DNA of 64,000 nt, taken from Gemmata palustris. GTDB lineage: Bacteria; Planctomycetota; Planctomycetia; Gemmatales; Gemmataceae. A program made the position numbers and the translations under genes. Numbering within the stretch: position 1 is the stretch's first letter; each line of letters starts with the position of its first letter. Location: positions 496,001 to 560,000 of the forward strand of contig NZ_JAGKQQ010000001.1 in assembly GCF_017939745.1 (NCBI RefSeq), read 5' to 3'. The notes beneath the pieces were generated by a model. It did not search any database. It was not told the origin of the DNA and was given only the letters and a program-made list of their open reading frames with translations. This document shows, piece after piece, positions 1-64,000 of the stretch.

Positions 1-70
1 TGATTGGGTGCGAGCACCGGGAACCTCAAGTGCCTCCCGCTACAAGGTAACCGAAACAAAACCAAAAATG

Positions 71-123
71 AACCCGTGCGTCGAGTCGGCGTGCGAGTTC
101 GCCGGTGCTCGAGCGCACGGGTT
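71..123 (-). terminator. intrinsic terminator of the lipoprotein gene
   Basis: Arms AACCCGTGCG (71-80) and CGCACGGGTT (114-123) pair perfectly, and two 5-bp inner helices (TCGAG/CTCGA and CGGCG/CGCCG) extend the stem. Read on the minus strand the hairpin is followed by a T-rich run (positions 68 down to 50). It lies just downstream of the lipoprotein stop at 157, so it most likely ends that transcript. Confidence 0.7.
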
Positions 124-156
124 CGTGGGGCGAAGGTGGGATCAGAAAAGCCGAAC

Positions 157-717
157 CTACTGCCCGGGGCCGGTAGGGGCGCCGGGCGGGGGACCGGTCG
201 GCCGGCCCTTGGCGGCTCCCGCTCCGGCGGGGGCTCCCGCCGGTGGGCCCCCAGCCGGAGGCGTTTTGTTGCTCTTCCCGGCCAACAGTTGCTTATAGGT
301 CGCGTCATCGACCTCTTCGACGAGCCCGCCGGTGTAGCCGACGCTCTTCTTCCCGTCCTTCCCCTCTTGCTCGAACACCACGGGGTCTTGCGACCCGCGC
401 CCGCCGCCGACGTTGTACCGCACTTTGAACGGTTTGCCGTCGGACTCGGACTTGAACAGGCCGTCGAGGTCGTCGGGGTTGATGCTCATCATCTTGAGCT
501 TGGTCGGGTCGTAGCTCTTGATGAACTCCCGGAACTCGGCTTCACTGGCCGGCCCGCGCCCGCCCTTGAAGTTCTGGTGTGCCGCGTACATGTTGCTGAG
601 GCGCTGGGAGTTTGACGTGTTCATCGCGCCCACGGCCTCGGCCGTTCGGTCGCGGCTGCACCCGACCAGGCCGATGACCGATCCGAGCGCGAGTGCGCAA
701 ACGAGTCTCGTGAACAT
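157..717 (-). CDS. small secreted lipoprotein, unknown function
   Basis: About 186 residues. The N-terminus is a lipoprotein signal: positive start (MFTR), hydrophobic stretch and lipobox LVGC with Cys at about residue 20, so it should be anchored in a membrane facing the periplasm. The middle is soluble and charged; the last 40 residues are a low-complexity Pro/Gly/Ala tail. The ATG at 717 was chosen because GGAG lies about 5 nt upstream and the signal peptide begins there, although the frame stays open further upstream. It follows the DUF1559 gene (stop 789) in the same direction and probably shares its transcript. Small lipoproteins with a tail of this kind often follow DUF1559 genes in planctomycetes, but I know of no assigned role. 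Confidence 0.8.
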   Translation of the reverse strand: MFTRLVCALALGSVIGLVGCSRDRTAEAVGAMNTSNSQRLSNMYAAHQNFKGGRGPASEAEFREFIKSYDPTKLKMMSINPDDLDGLFKSESDGKPFKVRYNVGGGRGSQDPVVFEQEGKDGKKSVGYTGGLVEEVDDATYKQLLAGKSNKTPPAGGPPAGAPAGAGAAKGRPTGPPPGAPTGPGQ

Positions 718-788
718 AATGGCTCCGGTATTTTGGGTTGGGTGCGAAACGGGCGCGGCGGGGCAGGCGCCCGCCGCGCCCAGCGGGG

Positions 789-1799
789 TCAGTAGTTGGA
801 GCCGACCACCCACCCGTCGGACCGGCCGCCGAGGTGGTACAGCACGCAGCTCGTGTCGCTCCACCCGGAGTTCCCGCCCGTGTTGACCGACATCTGGATG
901 CCGCGCACCGAGCCGTCACCGAACACCGCGAGCACGACGCCCGTGTGGGCCGAACCGAAGCCGGGCTCCCAGAACTTCCCGTTGGCCGTCGCCCAGCTCA
1001 CGCGGGTCGTGTCGCTGTCCGGCAGCAGGGGAACCCAGTTCCCGACGAGACGCATGTTCGGCCAGTCGGAGTTGTGCGCCCAGCCCGGGATCTCCCACCA
1101 GTCCCAATCTGGCGTCGCGGTCGGCTGGTACTGCCGGGCGGAGACGGCTTTTTCCATGATGGCGATCGTGTTGGAGGTGCCGTCCGAGACGCCGGTCACG
1201 TTGACCGTGCTGTACTTCTGGGTCAGGGACGGGTTGTCGGTCCGCACGTGCCCGCCCTTGGTGATGATGCCCTTGAACGTGTTCTGCTCGTTCGGGTCCG
1301 GGGGCAGCGTGGCTTGCCACTGGTTGCCCCACTCCACCATCACGCCCGCGTAGTCGCCCATCGCGTACACCGAACCCCACGACGCGGGGGCGGACGCGCG
1401 GTTCCCGCGGGCCGGGCACAGGTACGTCTTCACCTGGATCTCGACCATCGCTTTGCCGATGCTCGCGTTCCAGTTGTTCGGCCCGCTCTGCTGGCCGATC
1501 TTGTACACGTTGTCCTGTTCGATGAAGGGGAGGATCTGGTACGCCCACCCCATCGTCTCGAACCCGACCCCGGTGTTCCCGAAGGCGGCGGACTGGGCGC
1601 CCGAGGTCGGGAAGTACCCGTAGGCCCCCTCGTGGGCGTGGAGCGCGATGCCGATCTGTTTCAGGTTGTTGCTGCACTGGATGCGCGCCGCGGCGGAGCG
1701 CACCTTTTGCACAGCCGGTAGGAGCAGGCCGATCAGGATCGCGATTATCGCGATCACAACGAGGAGCTCAATGAGCGTAAAACCGCGACGATGCCGCAT
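789..1799 (-). CDS. DUF1559 prepilin-like (type II pseudopilin N-terminus) protein
   Basis: 336 residues. The N-terminus has the class III prepilin cleavage/methylation signature [19 protein letters not shown] followed by an amphipathic helix ([11 protein letters not shown]), after which a prepilin peptidase would cleave and methylate the Phe. The globular remainder is the DUF1559 (SBP_bac_10) domain, which is greatly expanded in planctomycetes; it includes the family features DGTSNTI and a C-terminal GDGSV segment. An ATG at 1799 with GGAGG 8 nt upstream is preferred to the GTG/ATG options six codons earlier. A second, divergent family member lies at 48683-49669. The role is unknown; export and assembly through a type II-like pseudopilin system is inferred from the N-terminus. 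Confidence 0.92.
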
Positions 1800-1852
1800 G
1801 GGAGAGACCTCCGGCACGGGGAGAGAAGAAAAAATAGGCGATTCCGACCCGG

Positions 1853-3211
1853 CTACGACTTGGAAGCTTCAGGTGGAGAGACCCGGAACTCGGCGACCTG
1901 TAACCCCAAATCCGTTTCGTAAGTGTTGAAAATGATCAGGAACCCGATCCAGGACGGTCCGAACTTGGGCGCGTGCTTGTTATCGATCAGCGCCCCGGCC
2001 CGGACCTCGAGCGTCCGCCACCCCCCCGGGATAGTGGGGTTCGGTGCGTAGGTGCCGTTCCACTCCAGCATCCCCGTGTCCGGGGAGCGCACGTCCGGGG
2101 TCCGCACGCAGAAACAGAACTGCCCCGGTCCCGGGCGCTCGACGCGGTACCGCACCCGCACCACCGAATCGGAATGGAGCCGAAAGTACCCCCGCGTCCA
2201 CTGCTTGTCGGAGCGGATCTGGTACATCTGCCGCTGGTAGTACGGGTCGAACCAGAAGTCCGGGGCGACCACCGCCCGGTCCCCGGTGGAATCGCGGTGC
2301 CCCACGGCCCAACCCGTTCCCCACCCCGCGACCCAGGGCCGAGCGAGATCCAGTGCGTAGGCATCGGGCGTGTCGCGGATCGGCTGCTTCTGCGTGTCCC
2401 CGTCCGCTCGAACGGTCAGCAGTTCCCCGCCCCGCACTTCGCCGAACGCGCGCCCCGTTGGGGCCGACACGTTCACCGCGCCGCGCTGGACCCCCACCTC
2501 CGTTACGGTCGCGGCTTGGGAGAGGGTCACGATCGCCCCCGTCGCCCCCGTCAGTACGGTCTCGGTGGTGAACAACGTGAGTGGCACCCTGCCGACGAGC
2601 GGCGGGCGCACATCCGCCGCGATCACCCCGCGGTCGAGTTGCAGTTGGGTGCCGTCCGCACTCAGCGTGACGGCCGAATCCTCGGTCACCGCGACGTTCG
2701 TACCGTCGGGGTAGAACAGCACGGCCGACGCGCTCGGGCCGTTGGTCGTCACCGTGCCCCCCGGCGGGACCGGCCCGTCAGTCGGGTGCAGCGTTCCGTC
2801 CGTCGCTCGGACCGTAATGTTCCCGCGAACCGAACCGAGTCGGGCGTGCCATTCGGGTGACGTGGGGCTCGGTCGGTTGGGCCACACCCAGCGCCCGAGG
2901 GTGACCCCGGCGACCCCCGCGGCCAGCGCACCGCCCGCGAGCCGCAACACGTTGCGCCGGTCCCACGGCCGCGCACCAGGGTCTCTCGGTACGGGCGCGA
3001 CTCGTGCGAGTGACTGCTGTTCGCGAGAGCGGCTCCCCGGCGGCAGGTCCGCAACGGCAACCGCCTGGAGCACGAGGAGCCGGAACCACTCGCGTGCGGC
3101 CGGATCGGTGGCCAGCCGGTTCTCCAACTCCTCCGCTTCCGCGGGAGTCAGTGCGTTGTCCCAGTATCGGCCGAAGAGTTCTCCGAGTCGGAGGTCGAGC
3201 ACCGGGTTCAC
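1853..3211 (-). CDS. FecR-like anti-sigma / membrane regulator
   Basis: 452 residues. Residues 1-60 form a short helical region with a typical planctomycete anti-sigma partner sequence ([14 protein letters not shown]). A single transmembrane segment follows at about 90-110 ([18 protein letters not shown]), then a FecR-like extracytoplasmic region (GDGxLxPxDG-type repeats, about 125-290) and a C-terminal jelly-roll-like part with many aromatic residues. The GTG start at 3211 overlaps the sigma-factor stop as GTGA, so the two proteins are translationally coupled. Known FecR-type proteins hold or activate an ECF sigma factor in response to an outer signal; the pairing here supports that role, but the signal cannot be inferred. 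Confidence 0.82.
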
Positions 3212-3747
3212 GAGGGTACCTCCCGTGTTACCGGGGCCTCGCGGCCACCCAATTCCCCCTCAACGCACTCACGCAGGGACCGGTGAATCCGCGACAGGTT
3301 CTGGTAGACCGCGTCCGCCGACCGCTTGAGGCGCTTCGCAACGGTCACGGCGGTAAGACCTTCCGCGTACCTCATTCGGAGCAACTCCTGAGCGGACGCC
3401 GTCAACTTGCCGAGGCACCGGTGTAGGGCCTCGCTCCGGTCCGTAACCGTCACGTCTTTGGAATCCGACCAGCGCGCCTCTAATAAGTCGAGAACGTTGT
3501 CCGGGAGCGAATGCAGTCGGCGACTCCGGGCGAAATCGACCGCCCGGTGCCGGGCCGCACGCAGTGCCCATGCGAGCACGTGATCGACGTCGCGGAACTG
3601 CGCGCGGGACTCGAGCGCCGCGAGGACGACCTGTTGGAAGATGTCGTCGGCGGCGTGTACGTCCCGCGTCACGGTCGCGGCCAGAGCTGCGACGCGCAAT
3701 CGCTCGCGGAGCAGTATTTGGACGATCACGTCCGGTTCGAGAGTCAT
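3208..3747 (-). CDS. ECF sigma factor (Rhodopirellula/Verrucomicrobium type)
   Basis: About 179 residues from the ATG at 3747. Region 2 is visible near the N-terminus (RDVHAADDIFQQVVLAALE, RDVDHVLAWALRAARHRAVDFAR), and region 4 forms the C-terminal helix-turn-helix (SAQELLRMRYAEGLTAVTVA, then KRLKRSADAVYQNLSRIHRSL). The spacing and the lack of other domains fit a minimal ECF sigma factor, which directs RNA polymerase to a small regulon. An upstream in-frame start (3798) would add a basic 17-residue extension without a better ribosome site, so it was not used. The gene is coupled by GTGA to the FecR-like membrane protein, its probable regulator. Confidence 0.9.
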   Translation of the reverse strand: MTLEPDVIVQILLRERLRVAALAATVTRDVHAADDIFQQVVLAALESRAQFRDVDHVLAWALRAARHRAVDFARSRRLHSLPDNVLDLLEARWSDSKDVTVTDRSEALHRCLGKLTASAQELLRMRYAEGLTAVTVAKRLKRSADAVYQNLSRIHRSLRECVEGELGGREAPVTREVPS

Positions 3748-3984
3748 GCGCGAGCCTCTCTCGTTCTTCACACGAACGTCACGGCCGAATCCTGACACCG
3801 AATGCGAATTATTTTACCGCAATTCTTTAAACCCAAGCGCCGCAGCGAGATACCGCCGAACCGAACTGCGTCGCGTGTGACCGGGGCTCGTCCGCCGCGC
3901 GAACTCGCGTGAACCCACCTTGGTTCCCGTTCGTCCGTTCAACGTTGACCGCCGCCCGACCGCCGGGGCTTACACGCAACTCTC

Positions 3985-4084
3985 TTGCTCAGAGGGTTCG
4001 GCTCTGCGAGCCGAACGCACCAATGCCTCGCAAACTTGCGGCGGTTAACTTTACCGCTCCGGTTCTTCCGGGGCGGTTTTTTCT
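3985..4084 (+). ncRNA. candidate small RNA with intrinsic terminator
   Basis: The plus strand can fold into a perfect 8-bp hairpin GTTCGGCT-CTGCG-AGCCGAAC (about 3995-4015), a short helix CGCAA/TTGCG (about 4030-4041), and then a strong terminator. No plus-strand gene lies upstream within this window, so the terminator needs an unannotated transcript. Sequence similarity to a known RNA family was not recognised. The 5' end is unknown. Confidence 0.35.
4053..4083 (+). terminator. intrinsic terminator on the plus strand
   Basis: Stem ACCGCTCCGG (4053-4062) / CCGGGGCGGT (4068-4077), 10 bp with one G-U pair, loop TTCTT, followed directly by six T residues. On the minus strand there is no T-tract, so it acts on plus-strand transcription. 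Confidence 0.75.
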
Positions 4085-4368
4085 TGGATGACGGTCATAG
4101 AGGTCCGCGCCGTGTCCGACGGCACTTCGCGCCTCTGTCACCCCACGTTCCTCAATACCTGGACGCGCTGAAATTGTGAGAGCCGAACGCAAAATGCGGT
4201 CAAGAAGTGGATTGCGGAAATGTGGTGCTTTTAAATTTCGTGGCGTTTTGCGGGCTTTGTAAACGCGCTTTCACACGTGGAACACTCGCGCAGACACGCG
4301 AGCGTATCTGCACGGGATGTGCGCTCCGCTCTGACGACAGTTCCCAACCCGTGATGGAATCGGGGCGG

Positions 4369-6495
4369 TCACTTCAACTCCGTCTTGAGCTCTTCCGCGC
4401 AAGCCTGCTCCAGTTCTCTGGCCGCGGTCTGGAGTTGTGGCTTAAGGCCCGCCGGGGCCTCGTCCGACTCTTTTACCCCTTTTTGTTCCCAGGATTGCAA
4501 CAGCGTCCCAAATGCGCTCATGGCACCGGCCACCTTGTCTTGTTCGACGAGGATCAAATCGCACCAGTAAAGGCGCCAGAACTGCTTCCGCGAGTTCGGC
4601 GTATCGGTTAATTTCTTGCCGTCTTTGGCGATCATGCTCACCGCATCTTGCGCCTGTCGGAACAGCGAGGCGCGGTTCTCGCGCAGCAGAACCAGGTAGC
4701 TCGGCACCGCCGTCTCCTCACCCGGCGGTGGTGGGAAGAACACACTCGGCCGGCCCATATTCTTGATGTCGTCCCGAATGATCTTCGCCACCGCGAAAAC
4801 GAGTTGATGGGTGCCCCTGGGGCGCGGCCATGTCCGCACCGCGGCGTCCGCCTTACCCACCTCCGGGCGCTCGAAAAATGAAACGAAGTACCGGTCGCCG
4901 TCCCGCGTCAGCTCGTCCTTCAACACCTCCCACTCGAGCCGCCGGGCTCCCCAGTCCTCTTCTGCGGCCAGGGCCACCTCGCCCAGCGCGCGGATCAACC
5001 GCACCTTCTTGGCGGTGTGTGCTTCCTGCCACTTCCGCGCGGCCTCGCGCCGTTGCACCTGCTCCCGCTCCGCGTCTAACGCGCGCGCCGCGGCGTCCTT
5101 TTCATCATTGGCCTTGCGCGCGCGTTGCTCCTCCTGGTGCGTGCGGTACACCTGGTACCCGTACACCCCGCCGGGGAGCAAGATCAGCCACCACGCCAAC
5201 AACCCCCAGAGGGTCCACGTGGCCCAATGGCCGGCCCGGAACACCCCCCACCCGCGGCGGTCGATACCTTTCAGCCGGTACCCGGGCGGGCGGTCCGCGC
5301 GGGCCGGGTGCCACACGGGTCGTTCGGCCCGCTCCCGCGAACGCACCTCTTGCGCCTCCGCCCGAGTCCGGGCCGCCGCGTACCCCTGGTGGACGATGGC
5401 GTCGATCTCGTCATCACTGAAGGCGTCCAAATCGGTGCGCGCGGTCGCGACCGCCAGTTGCTCACTCGGCCCCGGCGCGTAAGGCCGGTCGATCACGTCC
5501 GCGGCCGCTTGGGGCAGCGTGCAGTGGAGCAGCCGACCGCCGCTCCGCAACCGCTCCCGCGCGTACCCGTGCTCGAACCAGCTCACCCGGTCCATCATCA
5601 GGTCCACGCACCGACTCGTCCGCCCGGTAATCAGGCTGTAATCGTTGCCGTACTCCGCCGCCAGGGCCCGCTGGGCGTCGCTAACCACCAACAGGTCCAA
5701 CCGCTCGTTGGGCGGGAATAATTGCAGCATTCTACGTGTGCCCAAATTGTCATAAACTCCGCCGTCAGTCAGGTAGTGCGGGCGCGGGAAGCAGTCGGGG
5801 GCGACCCCGAACGTGGCGTGGTCGACCCGCACCGGTGGGAACAGCGGCGGGAACGCGGACGACGCGGCGACGGCCAGCCCGACCGGGACCGCGGCGACCG
5901 GAACCGGAACGGGGACCGCCTGTCGGTCGTCCGGCCCGGCCCCGGGCTCCTGCCCGAACCGCAGTTCAACGTTCCCGCGGTTGCTCCCGAACGCGACCAG
6001 GTGGCCCGTGGTGAAGCTGGTGGCCAAGAGCTGCACCTCCGGTCGGCCGGGGGCCGCCACCGCGCCCAGGGTCGCTCCGCGGTACAGGCGGTCGTACTCG
6101 CGCTGGAGCAGGGCCGTCCGCCACCAGCGCGCGCCCCGGAACCGGGGCGCGACCGCCAGGAACGATACCACCCACGGTCGGATCACCCGCCCGCGAACGT
6201 CCGCGCGCACGAACGCGACCAGTTCGCCGGCGGCGGCGTCGAACTGCTCCGGGGTGCCCGTGTACCGCTCCCAGTTGAGGACGAGGTGGGCCGCTAACAC
6301 GCTCCCCCCGGAAACGGAACACACGTGCGTCACGTTCGCCAGCAAGCCCTCCTCGTACAGAAAACGAACCACCCCGAGGTGGAAGAGCGTGGCCCGAAAC
6401 CCGCCCCCGGAGAGCGTGAGTCCGGTCCGCGGGCCGCTCGCGCCTTCGGGTGCTCGCGCCGGAACAGGGGCGGGCTGGTTGTTGTCGCCTGTCAT
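4369..6495 (-). CDS. membrane-anchored patatin-like phospholipase
   Basis: 708 residues. Numbering from the ATG: the oxyanion loop SGGGFRA (about 29-35), nucleophile motif SVSGG with Ser62, and catalytic DGG (Asp244) place residues 20-370 in the patatin family (Ser-Asp dyad lipid acyl hydrolases). The first position of the usual GxSxG is Ser. A hydrophobic segment (about 418-445) is followed by a highly charged coiled-coil-like stretch (about 450-510) and a C-terminal domain of about 190 residues that I do not recognise. There is no signal peptide, so the catalytic part should be cytoplasmic and tethered by the single membrane segment. The ATG at 6495 is preferred to a GTG at 6531 because the promoter at 6549-6577 would leave the GTG only a roughly 10-nt leader. 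Confidence 0.88.
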   Translation of the reverse strand: MTGDNNQPAPVPARAPEGASGPRTGLTLSGGGFRATLFHLGVVRFLYEEGLLANVTHVCSVSGGSVLAAHLVLNWERYTGTPEQFDAAAGELVAFVRADVRGRVIRPWVVSFLAVAPRFRGARWWRTALLQREYDRLYRGATLGAVAAPGRPEVQLLATSFTTGHLVAFGSNRGNVELRFGQEPGAGPDDRQAVPVPVPVAAVPVGLAVAASSAFPPLFPPVRVDHATFGVAPDCFPRPHYLTDGGVYDNLGTRRMLQLFPPNERLDLLVVSDAQRALAAEYGNDYSLITGRTSRCVDLMMDRVSWFEHGYARERLRSGGRLLHCTLPQAAADVIDRPYAPGPSEQLAVATARTDLDAFSDDEIDAIVHQGYAAARTRAEAQEVRSRERAERPVWHPARADRPPGYRLKGIDRRGWGVFRAGHWATWTLWGLLAWWLILLPGGVYGYQVYRTHQEEQRARKANDEKDAAARALDAEREQVQRREAARKWQEAHTAKKVRLIRALGEVALAAEEDWGARRLEWEVLKDELTRDGDRYFVSFFERPEVGKADAAVRTWPRPRGTHQLVFAVAKIIRDDIKNMGRPSVFFPPPPGEETAVPSYLVLLRENRASLFRQAQDAVSMIAKDGKKLTDTPNSRKQFWRLYWCDLILVEQDKVAGAMSAFGTLLQSWEQKGVKESDEAPAGLKPQLQTAARELEQACAEELKTELK

Positions 6496-6548
6496 ACCGC
6501 CGCCCTGGAATGGAGCTTGGGGAATTGTCACGGCTGGCTATCTATATT

Positions 6549-6577
6549 ATTATACTATTGATAATTAAATGTATCAA
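6549..6577 (-). promoter_or_regulatory. near-consensus sigma70-type promoter for the patatin gene
   Basis: On the minus strand TTGATA (6577-6572), a 17-nt spacer and TATAAT (6554-6549) make an almost perfect housekeeping promoter in an AT-rich island that is unusual for this GC-rich DNA. Transcription should begin near 6542, about 47 nt before the ATG at 6495. Confidence 0.72.
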
Positions 6578-6632
6578 GCAATGGTGGATCGCAGTCGATC
6601 AGACGAACCGGCACGACCGATAGTCGACGGGC

Positions 6633-7043
6633 TCAAGCCTTGTCTGGAAATAGGATGAACGGACCCGACGTTCCGACCGGCCGCCCGGCTAGGTCGTTAC
6701 TGATCGCGACGACGGTCCCCACGATGTGGTCGGTGCCGGGGGTGAAAAAGCCGCGGAGGTTGTAAACCGCACCCGCGAGCCCGTCTATGACTAATTCGAT
6801 TCCCTCGGGCAGCAATTCCGGTTCACCTGTGGCGCTCTCCGGCACAGGGGGCGTCACGGACCCCCGCACGTTGAGCGCCGCACCCGGGCGAGGCGTAGCG
6901 GTGCCCGAGATTTTGCCGTCGGTAGTGGTCAGGTTCATCACCGACAGCGGCGTCCACGGGGCGGTGATTTGTGCCCGGAATTCGTTCGCCGCGACGCGCG
7001 GGCAGAAACTTCGATACTGCCATTTCCCATTAAGCTCGGGCAT
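6633..7043 (-). CDS. small hypothetical protein, beta-rich
   Basis: 136 residues, no signal peptide or membrane segment. The sequence begins MPELNGKWQYRSF and alternates short hydrophobic strands with Gly/Thr turns (GKISGTATPRPG, NVRGSVTPP, GAVYNLRGFFTPG, HIVGTVVAISND), suggesting a lipocalin-like or other small beta-barrel; that is a guess from pattern only. The start at 7043 has GGAGAGACC immediately before the ATG. It lies between the deaminase gene (stop 7121) and the patatin gene on the same strand, but the patatin gene has its own promoter. I do not recognise the family. Confidence 0.7.
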   Translation of the reverse strand: MPELNGKWQYRSFCPRVAANEFRAQITAPWTPLSVMNLTTTDGKISGTATPRPGAALNVRGSVTPPVPESATGEPELLPEGIELVIDGLAGAVYNLRGFFTPGTDHIVGTVVAISNDLAGRPVGTSGPFILFPDKA

Positions 7044-7120
7044 GGTCTCTCCAATTGAATATTGATTTGTTTGCAACAACGTTTAGTGGCTGGTTAATAA
7101 TCTGTGCCGGCGAACAGGTA

Positions 7121-7918
7121 TCAAGACGGGGCGGGCAGGTTGCACGCCCGCTTGAAGTCGGCGAGCGTGCGGGCGTTCCGGGTCCGATCGTCGTCGGTGG
7201 TCACCAGATCCTTCTCAGTCGCGCTCTGGAGGAGTTGAGCGGCCCGCGCGAGCAACGGTTCCGAGTGGTCCAGCACGTTAATCAGATCGGTACCCCCGGC
7301 GACCAGCTCCTGAATCCGTGCGAGGAGGTCAGTGTGTAACTGCTGAACGCCACGGACAAAGGCGGAGTCCGCGCCGGCGAGCGCCACCGATTCGCGAACC
7401 GACTCCCGGCTTGAGAAGAACTTCTTCTTCGTCTCCTCGTAGAACCCTTCGTACTTTTTGTCAGGGATGACGTAGGCGATCCGCTTCATGTACGCGATGA
7501 GGAGCGTGCAGGCGCACATCGCGCACGGGTCGAAGGCGTTGTACAACGAGCACCCGACCCGCAGGAAATCGCCGGGCTGTCCGCCTTTGGCCATGAACAG
7601 CGACGACCGGTAGTAATCCTCCACGGTCACCCCCGCACCCCGCGGGCGCTTCCGGCGCAACCGCTCGTGGGCCGCGCGGATGACCACCTGCTCCGCGTGT
7701 TGGAGCGGGTTCTCGTCCGCGTGGATCGAGTTCCGACCGACCGCCAGAACCTCGCCATCCGTGTTATCGATCACGCAGCAGTGGACGTTCAGCCCCGCGA
7801 AGTGCGTTGGTGGGGCGCCGGTCCGCGCCGGGATCGGGCGGTCGAAGAGGAAGTACGTTCGGGCCAACAGGCCCAGCGTCGCGATCGCGTCCCGTTCCGT
7901 TCGGAGCTGCTCGTCCAT
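7121..7918 (-). CDS. CMP/dCMP- or tRNA-adenosine-type deaminase family protein
   Basis: 265 residues. The zinc-binding deaminase motifs are present: His74-Ala-Glu76 (HAE) and Pro131-Cys132-x-x-Cys135 (PCAMC), which in this superfamily bind one Zn and provide the proton-shuttling Glu. The deaminase core spans about 40-165. The helical C-terminal 100 residues (many Ser/Arg/Leu heptads) are extra compared with free CDA or TadA. The substrate (free base, nucleotide, RNA or DNA) cannot be read from sequence. No signal peptide. It lies 51 bp after the start of the exported nuclease-like gene on the same strand and upstream of the small protein and patatin genes. Confidence 0.85.
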   Translation of the reverse strand: MDEQLRTERDAIATLGLLARTYFLFDRPIPARTGAPPTHFAGLNVHCCVIDNTDGEVLAVGRNSIHADENPLQHAEQVVIRAAHERLRRKRPRGAGVTVEDYYRSSLFMAKGGQPGDFLRVGCSLYNAFDPCAMCACTLLIAYMKRIAYVIPDKKYEGFYEETKKKFFSSRESVRESVALAGADSAFVRGVQQLHTDLLARIQELVAGGTDLINVLDHSEPLLARAAQLLQSATEKDLVTTDDDRTRNARTLADFKRACNLPAPS

Positions 7919-7969
7919 GTATCGACCTCTGTTCGGTGGTGGGTCATTTCAGTTGGGCGCCGGCGTGCG

Positions 7970-8968
7970 TCAGTATTTGAGAACGCACGCGAGCGGGAGG
8001 TGGTCCGACACCCCGGAGTCGTGGAACGTGTTCCCGGTGTACAGCCGATTCGGGCGGGGGATCATTTTCGAGTTGGCCGGGGTGAACAGTTGGAAATCGA
8101 ACGCCACGGCCTCGGTGGAGTCCGCCTTCCAGCGGAAGTTCGTGTCGTCGAGCAGGCCCGGCGAAACGATGATGTGATCGATCGTCTCCCACTTGTTGTC
8201 GAACACGTATGTCCCCTTGCCCGCGTTCACGAGGGACCAGACGGTGTCGTAGAGCTGCCCATCAGTCAGACCGGTCGAGCTATTTCCGGCACGCAGGTGC
8301 GTTTTGACGGACTCATCGGCTGGAGTGTCGTTCAGGTCACCCATCACGATGAAATCGGCCGCGGGGTCGAGCTTGAGCAGGGCGTCGAGGCGCTTCCGGA
8401 GCGTCTTCGCGGCCGTGGCCCGCTGCGCCGGTACGTTCCCGCGCGACGGCCAGTGGTTCATGAACACGGTGAACCGCTTCCCGCCCTTGTCGAACTCCAC
8501 CTCCACGATGTCGCGGGTCTTGTCCGCGTCGACGAAGTGGAACCCCTCGAAGACGGCTTTCACCTGTTTGGCGTCGTACAGAACGGTGCAGTCGATCCCG
8601 CGGTCGCTCGGCGAGTCCTTGTGGACGATCCGATAGTCCCGGCCGAGCGGTGCGAGCTCCTTCACCAGATCCTTGAGTACGGCTCGGTTCTCGATCTCGC
8701 ACAGTCCGAGGACGTCCGGCCCCTTGCCGCCGTTCATCTTGGTCAGCACCCGAGCGAGGTTCTTCAGGTGCGCCTTGTACCGCTCCTCTGTGTATTTCTT
8801 GGCGGCGGTCGGGGTGAATTCCTCGTCCCCTTCCACCTCCGGATCGTCGACGGTGTCAAACAAGTTCTCAACGTTCCACGAGACGACGTACAGTTCACCA
8901 GCCCGCGCGGGCGCGGCGAACAGGGCTACGGTTGCCGTGAGCATTAACATCCTGGTAATCGTCATCAT
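7970..8968 (-). CDS. exported endonuclease/exonuclease/phosphatase (EEP) family protein
   Basis: 332 residues. A signal peptide covers about residues 1-24 (hydrophobic core, cleavage after AARA). Family motifs follow in order: SWNVENLF (metal-ligand Asn), GLCEIENR (Glu), an HWPSRG segment, MGDLNDTP (catalytic Asp/Asn) and C-terminal SDHLPLACVL (Asp-His). These give the DNase I-like four-layered sandwich with Mg-dependent phosphodiesterase activity; the substrate could be nucleic acid, lipid or another phosphodiester. Two adjacent ATG codons (8968, 8965) follow GGAG; the first was chosen. It lies 35 nt after the haem-protein stop and is likely co-transcribed with it. Confidence 0.88.
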   Translation of the reverse strand: MMTITRMLMLTATVALFAAPARAGELYVVSWNVENLFDTVDDPEVEGDEEFTPTAAKKYTEERYKAHLKNLARVLTKMNGGKGPDVLGLCEIENRAVLKDLVKELAPLGRDYRIVHKDSPSDRGIDCTVLYDAKQVKAVFEGFHFVDADKTRDIVEVEFDKGGKRFTVFMNHWPSRGNVPAQRATAAKTLRKRLDALLKLDPAADFIVMGDLNDTPADESVKTHLRAGNSSTGLTDGQLYDTVWSLVNAGKGTYVFDNKWETIDHIIVSPGLLDDTNFRWKADSTEAVAFDFQLFTPANSKMIPRPNRLYTGNTFHDSGVSDHLPLACVLKY

Positions 8969-9003
8969 CTTTCTCCGCGAGAAAATTGGGGGATGGGACC
9001 GCG

Positions 9004-10470
9004 TCAATCTCGTTTCACCCCGTCCCGCTCAAGGTGGGGGAGCGGTTTGAGTCCCGGCAGTGCATCGGCCTTGAGCTTGGTCGCGCCTCGCTTCTCCAGT
9101 CGCTCGACAACGGGCTTCTGCGTTCGCAGGTGCTGGTAGAAGTTGCGGATGCCGGCCGGGATCTGGAGCGAATAGTCCGTCGTCACGAATAACTTGTCCG
9201 CGTCCCGTTCCAGGTGACTGTTGGGCCGGAGGGTGCGGAAGAACCGGCCGAACTCCGCCACCGGGTACCCGGTCGGGTCGGTGGTGGTGAGCAGCCCGGT
9301 TTCCATCGGCAGCCCGGACTCGTCGCTCAACGGGAGCGCCTTCGCGTAGGTAGCGGCGCGGCCGTGGCACGAGATGCAGGACGAGACCGGGTTATCGACC
9401 GGGCCGTTCAACCGGCCGCCCAAACCGAAGTGCCGCAAGTAGGCTTTCGCCCCGTACTCGTGCCCCGGCTGCTCGATCAGGTCCGCGTTCAACCGCGTTT
9501 CTTTCAGCTTCGGGTTCGTGAACGCGCCCTTCTTCTTGAAGTCGTCACACACTTCATCGTCGTCGCCCCAACTCAGGCCGACGAACGCCATCCGGTCCCA
9601 CACGTCGGCGCCGGGCGCGCCCCCGTCGTAAACGAACGTGCCGAAGATCCACCCGCTCCGGGCCGCGACCCGCGGGTCTTTCACCGCCACGTCGAGTTGC
9701 AGCAACCGCACGGCCCGGTCCACCCGCGGCGGGGCGTAGCTCGCGGCGTCCTTGTAGATGTTCGCGGTCCACTCCAGCGAGCCCTTCAGATAGGGCACCT
9801 CTGTGGCTGGGGCGGCGGTGAACAGCAACTTGAAGCTAACCGTGTGGTCCGGGAACGTGGCGCGAGTCGGGTCCGGGTACTCCTCGGACGTGTCCCACAC
9901 CTGACCGAGTGTGTACCCGCCGCGGTCGTTCACCATCCCAACCGCCCAGTTTTGAGAAGTCGACGTCTGGAGCGTGTGAAGCTCGAACGGCCGGGAGCGG
10001 CGCTCCCGCGTGAGCCCGTGGTGGTACTCGCGGCCCGCGCCCGCCTTGTTCTTGTCACTGTCGTCGTGCATCCACGGCGCGTGGTACCACTTCCGCTTGG
10101 GGTTGTCCTGTCCGCGGAAATCGACGTCCTTGTTACCCTCCAGGCAGTACGCCAGGACCGCACGCAGGTACTTTTCCGGCTCGGCGGCGTAGTCGATCGC
10201 CTCCCACGGGAAGCGTTCGGTGGGGTTGTAGACCTCGGGGTAGTCCTGGCTCAGCCGGAACGTTTGGGCGCCCGCGGGCGGCGGGTGGGCGGGATCGAAA
10301 CTGCGGAACCGCGCTCCCGTGGGGCAATCGGGGACGCACGGCCGGAGCTCCTTGTCCTTGGCCGCCTGTTGCCGGAACGGTTTCTGGCCGCCCGGTTCCT
10401 CGGCAAGGGCGAACCCCGCGGAGACCACTAGCACCAGCCCCAAAGCCCGAACCCGTGTCGAAACCCACAT
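9004..10470 (-). CDS. secreted single-haem c-type cytochrome-like protein
   Basis: 488 residues. Signal peptide at 1-23 ending in FALA. Most of the protein is a soluble beta-rich region with no recognised fold. One haem c attachment motif, Cys365-Ile-Ser-Cys368-His369, lies about 120 residues before the end, and residues after it could include the distal Met ligand. Known families of this general shape are exported electron-transfer or haem-sensing proteins; no enzyme domain is visible. Two Cys at 45 and 49 sit near the N-terminus. The ATG at 10470 has AAGGAG upstream. It is followed by the EEP gene on the same strand. Confidence 0.8.
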   Translation of the reverse strand: MWVSTRVRALGLVLVVSAGFALAEEPGGQKPFRQQAAKDKELRPCVPDCPTGARFRSFDPAHPPPAGAQTFRLSQDYPEVYNPTERFPWEAIDYAAEPEKYLRAVLAYCLEGNKDVDFRGQDNPKRKWYHAPWMHDDSDKNKAGAGREYHHGLTRERRSRPFELHTLQTSTSQNWAVGMVNDRGGYTLGQVWDTSEEYPDPTRATFPDHTVSFKLLFTAAPATEVPYLKGSLEWTANIYKDAASYAPPRVDRAVRLLQLDVAVKDPRVAARSGWIFGTFVYDGGAPGADVWDRMAFVGLSWGDDDEVCDDFKKKGAFTNPKLKETRLNADLIEQPGHEYGAKAYLRHFGLGGRLNGPVDNPVSSCISCHGRAATYAKALPLSDESGLPMETGLLTTTDPTGYPVAEFGRFFRTLRPNSHLERDADKLFVTTDYSLQIPAGIRNFYQHLRTQKPVVERLEKRGATKLKADALPGLKPLPHLERDGVKRD

Positions 10471-10531
10471 CTGTTGGCACTCCTTGTGATCCCAGTTATT
10501 TTTTGCACGGCCGCGGACGCGCGGTGCGCCG

Positions 10532-11482
10532 TCACGGGCGCGTGATGCTCCATCGCGTCGGTCCGCCCTTCGCGAGCCCGTCGCAGAGCAGGAGCACGTC
10601 GTAAGTTCGCCCTTCCGTCTTCAGCACGGCGAGCCCCTCTGGTTTGGCCGCACCCAAGTTCGAGAACTCCCCGAGCAGTTCGGGGACCGGGCCGTTCTCC
10701 CCGAGCCGGAGGTGATCGGTTCCGTCCCAGAAGTAAATGCGGTACGTGGAGTCGCCGTCGCCGACCGGACCGGCCAGAATCAGGAACCCGCCGTTCACTG
10801 CGGTGAGATCCCGAATGCCCCGACCGCCGAGCCGGATGTAGCGCACCTGCGATTCAGTCGGGGCGTCCCAGGTACACGACAAGACGGGCACCCACGCGCC
10901 CCGGAGGACCGGCCCCCGGAAGCCGAAATGGAGGTGCCCGTCCTTGATTGCGAGCCCCTCAATATCGATGCCGTTTTCCTTGCTGGCGACCGCACGGAAC
11001 GGTCCCAATACGGGGTGCGCGTCGAGCGCCGGGGTGAGTGTCTTCGGCCCCTCTACCGCCCCTGCCGTACCATCAGCGGCGAGTTTGAACCGGAAGAATT
11101 GTTCGCGCGACTTCTTGCCCTTCACCTCTCCAAGCACGCCGTCTTCCACTTTCCGTGTCGCGCAGTGCGACCCGGTCACGTAGACGGTGCCGTTCCCTCT
11201 GTCCAAACCGACGGCTTCCAGGTCCACCTCGTCATCCCCGGCCGGCAACTTCACCGACCCGGCCGCCACGAACCCCTCTCCGTCTCGCTTCAACAACTGA
11301 ACCGTCGTCGGCTTCTTCATCTCGTCGGAGACGATCGCGAGGAAATTGCCGGTGCCGTCCACCCCGCTAACGGACGTTTGGGGCTTCTCCTTGCCGGAGA
11401 ACAGTTCGCCCGCGAAGTCCACGGGCACGCCGTGAACCGCGTGGCCGTTCGGGGCGGTCAGTACCAGTGTGACGGTTTTCAA
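10532..11482 (-). CDS. DUF3616 domain protein
   Basis: 316 residues, acidic, without a signal peptide. The whole length matches the pattern of DUF3616 proteins: short beta-strand repeats resembling a propeller (SGVDGTGNFLAIVSDE, DLEAVGLDRGNGTVYVTGSH, GIDIEGLAIKDGHLHFGFRG, IRDLTAVNGGFLILAGPVG, KPEGLAVLKTEG). The repeated D/E-x-E-G/A-L motif is typical of this family. Its biochemical role is unknown. It starts 62 bp upstream of the haem-protein gene on the same strand; the protease cassette upstream ends with its own hairpin at 11558-11589. Confidence 0.82.
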   Translation of the reverse strand: MKTVTLVLTAPNGHAVHGVPVDFAGELFSGKEKPQTSVSGVDGTGNFLAIVSDEMKKPTTVQLLKRDGEGFVAAGSVKLPAGDDEVDLEAVGLDRGNGTVYVTGSHCATRKVEDGVLGEVKGKKSREQFFRFKLAADGTAGAVEGPKTLTPALDAHPVLGPFRAVASKENGIDIEGLAIKDGHLHFGFRGPVLRGAWVPVLSCTWDAPTESQVRYIRLGGRGIRDLTAVNGGFLILAGPVGDGDSTYRIYFWDGTDHLRLGENGPVPELLGEFSNLGAAKPEGLAVLKTEGRTYDVLLLCDGLAKGGPTRWSITRP

Positions 11483-11557
11483 GATACCCTCTTGGTGTTT
11501 TGACGGTCTGTGAAGAAGCCGGCCCTTCGTTCGATGCCTGGCGCAGTTAGAACAACG

Positions 11558-11589
11558 CCCCGTGCCCGAACACTTTGTCGGGCACGGGG
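11558..11589 (-). terminator. hairpin at the end of the protease cassette
   Basis: A perfect 12-bp stem, CCCCGTGCCCGA (11558-11569) with TCGGGCACGGGG (11578-11589), loop ACACTTTG. It lies 24 bp past the stop of the last subtilase gene. The minus-strand sequence after it has only a weak T-rich segment (CGTTGTTCT), so termination or 3'-end protection is likely but not certain. Confidence 0.6.
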
Positions 11590-11612
11590 AGCAGTTTTGA
11601 TGGGCCGCGTGG

Positions 11613-13301
11613 TCACTCGGTCGGGAGGACGTCGGCGTCCGGTTGGAGCAGGCGGTTCACCGGAGTGTGCCCGTTCGTGTAACCGGTCGCGGCGATCGGT
11701 GCCGGCGCCGTGATCGGCTCACTCGCGACCGACACTCCACTAGCGGTGACGTTGATCGTCACCTGCGACGAACTGATCGCGATCGTGACCCCACCCCTGA
11801 CGGGAGCCGGTTCCGCGGACCCAACGCTTGCTTCTGTTGGCGGCGCGGACGGGACCAGCCGGGCGATGATGTGGCGCAAGTTCGGCCGGGTGCCGATCCG
11901 CTGGGTGCGCGGGCGCCCGGGCGCGTCCTGTTGGGGTGAACCCGTGGCGCGGAGGAGCGTCCGCGCCACGGCGGGAGTGAGCAGTGGGCGGTTGCGGGCG
12001 CGGAGCACGCCCTGGGCGCACCCGAGCACCCCGACCACGATGGGCGATGCGCTCGACGTACCGCTGAAGGTGTCGGTGTACCACCGGTCGCGGTCGGACC
12101 CGCCTTGCAGGTTCCCGTACCCGGTGCTGGTCACTTCCCGCCCCCAACCCTGAACGTCGACGCGCGCGCCGTAGTTCGAGAAATCGAGGCGCGAGCGGTC
12201 CGGGCCGTGGTCGCGCCCGTGGGTTCCGGGCGGCGGAGCGCCGGCCCCGACCAGAACGGCTCCGGACGTCGGGTTGTTCGGATTGAACGGGTTCCGCCAC
12301 GCCGCCGGGAACCCCGCGCCGGGGGTGTTGTAAATGGCCGCGTCCAGATTCCGCGCGCCGTTCCCGGCGGCCTCCACCACGATCACGCCGCGCGCGACCG
12401 CGTAGCGAATCGCCGCCAGGTCATCGGGCCACCATTCGATGGCGATGAATCCGTCCTGCCCGACCCCGCTGCCGCCCGGTCCGCGCCGGTGGATCTCCAG
12501 GAGCATGATGTCACCGGGCCGGAGCCGGTCGGCCGCCATGCGGATGACGCGGGCCGTCGGCAGCGTGGCGAACGACGCGGCCATCACCCGCGCGTCCGGG
12601 CAGATGCCCTCGATTCCGAACCCGTTCCGGTCGCCGCTGATCTCGCCGAGCACCGCGGTGCCGTGGTCGTCGTCGGAGATGCCGGTGCCGATCACCACGC
12701 CGCCCTGGTTCACCCGCAGGTCTTCGTGGTTGAACCGCCAGCCCCACTCGCAGTCGATGATGTTCACGCCCGCGCCGCGGCCCCCGCTCAGGGTCCAGGC
12801 GTACCGTGCGTCCACCCCGGTCGGGGCGGCGTTCAAATAGAGCTGCCGGGCCGTGAAGTTCGGAGTGGTCGCCGGCGGCTCTTCTTCCGAAGGGGCCATT
12901 TCCGCCAACACTTCGAGGTCGATCGCCACGGGCGGCTCCCCGGGCGGCTTCACGTAGGCGCCGGTCACTCCGTCCAGGCCGCGGAGCCGATCGGCGAGCG
13001 CCTCCAGATCCTCGCCCGGCGCGGAGACGTGGTAGAACGTGGCCATGTCCGCACCGGTCGCGTCCGGGAACTCCAGCGCGCGTTCCCGGATCAGATCCTC
13101 GGACACGCCGAACAGCGGTTCGATGGTGATACCCGGGCCGGCCAGGGCTTCCGCGAGTCCGCTCACGTCCGCTCCCGCGCGGGACGCGAACCCCTCCGCG
13201 GTCATGCGCAGCTCCGCAGCGGCATCGGCCACCAGGATCAGTTCGGCCCGCCCGGGGCCGGTGGACGGGGTCGGATGGGACGGGGTCTTTTTGCGGGCCA
13301 T
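11613..13301 (-). CDS. intracellular subtilase (S8) with built-in I9-like prodomain
   Basis: 562 residues. The catalytic triad is Asp183 (NIIDCEWG), His213 (DDDHGTAVLG) and Ser416 (FSGTSSASP), with oxyanion Asn314 (AAGNG), so an active peptidase S8 is predicted at about 160-480. Residues 20-125 resemble a subtilisin prodomain and match the neighbouring mini-protein 13311-13574 (ITIEPLF versus VTLEPLH; AYVKPPGEPP versus AYPKPADGPP). A 75-residue linker-like tail follows. There is no signal peptide; the protein starts MARKKT, like the other subtilase of the cluster, so it should act in the cytoplasm. GAGGAG precedes the ATG. It is the last gene of the five-gene cassette, 10 bp after the mini-protein. 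Confidence 0.92.
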   Translation of the reverse strand: MARKKTPSHPTPSTGPGRAELILVADAAAELRMTAEGFASRAGADVSGLAEALAGPGITIEPLFGVSEDLIRERALEFPDATGADMATFYHVSAPGEDLEALADRLRGLDGVTGAYVKPPGEPPVAIDLEVLAEMAPSEEEPPATTPNFTARQLYLNAAPTGVDARYAWTLSGGRGAGVNIIDCEWGWRFNHEDLRVNQGGVVIGTGISDDDHGTAVLGEISGDRNGFGIEGICPDARVMAASFATLPTARVIRMAADRLRPGDIMLLEIHRRGPGGSGVGQDGFIAIEWWPDDLAAIRYAVARGVIVVEAAGNGARNLDAAIYNTPGAGFPAAWRNPFNPNNPTSGAVLVGAGAPPPGTHGRDHGPDRSRLDFSNYGARVDVQGWGREVTSTGYGNLQGGSDRDRWYTDTFSGTSSASPIVVGVLGCAQGVLRARNRPLLTPAVARTLLRATGSPQQDAPGRPRTQRIGTRPNLRHIIARLVPSAPPTEASVGSAEPAPVRGGVTIAISSSQVTINVTASGVSVASEPITAPAPIAATGYTNGHTPVNRLLQPDADVLPTE

Positions 13302-13310
13302 TGGTGCTCC

Positions 13311-13574
13311 TCAGAGAGTGCCGGTCGATGGGGGGCCGTCGGCCGGTTTGGGGTACGCCGCCACAACAGCGGAGTTCGCGAGCAATCGGGCACAGATGTC
13401 GTCCGCGGACGCATCGGGTACGTCAGCGAAGAACTGCCCGGCGAGGTCGGGGTCCGTCGTTCCCGGGTGCAGCGGTTCCAGGGTGACGCCGATGTCGGTC
13501 GCGATCCGGGCACGTTGATCGTCCCGGGCCGTATTTCGGGCGCCCACCGGCGCCAGATGGACGGTGATGAACAT
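13311..13574 (-). CDS. stand-alone I9-like propeptide/inhibitor mini-protein
   Basis: 87 residues from the ATG at 13574 (GAGGAG upstream). The sequence alternates a strand (FITVHLAP), a helix, a strand (GVTLEPLHPG), a helix (SADDICARLLANS) and a strand (VVAAYPKP), the beta-alpha-beta pattern of the ferredoxin-like I9 prodomain fold. It resembles the N-terminal prodomain of the subtilase encoded 10 bp downstream, so I infer a trans-acting folding chaperone or inhibitor of that protease. No signal peptide. Assignment rests on pattern and context. Confidence 0.78.
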   Translation of the reverse strand: MFITVHLAPVGARNTARDDQRARIATDIGVTLEPLHPGTTDPDLAGQFFADVPDASADDICARLLANSAVVAAYPKPADGPPSTGTL

Positions 13575-13620
13575 GGCGCTCCTCGCCACAGAAAGTCTGG
13601 TGCGGTTGGGTGCGAACAGC

Positions 13621-13651
13621 GCGGTGGGGCGGTGAGCGCCCGCCCCACCGC
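13621..13651 (-). other. intergenic hairpin inside the protease cassette
   Basis: Perfect 12-bp stem GCGGTGGGGCGG / CCGCCCCACCGC with a 7-nt loop, between the fusion-protein stop (13660) and the I9-like start (13574). No T-tract follows on the minus strand, so it may be an mRNA processing or stability element instead of a terminator. Confidence 0.5.
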
Positions 13652-13659
13652 GGCCCGGG

Positions 13660-15519
13660 TCACAACACGAGGTCGGACGCGGTGGTCAGTTCCCGGGCCG
13701 GAGCGGGCGCTGCGGTCTCCGTTCCGGCGAGCGGGTCGAAGTCCGACAGGTTCCCGAACGACAGCCCGGTCGCGTCCTCGACCCGGGCGATCGGTACCTG
13801 ATAGGTGCGGAACGGGCCGAACACGAACGGCGCCTCGAAGTCGTCCTGGAGGTTCCTCTGCGTGAGCATGTACGCCGTGGCGGACAGCTTCCCGTCGGTC
13901 TTCACCATCGCGACCACCTTCCAGTAGTCGAGCGGGATGCGCGTGCCGCGGTACACCGGATCGGCGGGCGCGAGGACCGGTCCTGTAAACACCGACACCT
14001 TCAGGTTCCGCTGGTCGGTGTTGTTCAGGATGTAGTCTTCCAGGTCGTTCCAGGTGCGCTGGTTCAGATCCTTGTGTTGTGGGCAGGAATTCGTGTAGAA
14101 GAACGTGTCATTGTTCGCCGCCTTCGCGACCGCGGCCGATCCCCACACCGGGTCCAGCCGGCGGACCATGTGTCCGCGGTCCAGGTTGTTGTTGCGGTAC
14201 AGTTCGTTCCCGGACTGCGCATCAGCCGGGATGCGCGGGTCCAGGAACCAGTTATCGGCCCGGCGCAGGTTCAGCGACTGGTTCCCGTCGATGTTAACGG
14301 CGGTGAAGTAGCACAGGCGCCGGGACCGGCACATCACGACTGAGAAGTGCGTGTACGCGAGCACGAAATCGTCCCGCCCGGGCACCGAAACCGCGTCATC
14401 CTCTTGAGCGGACGACAGGATCGGTAACCGCACGCGGCGTCCGGTGCCCAGGAAGTCGGGCCGGTACCCCTCGCGCCCGGCGAGGCTCGCCGTGGTCGGG
14501 GCCTCGGGTGCGGTTCCTCCCGGCACCGCGATCCCCGGGCGCGAGGCCGGGAGTCGATCCAGTACCGAGCGAATGACTTCTGCCTTCACCGCGAAGTTGG
14601 CCGTTTTGAAGCGCCCGCCGAAGTGCAGCCCGACCGCGGCCCCGGTTTGAACGTCGAGCACCGCCGAGCCGGAGTTCCCGCCGAGGGTGGAACAGTTGTG
14701 TTGGATGTCGGTCGCGCTCGCGGCGGGCATCAGGTACCCCGGGGCGAGGCGCTTCACGTCGTAGATGTCGCGGAAGATGTTGCGCATCGCGTCCTCGCCG
14801 TTGCGCGAGTCCCATGCCGGGTACCCGACGACGGCTACCGGGCCATCAATGCGGCTGCTCGCGGCCAGTTGCACCGGTCCGGGCAACTCGTCGGCGGTGC
14901 CCAGTTCCAGCACCGCCATGTCCGGTTGGCCCGGTTCGTCCGGGGCGATGTACAACACGCGGGTGACCGGTACCTCTTTGATCGCGCCGGTTTGGTACTC
15001 TTCTTTGAAGTCGATGCGGGCGGTCAGCGACCCACCGAGCGGGCTGGGGCGGAACACGAACCCTTGCCCCCGGCCCTGCGCGAAGACGTTCGCGACGTGG
15101 CGGTTCGTGGCCACTAGCCGGTCGCCGATCACCCACGCGGTGCCGACCCATTCGTAGGTCGTGTGCCCGGTCAGTTCGACGCGCCCCACGGACCGGAGGG
15201 CCGATTCCAACACGGCCCGACTCGGGTTCAAGCGCGTCTGCCAGTATTCCAGTTCCGGTTCCTCGAACGAGTCGTTGCGCACCAGGAGCGACGGGCGCCC
15301 GTCCAAGAGGACGATCGCCTCGGAATAGTCCTGCGCGTCCGCATCGGGCAGCGGGCGCCCCTCCATAACGGCCCGGTAATCGGCCGGGGCCAGGGCGACT
15401 TCGTTCGCGTCGAGGACCGGGCGGTGCGCGGCGAGCGTCTTTTTCGACCGGTCGCGGATCTCGGCCATTAGCTCGGTGTCCGCGAGGACGGCGGTAAACG
15501 TGCGGGACAGGGAACTCAT
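13660..15519 (-). CDS. trypsin-like protease fused to NUC1/EndoG-type nuclease
   Basis: 619 residues. Residues 1-100 form an unrecognised N-terminal region. A trypsin-like (Trypsin_2) domain follows, with catalytic His141 (ATNRHVA), Asp200 (QPDMAVLEL) and Ser283 (LGGNSGSAV). Residues 345-600 are a DNA/RNA non-specific endonuclease (NUC1/Endonuclease_NS) with DRGH at 447-450 (catalytic His450) and the metal-ligand region NQRTWNDLE (Asn486, Trp490). Both active sites look complete. No signal peptide, hence a cytoplasmic location is predicted. The combination suggests a nuclease whose activity is controlled by, or released by, proteolysis; that is inference. It lies in the middle of the cassette between two I9-like mini-genes and is flanked by hairpins on both sides. 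GAGG precedes the ATG. Confidence 0.93.
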   Translation of the reverse strand: MSSLSRTFTAVLADTELMAEIRDRSKKTLAAHRPVLDANEVALAPADYRAVMEGRPLPDADAQDYSEAIVLLDGRPSLLVRNDSFEEPELEYWQTRLNPSRAVLESALRSVGRVELTGHTTYEWVGTAWVIGDRLVATNRHVANVFAQGRGQGFVFRPSPLGGSLTARIDFKEEYQTGAIKEVPVTRVLYIAPDEPGQPDMAVLELGTADELPGPVQLAASSRIDGPVAVVGYPAWDSRNGEDAMRNIFRDIYDVKRLAPGYLMPAASATDIQHNCSTLGGNSGSAVLDVQTGAAVGLHFGGRFKTANFAVKAEVIRSVLDRLPASRPGIAVPGGTAPEAPTTASLAGREGYRPDFLGTGRRVRLPILSSAQEDDAVSVPGRDDFVLAYTHFSVVMCRSRRLCYFTAVNIDGNQSLNLRRADNWFLDPRIPADAQSGNELYRNNNLDRGHMVRRLDPVWGSAAVAKAANNDTFFYTNSCPQHKDLNQRTWNDLEDYILNNTDQRNLKVSVFTGPVLAPADPVYRGTRIPLDYWKVVAMVKTDGKLSATAYMLTQRNLQDDFEAPFVFGPFRTYQVPIARVEDATGLSFGNLSDFDPLAGTETAAPAPARELTTASDLVL

Positions 15520-15562
15520 GAGCGCCTCAGAAAACGTGTGTAAACGGGTGCGAATCGCGGTG

Positions 15563-15595
15563 GTTCCACCGCCCGGACGGTCCGGGCGGTGGAAC
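15563..15595 (-). other. intergenic near-perfect palindrome in the cassette
   Basis: Arms GTTCCACCGCCCGGAC (15563-15578) and GTCCGGGCGGTGGAAC (15580-15595) are perfect reverse complements around one base. In RNA it would give a 14-bp stem with a 5-nt loop. It lies between the second I9-like gene (stop 15626) and the fusion gene (start 15519). Possible roles are transcript processing, attenuation or protein binding. Confidence 0.55.
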
Positions 15596-15625
15596 GGGGT
15601 GTTCTGGAACTCCCGCGGTGCGGCG

Positions 15626-15856
15626 CTACTGGGGGCCGTCCGGCGGGATCTGGACGTCGCCGTCCGGTTCGACCGACGCGATTCCGGGCATCGCGCCGAG
15701 GGCGGACGTTTGACCGTGATCGGCCGAGCCGGTGATGATCCCGGTCGTGGACAGGATCTGGTCCACGGTCATGCCGGCCCGAGTGAGGCTCTGAGCGACT
15801 TCGTCGATCCGGCCCAGTTGTGCGGGATCGACGGTGACGACGATGCGCGTTTTCAT
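15626..15856 (-). CDS. second stand-alone I9-like mini-protein
   Basis: 76 residues. The pattern MKTRIVVTVDP, helix (GRIDEVAQSLTRAG), strand (MTVDQILSTTG), strand (IITGSAD), helix and strand (GIASVEPDGDVQIPP) is that of a free-standing I9/subtilisin-prodomain-like ferredoxin fold; such proteins bind the active-site cleft of S8 peptidases with their C-terminal strand (family knowledge). GAGGAGAGCC precedes the ATG. It lies 50 bp after the upstream subtilase gene and before the fusion gene. It is different in sequence from the other mini-protein, so each may serve one of the two subtilases. Confidence 0.8.
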   Translation of the reverse strand: MKTRIVVTVDPAQLGRIDEVAQSLTRAGMTVDQILSTTGIITGSADHGQTSALGAMPGIASVEPDGDVQIPPDGPQ

Positions 15857-15871
15857 GGCTCTCCTCGCGAG

Positions 15872-15894
15872 CCGCCCCGGTTCGACCGGGGCGG
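15872..15894 (-). other. intergenic hairpin between subtilase and I9-like genes
   Basis: Stem CCGCCCCGGT (15872-15881) / ACCGGGGCGG (15885-15894), 10 bp perfect with loop TCG, no T-tract. It occupies the short gap between the subtilase stop (15907) and the mini-protein ribosome site. Confidence 0.5.
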
Positions 15895-15906
15895 GGACGT
15901 TCGTGG

Positions 15907-17298
15907 TTACTGGGGCGCCTGAACTAGACCCGCACCGGCGTCGATGACGGGAATTCCGACCGGGCGCGCGGACCGGGTGAGCGCGTTCCACAGCGCGGCC
16001 CCGCGCAGGCCCCGGGCCTGTGCCCACAGCGCGGCGATGCCGGCCACGTGCGGGGTCGCCATGCTCGTCCCGGAAATCGAGTGGTACCGGGCCGGCCACG
16101 CCGGGGTGCGCGGCTGACCGAGCGGTAGGGCCGGTGTGGGGACTGATGAGAACACCGCGACCCCCGGCCCGATGATGTCCACTTTCCCGCCCGCGACCGG
16201 GTTACTGGTACATGAGAACGAGGCGAGCTTCAGATCGCTCTGAATGGCAGCAACGGCCAGGATCGACGGGCTGTTCGCCGGTTGCCCGACGTTGCCCGGG
16301 GGGCGCATCGGGGGGAGCGGAGTCTGCCGGTGGTTGCCCGCTGCGGCCACGATCAGGCACCCCCGGTCGAGGGCGCGCCGGCCCACCGTCTCGTAAGCGT
16401 TCAAGACGGCCGTGAGCTTGTTGCCGAGTGACATTGAGATCACCGGGCACTGCTGGTTGATCGCCCATTCCATCCCGGCGAGGATCCACCCGCCCTGGCC
16501 CGACCCCTGGTTGTCCAGAACCTTGCCGATGTAGATGTCGCACCCGTAAGCGACGCCGTACCGCCGCGCGCCGCCGGGCGGCACCCGGGTGCCGCACGCG
16601 GTCCCGGTGCAGTGGGTGCCGTGCCCGTGCCCGTCCTGCGCCGACTGCCCCGGGACGAACGACTGGCTGACGACCCGCCGGCCGAGGAAGTCCGGGTGGT
16701 CGAGGTCCAGCCCGGTGTCCAGAACGGCTACCCGGATGCCCTGGCCATTGAACCGCGACGACGGGACGCGGCACGCCTGGAGGCCCCAGGTGAGTAGCGC
16801 AGTGTCGGCGAGCGCCGGGGGCGCGTCGTCGCCGATTAAGTCCGCGCGGTGCCCGTTCATCTGCTCGTACAGGTGGTCCACCGCGGCCTTGTACCCGCGG
16901 TAGTAGTCGAGCTCCGGCGGGGCGGCGGGCGCTTGCGTGGCGTAGAACATCGGCTCCGGTTCGACCGACACGACGCGGGTCCGCTCGTCGCCGCACGCCG
17001 CGGTCAGGAGCTGGCCCCGGTCCCCGGACACGACCGCGATCCCGATGTCGGTGAACACCACGGCGTCGGCGGCCGCGGCCTCGGCCATGTCCACCGCGTT
17101 CTCCTCATACTCGTCGGAGGTCGCCACGTGGGTGACCCCGGCCGCACTCTTCAGCGCGTCGACGCACTGTTTGGTGTTGCCCGCGCACTCGTCCGCGAGG
17201 ACGACGAGGTACCGCCCGGTCGTTTCCGGTCCGGGACCGGTGTCGGCGGGCGCGTGGTTCGGGGAGTGGGGGTCGCGGTGTGATTTCTTTCGAGCCAC
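15907..17298 (-). CDS. second intracellular subtilase (S8), first gene of the cassette
   Basis: 463 residues. Complete triad: Asp194 (VAVLDTGLD), His226 (HGHGTHCTG), Ser412 (GTSMATPHVAG), oxyanion Asn322 (AAGN). Residues 28-120 may be an I9-like prodomain (RYLVVLAD, RVVSVEPEPMF). The protein starts MARKKSH with no signal peptide, unlike most bacterial subtilases, so it is predicted to be cytoplasmic. The start is GTG at 17298 with GAGGAG 6 nt upstream. It is the first gene of the minus-strand cassette and is divergent from the ECF sigma gene at 17464. It is closer to canonical subtilisins than the downstream S8 gene, so the pair is unlikely to be a recent duplication. Confidence 0.93.
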   Translation of the reverse strand: MARKKSHRDPHSPNHAPADTGPGPETTGRYLVVLADECAGNTKQCVDALKSAAGVTHVATSDEYEENAVDMAEAAAADAVVFTDIGIAVVSGDRGQLLTAACGDERTRVVSVEPEPMFYATQAPAAPPELDYYRGYKAAVDHLYEQMNGHRADLIGDDAPPALADTALLTWGLQACRVPSSRFNGQGIRVAVLDTGLDLDHPDFLGRRVVSQSFVPGQSAQDGHGHGTHCTGTACGTRVPPGGARRYGVAYGCDIYIGKVLDNQGSGQGGWILAGMEWAINQQCPVISMSLGNKLTAVLNAYETVGRRALDRGCLIVAAAGNHRQTPLPPMRPPGNVGQPANSPSILAVAAIQSDLKLASFSCTSNPVAGGKVDIIGPGVAVFSSVPTPALPLGQPRTPAWPARYHSISGTSMATPHVAGIAALWAQARGLRGAALWNALTRSARPVGIPVIDAGAGLVQAPQ

Positions 17299-17327
17299 GG
17301 GCGTCTCCTCAGGAGGGGGGCGAGCGG

Positions 17328-17387
17328 GCGCGGACCGCGCTCCCGCTCAGAAGAAGAGCGACGAATCCCGGGCGCGCGGACCGCGCT
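17328..17387. promoter_or_regulatory. repeated palindrome in the divergent control region
   Basis: GCGCGGACCGCGCT occurs at 17328-17341 and again at 17374-17387. Each copy is an internal palindrome (GCGCGG-A-CCGCGC) and the copies are 46 bp apart (start to start) between the subtilase start (17298) and the sigma gene (17464). This is the arrangement expected of paired operator sites, but no known regulator motif was recognised. Confidence 0.45.
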
Positions 17388-17463
17388 ATTCAAAATTTCA
17401 TTTTCCAGAATTCGACCGACCGCCTAGTATTGTTTTCATCCAACAACTCCCGGAGCTGCGGAT

Positions 17464-18045
17464 ATGACTCTCACGATCGCTGATCCGGTTCAAGTTTGGC
17501 TCGATGCGCACCGGGCCGGGACGAAGCCCTCGCACAACGATCTCTGTGTGCTGTGCGAGGGGCGGGTGCGCGAGCTCGTGCGGCGCCAGCTCCGCACGTT
17601 CCCGTTGGTCGTTCAGGACTCGCAAACGACCGAGGTGGCGAACGCGACGCTGCTCCGCCTCCTCGCGGCCCTCGGCAGCCGTGTCTGTCCGCAATCGACG
17701 CTCGATCTCGAACGGTTTCTGGCGCACATCGTTCGCCGCGTCCTGCTCGATATGAACAAGGCGATTCAGAACCGGCGGCGCCGGGTCGGGGCGCTCGGGG
17801 ACGCGCCGATCGCGGCCCCCGAAGATGGGGACCAGATCGAAACGGACCTGATGGTGGCGTTCCACGAGTATGTTGAGGCGCTCCCTCCGGACGAGCAGGC
17901 GCTCTTCGACGTGTTCTACTACCAGGGAAAAACCAAACTCGAGGCCGCGGCGCTGCTCGGTTTGCCCCCCACGACCGCGCACGCCCACTGGGTCAAGGCC
18001 CGGTACCGCGCGAGTAAGAAATTCGGGCGCGATCTGACCGATTGA
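17464..18045 (+). CDS. ECF sigma factor
   Basis: 193 residues. Region 2 (helices around LVRRQLRTFPLVVQDSQ and LERFLAHIVRRVLLDMNKAI) and region 4 with a helix-turn-helix (ALPPDEQALFDVFYYQGKTK, then LEAAALLGLPPTTAHAHWVKARY) are recognisable, and no other domain is present. In planctomycetes such sigma factors are commonly paired with Ser/Thr kinases, as here with the kinase starting 154 bp downstream. It is transcribed away from the protease cassette and shares its control region, so it is a candidate regulator of it. ATG at 17464 with GGAG upstream. Confidence 0.88.
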   Translation: MTLTIADPVQVWLDAHRAGTKPSHNDLCVLCEGRVRELVRRQLRTFPLVVQDSQTTEVANATLLRLLAALGSRVCPQSTLDLERFLAHIVRRVLLDMNKAIQNRRRRVGALGDAPIAAPEDGDQIETDLMVAFHEYVEALPPDEQALFDVFYYQGKTKLEAAALLGLPPTTAHAHWVKARYRASKKFGRDLTD

Positions 18046-18199
18046 AAAATTGAGACGGCGAACCGCGCGGGGCGGTGAAGGAATTCACTCGTTCGTGTTT
18101 GTCGTTCGCCGGGGAATTGGAACCCGATCCGCGAAGTTTGCCGTTTTGGGAAAAAACGGACCGCGGGGCCTCCGGCCGTCGCTCTTCGGGTGAGCCATC

Positions 18200-20119
18200 A
18201 TGCCACACACCGAAATTACTGACGATTTCGCGTTCGCCCTCTACGCCCAGTGGGAGGACGCAAAGGCCGAGGGGAGAGGCATCTCTCTGGAGCAGATCTG
18301 CGCCGCCCGCCCCGAACTCCTACCGGACGTCCGGGAGATCGCCCGGTGGCTCCTGCCCGAATCGGTTCTGTTTTGCACCCCGTTGGGAGGCGACTCGGTG
18401 CCCTCCGGTGAGCATTGGGTTCCCCCCGACTGGGTCAAAATCGGCCGCGGGGCGTCGAGCGTCGTGTTCCGCGGGCAAGATCCCACCTTCGGTACGGCGG
18501 TCGCGTTCAAGGTGCTCCAACTACAGGGGCCGGTGGACGGCGCTCGGTTGATGAAGCGGTTCGAGCAGGAGGCCCGGATCCTCGCGCGCCTGAAGCACGA
18601 CGGGATCGTTCGGATCTTCAAAACCTTCGATCTGGGGAGCCGCCCCGTCATCGAGATGGAGCACCTCCCGAACGGCAGTCTGGTGACGCACCTGGAAGAG
18701 GTGCGCGCCCGGGGCGCGGCCGGGATCGCCCGCTTCATGGAGCGCGTCGCGCGGGCGGTGGGTTTCGCCCACGAGCACGATATTGTTCACCGCGACCTGA
18801 AGCCGAGTAACATCCTCCTGAACGCCGAGAACCGACCCTGTGTCTCCGATTTCGGGATCGCGAAACTGCTCGGCTCGGACCGCGACGCCCCCGAACCGGC
18901 GCCGGCCGTTGACCCGAATGACACGGCCACCGAAAGCGCGTGCCTGACGGCCCAGGGGCGGCAGCCCGGCACGCGGGCGTACATGGCCCCCGAACAGTTC
19001 GACCCCGATCTCGGCTCCACCACTCCGGCCACGGACGTGTGGGCGCTGGGCGTGATCCTCTACGAATTGTTGACCGGCCGCCAGCCTTTTACGGGCAGAA
19101 CCTTTGCAGAGTGGAAAGCGGCCGCCTGTACGCGCCCGGTGGAGTGGCCGCGCCGCTCCCGGTGGCGCGCGTCCGGCCGGCTCGAGCGAATCGCGCGGCG
19201 CTGCCTGGAGCGGAACCCGAAGCGCCGGTACCGGTCCGCGACCGAGTTGGCCGACGACTTGGCCGCGCTTTCCCGGCCGGTCCGGTGGGGCGCGCTATTG
19301 TTGGTGGGCGCGAGCGTGGCCTGCGCGGGGCTCGCAACCGGCCTCCTCCTGCACCGCGAACCGGCTACTACACCCGCGGTCTCGGCACCAGGGGCCGCGC
19401 CGCCGGCCTGGATCAATCCCGGAGCCGCGACCGCAATCACGATCACGGACCAGCTCGAACGCGGGGAAACCGTCGTCGCGTGCGGCGCGGGCGAACGGGT
19501 GGCCTACCGCTCCGTCCTGGGCACCCCGAACGTTCAGGCGTTCAAGAACCGGGTCACGGTGTATTCCAGCAGCGAGGGCGCGGTGGAACTCGTTCCCCCG
19601 CTCCCGTACAAGGGGCGGTACGGGGTTCGGGTCACCCTTTCTCACAACGGCGCGGACACCAACATGTCCCTCGTCGGCGCGTTCGCGGGCGGTTGCGGGT
19701 GGTGGACCGAAGCGAGTTCCGGGTACCGCTGCTTCGTGGTCGGGTTCAGTGACACGGGCCTGATCGCCGGGCACAAGAGGGGGTTCGGTTTACACGCGGT
19801 GTCCCCTGTGGGCGGCAGTTCGACCGCCGATTCCCGGGTGGTGTGGCGGGAATCTCAACCGAAGCAAGAGCCCGCGGTGCGGGTGATCGAGTTCCGCGTC
19901 GGCGACGGCGCACTCGAAAGCCGCCTGGACGCGGCCATTCTGCCCCCGCTCACGGACACGGACCTCCAAGCCCGAACCGCACCAACTCCGCGCCCCAACG
20001 CCCCTCCGCACGCGCCCCCTTTACCCGTCGCCCGCGGGGGAATCGGAGTGTACGTGAGCGGCGGGTTCGCTGTTATCAGACGAGTCGAAGTGTTTCCCCT
20101 ACTTAAAACGGACCACTAA
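18200..20119 (+). CDS. Hanks-type Ser/Thr protein kinase, membrane-bound
   Basis: 639 residues. The kinase domain lies at about 78-345: glycine loop IGRGASSVVF (81-90), VAFK with Lys104, catalytic loop HRDLKPSN (197-204), DFG (217-219) and YMAPEQ. A transmembrane segment follows (about 354-378; WGALLLVGASVACAGLATGLLL). The 260-residue C-terminal part is beta-rich and faces the periplasm; I do not recognise it. The first 75 residues precede the kinase as in many planctomycete kinases. An inserted acidic segment (about 225-255) lies before the activation-segment end. It is probably co-transcribed with the ECF sigma gene upstream and the Ig-like gene 17 bp downstream, and could sense an extracytoplasmic signal. 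Confidence 0.92.
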   Translation: MPHTEITDDFAFALYAQWEDAKAEGRGISLEQICAARPELLPDVREIARWLLPESVLFCTPLGGDSVPSGEHWVPPDWVKIGRGASSVVFRGQDPTFGTAVAFKVLQLQGPVDGARLMKRFEQEARILARLKHDGIVRIFKTFDLGSRPVIEMEHLPNGSLVTHLEEVRARGAAGIARFMERVARAVGFAHEHDIVHRDLKPSNILLNAENRPCVSDFGIAKLLGSDRDAPEPAPAVDPNDTATESACLTAQGRQPGTRAYMAPEQFDPDLGSTTPATDVWALGVILYELLTGRQPFTGRTFAEWKAAACTRPVEWPRRSRWRASGRLERIARRCLERNPKRRYRSATELADDLAALSRPVRWGALLLVGASVACAGLATGLLLHREPATTPAVSAPGAAPPAWINPGAATAITITDQLERGETVVACGAGERVAYRSVLGTPNVQAFKNRVTVYSSSEGAVELVPPLPYKGRYGVRVTLSHNGADTNMSLVGAFAGGCGWWTEASSGYRCFVVGFSDTGLIAGHKRGFGLHAVSPVGGSSTADSRVVWRESQPKQEPAVRVIEFRVGDGALESRLDAAILPPLTDTDLQARTAPTPRPNAPPHAPPLPVARGGIGVYVSGGFAVIRRVEVFPLLKTDH

Positions 20120-20136
20120 CCCCCGAGGACAGTCGC

Positions 20137-20448
20137 ATGTCTCCTGATCTGACCACGAACGCGACCACGAATCCGCCCCCCCCCAGTCCGCTACCCAAGC
20201 CCGTAATCACCTCGTCAAGCAACTTGGTAAGAGACGGTAACGGGGAAGTGACAATAACCGGATCGGCTCCTTCCGGGGTCACGGTTCGCGTCTATGAAGT
20301 CGGAAACGGTACCAATAGTGTCGATGCGCCGTGTCCGAGTGGGACGTTCAGCGCGAAGATTGCTCTGGCCGCTGGCCAACACACGATCCGAGCAGAGATC
20401 AGTGCAAAGATGGGTGGGTTCGACGAAGTTACCGTGCAAGTGACGTGA
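20137..20448 (+). CDS. small Ig-like fold protein
   Basis: 103 residues. The first 25 residues are Pro/Asn/Thr-rich; the remainder (PVITSSSNLVRDGNGEVTI, then GSAPSGVTVRVYEVGNGT, TFSAKIALAAGQHTIRAEI) matches the strand pattern of bacterial Ig-like (Big/Invasin-type) domains. There is no signal peptide, which is odd for this fold. GAGGACAG precedes the ATG, only 17 bp after the kinase stop, so it is probably translated from the kinase transcript; it may bind the kinase or its outer partner. Confidence 0.75.
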   Translation: MSPDLTTNATTNPPPPSPLPKPVITSSSNLVRDGNGEVTITGSAPSGVTVRVYEVGNGTNSVDAPCPSGTFSAKIALAAGQHTIRAEISAKMGGFDEVTVQVT

Positions 20449-20461
20449 CCACTTGCGCCAG

Positions 20462-20495
20462 CCCACGCCCACGTCACCCTGAATAGGGGCGTGGG
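20462..20495. terminator. hairpin between convergent genes
   Basis: CCCACGCCC (20462-20470) pairs with GGGCGTGGG (20487-20495), 9 bp perfect with a 16-nt loop, 14 bp after the Ig-like stop and before the convergent YCF48-like stop. No clear T-tract on either strand. Confidence 0.5.
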
Positions 20496-20571
20496 TCGCC
20501 GGGAGAGGTAAACAATCCCACTCCCCGCGTGAACGACTCCACCGCGGTGGGCACTTCCGGTCGCGCTCCGA

Positions 20572-21594
20572 CTACTTGTCCGCCCTCGCGTACTTCGCGA
20601 GCCGACCCTTGGGACCAGCGGCCCAACCGTCGCCCGACGCGGTGAAGGCGACGCTGTTGTACTTCTCCCGGTCCAGCGGCTTCCAGGTCGCGCCGTCGTC
20701 CACTGAAACGTCGGACCCCGACGTACCGACGGCCACCCACCGGTCTTTCGCCCAGGCGACGCCGGACCGGAACGGCAGCGGTTTCTCAATGAGCTTCCAC
20801 GTCTTACCGCCGTCGGCGGTGACCGCCCCCGTTGCTCCCGTACCGTCGGGTTTGCGGTAATCGCCGCCGACGATCACGCCGCGGTCGCGGTCCCGGAAGG
20901 CGATCGAGAACACCCCGGCCGACTCGATTCCGGCGAGAAGTGGCGTCTCGCTCACGTTCCAGGTCTTCCCCCGATCGCCTGAATGGAACACCCGTGCCGT
21001 CTTGGACCCGCCGGTGCAGAACCAGACGTCGTTCTCGCCGCGGGTGACGAGGCAGGTGCCGCTGGCGGCGAAGGCGCCCTCCTTCAGTAGTGCCTCGGGC
21101 CGGCTCTTCTCCGGTAACGGGTTCCACTTCGTGCCGCCGTCGTCGGTGACGATCAGGAGGAACCGCCCGTCCACGGGGTCGCTGAGTGCGATCCCGTGCT
21201 TCTCGTCCCAGAAGGCGATGGCGTTGAAGAACGCTTTGGGCTCGGCGTTTTTGAACTGGAGCACCCAAGTTTTGCCGCCGTCCGTCGTCTTGTAGATCCG
21301 GGACTCCGCGCCCGGGCCGGCACTCAACAGGTAGGCCGTGTCCTCGCCGAACGCCTCGACGTCGCGGAAGTCGAGTTTGTCCGCATCGGGCACCGTGCCG
21401 ACCGCCCACGTCTTGCCGCCGTCGGTGGTACGGCCGAAGGTGCCCTTCGTACCGCTGACCCACGCCACTTTAGGGCCGACCGCACACAGGCCGCGGAAGT
21501 CCGCGTCCGATTTAATGGCTTGTGGCTGCCACTGACCCGAGGCGCCGGCGGTGCCGAACCCGCAGACCAGCGCGGCGATGAAGAACGGTTTCAT
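20572..21594 (-). CDS. secreted YCF48/BNR-repeat beta-propeller protein
   Basis: 340 residues. Signal peptide 1-20 (cleavage after TAGASG). It carries repeats of the TTDGGKTW type (FGRTTDGGKTWAVG, IYKTTDGGKTWVLQ, FHSGDRGKTWNVSE, AVTADGGKTWKLIE, VSVDDGATWKPLD), the mark of sialidase-like Asp-box/YCF48 beta-propellers. The sialidase catalytic residues are not evident, so a binding or assembly role is more likely than glycosidase activity. Start at 21594 with GGGAGCACCC; the longer frame upstream is not used because the signal peptide starts here. Outer location is inferred. Confidence 0.85.
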   Translation of the reverse strand: MKPFFIAALVCGFGTAGASGQWQPQAIKSDADFRGLCAVGPKVAWVSGTKGTFGRTTDGGKTWAVGTVPDADKLDFRDVEAFGEDTAYLLSAGPGAESRIYKTTDGGKTWVLQFKNAEPKAFFNAIAFWDEKHGIALSDPVDGRFLLIVTDDGGTKWNPLPEKSRPEALLKEGAFAASGTCLVTRGENDVWFCTGGSKTARVFHSGDRGKTWNVSETPLLAGIESAGVFSIAFRDRDRGVIVGGDYRKPDGTGATGAVTADGGKTWKLIEKPLPFRSGVAWAKDRWVAVGTSGSDVSVDDGATWKPLDREKYNSVAFTASGDGWAAGPKGRLAKYARADK

Positions 21595-21835
21595 GGGTGC
21601 TCCCAGTTCGGGTCGGGAAACGGTGTGTTCAGTCGCCCACGGCCGCGCGCGTCCCGGGTTGGGGCGACCTCCTCGGTGGTGTTGTAGAAGGAACCCGATC
21701 TGCAACACGCCGACCGGGGACAACCCGTGTCTCTCGATCAGTTCCTGCGCGGAGACGCGCCCGCACCGGACGAACGGCCCTTGTGCGCCGAGGGCGGCCG
21801 CAAGGGAACACCGGAGGGTGGGTCACGGGGCGCGG

Positions 21836-23698
21836 TCACCGGTCCTTCCCAGTGGCTTGCCGTTCCAGCCACGGGCCGACCTTCTCGACCCACTTGGCGG
21901 CGTGTTCCCGGAGACCGGGGCCGCTGAAGTGGACGCCCTTGCCGCCGCTGTCGCGCAAACCCCCTTTGAGCGCGTCGGAGTCCGGCCCCTCGAACGCGAT
22001 CTTGTCCTTCCACAGTGACGCCTGGGCCGCCCGGATGTCCGGCGCCGCCTCATCGCCCGGTACGTGATAGCTCACTTGCGCGACGAACCACGGCGCGTCC
22101 CACCCGATGTCTTTCCGGGTGTCGCGGATGAGTTTTTCCAGGTACTCGCGGTACAGTTTGCCTTGGAGCGTGCGGGTCGGGTCTTTCTGGTTGGCGTCGC
22201 TCTCCCCCTGGTGCCACAGCACTGCCCGGAACCCGTGCGGGCCGAGTTGTTTCATGCGGTCGCGGAAGGACGTGTACAGGGCGCCCGTGCTCTCCCAGGT
22301 GCCGTCGGCGCGCTTCCGCACGTGGCCCTCCAGCGTCGGCGGGTTGGGGAACGCCGCGCCCTTCGGGAGCCACTCCCGCACGCTGGTGGCCCCGACGCCG
22401 CACGCGACGAACCCCACCGGTACGCCGAACTTCTCCGCGATGGCGTCGCCGAACGGCGGCAGGAAGCTCCCGCCGGTGCCGCTCGCGCCCGGTTGCGGGT
22501 CGTTCGCGGGCTGCCACCGGGCACCGTCGAACGCGGCCACGCGACCCGTTTTGGTGGTCTGCTTCTCGGCCCCGTGGTTGGCCGAATTCGACTGGCCCGC
22601 GACGACGAACACCTCGCCTACGCCAACGTGCTCGACGGTTGCCCGAGCAACTGGTTTGCCGCCCACCACGGCCCGTACCTCGAGTCGGTACCACCCGCCG
22701 GCCGCCACCTCGACGGGCGCGTCGAACGGACCGTCCTTCGCGCTCGCCTCGAGTTTCCGCCACGCCCCCGGCTCGGCTTCCGTTCCGACGCGGTACTCCA
22801 GTACGTCGGCCGGGCGTGCGACCCCGCCCAGCTTCCCGCGCACGCGGAGGGTGCCGACGTTCTTCGCGTTGCGTTGGGCGACCTGATAATCCTGGGGGGA
22901 ATCGAGGACCACCCCAACTCCGGCGCTGGCGGTGACGAACGCCACCAGTTCCGGGCACTGGAAGAAGCCCGGCCACATGTTGTGCCCCTGCTGCGGCGGG
23001 ACGATGAGCGTCATCGGCGCCCCGAGGGCCGCGTACCGCTCCTTCACCCGGCCGCTGTTCGCCTCCAGCGGCACCACCTTGTCGATGTCCCCGTGAATGG
23101 CAAACAGCGGCACCTTGGCCTTCGCCAACCCCTCCAACCGGTCCACCGGGTTGAACTGCTTCAGTTTGGCCTTCAAGTCGTCCGCCTTCAGTTCAAACGC
23201 GCCCGCGGCGCGCTCGATACCGGGATAACTGGTGAGATCGCACACGGGGTAGATGCCGGCGAATCCGCTCACTTTGTCCGGGTGCGCGGTCGCCCACGAT
23301 AGCGCCATCAGCCCGCCGCGGCTGCGGCCGAGGAGCACCGGCTGCGCCGAGTATCCGCGGGCGGTCATTGCCGCGTAGAGGGCGTCGAACACCTTGTTCC
23401 CGGCCGGGCTGCCGTAGGACTCCCCGGCATCGATTCCGGCGACGGCGATGCCCGCCGCGCGGAACCGCTCGAACATCCACTTCTCCTCCGGCCCGGGCAG
23501 ATTCGGCAGCGTCGGCGCGTACCACACCCACGGCTTCGTAGCAGCGTGCGGGTCGGCCTTCGCGGGGATCAGGAAGGCGGTGCGGCCGGACACCTCGAAC
23601 ACCTCACCGTCGAGCGGTAGGGTTTTCTTCGGCGCGTCCGCCGCGGTTGTGGCCTGGATCGAGAGAAGGGGCACCACCATCAGCAAGGCCGCGCGCAT
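21836..23698 (-). CDS. fusion of alpha/beta-hydrolase and sialate O-acetylesterase-like SGNH esterase
   Basis: 620 residues, signal peptide about 1-20. The N-terminal half is an alpha/beta hydrolase with nucleophile Ser126 in GRSRGG, an acidic residue in GDIDKVVP and His in QQGHNMW. The C-terminal half resembles sialate O-acetylesterase/SGNH hydrolases: GQSNS (Ser370), HQGESDA (about 495) and GVHFSG near the end. Such a fusion would act on acetylated or esterified polysaccharide outside the cell; exact substrates are unknown. ATG 23698 with GGAG upstream. Stand-alone versions of both domains are common in planctomycete polysaccharide-degrading loci. Confidence 0.87.
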   Translation of the reverse strand: MRAALLMVVPLLSIQATTAADAPKKTLPLDGEVFEVSGRTAFLIPAKADPHAATKPWVWYAPTLPNLPGPEEKWMFERFRAAGIAVAGIDAGESYGSPAGNKVFDALYAAMTARGYSAQPVLLGRSRGGLMALSWATAHPDKVSGFAGIYPVCDLTSYPGIERAAGAFELKADDLKAKLKQFNPVDRLEGLAKAKVPLFAIHGDIDKVVPLEANSGRVKERYAALGAPMTLIVPPQQGHNMWPGFFQCPELVAFVTASAGVGVVLDSPQDYQVAQRNAKNVGTLRVRGKLGGVARPADVLEYRVGTEAEPGAWRKLEASAKDGPFDAPVEVAAGGWYRLEVRAVVGGKPVARATVEHVGVGEVFVVAGQSNSANHGAEKQTTKTGRVAAFDGARWQPANDPQPGASGTGGSFLPPFGDAIAEKFGVPVGFVACGVGATSVREWLPKGAAFPNPPTLEGHVRKRADGTWESTGALYTSFRDRMKQLGPHGFRAVLWHQGESDANQKDPTRTLQGKLYREYLEKLIRDTRKDIGWDAPWFVAQVSYHVPGDEAAPDIRAAQASLWKDKIAFEGPDSDALKGGLRDSGGKGVHFSGPGLREHAAKWVEKVGPWLERQATGKDR

Positions 23699-24127
23699 CG
23701 CTTCTCCTTTGAGCACTTCGTGTCGGGGTTGATGTTCCGCTAGAGGTCCGCGTTCGCGCCGACCTCACCTTACCGCAACGCGATCACTTTCGCGGCGCAT
23801 CACCTCGGGCGGGAATCATTTCAGGCTGTGCCGGTTCTTTGTACCCAGTTTTGGGTTCTGGGCTCATTTCTCTTCCGCGCTACCACGCCGCATCTCGCTG
23901 CGCACGCGAGCCTCCATCCACCGCCGGCGGTCGCGCGAGAGTTGACCACCCGCAACCTGCTATCATCGCACCGTGCCGAACCCCGCACCTCGTTCCCTCG
24001 TCCCTCCTCCAACAGGGAGCCGCGGTGGAAGAGCGGATGAAACACCACCGCGCGGCTAGCGCCCTGCATTTCAAGCACTTCGCGGCCGATGAGTCGGCTT
24101 CAGAGTGCGCATAAGGTGCACACGATA
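23699..24127. other. divergent intergenic region, no gene seen
   Basis: About 430 bp between divergent genes. No frame has coding character. TTGACC and TATCAT hexamers occur near 23942-23966 but only 13 nt apart, so no promoter was called. Confidence 0.4.
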
Positions 24128-24712
24128 ATGACCTCTGCGCCGCACGATCCGGGGATTCAAGACGTTCCCCATCCCGCACTCCTCAACACCTGGAAGCACC
24201 ACGCCGGTTGGGTCCGTTCCCGGATCGCGGCGGCGGTGAGTAACGGGAGCGCCGGGGTCGCGGCCCTGCCCGCGGAGATGGCCGTCGTCGGTTCGCGCCT
24301 CATGGACTTCTACACCGGGGCGCTCAGCCCCGCGGACGTCGCCGAGTTCGTTTTCGCCGACCTGAAGGGCCGTGCCCTGTTCGCGTTCGATCCGCTCGCG
24401 AAGTGGCTGGCCGAGCGGGGCGAGTACGCGCTCACCGAGTTGCCGGACGGCTCGAAGTGGACGATCCGGCTCGGTCCGGCCGACGGGCGCTATCTGCACC
24501 TGCACCCCGGGCGCTGGGCGCCGCACACGATCCGCGTTCAGGCCAACACGCTGCGGTCCGCGGTTATGGCCCACGCTCACGCGCTCGTCACCGGGCGCGC
24601 CGCAGACGACCTGGAAGTTGTAAACGAGGCACGAAAACTCTACCTCGGGATGCTCCCCGTGCGCGAACTCACGGGCGCCGGCGGGCTCGGGGCCGTAATC
24701 GCCGCGCTGTGA
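24128..24712 (+). CDS. hypothetical cytosolic protein
   Basis: 194 residues from the ATG at 24128; an upstream ATG at 24089 would add 13 residues. The sequence is soluble, about 40% Ala/Leu/Gly, with a helical first half (WVRSRIAAAV, AEMAVVGSRLMDFYTGAL) and a central strand region (ALTELPDGSKWTIRLGPADG). Nothing matches a family I know and no active-site motif is obvious. It is monocistronic here, 300 bp before the phosphorelay genes. Confidence 0.65.
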   Translation: MTSAPHDPGIQDVPHPALLNTWKHHAGWVRSRIAAAVSNGSAGVAALPAEMAVVGSRLMDFYTGALSPADVAEFVFADLKGRALFAFDPLAKWLAERGEYALTELPDGSKWTIRLGPADGRYLHLHPGRWAPHTIRVQANTLRSAVMAHAHALVTGRAADDLEVVNEARKLYLGMLPVRELTGAGGLGAVIAAL

Positions 24713-25012
24713 GTCGCACCGACCGGTGGCCCGAACCGCACATTTGCGGGCACCGGCTCGGGAATTTCGCGGTCTCGGCACTTGCCCCGAAATGCCTTGG
24801 CTTCGTTCGGGAAAGTAGGATAGGCTATCCCACACCAACTCGTGCTCGCCTTATCGGAATGAGTTTTAAGCTGTTTTTTAGAGCGCGTTGGGAGAACCTC
24901 CGCCGCCCCGGAGTGTCGTGGAACCGCACCGCTCAACTCGGGGCGCTCGTTCTCGCTGTGACCGGATCGGAGCCCGCGGTGGTTCCCCGCCTCTCCGGGG
25001 ACCGAGGTGAAC
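24713..25012. other. 300-bp leader region, weak promoter candidates only
   Basis: The gap before the phosphorelay operon. TTGGCT/TAGGCT hexamers near 24798-24827 are 18 nt apart and could be a weak promoter. No gene was seen; the fragment has a T-rich stretch near 24867. Confidence 0.3.
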
Positions 25013-26545
25013 ATGCTGCCCCCGCCCGACCCCGCTTCCCCTGGTGCCATCCCGCGCAGCGCGCTCGACCGGGCGCTGGCGGAGGGGAACTTCCGCGGGC
25101 TGCTGGAGGCCGCCCCGGACGCATTTCTCCTGGTCGACGAGGGCGGGCACATCGCCCTCGTCAACACCCAAACCGAGCGCCTCTTCGGGTACACGCGCAA
25201 CGAATTGCTCGGTCAACCGGTCGAGGTGCTCGTTCCCGAGCGGTTCCGGGCCAACCACCCGGCCCTCCGCACCGGCTACGTCCGCGAACCGCGGGTCCGG
25301 TCGATGGGCGAGGGGCGCGAGCTGTACGGGTTGCGGAAGGACGGGTCCGAGTTCCCCGTCGAAATCAGCCTCAGCCCGCTCTCCACGGGGGCCGAGCGGT
25401 ACGTCATCAGCGCCGTCCGGGACGTCACCCAGCGCAAGAAGGCCGAGGCCAAGTTCCGCGGGCTCCTCGAATCGGCCCCGGACGCGATGGTGATCGTCAA
25501 CCGGACCGGCGAGATCGTCCTGGTCAACACCCAGACCGAGCGCCTGTTCGGGTACGCGCGCGAGGACCTGTTGGGCCAGTTGATCGAGGTATTGGTGCCC
25601 GAGCGGTACCGGGCCAATCACCCGGCGTTCCGCGAGGGCTTTTTCAGCGCGCCGCGGGTCCGCCCGATGGGGGCCGGGATCGACCTGCACGGGCTGCGCA
25701 AGGACGGGAGCGAGTTCCCCGTGGAGATCAGCCTCAGCCCGCTGGAGACCGAAGAGGGGGTGCTCGTCAGCAGTTCGATCCGGGACATCACCGACCGCAA
25801 GCGGGTCGAGCGGGCGCTCCAGGAAAAGAACGTCGAGTTGGAAAAAGCGAGTCGCGCGAAAGACAACTTCCTGGCGACGATGAGCCACGAGTTGAGGACG
25901 CCGCTGAACGCGATCATCGGGTTCACGGGGACGCTCCTGATGCGCCTGCCCGGGCCACTCACGGCGGACCAGGAGAAGCAGCTCCGCACGGTCCAAACGA
26001 GCGCCCGGCACCTCCTGTCGCTGATTAACGACCTGCTCGACCTAGCCAAGATCGAGTCCGGTAAAGTCGAACTGCACACCGAAGCGCTCGTGTCTCAAAA
26101 AGTGGTTCAGGAGGTGGCGACGGCCCTGCGCCCGCTGGCCGAGGGCAAGGGGCTCCGGTTCGAGGTCCGGGTTCCGCCCGGCGAACTGGTGGTGCGGGCC
26201 GACCGCCGGGCGCTCAGCCAGATCCTTCTTAACCTCGTCAACAACGCGATCAAGTTCACGGAAACCGGAACCGTGGTGCTCGAACTCGTCCGGCGCGAGG
26301 GCGCTGATGGCGCGCCGACCGAGTTCATTGTGACCGATACCGGGATCGGGATCCGGGCCGAGGACCAAGCCAAACTGTTCTCGGCGTTCACCCAGGTCGA
26401 TGCCTCCGGGAAGCGGCGCCACGAGGGGACCGGGCTGGGGCTGCACCTGAGCGGGAAGTTGGCCCAGTTGCTCGGCGGAACGATCGCGGTCCGGAGCGAG
26501 TTCGGGCGCGGGAGCACGTTCACCTTTCAAATCAACGGAGCGTGA
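25013..26545 (+). CDS. PAS-PAS histidine kinase
   Basis: 510 residues, no transmembrane segment, so cytoplasmic. Two PAS domains with nearly repeated sequences (about 25-145 and 150-260; each has FGY, GQ and the [16 protein letters not shown] core) were probably duplicated. A HisKA domain ([15 protein letters not shown], phospho-His292) and HATPase_c with N-box (LVNNAIKF), G1 (DTGIGI) and G2 (GTGLGL) follow. It could sense redox, ligand or light through PAS, but no cofactor ligand can be assigned. The ATG at 25013 with GAGGT was preferred to a GTG six bases upstream. The stop is overlapped by the next gene (GTGA), so it is translationally coupled to the twin-REC protein, its likely phospho-acceptor. 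Confidence 0.93.
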
Positions 26546-27384
26546 CCGTGCTCGCGCGCATTCTGATTATCGAAGACAACCCGGCGAACCTGGAACTGAT
26601 GAGCTACCTGCTGGGCGCCTTCGGCTACTCCCCGCGCACCGCGATCGATGGCGGCGAGGGGCTCCGGGCGGCGAGCAGCGAGGCGTTCGACCTCATCATT
26701 TGCGACATCCACTTGCCCCACACTGACGGGTACGAAGTGGCCCGGCGACTCAAAGCGGACCCGGTGCGCCGGACCGTTCCGCTGATCGCGGTCACGGCGC
26801 TGGCAATGGTCGGGGACCGGGACCGGGTGCTGGCCGCCGGGTTCGACGGGTACATTGCCAAGCCGATTGACCCCGAGACGTTCGTGCGGCAGGTCGAAGC
26901 GTTCCTCTGGCCGAACAAGCGGACCCACGCTCCGGCCCCGCCCGTCCCGGTGGTCGTTTCGTCGGCACGGGCCGCGCCGCGGTACACGGTGCTGGTGGTC
27001 GACAACCTGCCCGTGAACCTCGACCTCGCCCGGTGCATCCTCGAGCCGCACGGGTACCGGGTGGTGACGGCCGGGGACGCCGAGGAGGGGCTCGCGGCGG
27101 CCCGGGCGCAGGCGTGCGACTTGGTCCTCTCGGACGTGTGCATGGCCGGCGGGACCGGGTACGATTTTATCAAACTGGTGAAGGCCGATCCGCGGCTCGC
27201 GCCGATCCCGTTCGTGTTCATCACCTCGACCATGCTGAACGAGGCCGACCGCGCAATTGGGCTGGGGCTCGGCGCGGCCCGGTACCTGTTTCGGCCCATC
27301 GAGCCCGACGCCCTGTTAGTCGAAATCGAATCCTGCCTCGCGGAAGCAGAGAGGTTCGCCCGTGGCAACGATTCTGATCGTTGA
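26542..27384 (+). CDS. twin-REC response regulator without output domain
   Basis: 280 residues: REC1 with phospho-Asp55 (IICDIHLP) and Lys107 (YIAKPIDP), linker, and REC2 with Asp198 ([10 protein letters not shown]). In REC2 the conserved Lys is Arg251 (YLFRPIEP), and the acidic pocket at the first strand is Asp-Asn (VVDNLP) in place of two acids, so REC2 may be poorly phosphorylated or act as a decoy. There is no DNA-binding or enzymatic output. GTG start at 26542 overlaps the upstream kinase stop; its own 3' end overlaps the hybrid kinase start by 23 bp. It is probably an intermediate or phosphate sink between the two kinases. Confidence 0.9.
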
Positions 27385-30300
27385 CGACCGCCCGAGCAAC
27401 CGGGAGTTCCTCGTCACCCTGCTCGGGTACGGCGGGCACCGCTTGGTGGAGGCCGGCGACGGCGCCGAGGGGCTTGCGCTCGTGCGCGCCGAGGCCCCCG
27501 ACCTGGTGATCGCCGACATCCTGATGCCGACGATGGACGGGTACGAGTTCGTCCGACAGCTCCGCTCGGACCCGGCCGTCGCGACCACCCGCGTCATCTT
27601 CTACACCGCGCACTACCACGAGCCCGAAGCGCGCCGGCTCGCCGCCGCCTGCGGCGTTTCCGAGGTGCTGACCAAGCCGAGCGAGCCGGAGGTGGTGCTG
27701 CGCACCGTCGAGTCCGTGCTCGGGCACACCCCGCCCCCGTCGCGCGCGCCGGCCGCCGCCGAGTTCGACCGCGAGCACCTCCGCGTGATGACCGACAAAC
27801 TCGCGCAGCGCGCCGACGACCTGCGGCGCACGAACGAGCGGCTCACGGCGATGATCGAACTCGGGCTCCAGCTCGGGTCCGAGCGCGGGCCGGACCGGTT
27901 GCTCCAGCTCTTCTGCGACGCGGCCCGGCTCATCATCGGGGCGCGGTACGCGGTCGTCGGCGTCTCCCACGCCGGGGGCCGGTACCGGCACCTGTTGACG
28001 AGCGGCATGGACCCCGCCGCGGCCGCGCGGATCGGGAGCCCGGGGCCGATGGCGGGCGCCCTCGGGAGCGCGCTGACGATCGGGCGCTGCTTCCGGGCGG
28101 CTCCCATTGCCGGCCCGGCGGCGGTCGGCGCGCCGGCGTCGTTCCCCGGGGCCGGCGCGCTGCTCGCCGCCCCGGTCTCGTCGCCGGCGCGCGTGTACGG
28201 GTGGGTCTGCCTGTTGGACAAGGTCGGGGCCGGCGCCTTCACCGAGGAGGACGAGCAACTGGCCAAGATGCTCGCGGCCCAGACCGGCCGGATCTACGAG
28301 AACGGCAGCCTCTACGCGGACCTGCTCCACCGGACGTCGGAACTCGCCCAGGAGATCAGCGACCGGGAGCGGGCCGAGGCCGAGGTGCGCGCGAGCGAGG
28401 AGCGGTTCCGGAGCGCGTTCGAGTCCACGGGGGTCGCCACCGTACTCACCGACCTTGGCAACCGGTTCGTGCGGGTGAACGCCGCGTTCGCCCGCCTGTT
28501 CGGTTACACCGAGCCCGAGATGCTCGGGATGACGATGGCCGACGTCACGCACCCGGGCGACCTCGCCGAGAGCCTCGCCGGGCGCGCGCGGCTGCTCGCC
28601 GGGGAGGGCCAGTCGTTCCAGCACATTAAGCGGTACCTCCACCGGACCGGCCACGTCTTCTGGGGCGTGACGAACGTGTCGATCGTCCGGGACCAGGAGG
28701 GACGCCCGCTCCAGTACGTCGGCCAGGTGCAGGACATCACCGAGCAGAAGCGCGCGGAGGCCGAGGTGCGCCGGTCCGCGGACCTGCTCCGCGCGGTGGC
28801 CGACGGGACGACCGACGCGGTGTTCGTGAAGGACCGGGACTGCAAGTACCTGTTGTTCAACGAGGCCGCCGCGCGGTTCGTCGGGAAGCCGGTCGCCGAG
28901 GTGCTGGGCAAGGACGACACCGCGCTGTTCGACCCGGCGAGCGCCCGCGTTTCTATGGAGAACGACCGCCGGGTGATGGAGTCGGGGCAGACCGAGACGG
29001 AGGAGGAGACGCTGACCGCAGTCGGGGTCACCCGCACGTACCTAGCGACCAAGGGGCCGTACCGGGACGAGGACGGGACCGTGGTGGGGGTGATCGGGAT
29101 CTCGCGCGACATCACCGACCGGAAGCGGACGGAACAGCGCCTGACGACCCAGCACGCCGTCGTCAGCATTCTCGCGCAGGCCGCGGACCTGCGCGACGCG
29201 GCCCCGAAACTGCTGCGGGCCGTTTGCGAAACCACCGACTGGGACGCGGGCGGTCTCTGGGTCGCGGACCCACAGGCGCGCGTTCTGTCGTGCGTCGACC
29301 TGTGGGCGGGTGAGGGGCCGGACCTGGCCGCGTTCCGCGCCGTCTCGCTGCGGACCACCTTCGGCCCGGGAGTGGGCCTCCCCGGGCGCGTCTGGGCGTC
29401 CGGGGAACCGGTCTGGATCGCGGACGCGGCGCGCGATCCGAATTTCCCCCGGAGCGCGGCGGCCGCGCGCGCGGACCTGCACGGCGGGTTCGGGTTCCCG
29501 ATCCAATTCGGGACCGAAATCCTCGGGGTCGCGGAGTTCTTCGGGCGCGCGAGCCGCGCGCCGGACGCCGAACTGCTCCGCACGTTCGAGATCCTCGGGA
29601 GCCAGATCGGGCAGTTCATCGAGCGCAAGCGCGCCGAGGGCGGGCTGCGCCTGTTCCGCGCGCTGATCGACCGGGCGACCGACGGGATCGAGGTGATCGA
29701 CACCGAAACGGGCCGGTTCCTCGACGTCAACGAGCGCGCGTGTGCGACGCACGGGTACACGCGCGCCGAGTTCCTGGGCCTCACCGTCTACGACATCGAC
29801 CCGCTCGTGACCGAGCCGTGGGCCGATGTCGTCGCGGCGCAGCGGGTGCCCGGCACCCGCGCGTTCGAGAGTCTGCACAAGCGGAAGGACGGGTCGACGT
29901 TCCCGGTCGAGGTGAACCTCAACCTGATCCGGCTCGACCGCGAGTACCTGGTCGCGGTGGTCCGGGACATTACCGAGCGGAAACGCGCGGAGGAAGCTCT
30001 GCGCGCGGCCCAGTATCGGCTGGAGCACGTGGTCGCGTCCAGCCCCTCTGTGCTCTTCGCTCTGGGTGTCGGCGCGGACCAGATCCGCGGGATCAGTTGG
30101 ATCAGCGGCACCGTCCGGGAGATGCTCGGGTACGAACCCGAAGAGGCGTTCGCGCCGGACTGGTGGGCCGGGAACATCCACCCGGGGGACCGGGACCGGG
30201 TGCTCTCTCAGACCCAAACCGACCTGTTTACCCGGGGGCGCACGTCCCACGAGTACCGGTTCCGGCACGGGGACGGCTCGTACCGGTGGACCCGCGGGGA

Positions 30301-31534
30301 GATCCGGCTGACCCGGGACGCGGTGGGCGCCCCCGTTGAAGCGGTCGGCTCGTGGTCGGACATCACGGAGCGCCGGCTCCTCGAGGAGCAGGTGCAGCAG
30401 TCGCAGAAGATGGAGGCGGTCGGGCGGCTCGCGGGGGGCGTGGCGCACGACTTCAACAACCTCCTCACCGTCATCAACGGGTACGGCGAGATCGTGCTGG
30501 CGGGCCTGCCCGCGGCCGATGCCAACCGCGAGTCGATCCGGGAGATGGTCCGGGCCGGGGAGCGGGCCACGGGGCTGACCCGCCAGCTCCTCGCGTTCAG
30601 CCGCAAGGCCATTATCGAGCCGAAGGTGCTGGACCTCACGGTCGTGGTGACCGATGTGGAGCGCATGCTCCGGCGGATCCTCGGCGAGGACATTCAGTTG
30701 GCGGTCGCGGCGGACCCGGAAACCGGCGCGGTGCGGGCCGACCCGGGCCAGATCGAACAGGTGATCTTGAACATGGTGGTGAACGCCCGGGACGCCATGC
30801 CGGAGGGCGGGCGCCTCACGATCGAGTTGCGGAACGCCGACCTGGACGAGTCCTACACCCGCACCCACGCGGACGCGCGGCCCGGGGCCTACGTGCTCCT
30901 CGCCGTCACCGACACCGGGTGCGGCATGGACGCCGCGACGATGGCCCACGTGTTCGAGCCGTTCTTCAGCACCAAGGGCGAGCACGGTACCGGGCTCGGG
31001 CTGGCGACGCTGCACGGCATCGTCAAACAGAGCGGCGGGCACGTGGGGGTGTACAGCGAAGTGGGGCAGGGGACCACGTTCAAGGTCTACCTGCCGCGCA
31101 TCAATCGGGCGGCGCCCGCGTCCAAGGTGCGCGCGGTCCCGTTCGCGATGCCACAGGGGACGGAAACGATCCTGCTCGTGGAGGACGAAGACGGCGTGCG
31201 GGCGCTAACTCGGCACGTACTCCGGAGCTGCGGGTACAAGGTGCTGGAGGCCCGCGACGGGGTCGAGGCGCTGCGCCTCGTCGATGAACACGGGGGCCGG
31301 ATCGATCTGCTCCTGACCGACGTGGTCATGCCGCGGATGAACGGGCGCCAGGTCGCCGAGCACCTGACCGCGCTGTTCCCCACCATCAAAGTCATGTTTC
31401 TGTCGGGGTACACCGACGACGCCGTCGTTCGGCACGGCATTCTCGAAGCCGAGGTGACGTTCCTCCAGAAACCGTTCACGCCCGGGTCCCTGGCCGCGAA
31501 GGTCCGGGAGGTTCTGGACCGGCGGGAAGGGTGA
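27362..31534 (+). CDS. hybrid histidine kinase, REC-GAF-PAS-rich
   Basis: 1390 residues, no membrane segments. Order: REC (Asp52, Lys about 104), helical linker, GAF-like (about 165-320), PAS (about 340-465), PAS (about 470-590), GAF (about 600-760), PAS (about 765-880), PAS (about 885-1010), HisKA (His1029 in VAHDFNNL), HATPase_c, and C-terminal REC (Asp1320, FLQKPFTPG). With REC at both ends it can receive a phosphate from another kinase and store its own. GTG start; AGAGG lies about 8 nt before it. It terminates the three-gene operon, with the ECF sigma gene convergent 22 bp away. The signals are unknown; the many GAF/PAS domains could bind small molecules or haem. Confidence 0.92.
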   Translation: MATILIVDDRPSNREFLVTLLGYGGHRLVEAGDGAEGLALVRAEAPDLVIADILMPTMDGYEFVRQLRSDPAVATTRVIFYTAHYHEPEARRLAAACGVSEVLTKPSEPEVVLRTVESVLGHTPPPSRAPAAAEFDREHLRVMTDKLAQRADDLRRTNERLTAMIELGLQLGSERGPDRLLQLFCDAARLIIGARYAVVGVSHAGGRYRHLLTSGMDPAAAARIGSPGPMAGALGSALTIGRCFRAAPIAGPAAVGAPASFPGAGALLAAPVSSPARVYGWVCLLDKVGAGAFTEEDEQLAKMLAAQTGRIYENGSLYADLLHRTSELAQEISDRERAEAEVRASEERFRSAFESTGVATVLTDLGNRFVRVNAAFARLFGYTEPEMLGMTMADVTHPGDLAESLAGRARLLAGEGQSFQHIKRYLHRTGHVFWGVTNVSIVRDQEGRPLQYVGQVQDITEQKRAEAEVRRSADLLRAVADGTTDAVFVKDRDCKYLLFNEAAARFVGKPVAEVLGKDDTALFDPASARVSMENDRRVMESGQTETEEETLTAVGVTRTYLATKGPYRDEDGTVVGVIGISRDITDRKRTEQRLTTQHAVVSILAQAADLRDAAPKLLRAVCETTDWDAGGLWVADPQARVLSCVDLWAGEGPDLAAFRAVSLRTTFGPGVGLPGRVWASGEPVWIADAARDPNFPRSAAAARADLHGGFGFPIQFGTEILGVAEFFGRASRAPDAELLRTFEILGSQIGQFIERKRAEGGLRLFRALIDRATDGIEVIDTETGRFLDVNERACATHGYTRAEFLGLTVYDIDPLVTEPWADVVAAQRVPGTRAFESLHKRKDGSTFPVEVNLNLIRLDREYLVAVVRDITERKRAEEALRAAQYRLEHVVASSPSVLFALGVGADQIRGISWISGTVREMLGYEPEEAFAPDWWAGNIHPGDRDRVLSQTQTDLFTRGRTSHEYRFRHGDGSYRWTRGEIRLTRDAVGAPVEAVGSWSDITERRLLEEQVQQSQKMEAVGRLAGGVAHDFNNLLTVINGYGEIVLAGLPAADANRESIREMVRAGERATGLTRQLLAFSRKAIIEPKVLDLTVVVTDVERMLRRILGEDIQLAVAADPETGAVRADPGQIEQVILNMVVNARDAMPEGGRLTIELRNADLDESYTRTHADARPGAYVLLAVTDTGCGMDAATMAHVFEPFFSTKGEHGTGLGLATLHGIVKQSGGHVGVYSEVGQGTTFKVYLPRINRAAPASKVRAVPFAMPQGTETILLVEDEDGVRALTRHVLRSCGYKVLEARDGVEALRLVDEHGGRIDLLLTDVVMPRMNGRQVAEHLTALFPTIKVMFLSGYTDDAVVRHGILEAEVTFLQKPFTPGSLAAKVREVLDRREG

Positions 31535-31555
31535 ATTGCGGCCCGGGTGGGACGA

Positions 31556-32179
31556 TCACACGGTGTAATCGCCGAGTTCCGCGCGGAGCCGGTGCAGCAC
31601 CCGCGACTTCGCGACCCGCACCGCCCCGCCGGTCATCCCCAACTCGTCGGCCACGTCCTTCGGCGCGCGGCCCTCGACCGCGGTGAGCCAGAACGCCTGC
31701 CACGTGTGCGCTTCAAACTCGCACCGAATTAGCTCCAACCCGCGCCGGAGGAGTGCGGACACGGCCGCGTCCGCGGAGTCGTCGTAGGCCGGCGCGACTT
31801 CCGCCAATTGTGCGAGGCGCGACTGTGCTTCGCTCCCGCCGACCCCGGGCGGTTCTTTCTGAAGGCGCCGGAACGTGTCGGTCACCTTGTTCCGCGTGAT
31901 CGTCCGCAGCCAGCCGCGGAACGTGCCCCCGGCGGGGCCGCGGTGGAACCCGGAAAGGTGCAGCGCGACCGACTGGAACACGTCCTGGAAGACGTCCGCG
32001 GTGTCCTGCTCGCGCACGCCCCACTGCCGGCACCAGTGCAGGACCAGCGGCGCGTAGAGCGCGACCAGTCGGTCCCACGAGCCGGGGGTCCGCACGCGCG
32101 CGGCTTCGAGCAGGCTCCGCGAGGTGCCCGTTGACGACGGCGCGTCTTCGCCGTTCACGAGTTGTGGTTCGGTGCTCAT
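31556..32179 (-). CDS. ECF sigma factor
   Basis: 207 residues. Region 2 (AARVRTPGSWDRLVALYAPL, VREQDTADVFQDVFQSVALH) and region 4 (CEFEAHTWQAFWLTAVEGR, APKDVADELGMTGGAVRVAK) are clear and match the large planctomycete ECF group with an extended N-terminus. The start ATG at 32179 leaves a 150-bp divergent region shared with the zinc-finger kinase at 32330, its likely regulatory partner since that protein contains an anti-sigma-like N-terminal zinc finger. Confidence 0.9.
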   Translation of the reverse strand: MSTEPQLVNGEDAPSSTGTSRSLLEAARVRTPGSWDRLVALYAPLVLHWCRQWGVREQDTADVFQDVFQSVALHLSGFHRGPAGGTFRGWLRTITRNKVTDTFRRLQKEPPGVGGSEAQSRLAQLAEVAPAYDDSADAAVSALLRRGLELIRCEFEAHTWQAFWLTAVEGRAPKDVADELGMTGGAVRVAKSRVLHRLRAELGDYTV

Positions 32180-32267
32180 CGCCCGTCGATCGGGGACGGA
32201 GTGCGGCGGGGTGACTCTTACCGATTAGTGTGTCCGGTTCGGCCCGTGCTGTCGAGAGCGAAACCGC

Positions 32268-32283
32268 GTAACGCGCCCGCGTT
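32268..32283 (+). repeat. 16-bp direct repeat, left copy (flanks kinase gene)
   Basis: GTAACGCGCCCGCGTT at 32268-32283 recurs exactly at 34174-34189, the end of the kinase gene. A 13-bp copy of the adjacent sequence GCGTTCTGGGAAA is also repeated at 34155-34167 and 34185-34197. The two 16-mers lie about 1.9 kb apart on either side of one gene. A chance match in this GC-rich window is possible. Confidence 0.5.
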
Positions 32284-32329
32284 AGAATGGTGACGCGGGG
32301 CACGAGCGCACGCGCACGAGGACGGCCCG

Positions 32330-34177
32330 ATGAGCGAAAATGACTGTCCCGATCGGGACGCGATGACCCGGTTCGCGGTGGGCGATCTGGGCGCTCACGA
32401 GTTCGCGCGCGTGACGGCTCACGTCGAACACTGCTCGAGCTGTGCGTCGGCCCTCCAAGCACTCGATGCGCACACCGATCCGCTCGTGGCGAGTTTGCGG
32501 CACTCGTCGGCCGAGTTCAGTTGTGTCCCGGTTCCGCGCGCGCTGCTGTCGGCCGCACAGTCCGCGGGCACCGCGCCGGCGCCGCGCCGGATCGGGAAAT
32601 TCGAGCTCCTCGAAGAACTCGGGAGCGGGTCGTTCGGGACCGTGTTCCGGGCGATCGATACCGAGTTGGGGCGCGAGGTCGCGATCAAGATCCTGCGCGC
32701 CGGGCGCCTGGCCCCGGCCGAGGACACCGAGCGGTTCCTGCGCGAGGCCCGCAGCGCGGCCCTTCTCAAGCACCCCGGTATCGTCTCGCTGTTCGAGGTC
32801 GGCCGGACCGAGGACGGGGTTTGTTACCTCGTGGAGGAACTGGTCCGGGGGCTGACGCTCGCGGAGCGCCTCCGCGCGGGGGCGCTCGACGCCGGGGCCG
32901 CGGCCAAAATCGTTGCCGCGGTCGCCGGGGCGCTCGAGGTGGCCCACGCGCTCGGCGTCGTTCACCGGGACATTAAACCGTCGAACATCATCCTCGACGC
33001 GGAGGGCGCGCCGCACGTCACCGACTTCGGTCTGGCGAAGCGCGACACCGAGGAGGCGACCACAATGACTCCGGAGGGGGAGGTGCTCGGCACCCCGGCG
33101 TACATGTCGCCGGAGCAGGCGCGCGGGGAGTCGCACCGGGTGGACGCTCGCAGCGACGTCTACAGCCTGGGCGTGATCCTCTACGAGCTACTCACGGGCG
33201 AGCGCCCCTTCCGCGGCAACCGCCGGATGCTGATGCTTCAGGTGCTCCAAGACGAACCGCGCCCGCCCCGCCGTCTCAACGACAAGGTGCCGCGCGACCT
33301 CGAAACGATCTGCCTGAAGGCGATGGCAAAATCCCCCGGCCGGCGGTACTCGTCCGCGGGGGAACTGGCTGATGATCTGCGCCGCTACTTGGCCCGCGAG
33401 CCGATCCGTGCCCGCCCGATGGGGCGCATCGAGCGCGCGTGGCGCTGGTGCTTGCGGAACCCGGTGCCGGTCGGGTTGCTCGCCGGGCTGTCGCTCGGTT
33501 CCGCGGTCGGGTTGTGGCACCTGACCCGGTTGAACGAGCGCCTCGTGCGCTCGACCGCGCTCGAGGGCGCGGCCCAACAAGCCGAAACGCTGGAGTGCCT
33601 CAACGACGTCTATTCGGAAGCCGTGGACCGAGCGATGCCGCGGGGCAAGGCGCTCGTGACGCACGACTACGCGACCCGCAATGACGCGCTGCCCCTCCCT
33701 TCGACGCTCACGATTGATTTGGGCAAGACGATCAGCGAGCGGAGCGAATCCGGGATGCAGGTGCGGCTTTACAGCGATTACCCGTGGAAATTCCGCAAGA
33801 ACGGCGGGCCGGCGGACGACTTCGAGCGCGAAGCGTTGACGCGCCTGCGCGCGAACCCGGACGACCCGGTGTTCCGGTTCGAGGACTATCAGGGGCGCCC
33901 GGTGCTCCGCTATGCGATCGCCCGGCGGTTGCGCGAATCCTGTTTGGGGTGCCACAACAAGGATACTGTGAACAGCCCCAAGTTGGACTGGAAGGTCGGC
34001 GACGTGCGCGGGGTGGTCGAAATCATCCGCCCACTGGACCGCGACGAGGCCCGCGCCCGCGCCGGGCTGCACGAAACCTTTATTCTCATGGGAGTTGTAG
34101 CCGGATCGTTTCTCGCGGTGACCGTGATGTTCGTCGTGACCGGGTGGCGCAGGAGCGTTCTGGGAAAAGTCGTGTAA
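32330..34177 (+). CDS. zinc-finger Ser/Thr kinase with extracytoplasmic haem (DUF3365) domain
   Basis: 615 residues. Residues 14-45 contain the zinc-binding anti-sigma motif His-x3-Cys-x2-Cys (HVEHCSSC). A Hanks kinase follows (about 88-355): GSGSFGTV, VAIK120, HRDIKPSN (212-219), DFG (232-234), APE equivalent SPEQ. Transmembrane segment at about 378-398, then a DUF3365 (Tll0287-like) domain with CLGCH (538-542), the covalent haem motif, and a second transmembrane segment (about 583-604), so the haem domain should face the periplasm between two membrane helices. It is predicted to couple an outer redox or gas signal to cytoplasmic phosphorylation and to the divergent ECF sigma factor. ATG at 32330. 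Confidence 0.92.
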   Translation: MSENDCPDRDAMTRFAVGDLGAHEFARVTAHVEHCSSCASALQALDAHTDPLVASLRHSSAEFSCVPVPRALLSAAQSAGTAPAPRRIGKFELLEELGSGSFGTVFRAIDTELGREVAIKILRAGRLAPAEDTERFLREARSAALLKHPGIVSLFEVGRTEDGVCYLVEELVRGLTLAERLRAGALDAGAAAKIVAAVAGALEVAHALGVVHRDIKPSNIILDAEGAPHVTDFGLAKRDTEEATTMTPEGEVLGTPAYMSPEQARGESHRVDARSDVYSLGVILYELLTGERPFRGNRRMLMLQVLQDEPRPPRRLNDKVPRDLETICLKAMAKSPGRRYSSAGELADDLRRYLAREPIRARPMGRIERAWRWCLRNPVPVGLLAGLSLGSAVGLWHLTRLNERLVRSTALEGAAQQAETLECLNDVYSEAVDRAMPRGKALVTHDYATRNDALPLPSTLTIDLGKTISERSESGMQVRLYSDYPWKFRKNGGPADDFEREALTRLRANPDDPVFRFEDYQGRPVLRYAIARRLRESCLGCHNKDTVNSPKLDWKVGDVRGVVEIIRPLDRDEARARAGLHETFILMGVVAGSFLAVTVMFVVTGWRRSVLGKVV

Positions 34178-34189
34178 CGCGCCCGCGTT
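34174..34189 (+). repeat. 16-bp direct repeat, right copy
   Basis: Second exact copy of GTAACGCGCCCGCGTT; it overlaps the last codons of the kinase gene (stop 34175-34177). Confidence 0.5.
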
Positions 34190-34264
34190 CTGGGAAATAC
34201 GGTCACCGCTCGCGCCGCGTTGAGTGCGCACATTCCCTTTCCTCTTCCCCAGGGAGTCTGACTC

Positions 34265-35791
34265 ATGGTTCCGAACACGCGCCGGGAATTTCTCGCCGAC
34301 GTCGGTCGCGGGATGCTGGTCGCCAGCCTCGGTTCGGCCGTCGCCACCGACCTCGGGCTCGCCCCGGCGTCCGCCGCCGAAGGCGCTGAGGCGCTCGATT
34401 TCGGCAAACTAGAGCCGCTCGCCGCGCTGCTCCAGGACACGCCCACCAGCAAGCTGATGCAGGTGTTAGTGGCGAAACTGAAAGACGGGATTGACCTCCG
34501 CACGCTGGTCGCGGCCGGGTCGCTCGCCAACGCCCGGGAGTTCGGCGGCAAGCACTACGAGGGCTACCACACCTTCATGGCGCTCGCGCCCGCGTTCGAG
34601 ATGTCGAAGGAACTGCCCGAAGCCCAGCGCGCCCTCCCCGTGCTCAAGGTGCTCTACCGCAACGCGACCCACATTCAGGCGAAGGGCGGGCGCAAAAACG
34701 AGGTGCTGCACCCGGTCAAAGCGACCCCCGCGCCCGCGGGGAAGGTCGGCGGGGAAGTGCTACAGGAACTGACCCGCAAGAACGACCCGGCCACGGCCGA
34801 AGGGGTGTTCGCGGCTCTCGCGCACGATAGCGCCGATGATGCCTTCAACCACGTCATGTACTGTGTCGCGGATGACGTGAACGTTCACCGCGTGGTGCTC
34901 GCGTGGCGCTCGTGGGCGATGCTCGACTTCACGGGCAAGGAGCACGCGCACACGCTGCTCCGCCAGTCGGTGCTCTTCTGCTGCAACGAGAACCGAGTGG
35001 GTAAGCCGAGTGCCATCCAGACGCAACTGCCGAAACTGATGGACCAGTACAAACTGGCCGGGAAGAAGCCGGGCACGCGCGCCGGTGACGATGCGTGGGT
35101 GGAGGCGCTCGCGAAAGTGGTGTACGCGGACGGGCGCGATAAGGCTGCTGATGCGGTGGCCGCGGCACTCGCGGAAGGGTTCGCGCCCGCATCAATCAGC
35201 GACGCGATCAACCTCGCCGCGAACCAGCTCCTCCTCAACGACCCGGGTCGCACCCGCGCGGACGGCGCCAAGCAACTCGGGAGCGTTCACGGCGATTCGG
35301 TCGGCCTGCACGCTTCGGACGCTGCGAATGCGTGGAGAAATATCGCGAACGTGAGCAACGCGCGGAACACCTTCGCGGCGCTGATCGTGGGCGCGTACCA
35401 CACGGCCGGTCAGAACGGCAATCAACTGAAGGAACCGTTCCACACTTCGGAACTGGAAAAGATCAAGACGACGGACGCGAAGGCGCTGCTCCAACAAACC
35501 GAGGACGCGATCCGGGCCGGGAACCAGGCGGTCGCCGCGGCCGTCGCACAGAAGTACGGTGCGGCCGGGCACCCGGCGCGGGCACTGCTCGACGTACTCA
35601 TTCGGTACGGGGTGAGTGAGGACGGCGCGCTGCACGCCGAGAAGTATTACCGCACCGCGACCGAGGAGTTCGGCGTCACGCGGGCCGCCTTCAAATGGCG
35701 TCAATTGGTCGCGCTGGCGCGCGTGACGGCCAGCGAATTCGGCAAACCGGCCCCCGGTTTGGACGAGGCGAAGCGCCTCCTGAATGCCTGA
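34265..35791 (+). CDS. Tat-exported hypothetical protein
   Basis: 508 residues. The N-terminus is a Tat signal: TRREFLADVGRGMLV followed by a moderately hydrophobic stretch and an ASAA-type cleavage region, indicating export of a folded, cofactor-containing protein. The mature part is Ala-rich and helical, and contains His-rich segments (HYEGYHTFMAL, HDSADDAFNHVMYCVADDVN) that could bind metal. I do not recognise a named family. It follows the kinase by 87 bp in the same direction but no operon evidence exists. A 23+ bp hairpin lies 18 bp after the stop. Confidence 0.82.
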   Translation: MVPNTRREFLADVGRGMLVASLGSAVATDLGLAPASAAEGAEALDFGKLEPLAALLQDTPTSKLMQVLVAKLKDGIDLRTLVAAGSLANAREFGGKHYEGYHTFMALAPAFEMSKELPEAQRALPVLKVLYRNATHIQAKGGRKNEVLHPVKATPAPAGKVGGEVLQELTRKNDPATAEGVFAALAHDSADDAFNHVMYCVADDVNVHRVVLAWRSWAMLDFTGKEHAHTLLRQSVLFCCNENRVGKPSAIQTQLPKLMDQYKLAGKKPGTRAGDDAWVEALAKVVYADGRDKAADAVAAALAEGFAPASISDAINLAANQLLLNDPGRTRADGAKQLGSVHGDSVGLHASDAANAWRNIANVSNARNTFAALIVGAYHTAGQNGNQLKEPFHTSELEKIKTTDAKALLQQTEDAIRAGNQAVAAAVAQKYGAAGHPARALLDVLIRYGVSEDGALHAEKYYRTATEEFGVTRAAFKWRQLVALARVTASEFGKPAPGLDEAKRLLNA

Positions 35792-35808
35792 TACTGCTGT
35801 AAAGTAGC

Positions 35809-35889
35809 TTCAAAAGTCGCCGTCCTTCGTCTTCCCGCGCTCCGAACAGAAGGAGTTACGCTGGAGGATGAAGGGCGGCGACTTTTGAA
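35809..35889 (+). repeat. large imperfect palindrome / stem-loop after the Tat gene
   Basis: Arms 35809-35831 and 35867-35889 pair over 23 positions with only two G-U pairs, and four more pairs continue inward (one more G-U) to give about 27 bp; an inner CTCC/GGAG helix lies in the loop. The left arm begins TTCAAAAGTCGCC and the right arm ends GGCGACTTTTGAA. No T-tract follows. It could be a transcription terminator of the Tat gene, an unannotated RNA, or the remnant of a MITE-like element. Confidence 0.6.
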
Positions 35890-35997
35890 CCATAAAGGCT
35901 TTCGCCGCGGCGATTGATGAGGTATCCTGGGGCACCTGCACTCCCCGCGCCGATGGGTTTAGCCGTCGGCCCCTTCAATTGCTGGAACTGTTCAACG

Positions 35998-38976
35998 ATG
36001 TGTTACCCGTCGCGCTGGGTCGTCGCGTTCGTTGGTCTGCTCGGGAGCGTCGCGAACGGGCGCGGGGCGGACCCGACGGACCACTTTGAGGCGAAGGTGC
36101 GGCCGGTTCTGATTCAGCACTGCACCAAGTGCCACGGCGCGGAGAAGCAGAAAGGCGGTTTGCGCCTCGACACCAAAGCCGGTTGGCAAGCGGGCGGCGA
36201 CACCGGCCCGACACTCGTGCCCGGCAAGCCCGCCGAGAGCCTGCTTATTAAGGCGCTGCGCGGTGCGGACGGCGTTGCGCAAATGCCGCCGAACGGGAAA
36301 CTGACCGCGGCGGAGATCGCTGCGCTCGAGCAGTGGGTGAAGGACGGGGCCATCGACCCGCGTGCCGCCGGCCCCGCGCGCCTCGGCGGGGTGACCGCCG
36401 CGGAAGCGAAAGAGTGGTGGTCGTTTCGGCCCGTGACGCGCCCGCCGGTGCCGAGCAGTGCTGGCACGAATCCCATTGATGCGTTCGTTCAGGCGAAACT
36501 CGCGGGGCAGAAATTAACTCTCTCCCCACCGGCCGACAAGCGAACCCTCATTCGCCGGACGACCTACGACCTGACTGGTCTTCCCGCCACGACCGAGGAA
36601 ATCGAAGCATTCCTGAAGGACACGTCACCCGAAGCGTTCGCCAAAGTCGTGGACCGGCTGCTCGCGTCGCCGGCTTACGGTGAGCGGTGGGGCCGGCACT
36701 GGCTCGATCTCGTGCGCTACGCGGACACCGCGGGCGAAAACAGCGATCACCCGCTCCCGCACGCCTGGCGCTACCGGAACTGGGTGATTGACGCGGTCAA
36801 CCGCGACGTGCCCTACGACGAGTTCCTCCGGGACCAACTCGCGGGGGACATCGTCGCGGCGCGCAGCCCCAACGAGAAATACGCTCCGCGCGTGGTCGCG
36901 ACCGGGTTCCTCGCGCTCGCCCGGCGCTTCGGGCACGATATCGATAAAGACGTCCACCTCACATACGAGGACACGATCGACACCGTGGGCAAAGCCTTCC
37001 TCGGGCTCACGATCGGTTGCGCCCGGTGCCACGATCACAAGTACGACGCGATCACCGCGAAGGATTATTACGCGCTCTACGGCATCTTCGACAGCACGAA
37101 GTTCGCGTTCCCGGGGTGCGAACCGCAGCAGCTCCCGCGCGACCTCGTTCCGCTGATGCCGCCCGCGGAATGGGACCGCGTGGTGAAGCCCTACAAGGGC
37201 AAGCTCGCGAGCGTGGACGTGCGGCTCGCACAACTGCGTACCGAGCAGACCGAGTTGGCGCGGGCGCTGAAGACCCGCGCTACCACCCTGGGAAGTCTGC
37301 TCGCGAAGGGGGAGATCGCCGACGGCAGCGAACAGCCGTTCGACAAACTGCCGGCCGTGATTGATGTGCGGGCCGGTCAGTTCCTTCAACTCTCGGTGAC
37401 GCCGCTGAAGAACCACGGCGCCGATTCGACGCTCATCGAATGGGACATCACCGAGATCGGTGGCAAGGAACGCCGATGGAACCTCACCGCCGACGTGCTC
37501 GACGACCTGCTCGCGGCGAACCCGCACGCGGACGCGCACGGCAACAAGCGCGTGTGGTGGTTCCTCGACACCCGCGACGGGCCGCTCCCGCTGCCGGAAG
37601 CCGCACGCGACCTCTCGGGTAAGCCCGGTCTGCACGCCTGGCGCAACGGCGACACGCCCTCGGTATTCGCGAACTCGTCGAAAGAACCCGTGTCCGTTTG
37701 GACCAAACTCCCGGCGCGATCAGTGTTCGTTCACCCCGGGCCGAACGGGAACGTGGCGGTGGGGTGGCTGTGTCCCATTGACGGCAAAGTGCGCATTACC
37801 GGGCGCGTGAAGGACGCGCACCCCGGCGGACCGGACGGCGTCGGCTGGATGCTCGAACAGTTCCCGGGAGAAGTTGGTGCGGATCTACTCTCCCTGGCGA
37901 CGAAGTCCGAAAAGCTTCAGGCGCTCGAGCGCGAGCGGGCCGCGCTGGTCGCGTCCGCACCGACCCAGGACGTCGCGTTCGCGGTCGCGGAAGCGACCCC
38001 GCACGATGCGAAACTCCACCTCCGCGGTGACCCAGAAAAGCCCGGCCCGGTCGTTCCGCGGCGCTGGCTCGAAGTGTTCGGCGGTGAGTTGCTCCCCGCG
38101 AAAGCTGGGAGCGGCCGGCTCGAACTTGCGGGCTGGATCGCGTCGAAGAACAACCCACTCACGGCCCGCGTGATGGTGAACCGCGTCTGGCTGCACCACT
38201 TCGGGCGCGGGCTGGTGAAGACCCCGAACGACTTCGGCACGCGCGGGAGCGCGCCGACGCACCCGGAACTGCTCGACTGGCTCGCGAGCGAATTCGTTGA
38301 AGGAAACTGGAGCGTGAAGGCACTCCACCGCCGAATCATGCTCTCGGCAACGTACCAGCAAGCCAGTGCGATGCGGCCCGACGGGGCCAAGGTTGATGCG
38401 AACAACGACCTGTACTGGCGCTTCGATCGGCGCCGGTTGAGCGGTGAGGAGTTGCGCGATTCGCTCCTCACCGCGAGTGGGCAACTCGACCGCAAGTCGG
38501 GCGGCGCGCACCCGTTCCCGCCCGAAGCGAGCTGGAGCTATTCACAGCACGTTCCGTTCAGCACCTTCTACGATTCCGACAAGCGGAGCGTGTACCTCAT
38601 TAGCGTGCGCAACCGCCGGCACCCGTTCCTCGGGCTCTTCGACGGCGCGGACCCGAACGCGACCACCCCGCAGCGCCAGGACACCACCGTTCCGACGCAG
38701 GCGCTCTACTTCCTCAACGACCCGTTCTTCCACGCCCAAGCGGACAAAGTCACCGCCCGTGCGCTGGCGAAGCCCGAAGCGACGCGGCTCGACGAACTGT
38801 TCCGCGCCGCGTTTCAGCGTGTGCCCACCGCGAAAGAACGCGAGGCTGCTGCGGCCTTCTTGATGCGATACACGACCGCAGTCACCGACACCCCGGCCGC
38901 CGATCGCACGAAGGCAGCGTGGGCCGCACTCACGCGCATCCTGCTGGCGAGCAACGAATTCCTCTATTTGGACTGA
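35998..38976 (+). CDS. planctomycete cytochrome protein (PSCyt1-DUF1549-DUF1553)
   Basis: 992 residues. Signal peptide 1-23 (ANGRGA). A PSCyt1 domain begins around residue 30 with the haem motif CTKCH (42-46). DUF1549 (about 140-340, including the conserved GLPxTx[20 protein letters not shown] motif) is followed by a spacer and DUF1553 (about 680-960, with [15 protein letters not shown] and LLDWLA). This architecture is almost restricted to planctomycetes and related phyla and its role in polymer degradation or electron transfer is debated. The start at 35998 was chosen because the signal peptide begins there; two in-frame upstream starts give no better signal. Two bases separate its stop from the DUF1501 start. 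Confidence 0.9.
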
Positions 38977-38978
38977 AC

Positions 38979-40370
38979 ATGCACTCTCCTACTCGCCGCG
39001 GATTCGTGCAGTCGGCCGTGGCCGGTTCGCTCCTCATGCCCGGTATCATCAGTGAACTTCTCGCGAACGACGCGGCCGACCCGCTCGCGCCCAAGAAGCC
39101 GCACTTCGCTCCGAAGGCCAAGGCGGTCATCTTCCTGTTCATGAGCGGCGGCGTGTCGCACGTCGATTCGTTCGACCCGAAGCCGAAACTCACCGCGAAC
39201 CACGGCAAGACGGTCACACTCGACCACCCGGAAACGCGCAACCGGCCCGGGTACGAGAAGCTGTTTCTCAAGCAGCCGAACTGGAAGTTCGCCCCGCGCG
39301 GCAAGAGCGGGATCGAAACGAGCGACCTGTTCCCGCATCTGGCGAAGCAGATCGACGACATTGCGCTCGTCCGCTCGATGCACACGAGTCACTCGAACCA
39401 CTACAACGCGACGCTCGGGATGCACACCGGCTCGTTCACGGTCGCGCGGCCGAGCATCGGCTCGTGGATGAGCTACGGCCTCGGTACCTCGAACCGGAAC
39501 CTGCCGTCATTCCTCGTGCTCGCGCCGCAGATGCCTTACGCGGGCACGCAGGTGTGGGCCTCGGACTTCCTCCCCGGCGCGCACCAGGGCACGCGGGTGA
39601 TACCGGGCACGGAGCCGATCGCGAACCTCAAACGGCGCGTCCCCACCGCCCAGCGCCAGGAGCTCGAACTGGATGCGCTCAAGGCGTTCAACGAGGAGCA
39701 CCAGAGCACGCGCGCGGACGATCCGAATCTCGCGGCGCGCATCAAGTCCTTCGAGACGGCCGCGGGGATGCAGTCCGAAATGCCCGCGGCCCTGGATTTG
39801 TCGAAGGAAACGGACGAAACGCTCGCGCTCTACGGGCTGAAGCGCGGGCAGCAGGAGGGGTTCGGCTGGCAGTGCCTCGTCGCCCGGCGGTTGGTCGAGC
39901 GCGGCGTGCGGTTCGTGGAGCTGATCCACACCGGGTCGAGCGCGAACTGGGACTCGCACGGGAACATGGCCGATCACGGCCGGCTGGCCCAGCAGGTCGA
40001 TCAGCCGATGGCGGGCCTGATGAGCGACCTGAAGCGCCTCGGGCTGTTCGACGACGTGCTCGTTGTGTGGACGACGGAGTTCGGGCGCACGCCGTTCAAC
40101 AACACCGCGGACAACCCCGGGCGCGAGCACCACAACTGGGCGTTCAGCTCGTGGCTGGCCGGGGCCGGGGTCAAGCGCGGCGTCGCTTACGGCGCGACCG
40201 ACGAGCACGGGATCAAGCCCGTCGAGAAGCCGGTTCACGTCCACGACTTCCACGCGACGATTCTCCACCTCATGGGCATCAACCACGAGAAGTTGACGTA
40301 CCGGCACGCGGGCCGCGACTACCGCCTCACGGACGTCGAGGGCGAAGTGGTGAAGGGCGTACTGTCCTGA
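38979..40370 (+). CDS. DUF1501 protein with Tat signal
   Basis: 463 residues. N-terminal Tat motif TRRGFVQSAVAGSLLM. The rest matches DUF1501 (sulfatase-like alkaline phosphatase fold): FLFMSGGVSHVDSFDPKP near the start (metal ligands Asp, His), NWDSHGNM, TTEFGRTPF, REHHNWAFS and GATDEHG. It regularly pairs with the DUF1549/1553 cytochrome directly upstream, here just 2 bp apart, suggesting co-translation and joint export. The phosphatase-fold metal ligands appear intact, but no substrate is known. ATG at 38979, inside an open frame that begins earlier; the upstream start lacks a signal. Confidence 0.9.
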   Translation: MHSPTRRGFVQSAVAGSLLMPGIISELLANDAADPLAPKKPHFAPKAKAVIFLFMSGGVSHVDSFDPKPKLTANHGKTVTLDHPETRNRPGYEKLFLKQPNWKFAPRGKSGIETSDLFPHLAKQIDDIALVRSMHTSHSNHYNATLGMHTGSFTVARPSIGSWMSYGLGTSNRNLPSFLVLAPQMPYAGTQVWASDFLPGAHQGTRVIPGTEPIANLKRRVPTAQRQELELDALKAFNEEHQSTRADDPNLAARIKSFETAAGMQSEMPAALDLSKETDETLALYGLKRGQQEGFGWQCLVARRLVERGVRFVELIHTGSSANWDSHGNMADHGRLAQQVDQPMAGLMSDLKRLGLFDDVLVVWTTEFGRTPFNNTADNPGREHHNWAFSSWLAGAGVKRGVAYGATDEHGIKPVEKPVHVHDFHATILHLMGINHEKLTYRHAGRDYRLTDVEGEVVKGVLS

Positions 40371-40400
40371 TGAGCCCCAGTTGGTACGATCGCTAACACC

Positions 40401-41798
40401 ATGCCGTTCACTCACACCGTTCGCGGCGAAAGATTCGCTTTTGCCGACTTGCGAGAGTTGCTCGCGAAGGCCAACGAGCTGAAGTCCGGCGACGTGCTCG
40501 CGGGGCTCGCGGCCCGGTCCGAGCGCGAGCGCGTCGCGGCCAAACTCGCGCTCGCGGATGTGCCGCTTTCGGCCATCGTCGAAGACCCCGTCATCAGCCC
40601 GGACGCGGACGACGTCTCCAAACTCATTCTCGACACGCACGACCGAGAGGCGTTCGCGCGCATCCGCTCGCTGACGGTGGGTGCGTTCCGCGAGTTCTTG
40701 CTGGACGAAACTACCACGGGAGAAACGCTCCGCGGGTTGAAGTGGGGCGTTTTGCCGGAAGTGGCCGCCGCGGTCGCGAAGTTGATGGGCAACAAGGAAC
40801 TCGTGTTCGTCGCGTCGAAGATTCGCAACGTGACGCGGTGCCGGAACACGATGGGCGGGCCGGGCGTGTTCGGCGTCCGCGTGCAGCCGAACCACCCGAC
40901 CGACGACCTCGCGGGCATTCTGGTGAGCGCGGTCGACGGCCTCGCCTACGGGTGCGGCGACGCCATGATCGGCGTGAACCCCGCGACCGATTCCGTTGAA
41001 ACCGTTTCTGCGGTCCTCCACCTGTTGGACCGCCTCATCACGAAGCTCGGGGCGCCGACGCAGGCGTGCTGTCTCGCGCACATCACCACGCAACTCGCGG
41101 CCCTCGAGCGCGGCGCGCCGGTCGATCTCCTCTTTCAGTCGGTCGCGGGAACGCAGGCGGCGAACCGGAGTTTCGGCGTCACGCTCGCGATGCTGAAGGA
41201 GGGTCGGGAGCGCGTGCTCGAGTCGCACCGCCGGCGCGACGTGAATTGGGCCGGCGATCAGGTGATGTACTTCGAGACGGGGCAGGGGAGCGCTCTGTCT
41301 GCGGAAGCGCATCACGGCGTGGATCAACTCACACTGGAGGCCCGCGCCCAGGCGGTCGCCCGCGCCTTTGATCCGTTCCTGGTGAACACCGTGGTCGGGT
41401 TCATCGGCCCCGAGTACCTCGCGGACGAACGGCAGATCATCCGCGCCGGACTCGAGGATCACTTCGTGGGGAAGTTACTCGGCCTGCCGATGGGCGTGGA
41501 CGTGTGCTACACCAACCACGCCGACGCGGACCAGAACTCGGCCGATAACCTGCTGCTCTTACTCGCCGCAGCCGGGTGCAACTACATCATGGGCGTGCCG
41601 TGTACTGATGACGTGATGCTGAACTATCAGTCCACCAGTTTCCACGACGCCGCGCTCGTGCGGAGCCTGTTCGGACTGCACCCCGCGCCGGAGTTCCGCG
41701 CGTGGCTCGAGACCTACGGCCTCACGCGCGACGGGAAGTTGACGAGCGGCGAGCGCCCGGCACTGTTGGGAAGCGTTACCAAGATACTTGCGGAGTGA
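40401..41798 (+). CDS. eutB: ethanolamine ammonia-lyase large subunit
   Basis: 465 residues, close to the usual 450-470. The sequence follows EutB throughout: FADLRELLAKANELKSGD, LADVPLS near 50, NVTRCRNTMGGPGVFGVRVQPNHPTDD in the middle, GCGDAMIGVNPATD, FFETGQGS-like FETGQGSALSAEAHHG, and a CYTNHADADQN metal/cofactor-region motif. EutB with EutC forms the adenosylcobalamin-dependent enzyme that converts ethanolamine to acetaldehyde and ammonia. A eutC gene would normally follow at once; none is present in the following 400 bp or elsewhere in the window. It starts 30 bp after the DUF1501 stop. Confidence 0.95.
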   Translation: MPFTHTVRGERFAFADLRELLAKANELKSGDVLAGLAARSERERVAAKLALADVPLSAIVEDPVISPDADDVSKLILDTHDREAFARIRSLTVGAFREFLLDETTTGETLRGLKWGVLPEVAAAVAKLMGNKELVFVASKIRNVTRCRNTMGGPGVFGVRVQPNHPTDDLAGILVSAVDGLAYGCGDAMIGVNPATDSVETVSAVLHLLDRLITKLGAPTQACCLAHITTQLAALERGAPVDLLFQSVAGTQAANRSFGVTLAMLKEGRERVLESHRRRDVNWAGDQVMYFETGQGSALSAEAHHGVDQLTLEARAQAVARAFDPFLVNTVVGFIGPEYLADERQIIRAGLEDHFVGKLLGLPMGVDVCYTNHADADQNSADNLLLLLAAAGCNYIMGVPCTDDVMLNYQSTSFHDAALVRSLFGLHPAPEFRAWLETYGLTRDGKLTSGERPALLGSVTKILAE

Positions 41799-41853
41799 AG
41801 GTGTGGACTCGTTACGAGAAGATCCGAAAGTCGATGTGCCTACAAAAAAAGCG

Positions 41854-41900
41854 CCCCGCGTTGTTGTGGCAGCCTCTCCCTCTGCCACAACAACGCGGGG
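41854..41900. terminator. 19-bp perfect hairpin after eutB
   Basis: Arms 41854-41872 and 41882-41900 are exact reverse complements over 19 bp (CCCCGCGTTGTTGTGGCAG on the left). The loop is CCTCTCCCT. On the minus strand it is followed by GCGC and seven T residues, an excellent terminator; on the plus strand only TGTTTGCTT follows, weaker. It can therefore act in both directions. Confidence 0.65.
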
Positions 41901-41919
41901 TGTTTGCTTCAGAAAGCGA

Positions 41920-41961
41920 CTCATCGTGCAGAATGCCTCTCCCCTCATCCTGCACGATGAG
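41920..41961. repeat. second stem-loop, same loop motif
   Basis: Arms CTCATCGTGCAG (41920-41931) and CTGCACGATGAG (41950-41961), 12 bp perfect, with a longer imperfect extension. The loop contains GCCTCTCCC, also found across the loop of the preceding hairpin. No gene is associated with the element. Confidence 0.55.
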
Positions 41962-42151
41962 CCACTTCTTTAGTACCAGCAAGTAAAGCACGCCTCGCGC
42001 CAATTTCGAGCACCAGCCAGGGACTTGTCCCAAGTCCTTGATTCGCCGATATTTTAGTTTGGTATTTTTCTCTCAGAGTGTCGCTGCGATTTCGTTGCCT
42101 GCGCGATTTGCGCGCACTTTGGAATTTGGGTGCCAGTAATAGCGTCACCGA
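41962..42151. other. AT-richer gap before the REC gene
   Basis: Lower GC than the surroundings; it contains a short T-rich run near 42050-42070. Apart from the hairpins and the promoter described separately, I see no gene between 41799 and 42214. Confidence 0.3.
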
Positions 42152-42180
42152 TTGAGATTCTGCTTCCTGAGCAGTATACT
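42152..42180 (+). promoter_or_regulatory. sigma70-type promoter of REC-only gene
   Basis: TTGAGA (42152-42157), 17-nt spacer, TATACT (42175-42180). Transcription would start near 42187, leaving a 28-nt leader that contains GGAGGT before the ATG at 42215. Confidence 0.65.
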
Positions 42181-42214
42181 CGCCGCACACGGATCTTGAT
42201 TGTTGGAGGTGCCC

Positions 42215-42631
42215 ATGACTGCAACGGACCTCGTTCACCGTCCGCTCGGTGGGGCGCGTGTATTGGTCGCGGAGGGCGACGCGGACGATTCCGTTGTTCT
42301 TACCGCGGTCCTGCGTCTGAACGGATTCGATGCACGTGAAGCCCGGACCGCGGAAGCCGCATTGAAGGCGACGTCCGAAACCCGCCCGTCGGTACTGGTG
42401 GTCGATCTAGATCTGCCCGATCAGGACGGCTGCGCGCTTATTCGCCGGGTGCTCCGGCTGCCCAATCCGCCGGCCGTCGTCGTGGTCACCGCGCACACTG
42501 CAGAAAGCGTTCGTCGTGCGGCCACGGCCGCAGGTGCATCCGCGTTCTTGTTGAAGCCGGCCGATCCGGTCGAACTCGCGAAGTTGGTCGGGCAGTTGAG
42601 TGAGGAGCAGTTGAGCCGCAAGACCGGGTGA
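42215..42631 (+). CDS. single-domain REC response regulator
   Basis: 138 residues. A REC fold: acidic residues Glu20/Asp22 (AEGDAD), phospho-acceptor Asp64 (VVDLDLPDQDG), Thr (VVTAHT) and Lys114 (FLLKPADP). There is no output domain, so it is a CheY/Spo0F-like phosphoryl carrier or a sink. Start chosen for GGAGGT 4 nt upstream. No kinase is adjacent; the 25-31 kb kinases or others in the genome could be its partners. It faces the CotH gene across a 12-bp hairpin. Confidence 0.88.
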   Translation: MTATDLVHRPLGGARVLVAEGDADDSVVLTAVLRLNGFDAREARTAEAALKATSETRPSVLVVDLDLPDQDGCALIRRVLRLPNPPAVVVVTAHTAESVRRAATAAGASAFLLKPADPVELAKLVGQLSEEQLSRKTG

Positions 42632-42687
42632 GTGCGTTCATTCATCCGGGGCAAGCATTACGCGGTGAAAGTGCATTCACAACGAGA

Positions 42688-42724
42688 GGGGCGTTCGGGC
42701 CGTCATCCGCGCCCCGAACGCCCC
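42688..42724. terminator. hairpin between convergent REC and CotH genes
   Basis: GGGGCGTTCGGG (42688-42699) and CCCGAACGCCCC (42713-42724), 12-bp perfect stem with a 13-nt loop. No T-tract on either side. Confidence 0.5.
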
Positions 42725-42731
42725 GAGCAAA

Positions 42732-44612
42732 TCACGGCTTCTTGCCGTCCTTACCCGGTGGACCGGGCGGGGGGCCGAACTTGGGGGCTGGGAACAGGTC
42801 CGTGAGCAGTTCCGAGAACGCCGACTCTTCGAGCTTACCGGTCTTCTTCTTGTCGAACGTGTCGAACAATTTGCCCGCTGCGCCAACCAACTCCTCCGAC
42901 GTCAGCTTGCTGTCCTTGTTCGCGTCCGCGCGGGACAGGATCGGTCCGGCCATAAAGTTCCCGAGCGAGAACCCGCCCGGAGGGGGCGAACCCTCGGGCG
43001 GCTTCGGGAACATTCCGTTGAGTCCCGCGGTGAGCGCCTTCTGATCGACCAACCCGTCCTTGTCCTTTTCGCACGCGGCGAAGATTTTCTTCGCGGTCGA
43101 GACCCACTCGTCCCGGGACAGTTTTCCATCCGTGTCGGCATCCAGGGCACCCATCAGCGGCCCGGCCATGATGTCGCCCATCTTCGGTGGCGGCCCGCCG
43201 AACCCGCCGCCCGTCGGGACGTGTCCCTTGGACGCGCCCGCGACCTGCGACGCGACCGACGTCGTGCGCTTCTCGATGAACGTCTTGAGGCCCGGCGGTT
43301 TGCCGAAGCCGAATCCGGTCGGCGCGGCTTCTTTGCGCGCCTGAGCCGCCTTGTCGTCGCGCGCGATCAGTTCCTTCGTGGCCGCCTCCGCGGTCTCCAG
43401 CTCCTTCATCAAGCGCTGTTTATCGAAGCACTTGACTTCCAGTTCCTTGAGCAGTTTCTGGTACTTCTCGGCCGTTCCCGGGACCGCGAGCAGGCGCTCG
43501 GTCAGCCGGTGCGTGCCCGCGTAGGGGTGCATCAGGCTCAGGTCCATCTGCTGTTCCGCGGTGCCGAGGATCATGAAGTTGGCGAACGCGCGATCGAGAT
43601 CCCAGGGGAAGAAGTGGAACTTGCCGGTCTTCGGGTGCAGGTAGATGTAGTAGTTGTGCCCGAGCGTGAAGAACCCGTCCGAGTTGGCCACGAACGCGGT
43701 CGCGGCCAGGAACCGCAGGTACGCATCGGTATCGAGGTACGAGTCGATCTCCTTGCGGAACGTGGCGTCGTCGGCCTTTTGCACCAGCCGGGCGAACCCG
43801 ATCACGCGCTTGGCCTCGTCCGCGGTCGCGTCGCGCTTCGGGGCGAACGGCTTCTTGTACCGCTCCCACTCGTCGCCCATGTCCGTGAGTTCGCGCACGC
43901 CTTCCGGCTTCAGCAAGAGCCCCGCGTCGGTGCCGAAATTGTTACGCAGAAACAACTTGTCCACCGGTTCGGTCGCGGTGTAGAACCCGAGCAGTTCCTT
44001 GTCGTACTTGCCCGGAACCGTCAGTCGCACCTCCGCGAACGCGGTACGCGGGGCGGGTACCCCGGCCGTGCGGTAGAGCGAGTAGCCGAGCGATTCCCGG
44101 AGCTTGGACGGGTCCGCGACCCCGCAGTGGAGGTTGATCGTCTTCGACCCGTGGAACCGCCCGCTTCCGCCGAAGTGGTCGAGATCGACCTTGAACGACT
44201 TCTTGATGGTGCGGGATGCGTCCCCGATGGTGCCGTTCCCCTTGTACCGGATGCCGACGTCCTTGAACGTCTCGGTGCCGATCGTCACCGTACCCGTGGC
44301 CCACGGCAAATCGACGCCGAAGTTATTCCGGTGAACCTCTCGGTTCGGATCGGCGGGCTTCTCCGGGGTTTTCGGAGTGGGACCGGGGCCGGGGCCGAAC
44401 CCCGGGAACCCGCGCCCCCCGCGGGGCTGCATCGCGGCGAACTCCTCGGCCGAGATCGTGATGTGGACGTCCCACACCCGACCCGGCTCGAAGGCGCCCA
44501 ATTTCTTCTCCGGTTCGGCCGCAACAGTCGGCGTACCAGCAGAAGCGAGGGCCAACCCCATCGCGCTCGCGAACCACCACGAATGGAAACCGAACCGAGA
44601 GCCGTTACCCAT
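42732..44612 (-). CDS. secreted CotH kinase-like protein with C-terminal EF-hands
   Basis: 626 residues. Signal peptide 1-31 (ending TPTVAA). The CotH fold lies at about 40-430 (RYKGNGTI, NLHCGVADPSKLRESLGY, FFPWDLDRAFA). CotH proteins are atypical extracellular kinases that phosphorylate coat proteins; the DRAF-type Asp is kept. A Gly/Pro linker follows, then up to four EF-hand-like loops (DADTDGKLSRDE, KDKDGLVDQ, DANKDSKLTSEE, and a degenerate DKKKTGKLE), suggesting Ca binding, and a Pro/Gly/Lys tail. Planctomycete CotH/EF-hand fusions exist, but the Ca link is inferred. Confidence 0.87.
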   Translation of the reverse strand: MGNGSRFGFHSWWFASAMGLALASAGTPTVAAEPEKKLGAFEPGRVWDVHITISAEEFAAMQPRGGRGFPGFGPGPGPTPKTPEKPADPNREVHRNNFGVDLPWATGTVTIGTETFKDVGIRYKGNGTIGDASRTIKKSFKVDLDHFGGSGRFHGSKTINLHCGVADPSKLRESLGYSLYRTAGVPAPRTAFAEVRLTVPGKYDKELLGFYTATEPVDKLFLRNNFGTDAGLLLKPEGVRELTDMGDEWERYKKPFAPKRDATADEAKRVIGFARLVQKADDATFRKEIDSYLDTDAYLRFLAATAFVANSDGFFTLGHNYYIYLHPKTGKFHFFPWDLDRAFANFMILGTAEQQMDLSLMHPYAGTHRLTERLLAVPGTAEKYQKLLKELEVKCFDKQRLMKELETAEAATKELIARDDKAAQARKEAAPTGFGFGKPPGLKTFIEKRTTSVASQVAGASKGHVPTGGGFGGPPPKMGDIMAGPLMGALDADTDGKLSRDEWVSTAKKIFAACEKDKDGLVDQKALTAGLNGMFPKPPEGSPPPGGFSLGNFMAGPILSRADANKDSKLTSEELVGAAGKLFDTFDKKKTGKLEESAFSELLTDLFPAPKFGPPPGPPGKDGKKP

Positions 44613-44819
44613 CGCTTCTCCCGTTGTCGGACGGATTTGATCGCGCTCGTGACGTCAGGCTGATTCACCTGACGATAACTGGAACTTCTCTCAATCTTCA
44701 TAGATACCGTTGCGCGGCGCGTGCAGCGCGCAAAAAAGGCTGAAAACGACGTGAGTTCGTCCGGCTTGTGGTTCTCGTATCGGACCCTGGCGAGAGCTGG
44801 AGGGGTGTATCGGTCTGCG

Positions 44820-44849
44820 GCGCCCCGCTGTTTGGTGCCCGCGGGGCGC
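44820..44849 (-). terminator. hairpin downstream of the GlcG/HbpS gene
   Basis: GCGCCCCGC (44820-44828) and GCGGGGCGC (44841-44849), 9 bp perfect, 38 bp past the HbpS-like stop. No T-tract. Confidence 0.4.
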
Positions 44850-44887
44850 GGAGTCGGAAAGTGAGTGCCTGACTGGATTAACGCGAA

Positions 44888-45424
44888 CTATTTCTTCCCT
44901 TTCAGGGCTTCGAGCAGCGCCTCAACACCAGCCCTTGCAACTTCGGCGTCCTGTTCGCCGCTTCCACCGCCAATGCCGATCGCGCCAATCACTTGGCCGT
45001 CCACTATGATCGGCACCCCGCCCTTTAACGTTGTGATCTTGCCGCCGCTCGCGGTTGCCGCGTTCTGGATACTCAAGCTCAGGAGCGCGTCCGGTTCGCC
45101 CTTTGCAGGCAGCGTTCCTGTCTCCTGGCGAAAGGTCGCGGCCGAGACCGCTTTGGTAAGTGCCGTGGACCCGCTCGCCGGGCGCGCTCCGTCCATTCGG
45201 GCGAACGCCAGCAGGTGCCCACCGTCATCGACGACGGCAATGTTGGACTTCAGGCCCATTGCCGCGGCCTTCTTCTTGGCACCTTCCAGAGCCGTTTCAG
45301 CTCCCGCGAGGTTCAACTGAACGCGCTCGCGCGTGACCAGCGGAGCCTTCTTCTCTTGGGCCACGACAAGGGGAGAGGCTATCAGCGAACCAACCAGAAC
45401 GAGCACGATTCGGGAGAGGGACAC
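44888..45424 (-). CDS. secreted GlcG/HbpS (haem-degrading, DUF336) family protein
   Basis: 178 residues. Signal peptide at 1-22 (VGSLIASPLVVAQ). The rest matches GlcG/HbpS: NIAVVDDGGHLLAFARMDGA, STALTKAVSAATFRQETGTL, GGVPIIVDGQVIGAIGIGGG, a PAS-like beta-sheet family that includes haem-binding HbpS. Haem binding has not been established for members of this subgroup. The start is GTG at 45424 with GGAG 7 nt upstream; it is inside a longer open frame that lacks a signal upstream. Confidence 0.88.
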   Translation of the reverse strand: MSLSRIVLVLVGSLIASPLVVAQEKKAPLVTRERVQLNLAGAETALEGAKKKAAAMGLKSNIAVVDDGGHLLAFARMDGARPASGSTALTKAVSAATFRQETGTLPAKGEPDALLSLSIQNAATASGGKITTLKGGVPIIVDGQVIGAIGIGGGSGEQDAEVARAGVEALLEALKGKK

Positions 45425-45595
45425 GACGGTTCTCCATTTACGGGAATGCGCGAACTTCGCGCCACGAGAGCTGTTGTAGGAGTGATCGCGATCGCCCGCG
45501 TGCGCCGAGTTGCGGCGCACGCGGACGGGTTTGGCAGGTTGGCTAGCCCAAACGCGCCTGCCACTGGAGAAGTGGTAGTGCTGGCCGTGCTCCAA

Positions 45596-46117
45596 TTACT
45601 GGTCAACCTGAAACACTATCGCGAGATCCCGGTTCACGGTTCGTTGATAGAAGTCTCGGACTTGAACAAAATACTCCCAGGTGTAGTCAAAGTCGATTTC
45701 AGTATCGACGAGGTACATCTCGTATCGATGCACGCCGACCCCCGGCGGGTTTCGATCCAGTGAGAAATATTGCTCTTTGAACCAGTCCCGCGTCAAGCCG
45801 TCGATGGCCGCAACAACTCGCTTGGCAAGACGCGGCTCGACGTAGGAAATAATCCAGTCGGGTCGGTCCGAAAGCTGTCGCGCTCCGAGCACGCAAGCGC
45901 GCTTCGTTTCATCGCCGTGTTCCGCATCCAACCAGCCGTCGCACAAACAGCGGTGCATGGCGTCCCACGATTTATCGACGGACTGAATACGATGGTCCGC
46001 GTCGGCCGAGGCATACAAAGAGTCGAGGAACTCTAGCCGACTGTCAACATCCGTCAATTTCACGAGCGTCGAGGCTTCTTGGGGTAGTAACGCTGTGTAG
46101 TATCCGCGACATGCCAC
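45596..46117 (-). CDS. DUF1877 (YfbM-like) protein
   Basis: 173 residues, cytoplasmic. Typical DUF1877 pattern: N-terminal MACRGYYTALLPQEAS, then LDSLYASADADHRIQSVDKSWDAMH, a long helical middle and the C-terminal DYTWEYFVQVRDFYQ. Function is unknown for this widespread family. Upstream 63 bp is a large hairpin that follows the thioredoxin gene, so transcription of this gene probably begins separately. Confidence 0.85.
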   Translation of the reverse strand: MACRGYYTALLPQEASTLVKLTDVDSRLEFLDSLYASADADHRIQSVDKSWDAMHRCLCDGWLDAEHGDETKRACVLGARQLSDRPDWIISYVEPRLAKRVVAAIDGLTRDWFKEQYFSLDRNPPGVGVHRYEMYLVDTEIDFDYTWEYFVQVRDFYQRTVNRDLAIVFQVDQ

Positions 46118-46180
46118 ACCGCACCTGCTTACTTGTATTGGACCAAGCTACCCGTATCGTTTGGATGCCGGTCACAATAA

Positions 46181-46225
46181 CCACAATCCGGCCCAGTCAC
46201 AACAGTGGATCAGGCCGGATTGTGG
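46181..46225 (-). terminator. hairpin after the thioredoxin gene
   Basis: CCACAATCCGGCC (46181-46193) and GGCCGGATTGTGG (46213-46225), 13 bp perfect. On the minus strand it is followed by TTATTGTG, a short T-rich run; it lies 31 bp past the thioredoxin stop. Confidence 0.6.
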
Positions 46226-46255
46226 CACCACTATTCCCGCCAAAGGGAGCTGGAG

Positions 46256-46558
46256 CTATTTACTCAGGGCCGCGAGATCGGCCCGCAGGGTCGCTTGATC
46301 GGTCACGCCCTCGTACCGGCGAACTACCTGCCCGTCGCGGAAGATCAGCAACAACGGGATCGCCGAAACTTGGAACTTGGCGGCCAGTCGCGGGTTCGTC
46401 TCGGTGTTCACCTTGCAGACTTTGTAGTCGCGTGCGATCCCGGCCAGGACCGGGTTCATGGTCCGACACGGCCCGCACCACGCGGCCCAGAAGTCCACCA
46501 GAACCGGACCCGGATCTTCAAGCACTTCGCGCTTGAAGTTGAACTCTTCGAGCAGCAT
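46256..46558 (-). CDS. thioredoxin-like protein
   Basis: 100 residues. The active site WCGPC is in WAAWCGPCRTMNPVLAGIAR and cis-Pro in AIPLLLIF; compact thioredoxin with no signal peptide, cytoplasmic disulfide reduction. Its start overlaps the stop of the rubredoxin/MBL gene as TAATG, with GGAGGT 5 nt upstream, indicating translational coupling. The two genes form a redox unit. Confidence 0.93.
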   Translation of the reverse strand: MLLEEFNFKREVLEDPGPVLVDFWAAWCGPCRTMNPVLAGIARDYKVCKVNTETNPRLAAKFQVSAIPLLLIFRDGQVVRRYEGVTDQATLRADLAALSK

Positions 46559-47469
46559 TACGCACCTCCGATCATTTTCAGGTAGCGGTCCGCGGACCGC
46601 TCCACCGCGCCCTTCGCATCGCTCTTCACGACTTGCTCGGGGAACGCCCCGTACAGGCGCTCGAACGCGAACGGCTTGAGGCTCTTGACTACTCGTTTGA
46701 TGGGCGCCGGGCCGAGAGGGATCATGTTCGGGTAGCTCCACATGAAACTGACCCAGCGCCGGTCCTGGCACACATACGGCTGATCGCCGGACAAAAGCAC
46801 GCCTTTACCCTCCGCGCCGGCGGGCCAGTGGAGCACCTGGAACCCGTCGAAGTGCCCGCCCGTTTTCACCAGAGTTAGTCCGCCCAGGAGCGACTTCGTG
46901 TCGCCGTCCCAGAACTTCACCACGTCGTCCGGGCGGAGCACCCACTTCGCGTCCAGTTTGTGAATGTGGACCGGAACTTTTCCGAACGCGTGGCTCCATT
47001 CGACCATCGTCGTGTAGTAGTGCGGGTGCGAGACCGCGATGGCGGCTAGCCCGCCGAGTTTCTTTATGGCCGTGACGGTCGCGTCATCGAGCGGGGGAAC
47101 GCAGTCCCAGAGTACGTTCCCCTCTTTGGTGCGAACGAGGAACGCACGCTGCCCGATCCCGGCCTTTGGCTGCGGGTGGATGGTGTGCAGGTCCGTTTCT
47201 TCTTCAGCGAATACGTTCTTGTGCGTTTTCTTGTACTCGTCGAGGGTGGTCCACTTCTGCCCGCCGTGGCCCACGTACTGGCGCTCGTCCTGGCAGATCG
47301 GGCACGCATCCGGCTCCTTCTCGGTGGGCGCGTACTGCATCCCGCACGTGACGCAAATGAAGTGCTTCATGAGAGGCGCTCCGGCAGCGGTTGAACCGGC
47401 CAGCCCGAGAGCGACACTGGCGGCGGTCGAGTGTTTGAGGAAGGTTCGGCGGGTGTGTCGGTGCGGCAT
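46558..47469 (-). CDS. rubredoxin-like zinc/iron and MBL-fold hydrolase, Tat signal
   Basis: 303 residues. Residues 3-30 resemble a Tat signal (TRRTFLKHSTAASVALGLAG). A rubredoxin-like metal site lies at about 33-60 (CVTCG and CPICQ, two Cys-x2-Cys). An MBL-fold domain follows: SHPHYYTTMVEW carries His-x-His, but the usual Asp-His ending is YY-T, so the metal ligands are modified. GHFDGFQVLH and LLSGD resemble later MBL motifs. The start at 47469 has GGAG. Most of the flavodiiron/ROO proteins of similar design act in O2 or peroxide reduction; no such role is proven here. A 177-bp segment of this gene is duplicated at 63297-63469. Confidence 0.85.
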   Translation of the reverse strand: MPHRHTRRTFLKHSTAASVALGLAGSTAAGAPLMKHFICVTCGMQYAPTEKEPDACPICQDERQYVGHGGQKWTTLDEYKKTHKNVFAEEETDLHTIHPQPKAGIGQRAFLVRTKEGNVLWDCVPPLDDATVTAIKKLGGLAAIAVSHPHYYTTMVEWSHAFGKVPVHIHKLDAKWVLRPDDVVKFWDGDTKSLLGGLTLVKTGGHFDGFQVLHWPAGAEGKGVLLSGDQPYVCQDRRWVSFMWSYPNMIPLGPAPIKRVVKSLKPFAFERLYGAFPEQVVKSDAKGAVERSADRYLKMIGGA

Positions 47470-47718
47470 GAATGCTCCGTGGTGATCCCGACGGGCGATT
47501 TCAGAGCGATTATTGTAGGCGGGGTGGTCAAAGGGGACGAAAAGGCAGAACCGCCAAGAACCGGCGCACTGCTGTGAGATGTGGGCGCTCGAACGGGCAT
47601 TGGCCGCTCTTAATTGCTCCTTGCTCGCTCCCCAGCAACCCGTCCGAGAAGGAGGCCGAAACCCACCTGGCCGGGACGGGGACCGCGTGATCGAGATCCT
47701 GACCAACGTGTGCGGTTC

Positions 47719-47988
47719 ATGGGCACGTTCGGGGTGAGTGTGTACTCCGCTCTCGGGGCCGAATCCCTTCACCCGCTCTCGCCCCTGACCGCGACGTTGA
47801 ACTACGGCGTCATCGGTCCCGACGGCCGGGTGCCCGTGCGCATCGTCTACGATCACCGGGCGCTGGACGGGGGAACAGTCGCCCGGACCCTCGCCCGGCT
47901 CGAAGAGGTTCTGAACGGCGACATCTACCGCGAACTCGCTTCGTACATCGAACGCGATTCAATGGACTGCCGCGCCGAGGCCGCGTGA
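47719..47988 (+). pseudogene. truncated 2-oxoacid dehydrogenase-like acyltransferase remnant
   Basis: About 90 residues from an ATG with no ribosome site. The sequence MGTFGVSVYSALGAES...VYDHRALDGG, ending LEEVLNG, is the C-terminus of E2 acyltransferase-type proteins, with the catalytic DHRxxDG motif near 40-50. The N-terminal three-quarters of the domain are absent from the preceding DNA. It is most simply a gene fragment, probably inactive because a trimeric acyltransferase needs the rest of the fold. Confidence 0.55.
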
Positions 47989-48018
47989 TCGGGCCGCGGG
48001 CGGTGCGTCGACGCGCCC

Positions 48019-48531
48019 CTATTTGATGTCCACGTTAAAGGTGCTCTTTTCTCCGGCGTTCACCGTTGTGGACAGCCCCGACTTGAGCGGATCGAGGAAC
48101 CGTTCGGGGAAAGGCGCGTGGGGCGAGGTACCTCCTCGCAGCGAACCGATGTGCGCTTTTTCACGCGCGTGTAGCGCTTTCGGATCGGCTTTCGAGGGAT
48201 CGTCGTCCCTGGAGGGTTTCCCGGCCTTGGCTGCAGCCTCGTCCCCAGCCCCAGAAATGGCGAATCCCACTTTGACGGGGCCGCTCGGTACCCCCGTGAC
48301 GCTGTAAGTCCCGTCTGGGGCAACCCCGGTCGACACGACCTTCCCCGTGGTCGACATGAATGTGATCGCGAGCCCGGGGACTTGTGGGGCCTTCCCTTTT
48401 ACGGTCACGGTCCCGGAGACCTCACCGGTCGGTTCACCGTTGCATCCGGTGAGGAGGGCGGCTCCCAGCGCGAGCGCGAGGGGCGCGCCCCGGCGCATCG
48501 TTTGGACCACCGATTGAACAGGCGTGCTCAT
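48019..48531 (-). CDS. lipoprotein with transthyretin-like (carboxypeptidase-regulatory-like) domain
   Basis: 170 residues. Lipobox LLTGC with Cys30 after an N-terminal extension; a later start (MRRGAPL) is also possible. The segment EVSGTVTVKGKAPQVPGLAI and then YSVTGVPSGPVKVGFA is the TTR-like/CNA-B-related beta-sandwich seen in many small planctomycete lipoproteins. The remainder is Lys/Ala/Asp-rich. It follows the DUF1559 gene start (48683) by 150 bp in the same direction, typical of a DUF1559-lipoprotein pair. Function unknown. Confidence 0.8.
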   Translation of the reverse strand: MSTPVQSVVQTMRRGAPLALALGAALLTGCNGEPTGEVSGTVTVKGKAPQVPGLAITFMSTTGKVVSTGVAPDGTYSVTGVPSGPVKVGFAISGAGDEAAAKAGKPSRDDDPSKADPKALHAREKAHIGSLRGGTSPHAPFPERFLDPLKSGLSTTVNAGEKSTFNVDIK

Positions 48532-48682
48532 TATTTCCGCTAGTTGGTTGAGTGCGGGACGAGTGATAGAAACGTCCCAACCACAAATAGTTGGGACGCG
48601 GTGTGTGAGGTGTACCGGTACGGTACTCTTGTCGGCTCGCGGTTCGGTGCCCCAAGAAATAAGCCTCCAACGCGAGCACCGT

Positions 48683-49669
48683 TCAGTTGCCCGTAGCGAG
48701 TTCGCCCGAGGCCCGGGACGCCAGTGCCTCGAGCACCGTTTTTGTGCCGTCCGCGATGAGCGTGTTGCCCGCGGCAAAGGTGAGGAACGCCACGTGCCCG
48801 TCGGCGAACACGAAGTTGCTCCCGCCCGTGTGAGAGCTGTTGAGCGTGGCGAACTGGCAAAAGTTCGTTAGGGACGCGGGAGCCGGAAGCGTCGGGGGCA
48901 CGCACTCCGGGCCGGCCGTGTACCCGGTCTGGTAGGGGTAGAAGTTGGTCGTCGCGCGGACCGGGGAACTGGTGTCGCGGCCCGAGAGCGTCCACCAGCC
49001 CCAATACTTGTCCGGGGCGGGGCCGCGCTCGCCGAGAGCTAGCGTGTTGCTCGTCCCGTCCGTGACCCCGGTGATGGGGATGCCGGAACCGTATTTGAGC
49101 GTGATGGAGTACGGGGACGGGGTGTACGTGTAGTTGTACGTCGTGGTCGCGATCACGCTCGTGTCGTTGGGGTAGCTGTAGTTGTAGACGTAGCTCCCGC
49201 CCGTGCCGGTGTTGGAGCCGGTGGGGTTGAGCGACGCACTGTTCTCGTACACGGAGACGTAGAACGCGAGCCCGTAGGAGTTGTCGCTGTACTGCTGTCC
49301 GGCCAGCGGGTGCGACGGGCACTGGATCATCTTGAGCGAATTGTTGTACGCCGCCTTGTCCTGCTCGAAGTACGCCTTGATCTGGCTGATCCAGTTCCCG
49401 TTCCCCGAGTACGAGTAGGAGTACGGGGCCGCGGTGTAGGAGTACTGGTAGTCGTAACGGCTGGGGAACCGCTGGTTCGCGTCGTGGTAGTTGTGCATCG
49501 CGAGGCCGAGTTGCTTCGAGTTGTTCGTGCAACTCATCCGGGCCGCGGCCTCGCGGACCTTTTGCACGGCTGGGAGCAGCAACCCGATGAGGATCGCGAT
49601 GATCGCAATCACCACCAGCAGTTCGATCAGTGTGAAGGCCCGGCGGGGCCGGACAAATGGGACGCGCAT
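48683..49669 (-). CDS. DUF1559 prepilin-like protein, Tyr-rich
   Basis: 328 residues. Prepilin-type N-terminus [20 protein letters not shown], then [21 protein letters not shown], as in the first DUF1559 protein, with the [13 protein letters not shown] and [11 protein letters not shown] motifs. The middle is unusual in being dense in Tyr/Ser ([35 protein letters not shown]), giving a low-complexity aromatic stretch. ATG at 49669; the gene is followed by a lipoprotein gene. Role unknown; surface exposed after pseudopilin-like processing by inference. Confidence 0.9.
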
Positions 49670-50420
49670 GGCTGGCTCCTGACACAGGCGCGATCGCTCG
49701 CCCGCGGTTACGACCGGGGTGAATCGCGCGGATCGAGAATCGGTTCTCGCATTCGCCCAACGAGTACGGCGAATGGGACCGTTGTGAAGAGAGAGTTGCG
49801 CGGACCGGGAGGAGCACCGGCCACCAAGCGGAAGAGGTTTCGATCAGTGCCAATTATTTCCAGTAGCGCATCTAACAATTTCACTTCTAACGCCGGTGCT
49901 GTTGCGAGTCGGCGTTTCCAATACAAGATCGTCGGATATCACAGCACTAGAAATAGGTTAATTACGAGTCTGATTAACATACTCGTCTTTCTTGCGGAAA
50001 TGCCAAGAGCATTGTCAGCCAAAAGAGCAGATCTGTGGATCGACTCCGTCAACTCGTGCCGAAACAATTCGTGTTGCGACACGGAGCGAGCACCTCAACC
50101 ACATTCCCCAAAACTGTGACGTGACAAAGTGGCTTCGCGGAGCACCCATTTTCATGTCTTCAATCCGGAGTAATGTTGACTAAATCGATTCCTCTAGTCA
50201 CATTAAACACCGTGGTTCGGCCCCCGGCCGCTCCGACGGAACTCTGAGTTGAGAGGCGGAGTTCGAGTCGTAGCGGTTCGGGCGGCCGAACGGAACCGAG
50301 ATCAAATTCCGGGACGTAAAGCCCCGACCGTCCGCACACGGGCTCTTCCCGCAACGGTCTCGCAAGTGACGAGTTTGTGGGACTTCTTCAACTTCTCAAC
50401 ATCGGCCGGCGAGAGAGTCT
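49670..50420. other. 750-bp divergent region, no gene seen
   Basis: Contains a lower-GC stretch (about 49840-50180). A small dyad GTTAAT/ATTAAC lies at 49957-49978, and TTGACT (near 50174) with AGTCA may be part of a weak promoter for the sulfatase gene. No frame has coding character; this is a plausible place for a divergent control region or a decayed gene. Confidence 0.4.
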
Positions 50421-51884
50421 ATGAAAACGGGACTGACGTTTCGCCTCGTTTGTGTATGCGTTGCTGCCTGGGTCAGTTGCGGGGCGGTCTCGGCACAGCC
50501 CGATCCGAAAAAGGACGGTTCAAAAGTCCCGCGGCGACCGAACATCGTGCTCATCGTTACCGACGATCTCGGCTACGGCGACCTGGGGTTTCAAGGGGGC
50601 AAGGACATCCCCACACCGAACCTGGACGCCCTCGCGGCGAGCGGCGCCCGGTTCACCAACGCCTACGTCACCGGCCCGATTTGCGGGGCGACCCGTGCCG
50701 CGCTTATATCCGGCTGCTACCAGCAACGGCACAGCTACGACGGTAACCCCGGTCCGAACAACGGGCTGAACCTGAAAGAGGCGACGCTGGCCGACGCGCT
50801 TAAGGTCGGGGGCTACAAAACGGCCGCGCTTGGTAAATGGCACCTCGGCTCCGGCCCCGAGTACCGCCCGTGGAAGCGCGGGTTCGACGAGTTCTTTGGG
50901 TTCTACGGGGCCATGCACAGCTACGTTCCCGGGCCGGTCGAGGCGTCCGCCCGGATGGTGTTCGAGAAGACCCGAAAGGAGCGTGATGCACTCGCCAAGA
51001 ACCCGCCGAAAGACTTGGCGCCCGCGCCAAAGGGTTCGGAGGGAGGCACCACGGGCATCATCGGGGCCGCGCCGGGCAAACTGGTCCGCGGCACGTCCGA
51101 CAAGCCGCACGTCGAGGTCGAGGAGAAGGAGTACGTGACCGAGGCGCTCGCCCGCGAAGCGGTCACATTCATCGACCGTTCGCGCAGCGCCCCGTTCTTC
51201 TTGTATCTCGCGTTCAACGCCAGTCACTCCCCGCTCCAACCGACGAAGAAGTACCTCGACCGGTTCCCCAAACTCGAGGGCAAGCGCAAGGCATACGCGG
51301 CGACCACCTCGGCTCTCGACGACGCGGTCGGCACTGTCCTCGCCAAGGTGCGAGCACTCGGTCTCGAGGAGGACACAGTCGTTTACTTCATCAACGACAA
51401 CGGCGGCCCGATCGACGACATCGCCGCAAGCAACGCCCCGCTCAGCGGCGCGAAGTTCTCGCTCTGGGAGGGCGGCATCCGCGTTCCCTCGGTCATCAGT
51501 TGGAAGGGGAAGATCGCCGCGAAGCAGGTCGTCGATGCCACCGTTTCGAGCCTCGATGCGTTCCCGACCCTGCTCGGGGCCGCGGGGCTCGACGCACCGA
51601 AGGGCAAGCAACTGGACGGCGTGAATCTGTTGCCGGTGCTACGGGGCGAGGCGGCCGGCGCTCCGAAGGGGCGCACCCTCTACTGGCGGCTCAATCAGCT
51701 CTGGGCCATCCGATCGGGCGACTGGAAGCTGGTACTGCCCGAGCGCGGGGAGGCCGTACAACTCTTCGACCTCTCGACGGACGTTGCCGAGGAGCGCGAC
51801 CTGGCCGCGAAACACCCGGACGTGGTCACCCGCCTGACCGCCGACTGGAAGGCGTGGAACGAGAAGAACATTCCGGTGAGGTGA
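50421..51884 (+). CDS. sulfatase with CxAxR active-site motif
   Basis: 487 residues. Signal peptide 1-25. N-terminal sulfatase motif VTDDLGYGD (Asp-Asp metal ligands) and GKWHLG are present. The formylglycine site is CGATRAALISG with Cys88; the third position is Ala where Pro is usual (CxPxR), a variant recognised by some radical-SAM maturases (established for this family). The C-terminal INDNGGP provides further metal/sulfate ligands. Organic sulfate ester hydrolysis in the periplasm is predicted; the substrate is unknown. The stop is overlapped by GTGA of the next gene. Confidence 0.92.
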   Translation: MKTGLTFRLVCVCVAAWVSCGAVSAQPDPKKDGSKVPRRPNIVLIVTDDLGYGDLGFQGGKDIPTPNLDALAASGARFTNAYVTGPICGATRAALISGCYQQRHSYDGNPGPNNGLNLKEATLADALKVGGYKTAALGKWHLGSGPEYRPWKRGFDEFFGFYGAMHSYVPGPVEASARMVFEKTRKERDALAKNPPKDLAPAPKGSEGGTTGIIGAAPGKLVRGTSDKPHVEVEEKEYVTEALAREAVTFIDRSRSAPFFLYLAFNASHSPLQPTKKYLDRFPKLEGKRKAYAATTSALDDAVGTVLAKVRALGLEEDTVVYFINDNGGPIDDIAASNAPLSGAKFSLWEGGIRVPSVISWKGKIAAKQVVDATVSSLDAFPTLLGAAGLDAPKGKQLDGVNLLPVLRGEAAGAPKGRTLYWRLNQLWAIRSGDWKLVLPERGEAVQLFDLSTDVAEERDLAAKHPDVVTRLTADWKAWNEKNIPVR

Positions 51885-52756
51885 AGGGTGGCGCGGTCGC
51901 ACCCAAGCCAGCGGAAAAGACGTCATACGCGGACGAGATCCGGAAGTGGCAAGCGATTCGTGAGGAGAAACTGCGTGCCGATAACGGTTGGCTGACCCTC
52001 GCCGGTCGCTACCCGCTCAAGGACGGGGCGAACACGTTCGGCGCCGGGAAAGACAATGACATCGTTTTCCCGGCTGCACTCGAAGGGACCGGTCCGGCCC
52101 GACTGGGAACTGTGCGCGCCGATCTCGAGGCCAAGAAGGTCACACTGAAACTGGCGGACGGGGTCTCGATGGTGAGCGGCGGTAAGCCATTTCAGGGCGA
52201 GCGGTCACTCGGGACGGTCACCGACAAGCGCGACTGGGTCGGGCTCGAGCGGCTCAGCATGCACGTCATCGAACGGAACGGGAAGTACGTCCTGCGCCTG
52301 GCCGACAACGAGTCTCCGGTGCGTAAAAACTTCGCCGGGTGTGTTTGGTACGCGCCCGATGAGACGTATAAGGTTGAAGCCAAGTTCGTGCCGTACCCCG
52401 AGGGCAAAACGCTGTCGATCGTGAACGTGATCGATGAGGTGTCTAAACAGCCGTGCCCCGGGTACGCGGAGTTCAAACTCAAGGGTCAGGTTTACAAGCT
52501 GGACGCGATCCAGGAGGGCGAGGGGCTGTTTTTCGTTTTTCGAGACGACACAGCCGGTGACACCACTTACAAACCGGCTCGCTTCCTCGACGTCGCCACG
52601 CGACCGCAGGACAACGAGACGTTTACCTTGGACTTCAACAAGGCGTACAATCCGCCCTGTGCGTTTTCCGAGTTCACGACCTGTCCGCTGCCCCCGAAAC
52701 AAAACGTCCTGAACGTGCGAATCGAGGGCGGCGAGAAGTACCTCAAGCCGCGCTAG
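51881..52756 (+). CDS. DUF1684 protein, coupled to sulfatase
   Basis: 291 residues starting from GTG at 51881, overlapping the sulfatase stop (GTGA). No signal peptide is apparent. DUF1684 features: EIRKWQAIREEKLRADNGWLT, GRYPLKDGANTFGAG, FVPYPEGKTLSIVNVIDE, PARFLDVATRP, TLDFNKAYNPPCAFSEFTTCPLPP. The family is a two-domain beta-rich fold of unknown activity. The overlap makes it part of the sulfatase transcript. Confidence 0.88.
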   Translation: MKGGAVAPKPAEKTSYADEIRKWQAIREEKLRADNGWLTLAGRYPLKDGANTFGAGKDNDIVFPAALEGTGPARLGTVRADLEAKKVTLKLADGVSMVSGGKPFQGERSLGTVTDKRDWVGLERLSMHVIERNGKYVLRLADNESPVRKNFAGCVWYAPDETYKVEAKFVPYPEGKTLSIVNVIDEVSKQPCPGYAEFKLKGQVYKLDAIQEGEGLFFVFRDDTAGDTTYKPARFLDVATRPQDNETFTLDFNKAYNPPCAFSEFTTCPLPPKQNVLNVRIEGGEKYLKPR

Positions 52757-53226
52757 GAGCGGTCGCCACGTTCGCAGCAAACCTTAACCGTCACACGCGG
52801 TGTTCCCGAGCCGATGCACCTGATCCCACCGAGCTTCTGGGTTTGTTGATTGCCGCGGACCACTCGTGCCCGCGCCCGGTCGCTGACGGTGTCCTGGACG
52901 GTCTCCTCCCGCAAGTGTGACCAACGGCCGGCGAAACGCCGCCAGCCGCTGAGCACCGAAAGTCTCATTGGCACAGCCCCGGTACGTTCCAACGCGCCGG
53001 AGTCAAATTTCGCATCGGCAGTCCAAAGGTTCGAGGTGACGGAGTGGGATCACGTCGAAACTCCTTACCAATGGTCTATTGACATCGGCTAGCGAAATAG
53101 TTCATTATGTTCATCGGATTTGTGAATTAAGTGCCCGATTCCGCACGATCCGCGCATTAAAAAGCAAGTCGGTGATCGCGCCGACTACCCCGTCGGGTTC
53201 GCGCTCGTGCGATCAGGAGACCGGAC
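52757..53226. other. gap before the sulfonate genes
   Basis: 470 bp, without a clear gene. A minus-strand frame (52753-52968, from an ATG) has coding-like third positions (SGWRRFAGRWSHLREE) but no ribosome site or recognisable family. The TTGACA promoter candidate at 53079 sits in the second half. Confidence 0.35.
53079..53108 (+). promoter_or_regulatory. promoter candidate for the sulfonate operon
   Basis: Consensus TTGACA (53079-53084), 18-nt spacer, CATTAT (53103-53108). It precedes the truncated CMD-like frame and ssuA. Confidence 0.5.
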
Positions 53227-53574
53227 TTGGCACGTGTTCCCCCGCTCCAAGTCGAAGACGCCGGCCCCCGCTCGCGCGAATTGCTCGACGAACAAATCGC
53301 TAACCACGGTCGCGCCACGAACATGAAGCGGACGCTGGCGCACTCGCCCCCCGCGCTGTTCGCACTGATGCGGTGGTACGATCTGCACGCGGAGGTGGTC
53401 GCGTTCCTCAGCAAGCGTGCGACCACACTGTTCGCGTTCGCGATTTCTGCCCAAACCGACTGCCTCATCTGCTCCACGTTCTTCCGCCGGTGGCTGATCG
53501 AGGGGGGCGAGAACCCGGCGACGGGGCACGCTTCGTTACCGGGGCGCAGTTCGTTCTCGACGCCGGACTCCTGA
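53227..53574 (+). pseudogene. truncated carboxymuconolactone decarboxylase/AhpD-like protein
   Basis: 115 residues from a TTG codon preceded by AGGAG. It has the CMD pattern with DCLICSTFF (Cys-x2-Cys) after the helix ATTLFAFAISAQT, but stops after about 100 family residues, where intact members continue with a second half, and the tail TGHASLPGRSSFSTPDS looks out of frame. It is 26 bp before ssuA, so a frameshift or truncation followed by fusion to the ssu leader is likely. Activity would be lost. Confidence 0.6.
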
Positions 53575-53600
53575 CTCGCTGACACTCCCGAAGGACACCA

Positions 53601-54569
53601 ATGATCGGCCGCGTATGCGCGTTGTTAGTGGGGGGCGTTCTCGCGGCCCTCCCGGTGGGGTGTGGGTCGTCCGAAGGTGCCGGGCGCGGCGACGTGCTGC
53701 GCATCGGTTACCAGAAATGGGGCACGTACTCGCTGCTGAAGGCGTCGGGCGGGTTGGAACCGAAGGCACGCGAGCACGGGTTGCGCGTGGAGTGGGTCGA
53801 GTTCCCGGCCGGGCCGCCGCTGTTGGAAGCCCTCAACGCCGGGAGCCTCGATCTCGGTCACGCGGGCGACTCGCCCCCACTGTTCGCACAAGCGGCCGGG
53901 GTGCCCTTCGCGTACATTGCCGCCTCGTCCCCCAGCCCGGAAAGTTCGGCAATCGTCGTCCGCAACGACTCCGCGCTCCACGACCCGCGCGACCTGAAGG
54001 GCAAGCGGATCGGGTTCGTGAAGGGATCGAGCGCGCATACGCTGGTGGTGCGCGTGCTGGAGAAGAACGGTCTGGAGGTAAGCGACGTCACCCCGGTGTA
54101 CCTCGCACCCGCCGACGCCCGCACCGCGCTCGAGGGCGGGAGCATCGATGCGTGGAGCGCTTGGGACCCGTACCTCGCCGCCGCGGAAGTGGGGGGAGGG
54201 GCGCACCGGATCGCCGACGGCCGCGGGTACGTCACCGGGCGCGAGTTCTACTTCGCGTCGAAGGCGTTCGCCGGGGAGCGGCCCGAAGTCGTCCGCACGT
54301 TTCTCGCCGAACTGACGCGGGTCAAGGAGTGGGCCAAGGAGCGCCCGGGCGAGGTGAACCGGCTGCTCGCGGACCAAACGGGAATCGCTATCGGCGCCAT
54401 CGAGCGGGCCGAGGGCCGGCGCAACCGGTACGACACCGGCCCGATCACTGATGCACTGGTTGCGGAACAGCAAGCGATCGCCGACCGGTACGTCGAACTC
54501 GGGTTGCTGCCGCACCGGATCGATGTGCGGGACGCGGTGGCGCGTACCCCAATTGGGGCGAAGGAGTGA
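53601..54569 (+). CDS. ssuA: aliphatic sulfonate ABC transporter substrate-binding lipoprotein
   Basis: 322 residues. Lipobox LPVGC (Cys21). The pattern [57 protein letters not shown], and [15 protein letters not shown] is typical of SsuA-type periplasmic proteins that bind sulfonates. It heads the transport genes. The order SsuA-SsuD-SsuC-SsuB with tight overlaps is close to the known Escherichia coli plan ssuEADCB. An FMN reductase (ssuE) was not seen in the window. Confidence 0.92.
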
Positions 54570-54573
54570 CGGC

Positions 54574-55713
54574 GTGGACGTGTTCTGGTTCATCCCGACA
54601 CACGGCGACGGGCGCTACCTCGGCACCACCGTCGGCGCCCGGCCCGCGACGTTCGAGTACTTCGCTCAGGTCGCGCGGGCCGTCGATCACCTCGGCTACG
54701 CCGGGGCGCTCCTGCCCACGGGGAGGGGCTGCGAGGACGCATGGGTGACGGCCGCGGCCCTGTCCTCGCTGACGACGCGCATGAAGTTTCTCGTCGCGGT
54801 GCGCCCGGGACTGGTGAGCCCGACACTCGCGTACCGCATGGCCGCGACCTTCGACCGGCTCACGAACGGCCGCGTGTCCGTCAACGTCGTCACCGGCGGC
54901 GAACCGGAGGAGTTGCGCGGCGACGGGCTGCACCTGGCGCACGACGAGCGGTACGACCAGACCGACGAGTTCCTCACCGTCTGGCGCGGGTTGAGCCGGC
55001 GCGAAACGGTCAATTTCGAGGGCCGGCACCTGCGCATCACGGGCGGGAAGATCCTCATGCCCGCGGTGCAGGAGCCGCACATTCCGGTGTACTTCGGGGG
55101 CTCGTCCGATGCGGCCCTGCGCGTCGCCGCGCGGCACGTCGACGTGTACCTGACCTGGGGTGAACCACCGGAGCAGGTGGCCGAGAAGATCGCCCGCGTG
55201 CGCGCCCTCGCGGCCGCGGAGGGGCGGAGCGTGCGGTTCGGCATCCGGTTGCACGTCATCGTTCGCGAGCGCGCCGCCGACGCGCGCCGGGGCGCAGAGG
55301 AGCTCATCAGCCACATCGACCCGGCGACGGTACGAGCCGCGCAGCGGTCGCTGGCGAACTACGACTCCGAGGGCCAGAAGCGGATGCGCGAGCTGCACAA
55401 TGGCGTCCGCGAATCGCTGTGGCTGCGGCCCGATCTGTGGGCCGGCGTCGGGTTGGTCCGCGGCGGGGCCGGAACCGCGATGGTCGGTGACCCGCCCGCG
55501 GTCGCCGCGCTCATGCGCGAGTACGCCGCGCTCGGGATCGACACGTTCATTCTGTCCGGGTACCCGCACCTCGAAGAAGCGTACCGGTTCGCCGAACTCG
55601 TGTTCCCGTTGCTCCCCTTGCGCCGCACCGAGCTGCCCCGAAAGAGTGTGGCGATTATCGGCGAGGTCGTCGCCAACGGCGCGCTCCTGGGCACCGACGG
55701 GAGCCGGACGTGA
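54574..55713 (+). CDS. ssuD: FMNH2-dependent alkanesulfonate monooxygenase
   Basis: 379 residues from GTG 54574 (AGGAG 8 nt upstream). Luciferase-like TIM barrel: [47 protein letters not shown] and [11 protein letters not shown]. It should release sulfite from alkanesulfonates with FMNH2 and O2. The next gene overlaps its stop. Confidence 0.93.
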
Positions 55714-56519
55714 GGGCGCTCCGCACACTGGTCCCGTGGGCGCTTCCGCTGGCGCTGCTCGCGCTGTGGCAGTTGGCCGGCGACGCGGGCTGGTTCACGC
55801 GCCGCATCATGCCCACGCCCGCCGAGGTTCTGCGCGCCCTAGTGCGACTGGCGGAATCGGGCGAACTGGCGCGGCACCTCGCGGTCAGCACCCAGCGCGC
55901 TGCGACCGGTTTCGTGGTCGGGGGGCTGATCGGGTTCGTGCTGGGCCTGTTCACCGGCGCGTCGCGGGTCGCGGAGGTTGTGCTCGACAGTTCGGTGCAG
56001 ATGCTGCGCACGATCCCGCACCTCGCGCTCGTGCCGCTGGTGATCCTGTGGTTCGGTATCGGCGAGGGCGGAAAGGTGTTCCTCGTCGCGCTCGGCGTTC
56101 TGTTCCCGGTCTACCTGAATACGTACCACGGAATCCGGTCCGTCGATCCGGGGTTGGTCGAGATGGGCCGCGTGTACGGGCTCGGCCGGTGGGGACTGTT
56201 CCGCCGCGTGCTGCTGCCCGGGGCGCTGCCGTCGGTCCTCGTCGGCGTTCGGTACGCGCTGGGCGTTATGTGGCTCACGCTGATCGTGGCGGAAACGATC
56301 GCGGCGAACAGCGGGATCGGGTACATGGCGATGAACGCGCGCGAGTTCCTGCTTACCGATGTCGTGGTGCTCAGCATTCTGCTGTACGCGCTGTTGGGGA
56401 GGCTCGCGGACCTCGCGGCTCGAGGACTGGAACGGTGGCTGCTCCCGTGGCACCCGGCGCACACCCAAACGACCGCTACGGCCGCGCTCCCGGACGATCC
56501 GACAGGAGGTGCGGCGTGA
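55710..56519 (+). CDS. ssuC: sulfonate ABC transporter permease
   Basis: 269 residues with about six transmembrane helices and the binding-protein-dependent transport motif near the middle ([27 protein letters not shown]-loop type). GTG start overlaps the ssuD stop (GTGA). Works with SsuB as the inner-membrane channel for SsuA-bound substrates. Confidence 0.93.
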
Positions 56520-57250
56520 GCACCGGTGTCGCCGTGGAAGTCGTGGGGGCGCGCCGAGCGTTCGGTACGAACGTCGTGCTGAGCGGGTTCGACCTGCGCG
56601 TCGCGCCGGGCGAGTTCGTTGCGGTCGTCGGCCGCAGCGGGAGCGGGAAGAGCACGCTCCTCCGTTTACTCGCCGGACTGGACCGACCCGATGGCGGCGA
56701 AGTCCGCGTCGACGGCGCCCCACTGGCGGGGCTGTGCCCGGCGGCACGGGTGGTGTTCCAGGACGGCCGGTTGTTGCCCTGGCTCCGGGTCGGGCCGAAC
56801 GTGGCCCTCGGGCTCCCGGCGGGCACTCGCGACCGTGGGAACGAAATGCTCGCCCGGGTCGGGCTGGCGGACCGCGTGGCAGACTGGCCAGCGGTCCTAT
56901 CCGGCGGCCAGCGGCAGCGCGTCGCCCTGGCCCGGGCACTCGCCGGCGACCCGCGATTACTCCTACTTGACGAACCGCTCGGCAGCCTCGACGCGCTCAC
57001 CCGCATCGAGATGCAGCGACTCATTGAGGACCTGTGGCTCGCGGACCGGTTCACGACCGTGCTCATTACCCACGACGTGGACGAGGCCGTGACGCTCGCG
57101 GACCGGGTCGTGCGGGTCGCGGCCGGGCGCGTCGCCGGGGAGTGGCCGGTCCCGTTGCCGCGCCCGCGCCGCCGGGACGCCCCCGCGTTCGGCCCGCTCG
57201 TGCGCACGATCCTCGACGCCGTAATGACCCCTTCGACCGACCGGGAGTGA
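56516..57250 (+). CDS. ssuB: sulfonate ABC transporter ATP-binding protein
   Basis: 244 residues. Walker A GRSGSGKST, Q-loop VVFQDGRLLPW, signature LSGGQRQRVALARAL, Walker B LLLLDEPLGSLDA and H-loop LITHDVDEA. GTG start at 56516 with AGGAGGT overlaps the ssuC stop (GTGA). It powers the SsuABC importer. Confidence 0.94.
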   Translation: MSTGVAVEVVGARRAFGTNVVLSGFDLRVAPGEFVAVVGRSGSGKSTLLRLLAGLDRPDGGEVRVDGAPLAGLCPAARVVFQDGRLLPWLRVGPNVALGLPAGTRDRGNEMLARVGLADRVADWPAVLSGGQRQRVALARALAGDPRLLLLDEPLGSLDALTRIEMQRLIEDLWLADRFTTVLITHDVDEAVTLADRVVRVAAGRVAGEWPVPLPRPRRRDAPAFGPLVRTILDAVMTPSTDRE

Positions 57251-57253
57251 CCC

Positions 57254-58885
57254 ATGCCGAGCGCGACCAGCCGCCGCGAGTTCTTGATCCGAACTGGAGG
57301 TGCCCTCGGCGCCGGGCTCCTTCCCGGCACGAGCGGCGCCGCGGACGGACCGGTGAAGGGGCTCGTGACCGGGCAAACGGAAGGAGCGGCGGCGGGCACG
57401 GCCGTACTCGCGGCCGGGGGTAACGCGGTCGATGCGATCGTGGCCGCCGCGCTCGTCGCGGGCGTGGTCGCAGTGCCGGGAACGGGCATCGCCGGATACG
57501 GCGGTCACCTCGTCGTCACAAAACCGGACGGGAAGACGTTCGCCATCGATTTCAACTCCGCTGCCCCGGCCGCGATCAAGCCCGACACGTTCGCGGTCGA
57601 TGCCAAGGGGAACGTGAGGGGCGAGGCGAACACGTTCGGCTGGCTCGCGGTCGGGGTGCCGGGCGTACTCGCGGGGTTGCAACTCGCGCTCGACAAGTTC
57701 GGCACGAGAACCTTTGCGGAGGTCGTGAAGCCGGCTATCCGGTTCGCGAAGGACGGGTTCCCGGTGTCGAAGGGCTTCGCCGCGGCAATCCGGGGCGCGA
57801 AAGCCCGGCTCGCCACCGACCCCGGGTCCGCGAAACTGTTTTTCGCAAAGCGGGAGCCCCTCGCGGAAGGGACGACGTACAAGAACCCGGACCTCGGCGA
57901 CCTGCTCCAAACGCTCGCCAATCGCGGGAACGTGAGCACCTTCTACAAGGGCGACATCGCGGACAAGATCGCGGCGGCGTTCAAGGCGAACGGCGGGCTG
58001 GTGACCACGGACGACCTCGCCGCGTACAAGGCGCGCGAGGTCAAGCCCCTCACAATCGCGTTCGCCGGGCACACCGTTTTCACACCGCCCCCGAGTTCCG
58101 GCGGGTTGACCGTGCTCCAGGCACTGGCCGCGCTCGACGCGCTCGGCTGGCCGAAGTGGGACGCGCGCGACCCGGCCACGACGCACGCGAAGGTCGAGGC
58201 GCTTCGGGCCGCGTGGAACGACCGGCTCGCACTCCTGGGTGATCCGGGCCATGCGAAGGTACCGGTGGAGCGACTCCTGTCAGAGGAGTACGCGAAGGGA
58301 AGCGCCGAGCGCGTGCGATCCGCGGTGAAGGCCAAGAAGCCGCTCGAGGGTGCGTCTGACGGGCGCCCGTCCGGCGGTACGGTTCACCTGAACGCGGTCG
58401 ACTCTTCCGGGCTAACGGTCGCGCTCACGTTCACCCACGGCGGGTACTTCGGCTCGCAGGTGACGATTGACGGCTTGGGATTGGTGCTCGGCCACGGGGT
58501 GTCGCGGTTCGACCCGCGGCCGGGGCGCGCGAACTCGCCCGCGCCGGGCAAGCGCCCGCTGCACAACATGTGCCCCACAGTGGCGACGAAGGACGGCAAG
58601 CCGGTGCTGGCCCTCGGTGCGACCGGCGGGCGCCGGATCGTGAACGCGGTGTTCGACGTGCTCGCGTACCGGCTCGGCCAGTCGCTCCCGCTCGCGGACG
58701 CGGTCAAGGCGCCGCGCGTTCACACGGAGGGCGACACCGTGTTGTCGCTCGAAGCGACCTGGCCCGCCGCGGTGACGGACCACCTCAAGGCGGTCGGTTA
58801 CGACCTGAAGACCGGCCCCGGTGCTTCGCTGAACGCCCTCGAGCGCGACCCGGTCACCGGGGCACTTCGCGCCGCTGCAAGGTGA
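57254..58885 (+). CDS. ggt: gamma-glutamyltransferase
   Basis: 543 residues. Tat signal SRREFLIRTGG. Two-subunit Ntn hydrolase pattern: NAVDAIVAAALVAGVV, GGHLVV, and the small-subunit start GGTVHLNAVD with Thr376 as the predicted nucleophile after self-cleavage; canonical members have TTHxSVVD. The C-terminus has the GATGGRRI and HTEGD motifs. It begins 3 bp after the ssuB stop, and would release glutamate from glutathione or gamma-glutamyl peptides, supplying cysteine sulfur. It fits the sulfur theme of the operon. Confidence 0.93.
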   Translation: MPSATSRREFLIRTGGALGAGLLPGTSGAADGPVKGLVTGQTEGAAAGTAVLAAGGNAVDAIVAAALVAGVVAVPGTGIAGYGGHLVVTKPDGKTFAIDFNSAAPAAIKPDTFAVDAKGNVRGEANTFGWLAVGVPGVLAGLQLALDKFGTRTFAEVVKPAIRFAKDGFPVSKGFAAAIRGAKARLATDPGSAKLFFAKREPLAEGTTYKNPDLGDLLQTLANRGNVSTFYKGDIADKIAAAFKANGGLVTTDDLAAYKAREVKPLTIAFAGHTVFTPPPSSGGLTVLQALAALDALGWPKWDARDPATTHAKVEALRAAWNDRLALLGDPGHAKVPVERLLSEEYAKGSAERVRSAVKAKKPLEGASDGRPSGGTVHLNAVDSSGLTVALTFTHGGYFGSQVTIDGLGLVLGHGVSRFDPRPGRANSPAPGKRPLHNMCPTVATKDGKPVLALGATGGRRIVNAVFDVLAYRLGQSLPLADAVKAPRVHTEGDTVLSLEATWPAAVTDHLKAVGYDLKTGPGASLNALERDPVTGALRAAAR

Positions 58886-58911
58886 GCCACTTCACGCACC
58901 GGAGATCGGCC

Positions 58912-59769
58912 ATGAGTTCACGTATCTACGGCGCGGCGGCCCTCGTTGCCGTCGGCCTCGCGACCGGGTTCCTCTGCGCGACGGCGCTTCCATTGCAGCC
59001 CCAGAAGCCGACCGACGCGCGACCGAGTGCCGGACCCGACACCGTGTTCGTGGAAGAGATGACCTGGGTCGAGGTCCGCGACGCGCTCAAGAACAAGAAG
59101 ACAACGGTCATCGTCCCGACCGGCGGTGTGGAGGAGAACGGGCCTTACGTTGTCACGGGCAAGCACAACTACATTCTACGGGGCACGACCGACGCGGTCG
59201 CGCGCAAGCTGGGTGACGCGCTCGTCGCGCCGGTCGTCCCGTTTGTGCCCGAAGGCCGGATCGACCCTCCGACCGGGCACATGAAATTCCCCGGCACGAT
59301 CAGCCTGAGCGAGGACACCTTCCGGCGGCTCCTGACCGACATCTGCGCGAGCTTCCGGGCCCACGGGTTCCGCGACATCGTGCTCATCGGCGACAGCGGC
59401 GGGAATCAGAAGGGCATGAAGGCAGTCGCGGCGGAACTGAACGGGAAGTGGGCCGACGGGAAAACGCGGGTCCACTTCGTCGCCGAATACTACGACCACG
59501 AATCCGTCGATAAGTGGCTCGCCTCGCAGGGCATCAAGGAAGTGGACCAGGGGTTACACGACAGCTTCGCGGTGAGTGCGACACTGGCCGCGGTCGATCC
59601 GGCGCTGATCCGGGCGAAGCAGCGGCAGGCGGCCAAGACGTTCTCGATCAACGGCGTCGAACTGGCCCCGCTGGAGAAGACCGCGGAGTGGGGAAAGAAG
59701 ATCATCAACTTCCGGGCCGAGGCGACCGCGAAAGCGATCCGCAAAGCCGTTTCCGAGCCGCGTCCGTGA
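58912..59769 (+). CDS. secreted creatininase-family amidohydrolase
   Basis: 285 residues. Signal peptide 1-26. The creatininase fold pattern is clear: PTGGVEENGPYVVTGKHNYIL (metal ligands Glu and His, here EN and HN), FPGTISLSEDTF, DIVLIGDSGGNQKG, and ALAAVDPALIRAK. The canonical EQHGPHL motif is altered. GGAG lies 7 nt before the ATG at 58912, 26 bp after the gamma-glutamyltransferase stop, so it ends this operon. Substrate unknown. Confidence 0.88.
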   Translation: MSSRIYGAAALVAVGLATGFLCATALPLQPQKPTDARPSAGPDTVFVEEMTWVEVRDALKNKKTTVIVPTGGVEENGPYVVTGKHNYILRGTTDAVARKLGDALVAPVVPFVPEGRIDPPTGHMKFPGTISLSEDTFRRLLTDICASFRAHGFRDIVLIGDSGGNQKGMKAVAAELNGKWADGKTRVHFVAEYYDHESVDKWLASQGIKEVDQGLHDSFAVSATLAAVDPALIRAKQRQAAKTFSINGVELAPLEKTAEWGKKIINFRAEATAKAIRKAVSEPRP

Positions 59770-60176
59770 GGCGCAGCGTCATCTGTTCGACCTACTCAAT
59801 CGCCAATGGTGAGCGCCCGTCAACGCGGACTGCCCTCGTGAGGGCACCGGCATGAACGCACCGGTCGTTGGCAATAACTCGGGAGCCGATCCACCGCGGT
59901 GAGCGACTCACCGAAGCTCCCGCCTGGAGAGTGGGCTACCCGTGGAGCCCGCGCGGTCAGGTCACCACGTATGAATTCTACACCTTGGCCCCGTCGAAGG
60001 GACTCGGGTGTTCTGGCACGAGACGGTGGATATAGTGAGCCCACCACGAAAAGCGCACGGCCCATTTGGAGCCCCGGGTTCGGGAGCAGAGCGATTTGGT
60101 AGTCCTCGCCGAGTTCCTGGCGGGCCAGTTGGGGTAAGGGGCCGCGCGAAATTGAGATCGAAGGACCGGTCCGGGC
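59770..60176. other. gap with decayed minus-strand coding traces
   Basis: No intact gene. On the minus strand two adjacent frames (around 59978-60125) look coding, with good codon usage (QELGEDYQIALLPNPGL in one, WWAHYIHRLVPEHPSP in the next), as if a gene had suffered a frameshift. I cannot name the family. Confidence 0.3.
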
Positions 60177-60785
60177 ATGATCCGTCTGCACATTCAACGC
60201 GCGCTCTTGATCGCGGCTGCGGTCGTAGCTACCTACGGGTTGGCAGAACAGTACGGCACGCGGACCGGCCTCCTGATCTGGGCCGGTGTGATGGCTGTGG
60301 CGTGCGGCACCGGTACGATACTGCTCCGCACGAGCACAATCGGCCGGGTCACGTGGCGCAACCGGGTCGCGGGTCACCTGATCCCGTGGGGATGGAGGCT
60401 CAACCGAGGTCTCCTCTGGCCCGTTCCAGTCGTCTCGTGGGCCGTATGGACCGCAGTCGGGGCGACGACCGTGCTACTGAGGCAGGGAGAAGATGCCCTC
60501 GGTCTTCGGGTCGCGCTGTTCGTAGCGTGGGTGCTCGACGCGGCCGCGCTGATCTTCATCCTGGGGGCAATTTGCCAGGCTACCCCGGGAAGTCGCGCGG
60601 GATCCCTGTGGAAGCTGGTGACATTCATCGCCGCTCTAATTGCAACGAGTGTAGGGCTGTACCTCTACGGTCTGCCAAATGCCGCTCTGGTCGTGGGAGG
60701 TGGCCCGCCACTGGTGGTTGCGGGGTGCGTCGGACTCGTGGTGCTCTTTCTTGTGACGCTCGGCCGAAACACGCGCTGGAACTGA
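60177..60785 (+). CDS. hypothetical integral membrane protein
   Basis: 202 residues with six hydrophobic segments (about 8-25, 33-48, 80-97, 110-132, 140-160, 168-190) joined by short Arg-containing loops. No family recognised and no catalytic motif visible. Transcribed alone in this window. The start has no clear Shine-Dalgarno sequence. Confidence 0.65.
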   Translation: MIRLHIQRALLIAAAVVATYGLAEQYGTRTGLLIWAGVMAVACGTGTILLRTSTIGRVTWRNRVAGHLIPWGWRLNRGLLWPVPVVSWAVWTAVGATTVLLRQGEDALGLRVALFVAWVLDAAALIFILGAICQATPGSRAGSLWKLVTFIAALIATSVGLYLYGLPNAALVVGGGPPLVVAGCVGLVVLFLVTLGRNTRWN

Positions 60786-61221
60786 TCGTCGCCCTTTCTG
60801 CACTCGATTCGCCCGGTTCAGCTTCGGCCGGCCGGGTGTTTGGTGATGTGTCGCGCTACCCGATGTCGTTGTCCTTCGTTCGGATCTTATAGGGCAATTT
60901 GTCATAATTTGAAGGCGGTTTGAGTTTTTCGAGTCATTCCAGACGGCCTGCGAAAACTGACTCCATTGGGAACAGTCGGAGTTGTAGACACAGTAACGGT
61001 GTGAACGCACACAGAGCCCAAAGTGCCCGGCTTCAGTGGAACGAGGGGGCACTCGAAGTGGGGGGCTCGCTCGAATTCTGTGGCCCGAAGTGCTCGCGCT
61101 GTGGATCGACCCTGATCGCGAATGGTCGGCTCGTGGGGTCTGAATGGTACCCACGTCAAGCAAACCTATGCCACAGGGAATCTTTGCCCACCGGAGCAAA
61201 CAAGCACGGGCCACTTCTCGC

Positions 61222-61249
61222 TTGAGCGCGGTATCGAATGTGTTATCCT
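61222..61249 (+). promoter_or_regulatory. promoter candidate, TlpA-like gene
   Basis: TTGAGC (61222-61227), 16-nt spacer, TATCCT (61244-61249). Confidence 0.4.
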
Positions 61250-61287
61250 GCTGGACGTTACACCAACGGTTGCCGGCCGATTCTTGT

Positions 61288-61315
61288 ACTCGTTTGCCAC
61301 CCGAAGCAAACGAGT
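61288..61315 (+). promoter_or_regulatory. hairpin or dyad in the TlpA-like leader
   Basis: ACTCGTTTGC (61288-61297) and GCAAACGAGT (61306-61315), perfect 10-bp arms with an 8-nt loop. It lies downstream of the candidate promoter and before the start codon at 61368, so it could be an operator or mRNA hairpin. Confidence 0.55.
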
Positions 61316-61367
61316 GCAGGAATCGACCGGCAAACCAACTCTAAGTTCGGCCACCGGAGGGCTGGCG

Positions 61368-62600
61368 ATGAGGTGCGCGTTGTTTGCAGCCGTGTTCTGC
61401 GGCACCGGTTTTGTTCTCAATTCGGCCTTTGCCGACCCGCCGAAAAATCCGGCAAGTTCATCTCCACGTGACCAACCCGATTGGGTCGCCGAGATCGAGG
61501 CGGCGATCAAAGCCCAGGAAGACCGTCAGCAGAAGCTCTTCGCCGAGTATGCCGAAAGGTGGGGGAAAGCGAAGACCGAAGCCGAGCAGGATGCGCTCGA
61601 AAAATGGCGGCACGAAGCCGTCGATGGGATGAGGAAAGCTGACCGTGCGGCGGCTCATTCCCTCATGCCGTTGCTGCGCAAACACGCCGATGATCCAAAG
61701 ACGTATATGGGATTGGCCTTTACCACGGAGCACGGCAGCAGTGACGACCGTGAAGAATCTGGCGCTCTGATGGGTAAGTATCACCTGTCCAACCCAATTG
61801 TGCTGAAGTGGGCACAATTCGGACGGGGTGACGGGTGCGACGATTTCCTAGAGCCAATCATCCGCAATCTCCTCGCCGATAAAGAAATGGCTGCGAAGGA
61901 TCGGACCCTCCTGCAATTCTCTTTGGCCCAGTATTTGAAGCACAAGGCTGAAGTCGCCCGAATGTCGAATCAGTCGATCACTTGGCGATACGGTTCCGAC
62001 TATATCGCCAAGATTCGCCAGCGGGATGTGGCAAAGCTCGAAGCCGAAGCCTTGGAAATCTTCGACCAACTGATCGCGAAGAAGGTGCCCGATGAACTCC
62101 GGCCCGGCCTTTCGATTCTGGAAGAGGCCAAAACCGAGGCGTATGAAATGCGCCATCTCGCGGTTGGCAAAAAGGCACCGGAGATCGTCGGCGAGGATCT
62201 CGACGGCAAGCCGATGAAACTGAGCGACTATCGTGGCAAAGTGGTGGTGCTGGATTTCGGGGTGAGGCGTTGTAGTCCCTGTATCACTTTCGGCAGACAT
62301 CTGCGAAAGCTGATCGATCAATATGCCGGCCGGCCGTTCGCTGGCGTCGGCGTCAATATCGATAAAGACCGGAAGGACGCTAAGGCGTTCGTTGAGGAGA
62401 ACAAATTCACTTGGCCAACAATTTGGAATGGGCCGACCGGATGTGCCGGCGGGATTGCGAAAGACTGGAATGTGCAGGGATTTCCCACGGTGTACGTGAT
62501 TGACCATGCGGGCGTGATTCGCTCCAAAGCTCGTGGTCCGGAGTTCGATCCGCTGATCGAAGAACTGGTCAAGAAGGCGGAAAAGAACGCCGCTAAGTAG
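61368..62600 (+). CDS. secreted TlpA-like thioredoxin-fold protein, RCSPC site
   Basis: 410 residues. Signal peptide 1-22 (NSAFA). A helical domain of about 250 residues precedes the TlpA/AhpC-TSA domain (VGKKAPEIVGEDLDGKPMKL, KVVVLDFG, cis-Pro in GFPTVYVID). The redox motif is Cys302-Ser-Pro-Cys305 preceded by Arg-Arg where most members have Trp (WCxPC), a noticeable change. It is predicted to manage disulfides or thiols in the periplasm. GGAGG 7 nt upstream of the ATG. Confidence 0.9.
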   Translation: MRCALFAAVFCGTGFVLNSAFADPPKNPASSSPRDQPDWVAEIEAAIKAQEDRQQKLFAEYAERWGKAKTEAEQDALEKWRHEAVDGMRKADRAAAHSLMPLLRKHADDPKTYMGLAFTTEHGSSDDREESGALMGKYHLSNPIVLKWAQFGRGDGCDDFLEPIIRNLLADKEMAAKDRTLLQFSLAQYLKHKAEVARMSNQSITWRYGSDYIAKIRQRDVAKLEAEALEIFDQLIAKKVPDELRPGLSILEEAKTEAYEMRHLAVGKKAPEIVGEDLDGKPMKLSDYRGKVVVLDFGVRRCSPCITFGRHLRKLIDQYAGRPFAGVGVNIDKDRKDAKAFVEENKFTWPTIWNGPTGCAGGIAKDWNVQGFPTVYVIDHAGVIRSKARGPEFDPLIEELVKKAEKNAAK

Positions 62601-62631
62601 AGGAGTGTGGGTCCGTTTCAGAGTGGAGGGT

Positions 62632-62668
62632 AGCGCGTGGCCCTGGATCACATCTAGGACCACGCGCT
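62632..62668 (+). terminator. hairpin after the TlpA-like gene
   Basis: AGCGCGTGG (62632-62640) and CCACGCGCT (62660-62668), 9 bp perfect with a 19-nt loop. No strong T-tract. Confidence 0.4.
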
Positions 62669-62787
62669 GCACCAGCGCGCTGGTAAACATGTCGAGACGT
62701 GAGTTACACGTCTCCGGCCCGTCTGATCACCCGACATTTCTTCATGCCGCCTCTGCATGCTAGAATGTACACTCCTCGTGAGAGTAC

Positions 62788-63066
62788 ATGCTGCAGAAGC
62801 AGGGTAAGCTCAAACCTCAAGGGACTGGCGCGAACAAACCGAAGCCGGTTGCGGTCAAGAAAGCCGCAGCCCAAGTGACGGCCACGTCGCGCACCAAACG
62901 GAAATCGCCTCCTCCAAAAACCGCCGCTAAAATCACATCCCGAACAAAGCCGTCGACCGCTCCACCGGTAAGCGTTCCACGCCCATCGGCGAGCGGTGCC
63001 GAGCGCGACCGCCTCACGAACGTGTCCCGGCAGCGCAACGACACCAAGCGCGAAGCCGGAGCGTGA
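62788..63066 (+). CDS. small very basic Lys/Pro/Ala-rich protein
   Basis: 92 residues with about 20 Lys/Arg and much Pro/Ala/Ser/Thr, e.g. KPKPVAVKKAAAQVTATSR and KRKSPPPKTAAKITSRTK. It resembles histone H1-like tails or HU C-terminal extensions that bind nucleic acid, without any globular domain. The ATG sits at the edge of an inverted repeat ATGTACACTC/GAGAGTACAT (62765-62774 and 62780-62789). Ribosome site weak. Reality of the gene is likely but not certain. Confidence 0.5.
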   Translation: MLQKQGKLKPQGTGANKPKPVAVKKAAAQVTATSRTKRKSPPPKTAAKITSRTKPSTAPPVSVPRPSASGAERDRLTNVSRQRNDTKREAGA

Positions 63067-63296
63067 CCGGACATTATGGACCCAGACCGCCGGGAAGCGT
63101 GCAGTCGGTCGCTCCGGCTGTTCTGCGAGACCTAAGCGCCCCGGGCGTTCGCGATGGGGCGAGTCGGACCTGCGCGCGACCACTGGGATCGAGGAGGCCG
63201 TGACCAACGGATTTTGCCTATGACGCCTGAGCGACACGATTGAATGACTCGGAATTGCTACCCGATCGCTGTGTGTGGGAATTAAGTATTCTTCGG

Positions 63297-63469
63297 TAGT
63301 AGTGCGGGTGCGGCACCGCGATGGCGGCCAGCCGCGTTTCTTCACGGCCGTGACGGTCGCGTCATCGAGTGGTGGAACGCAGTCCCAGAGTACGTTCCCC
63401 TCTTTGGTGCGAACGAGGAACGCGCGCTGCCCGATCCCGGCCTTTGGCCGCGGGTGAATGGTGTGCAGG
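63297..63469 (-). pseudogene. fragment duplicated from the rubredoxin/MBL gene
   Basis: This 173-bp stretch is nearly identical to 47015-47191 within the MBL gene (about a 4-bp net deletion and scattered substitutions). Its minus-strand reading gives KAGIGQRAFLVRTKEGN and WDCVPPLDDATVTA like the intact protein, but neither a start nor the remaining domains follow, so it cannot encode a protein. Confidence 0.8.
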
Positions 63470-63896
63470 ACAGAGCTGGTGCTTTGAGGGGAAATCCATG
63501 CAGTCGGCTCAATATCGTTTGTAAAATCTCGTCCACTAGTATGCAATTGATCAAATCGCGTCGGGAACTCATCACTTGAAGTGAGCAACGCGGATTATTG
63601 GGATTGAGAGCCGAAATTGTTAGCGATTGTTAGCCGCCCGCACGACGGACAAGAAAGGCAATAGCCGCGGAAATGCATGAAATGTCAGCGAATGAGGTGT
63701 TGCTTGTCCGGTGTCGCATCCACGCGACTATCTCGGGGCCAAAATGTTAGCAATTGTTAGCCCGGTGTAGGCGGGACGAGCGAAACACGTGAGGGGCGAA
63801 CCGTTTTGGCGGTTGCCCCTCACGGTTGCGCCGGGGCGAGCGGCGCAGATTCGATGACGGTGGCGCCCGATGCGCGTCGGGCGCGAGGATCACGAG
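63470..63896. other. low-GC gap with short repeats
   Basis: Contains TGTTAGC repeats described separately. No frame has coding character up to the partial gene at 63897. Confidence 0.35.
63618..63762 (+). repeat. TGTTAGC direct repeats
   Basis: TGTTAGCGATTGTTAGCC (63618-63635) and TGTTAGCAATTGTTAGCC (63745-63762) differ at one base and each contains two TGTTAGC units 10 bp apart (start to start). Role unknown. Confidence 0.5.
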
Positions 63897-64000
63897 TTAC
63901 TTCTTGCGCTTCCCGGTCATGGTCATGAACGGCACCCATTTACCGTCGTCACCGAGTACGGACGAGGTCATCACTTTGGTATCCTTGTCCTTCAACTCGA
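63897..64000 (-). CDS. 3' end of a protein gene, possibly DUF1579-like (partial)
   Basis: The last 34 codons, with TAA at 63897-63899; the 5' part is beyond the window. The C-terminus reads [18 protein letters not shown] then TMTGKRKK, resembling the C-terminal strands of DUF1579 proteins (small secreted beta-barrels). The family call is tentative. Confidence 0.5.

Follow-up and report, generated by a model that had tools for sequence, protein, structure and literature searches.

A Gemmata palustris locus combining subtilases, separate prodomain-like proteins and a LypC-type protease-nuclease fusion: a candidate intracellular conflict module

Introduction

That nucleases are activated by proteases in bacterial immunity has recently been demonstrated for trypsin-like and caspase proteases. 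Tuck et al. (2025, PMC12799240) describe gated nuclease-protease pairs in Hachiman, AVAST, Lamassu and canu; in Hachiman, AVAST and canu, pro-nucleases are activated by trypsin or caspase proteases. Trypsin/NucA systems, sometimes with an S8 peptidase, were predicted as conflict systems in which a proteolytic cascade deploys the nuclease (System 3 of Kaur et al. 2020, PMC7159879); the passages of that paper that deal with System 3 present it as enriched in multicellular bacteria and describe it mainly from alphaproteobacteria. In Caulobacter crescentus, the CARD-NLR-like system LypABC triggers GTA-linked lysis, for which the peptidase of LypC is essential and its nuclease residues are dispensable (Banks et al. 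2026, PMC13236601).

Here, we analyze a locus in a 64,000-nucleotide stretch of the Gemmata palustris genome (hereafter, the window), in which two subtilases (S8-A and S8-B), two small proteins (mini1 and mini2) and a trypsin-nuclease fusion are encoded together. The initial annotation of this DNA knew of no publication on such a combination of genes. This view has to be abandoned, since a conflict system of NucA, trypsin and in some cases S8 was predicted by Kaur et al., and the architecture of the fusion is shared by LypC. What is new is the presence of subtilases with separate I9-fold partners as a likely safety catch.

Results

Gene layout

All five open reading frames initially assigned to a single strand were confirmed on the minus strand within 11613-17298. 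They are indeed closely spaced, but the gaps measure 50, 106, 85, and 9 bp, and not exactly the 10-107 bp first given. The view of the locus as a five-gene cassette was correct for these genes but too narrow, because a DUF3616 gene and a divergent ECF/kinase pair, missed earlier, are conserved alongside. The features are as follows.

15907..17298, minus strand: S8-A, subtilase of cytosolic type, 463 aa, GTG start (Pfam Peptidase_S8, 2.8e-44)
15626..15856, minus strand: mini1, stand-alone protein of predicted I9-propeptide fold, 76 aa, partner of S8-A (AlphaFold2 model, gene position)
13660..15519, minus strand: LypC-type fusion, Trypsin_2 + Endonuclease_NS/NucA (Pfam, catalytic motifs, tree)
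13311..13574, minus strand: mini2, apparently detached prodomain-like protein, 87 aa, partner of S8-B (hhalign, conserved gene position)
11613..13301, minus strand: S8-B, the other subtilase, 562 aa, itself prodomain-like at the N-terminus (Pfam Peptidase_S8, 1.7e-12)
10532..11482, minus strand: DUF3616 protein, 316 aa, conserved sixth gene, 130 bp past S8-B (PF12275, 3.4e-29)
17464..18045, plus strand: ECF-type sigma factor, divergent from S8-A (PF07638 and PF08281)
18200..20119, plus strand: Ser/Thr protein kinase, apparently crossing the membrane once, its C-terminal part variable (PF00069, 1.5e-43)
17299..17463, no strand: divergent intergenic region, 165 bp, probable control region (conservation across loci)
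15563..15595, minus strand: strong hairpin without T-tract in the mini1/fusion gap (fold energy)
11558..11589, minus strand: terminator-like hairpin in the S8-B/DUF3616 gap (12-bp stem, T-rich tail)

The start of mini2 was placed at the ATG at 13574, which follows a GAGGAG-like site; a longer GTG open reading frame begins at 13589. Substitutions relative to a 96%-identical locus (G208) cluster at third codon positions in the S8-A, mini1, fusion, S8-B, and DUF3616 genes (20/7/77 differences by codon position in the fusion). In mini2, third positions stand out only weakly (10/8/12), and the gene was accepted as coding because its homologues are conserved. In agreement with the initial annotation, no signal peptides were seen: the proteins have no hydrophobic N-terminal stretch, the best 15-mers reaching a mean hydropathy of 0.9-1.5 (a heuristic rather than a SignalP result), and the same was true of the N-termini of relatives read by eye.

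The trypsin-nuclease fusion

The proposed fusion of a trypsin-like protease to a NUC1 nuclease was verified, with Trypsin_2 (PF13365, 3e-13) at residues 126-298 and Endonuclease_NS (PF01223, 7e-49) at residues 381-590. The trypsin H/D/S motifs (TNRHV, PDMA, GGNSGS) are present, as are the DRGHM motif and the N..Q..LN site of the nuclease. None of the four Gemmata-type fusions has a disrupted nuclease motif, and the same holds for most full-length relatives. A homologous LypA-LypB-LypC-like operon is carried by a Paraburkholderia plasmid (L070), and a Paracoccus locus (L071) contains an S8 gene together with LypA/B/C-like genes. Other relatives adjoin caspase, MoxR/VMAP-like, patatin, CBASS phospholipase and Dpd genes on plasmids. 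The fusion thus belongs to a family already tied to bacterial immunity and programmed lysis. Fusions linked to an S8 gene and a mini fall into two separate clades of the tree. A search of viral contigs returned no relative of the fusion and one weak S8 match.

The subtilases and their small partners

The catalytic sites of both subtilases are complete, as first reported: D/H/N/S motifs were found in S8-A and S8-B, and both match Peptidase_S8. Both also begin with MARKK, but this is not a strict signature, the relatives starting with MARKR or MAKNK. The N-terminal domain of S8-A (~120 aa) is I9 prodomain-like in pattern, and the protein weakly matches the PADLOC model of IetS (4e-8). S8-A relatives are present in 15 of 248 genomes of the class and S8-B relatives in 7 of 95 genomes of the family.

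The description of the minis as I9-like can be kept on structural and profile grounds, but not by the Pfam standard: neither reaches the PF05922 (I9) gathering cut-off, and only 2 of 14 mini1 homologues match I9 (best E 0.02). Because searches of mini1 against Pfam, NCBIfam and PDB sequences gave I9 hints only, its fold was assigned from a predicted structure. The AlphaFold2 model (pLDDT 84) has subtilisin propeptides as its top structural matches (Z 8 to 9.7), so that an I9 propeptide fold is predicted for mini1. Residues E63/D65 of mini1 (in 'VEPD') parallel the helix-capping Glu69/Asp71 of the BPN' propeptide (PMC6993865). When the mini1 profile was compared with the N-terminal domain of S8-A, the match was no more than suggestive (E 5.6e-4, 30%; reversed control, 0.3%). 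The second small protein, mini2, is homologous to the N-terminal domains of S8-B proteins (hhalign probability 96%, E 3.6e-9; reversed control, 0.12%), and it precedes S8-B in loci G208, G242, and G248 as well. Each mini is the immediate gene neighbour of its S8. Judged by these comparisons and the model, both minis resemble subtilase prodomains that have become separate proteins.

In 10 other loci, mini1 homologues lie directly 3' of S8-A homologues, and the S8-A/mini1 pair occurs in 11 of the 16 further planctomycete loci inspected, usually with no nuclease beside it; these counts come from a planctomycete-only mini profile, while a joint planctomycete and rhizobial profile shows only that small genes occupy the same place. 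Rhizobial minis resemble mini1 in position and size, and profile comparisons detected no sequence similarity between them.

Distribution and co-occurrence

Co-occurrence in other genomes, which the initial annotation had proposed as a check, was found: S8-mini pairs and the fusion are neighbours repeatedly in unrelated bacteria. Within the family, the fusion and mini1 are present in the same 4 of 95 genomes and are always adjacent, with some variation in content and order (G242 has kept mini1 and lost S8-A; in G287, the order is fusion-S8-mini). The S8-mini-fusion order recurs in Rhizobium CIAT894 and on an Agrobacterium Ti plasmid, and in Ensifer, an S8-mini pair is accompanied by a nuclease with no trypsin domain. 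An S8 gene adjoins the fusion in 4 of about 15 fusion lineages. The window's genome has about 0.9 S8 genes per Mb, and at an assumed 1% background, the adjacency of S8 and fusion exceeds chance (p about 1e-5).

S8-mini pairs stand alone in many genomes and plasmids, and rhizobial pairs also occur without the fusion. Together with the fusion-free S8-A/mini1 loci of planctomycetes, this indicates that the pair also exists in its own right. The S8-mini pair can be named as a concrete two-gene unit, seen in planctomycetes and proteobacteria.

Flanking genes and non-coding elements

The DUF3616 gene lies beside the cassette in four of four full-length loci of the family, and this protein is thereby connected to protease-nuclease loci. 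The divergent ECF-sigma/kinase pair is kept in all three loci with enough flank (window, G208, and G242), the conservation of the kinase being limited to its kinase part. At E<=1e-100, the kinase was not found in the other 17 genomes of the genus. An empty-site comparison revealed no clear point of insertion, since the DUF3616 gene and the kinase are themselves missing from other genus members.

The 165-bp divergent region is well conserved between the window and G208 and poorly in G242; no sigma-70-like promoter was found in it. The 106-bp mini1/fusion gap has a fold energy of -46 kcal/mol (z -3.4), and the shape of its hairpin is not conserved in G208 or G242. A stem similar to the terminator-like hairpin is also present in G208. 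With hairpins in two gaps, a single transcript across the cassette is a candidate only. PADLOC analysis of ten neighbouring proteins revealed no other defence system, the Ser/Thr kinase matching only generic kinase models. Profile searches of the window region for LypA and LypB gave no match, and neither the five proteins nor their nearest neighbours matched EAD1, STAND or Death-like domains in Pfam scans.

Discussion

We tentatively interpret the locus as a protease-nuclease module that serves in conflict or regulated death inside the cell, and in which an I9-gated subtilase module is set on a LypC-type effector; we put the chances of this interpretation close to even. The effector part would be a LypC/NucA-type protein whose trypsin domain is fused to a non-specific EndoNS nuclease. 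The other part would consist of two cytosolic subtilases, each under an I9-type prodomain in cis and also controlled in trans by a separately encoded prodomain-like mini. From this arrangement, we infer inhibition, a trigger, an order of the cascade, lethality and an anti-phage role: in the resting cell, the mature subtilases would be bound and silenced by the minis; a trigger would destroy or titrate the minis; and the freed subtilases would cleave the fusion (or shared targets), turning on the trypsin domain and releasing the nuclease, with loss of DNA/RNA and cell death or arrest as the outcome. Expression is probably set by the divergent ECF sigma factor and the kinase, and the DUF3616 protein may sense or scaffold.

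Several lines of evidence favour the module reading: the linkage of fusion and mini1 in the same four genomes, the recurrence in alphaproteobacteria, the two tree clades and the above-chance adjacency; the predicted mini1 fold with E63/D65 and the homology of mini2 to S8-B; the caspase, patatin, CBASS phospholipase and Dpd genes beside relatives of the fusion; and the precedents of System 3, LypC, the Hachiman/AVAST/canu pro-nucleases and stand-alone propeptide inhibitors. The conflict or cell-death idea of the initial annotation thus gains support. Counting against it are the S8-mini pairs without the fusion, the loss of S8-A in G242, the dissimilarity of mini1 and rhizobial minis, the lack of PADLOC hits among neighbours and the hairpins. 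Moreover, since the nuclease of LypC is dispensable for lysis, the idea of the nuclease as the killer may be wrong.

There is an alternative, which we consider unlikely, in which the subtilases are the toxic effectors and the minis their antidotes, while the trypsin domain of the fusion destroys the antidotes or starts the cascade and the nuclease is accessory. It agrees with the essential protease of LypC, with the direct adjacency of each mini to its S8 and with the many solitary S8-mini pairs, but not with Ensifer, where the pair is kept with a nuclease and without the trypsin domain; the intact motifs of the Gemmata-type nucleases and most full-length relatives likewise imply that the nuclease matters. 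Ordinary intracellular proteolysis, with the minis as trans folding chaperones and safety inhibitors of housekeeping subtilases, a co-regulated fusion and no conflict role, is improbable. The patchy spread (4 of 95 genomes) is unlike that of housekeeping genes, and the same trypsin-nuclease partner has been joined repeatedly across unrelated phyla, even if S8-A/mini1 occurs in many planctomycete loci, mostly without a nuclease, and pairs of ECF sigma factors and Ser/Thr kinases are common planctomycete regulators.

Secretion is common among subtilases and NucA nucleases, and the proteins could act outside the cell after non-classical export (by lysis, vesicles or an injection apparatus), digesting prey or competitors. 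We regard this as very improbable: the hydrophobic N-termini are lacking, the separate cytosolic-type I9-fold partners would need to be co-exported, and no secretion genes are present among the neighbours scanned. A chance neighbourhood of unrelated proteolysis genes is scarcely credible; order and content do vary, as in G242 and G287, but the content is kept despite reshuffled order in four genomes and recurs independently in alphaproteobacteria. Chance adjacency was rejected on the linkage in family genomes and the statistical excess of S8 neighbours.

Beyond this locus, S8-mini may be a general mobile module of bacteria in which one gene encodes an intracellular protease and another its antidote, and which has been combined with different effectors on repeated occasions; we view this extension as possible but doubtful. 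Joined to a LypC-type protease-nuclease, such a module would form a two-key death switch.

Comparison with known systems

As in System 3, a NucA/Endonuclease_NS domain and a trypsin-like peptidase are fused in one protein of the window. The S8 peptidase, optional in System 3, is represented by two separate adjacent genes, whereas the System 3 passages place it in the same polypeptide and describe it without separate prodomain-like minis. Some System 3 operons carry EAD1, STAND or Death-like components, and those passages do not mention DUF3616 or ECF/kinase genes. The trypsin-endonuclease layout is that of LypC; the window fusion is homologous to the LypC of L070, and Caulobacter LypC was compared by description. 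In contrast to LypABC, the window has neither LypA (CARD-trypsin-ATPase) nor LypB (NLR), with subtilases and minis in their place; the NLR sensor of the LypABC layout is thus replaced by something else. Activation of a partner nuclease by a protease, as in the immune pairs of Tuck et al., is a proposal for the window. Those pairs have an MBL-fold nuclease encoded separately from the protease, which is either a caspase or a trypsin joined to a defence sensor, whereas the window nuclease is an Endonuclease_NS, not an MBL-fold enzyme, fused to trypsin and accompanied by S8 enzymes. IetAS is likewise an anti-phage system with an intracellular subtilase (IetS), but IetS is longer, IetAS has no mini-proteins, and the window has no IetA-like ATPase.

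SUB1-ProM, POIA1, yeast IB2 and plant SPI-1 are small separate proteins with the subtilisin propeptide fold, which is also predicted for mini1, and SUB1-ProM is likewise encoded beside subtilase genes. These proteins are eukaryotic and their inhibitory activity has been shown, whereas the window minis are bacterial, cytosolic, putative inhibitors. If our interpretation is correct, the S8-mini pair would be a bacterial counterpart of SUB1-ProM-like stand-alone propeptide inhibitors and a protease-based analogue of a toxin-antitoxin pair.

The five-gene cassette

The window genome is that of a planctomycete (9.2 Mb), with a Fimbriiglobus MAG as its nearest named relative among the matches listed. 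The cassette genes and conserved flanking genes are:

15907-17298, minus strand: S8-A subtilase (Pfam Peptidase_S8), first in transcription order
15626-15856, minus strand: mini1, second
13660-15519, minus strand: trypsin-nuclease fusion, a single protein (Pfam Trypsin_2 and Endonuclease_NS), third
13311-13574, minus strand: mini2, fourth
11613-13301, minus strand: S8-B subtilase (Pfam Peptidase_S8), fifth
10532-11482, minus strand: DUF3616 gene, conserved sixth locus member
17464-20119, plus strand: ECF sigma factor and Ser/Thr kinase, divergent from S8-A

The five ORFs named in the initial annotation were validated by coordinates, Pfam matches, and comparison with the closest locus (G208, same genus, 96% identical), where differences cluster at third codon positions in all genes except mini2. 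The mini2 pattern is weak (10/8/12 differences by codon position), and its coding status was accepted because conserved homologues exist. Complete D/H/N/S motifs were read in translations of both subtilases, and the trypsin (TNRHV, PDMA, and GGNSGS) and nuclease (DRGHM and the N-site) motifs of the fusion are all present, in agreement with the annotated catalytic triads and trypsin-like/NUC1 architecture. A simple hydropathy scan found no hydrophobic N-terminus in any cassette protein, as expected from the annotated lack of signal peptides. The intergenic gaps, given earlier as 10-107 bp, measure 50, 106, 85, and 9 bp in transcription order. Two of the cassette gaps contain hairpins, and S8-B is separated from DUF3616 by a terminator-like stem. 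In G242, another family genome, two gaps are reduced to 36 and 27 bp and have no hairpins. Co-transcription of the cassette is therefore plausible.

DUF3616 adjoins the cassette in 4/4 family loci with a full-length fusion. The divergent sigma factor and kinase are kept in all three loci having enough flank (window, G208, and G242); the C-terminal part of the kinase is variable, and longer in the G208 and G242 relatives. G208, the sole other genome of the genus with the cassette, is also the only other one in which DUF3616 and the kinase were found. Among relatives, gene content is kept while order is reshuffled: mini1-fusion-mini2-S8-B-DUF3616 in G242, which lacks S8-A, and fusion-S8-mini-DUF3616 in the family genome G287. 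On a Bradyrhizobium plasmid (L134, L139), DUF3616 also lies close to a gene for phospholipase D and to a LypC-type fusion; in R. ruizarguesonis (L141) it is close to genes for caspase and C25 peptidase. A few kb downstream of the cassette, the window encodes a patatin-like phospholipase (4369-6531), not found within the stretch examined near the G208 locus, and a cytidine-deaminase-like protein (7121-7918), whose gene is also present there.

Prodomain-like partners of the subtilases

The reading of both minis as I9-like stood in part. No Pfam family matched mini1 above cut-off, and 2 of its 14 homologues matched I9 (best E 0.02). The best structural matches of the AlphaFold2 model of mini1 (pLDDT 84) were subtilisin propeptides (Z 9.7 to 8), which scored above most unrelated ferredoxin-like folds, NapD nevertheless reaching Z 9.2; POIA1, a stand-alone I9 inhibitor, scored Z 7.7. 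In the mini1 VEPD motif, E63 and D65 correspond to the Glu/Asp pair described as helix-capping in the BPN' propeptide (PMC6993865). mini2 and the S8-B N-terminal domain are homologous (hhalign 96%, E 3.6e-9; reversed control 0.12%), while profile comparison of mini1 with the S8-A N-terminal domain was suggestive at most (E 5.6e-4). Each subtilase thus appears to have a prodomain-like region both in cis and in trans.

Recurrence in planctomycetes and beyond

Homologues of the cassette genes do cluster elsewhere. The full-length fusion was found in 4/95 family genomes, and mini1 in the identical four, adjacent to the fusion every time; the chance of such overlap is ~3e-7 assuming independent genomes, which they are not. 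mini2 precedes S8-B in G208, G242, and G248, the last of these a family genome in which our search of the 95 found no full-length fusion. S8-A relatives occur in 15/248 class genomes. A mini1 homologue lies directly 3' of the S8-A relative in 10 of 16 other loci and is adjacent but divergent in an eleventh; loci lacking it are mostly the most diverged. Most of these loci in other planctomycetes have no fusion, so that S8-A/mini1 is a two-gene unit independent of it. In genome G629, a nuclease remnant of the fusion's family lies 1.2 kb upstream of an S8-A/mini1 locus; it comprises the C-terminal third, interrupted by stops (L124 9160-9447), upstream of tandem S8 genes and the mini1 homologue, and the locus is a decayed cassette relative. 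A single ORF in G402 (L089 568-1887) joins an S8-A N-terminal part, in which the region of the catalytic serine is missing, with a full mini1 homologue, through either an in-frame deletion or an assembly artefact.

The order S8, ~80-aa gene, trypsin-nuclease fusion is repeated on Rhizobium CIAT894 and Agrobacterium Ti plasmids. In a tight row, Ensifer (L046 5111-7855) has the same S8 and small gene (83 aa here), followed by a nuclease that lacks the trypsin domain; R. leguminosarum and Pararhizobium carry the S8-small-gene pair without any nuclease. No sequence similarity could be detected between the rhizobial small proteins and either mini1 or I9, and the equivalence is therefore positional. 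In a 20-row tree of fusions, S8-mini-linked members split into two separate clades, with further S8-linked cases in Paracoccus (S8 with LypA/LypB/LypC-like genes) and genome G217. Four of about 15 fusion lineages have an S8 neighbour, versus an assumed background near 1% (8 S8 genes were counted in the 9.2-Mb window genome).

On several plasmids, fusion relatives have an immunity-like setting, with neighbouring caspase, VMAP-type MoxR, patatin, CBASS phospholipase, and Dpd genes; a homologous LypA-LypB-LypC-like operon is found on a Paraburkholderia plasmid. A Fuerstiella MAG fusion (L021 6980-10987, 49% identical to the window's) lies beside an opposite-strand caspase-domain gene, with no S8 nearby. 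The P. aeruginosa plasmid pZYPA1927 carries a solo fusion (L064 7797-9725, 47% identical) flanked by ilvA and a LysR gene, without an S8, NLR, or mini partner. A short hydrophobic motif, TVTIPLTVTVSIGQ, is conserved in the linker that joins the trypsin part to the nuclease part in L067, L068, L066, and L060 (Rhizobium, Agrobacterium, Bradyrhizobium, and a distant planctomycete). It is absent from the window fusion and resembles a motif for aggregation or signalling.

Proposed mechanism and known systems

We infer the following order of events, killer, and trigger. The minis would most likely keep mature cytosolic subtilases silent until a trigger takes them away; the freed subtilases would then process the fusion, releasing trypsin and nuclease activity and leading to death or arrest. 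In Caulobacter LypC, GTA-linked lysis requires the serine of the protease but not the nuclease residues (PMC13236601), a warning that the nuclease may be less important than the trypsin domain or than the subtilases themselves. A PADLOC scan of ten neighbouring proteins found no defence system beyond generic kinase matches.

Of the proposed conflict or death system, the gene set and its recurrence were borne out, while the claim that no such system had been published was not. In Kaur et al. (2020), NucA-type nucleases are coupled to trypsin-like, sometimes S8, peptidases, and this NucA-peptidase arrangement (System 3) is a predicted conflict system activated via a proteolytic cascade (PMC7159879). 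LypC has the same trypsin-endonuclease layout as the window fusion (PMC13236601); LypA and LypB are absent from the window. Tuck et al. (2025; PMC12799240) demonstrated biochemically that MBL pro-nucleases are activated by trypsin-like proteases in Hachiman and AVAST and by a caspase in canu. A limited literature search found no description of loci of this kind in which bacterial subtilases have prodomain-like partners encoded by separate genes. The locus belongs with the known NucA-peptidase/LypC-type theme, and the S8 plus trans-prodomain module is its most original element.
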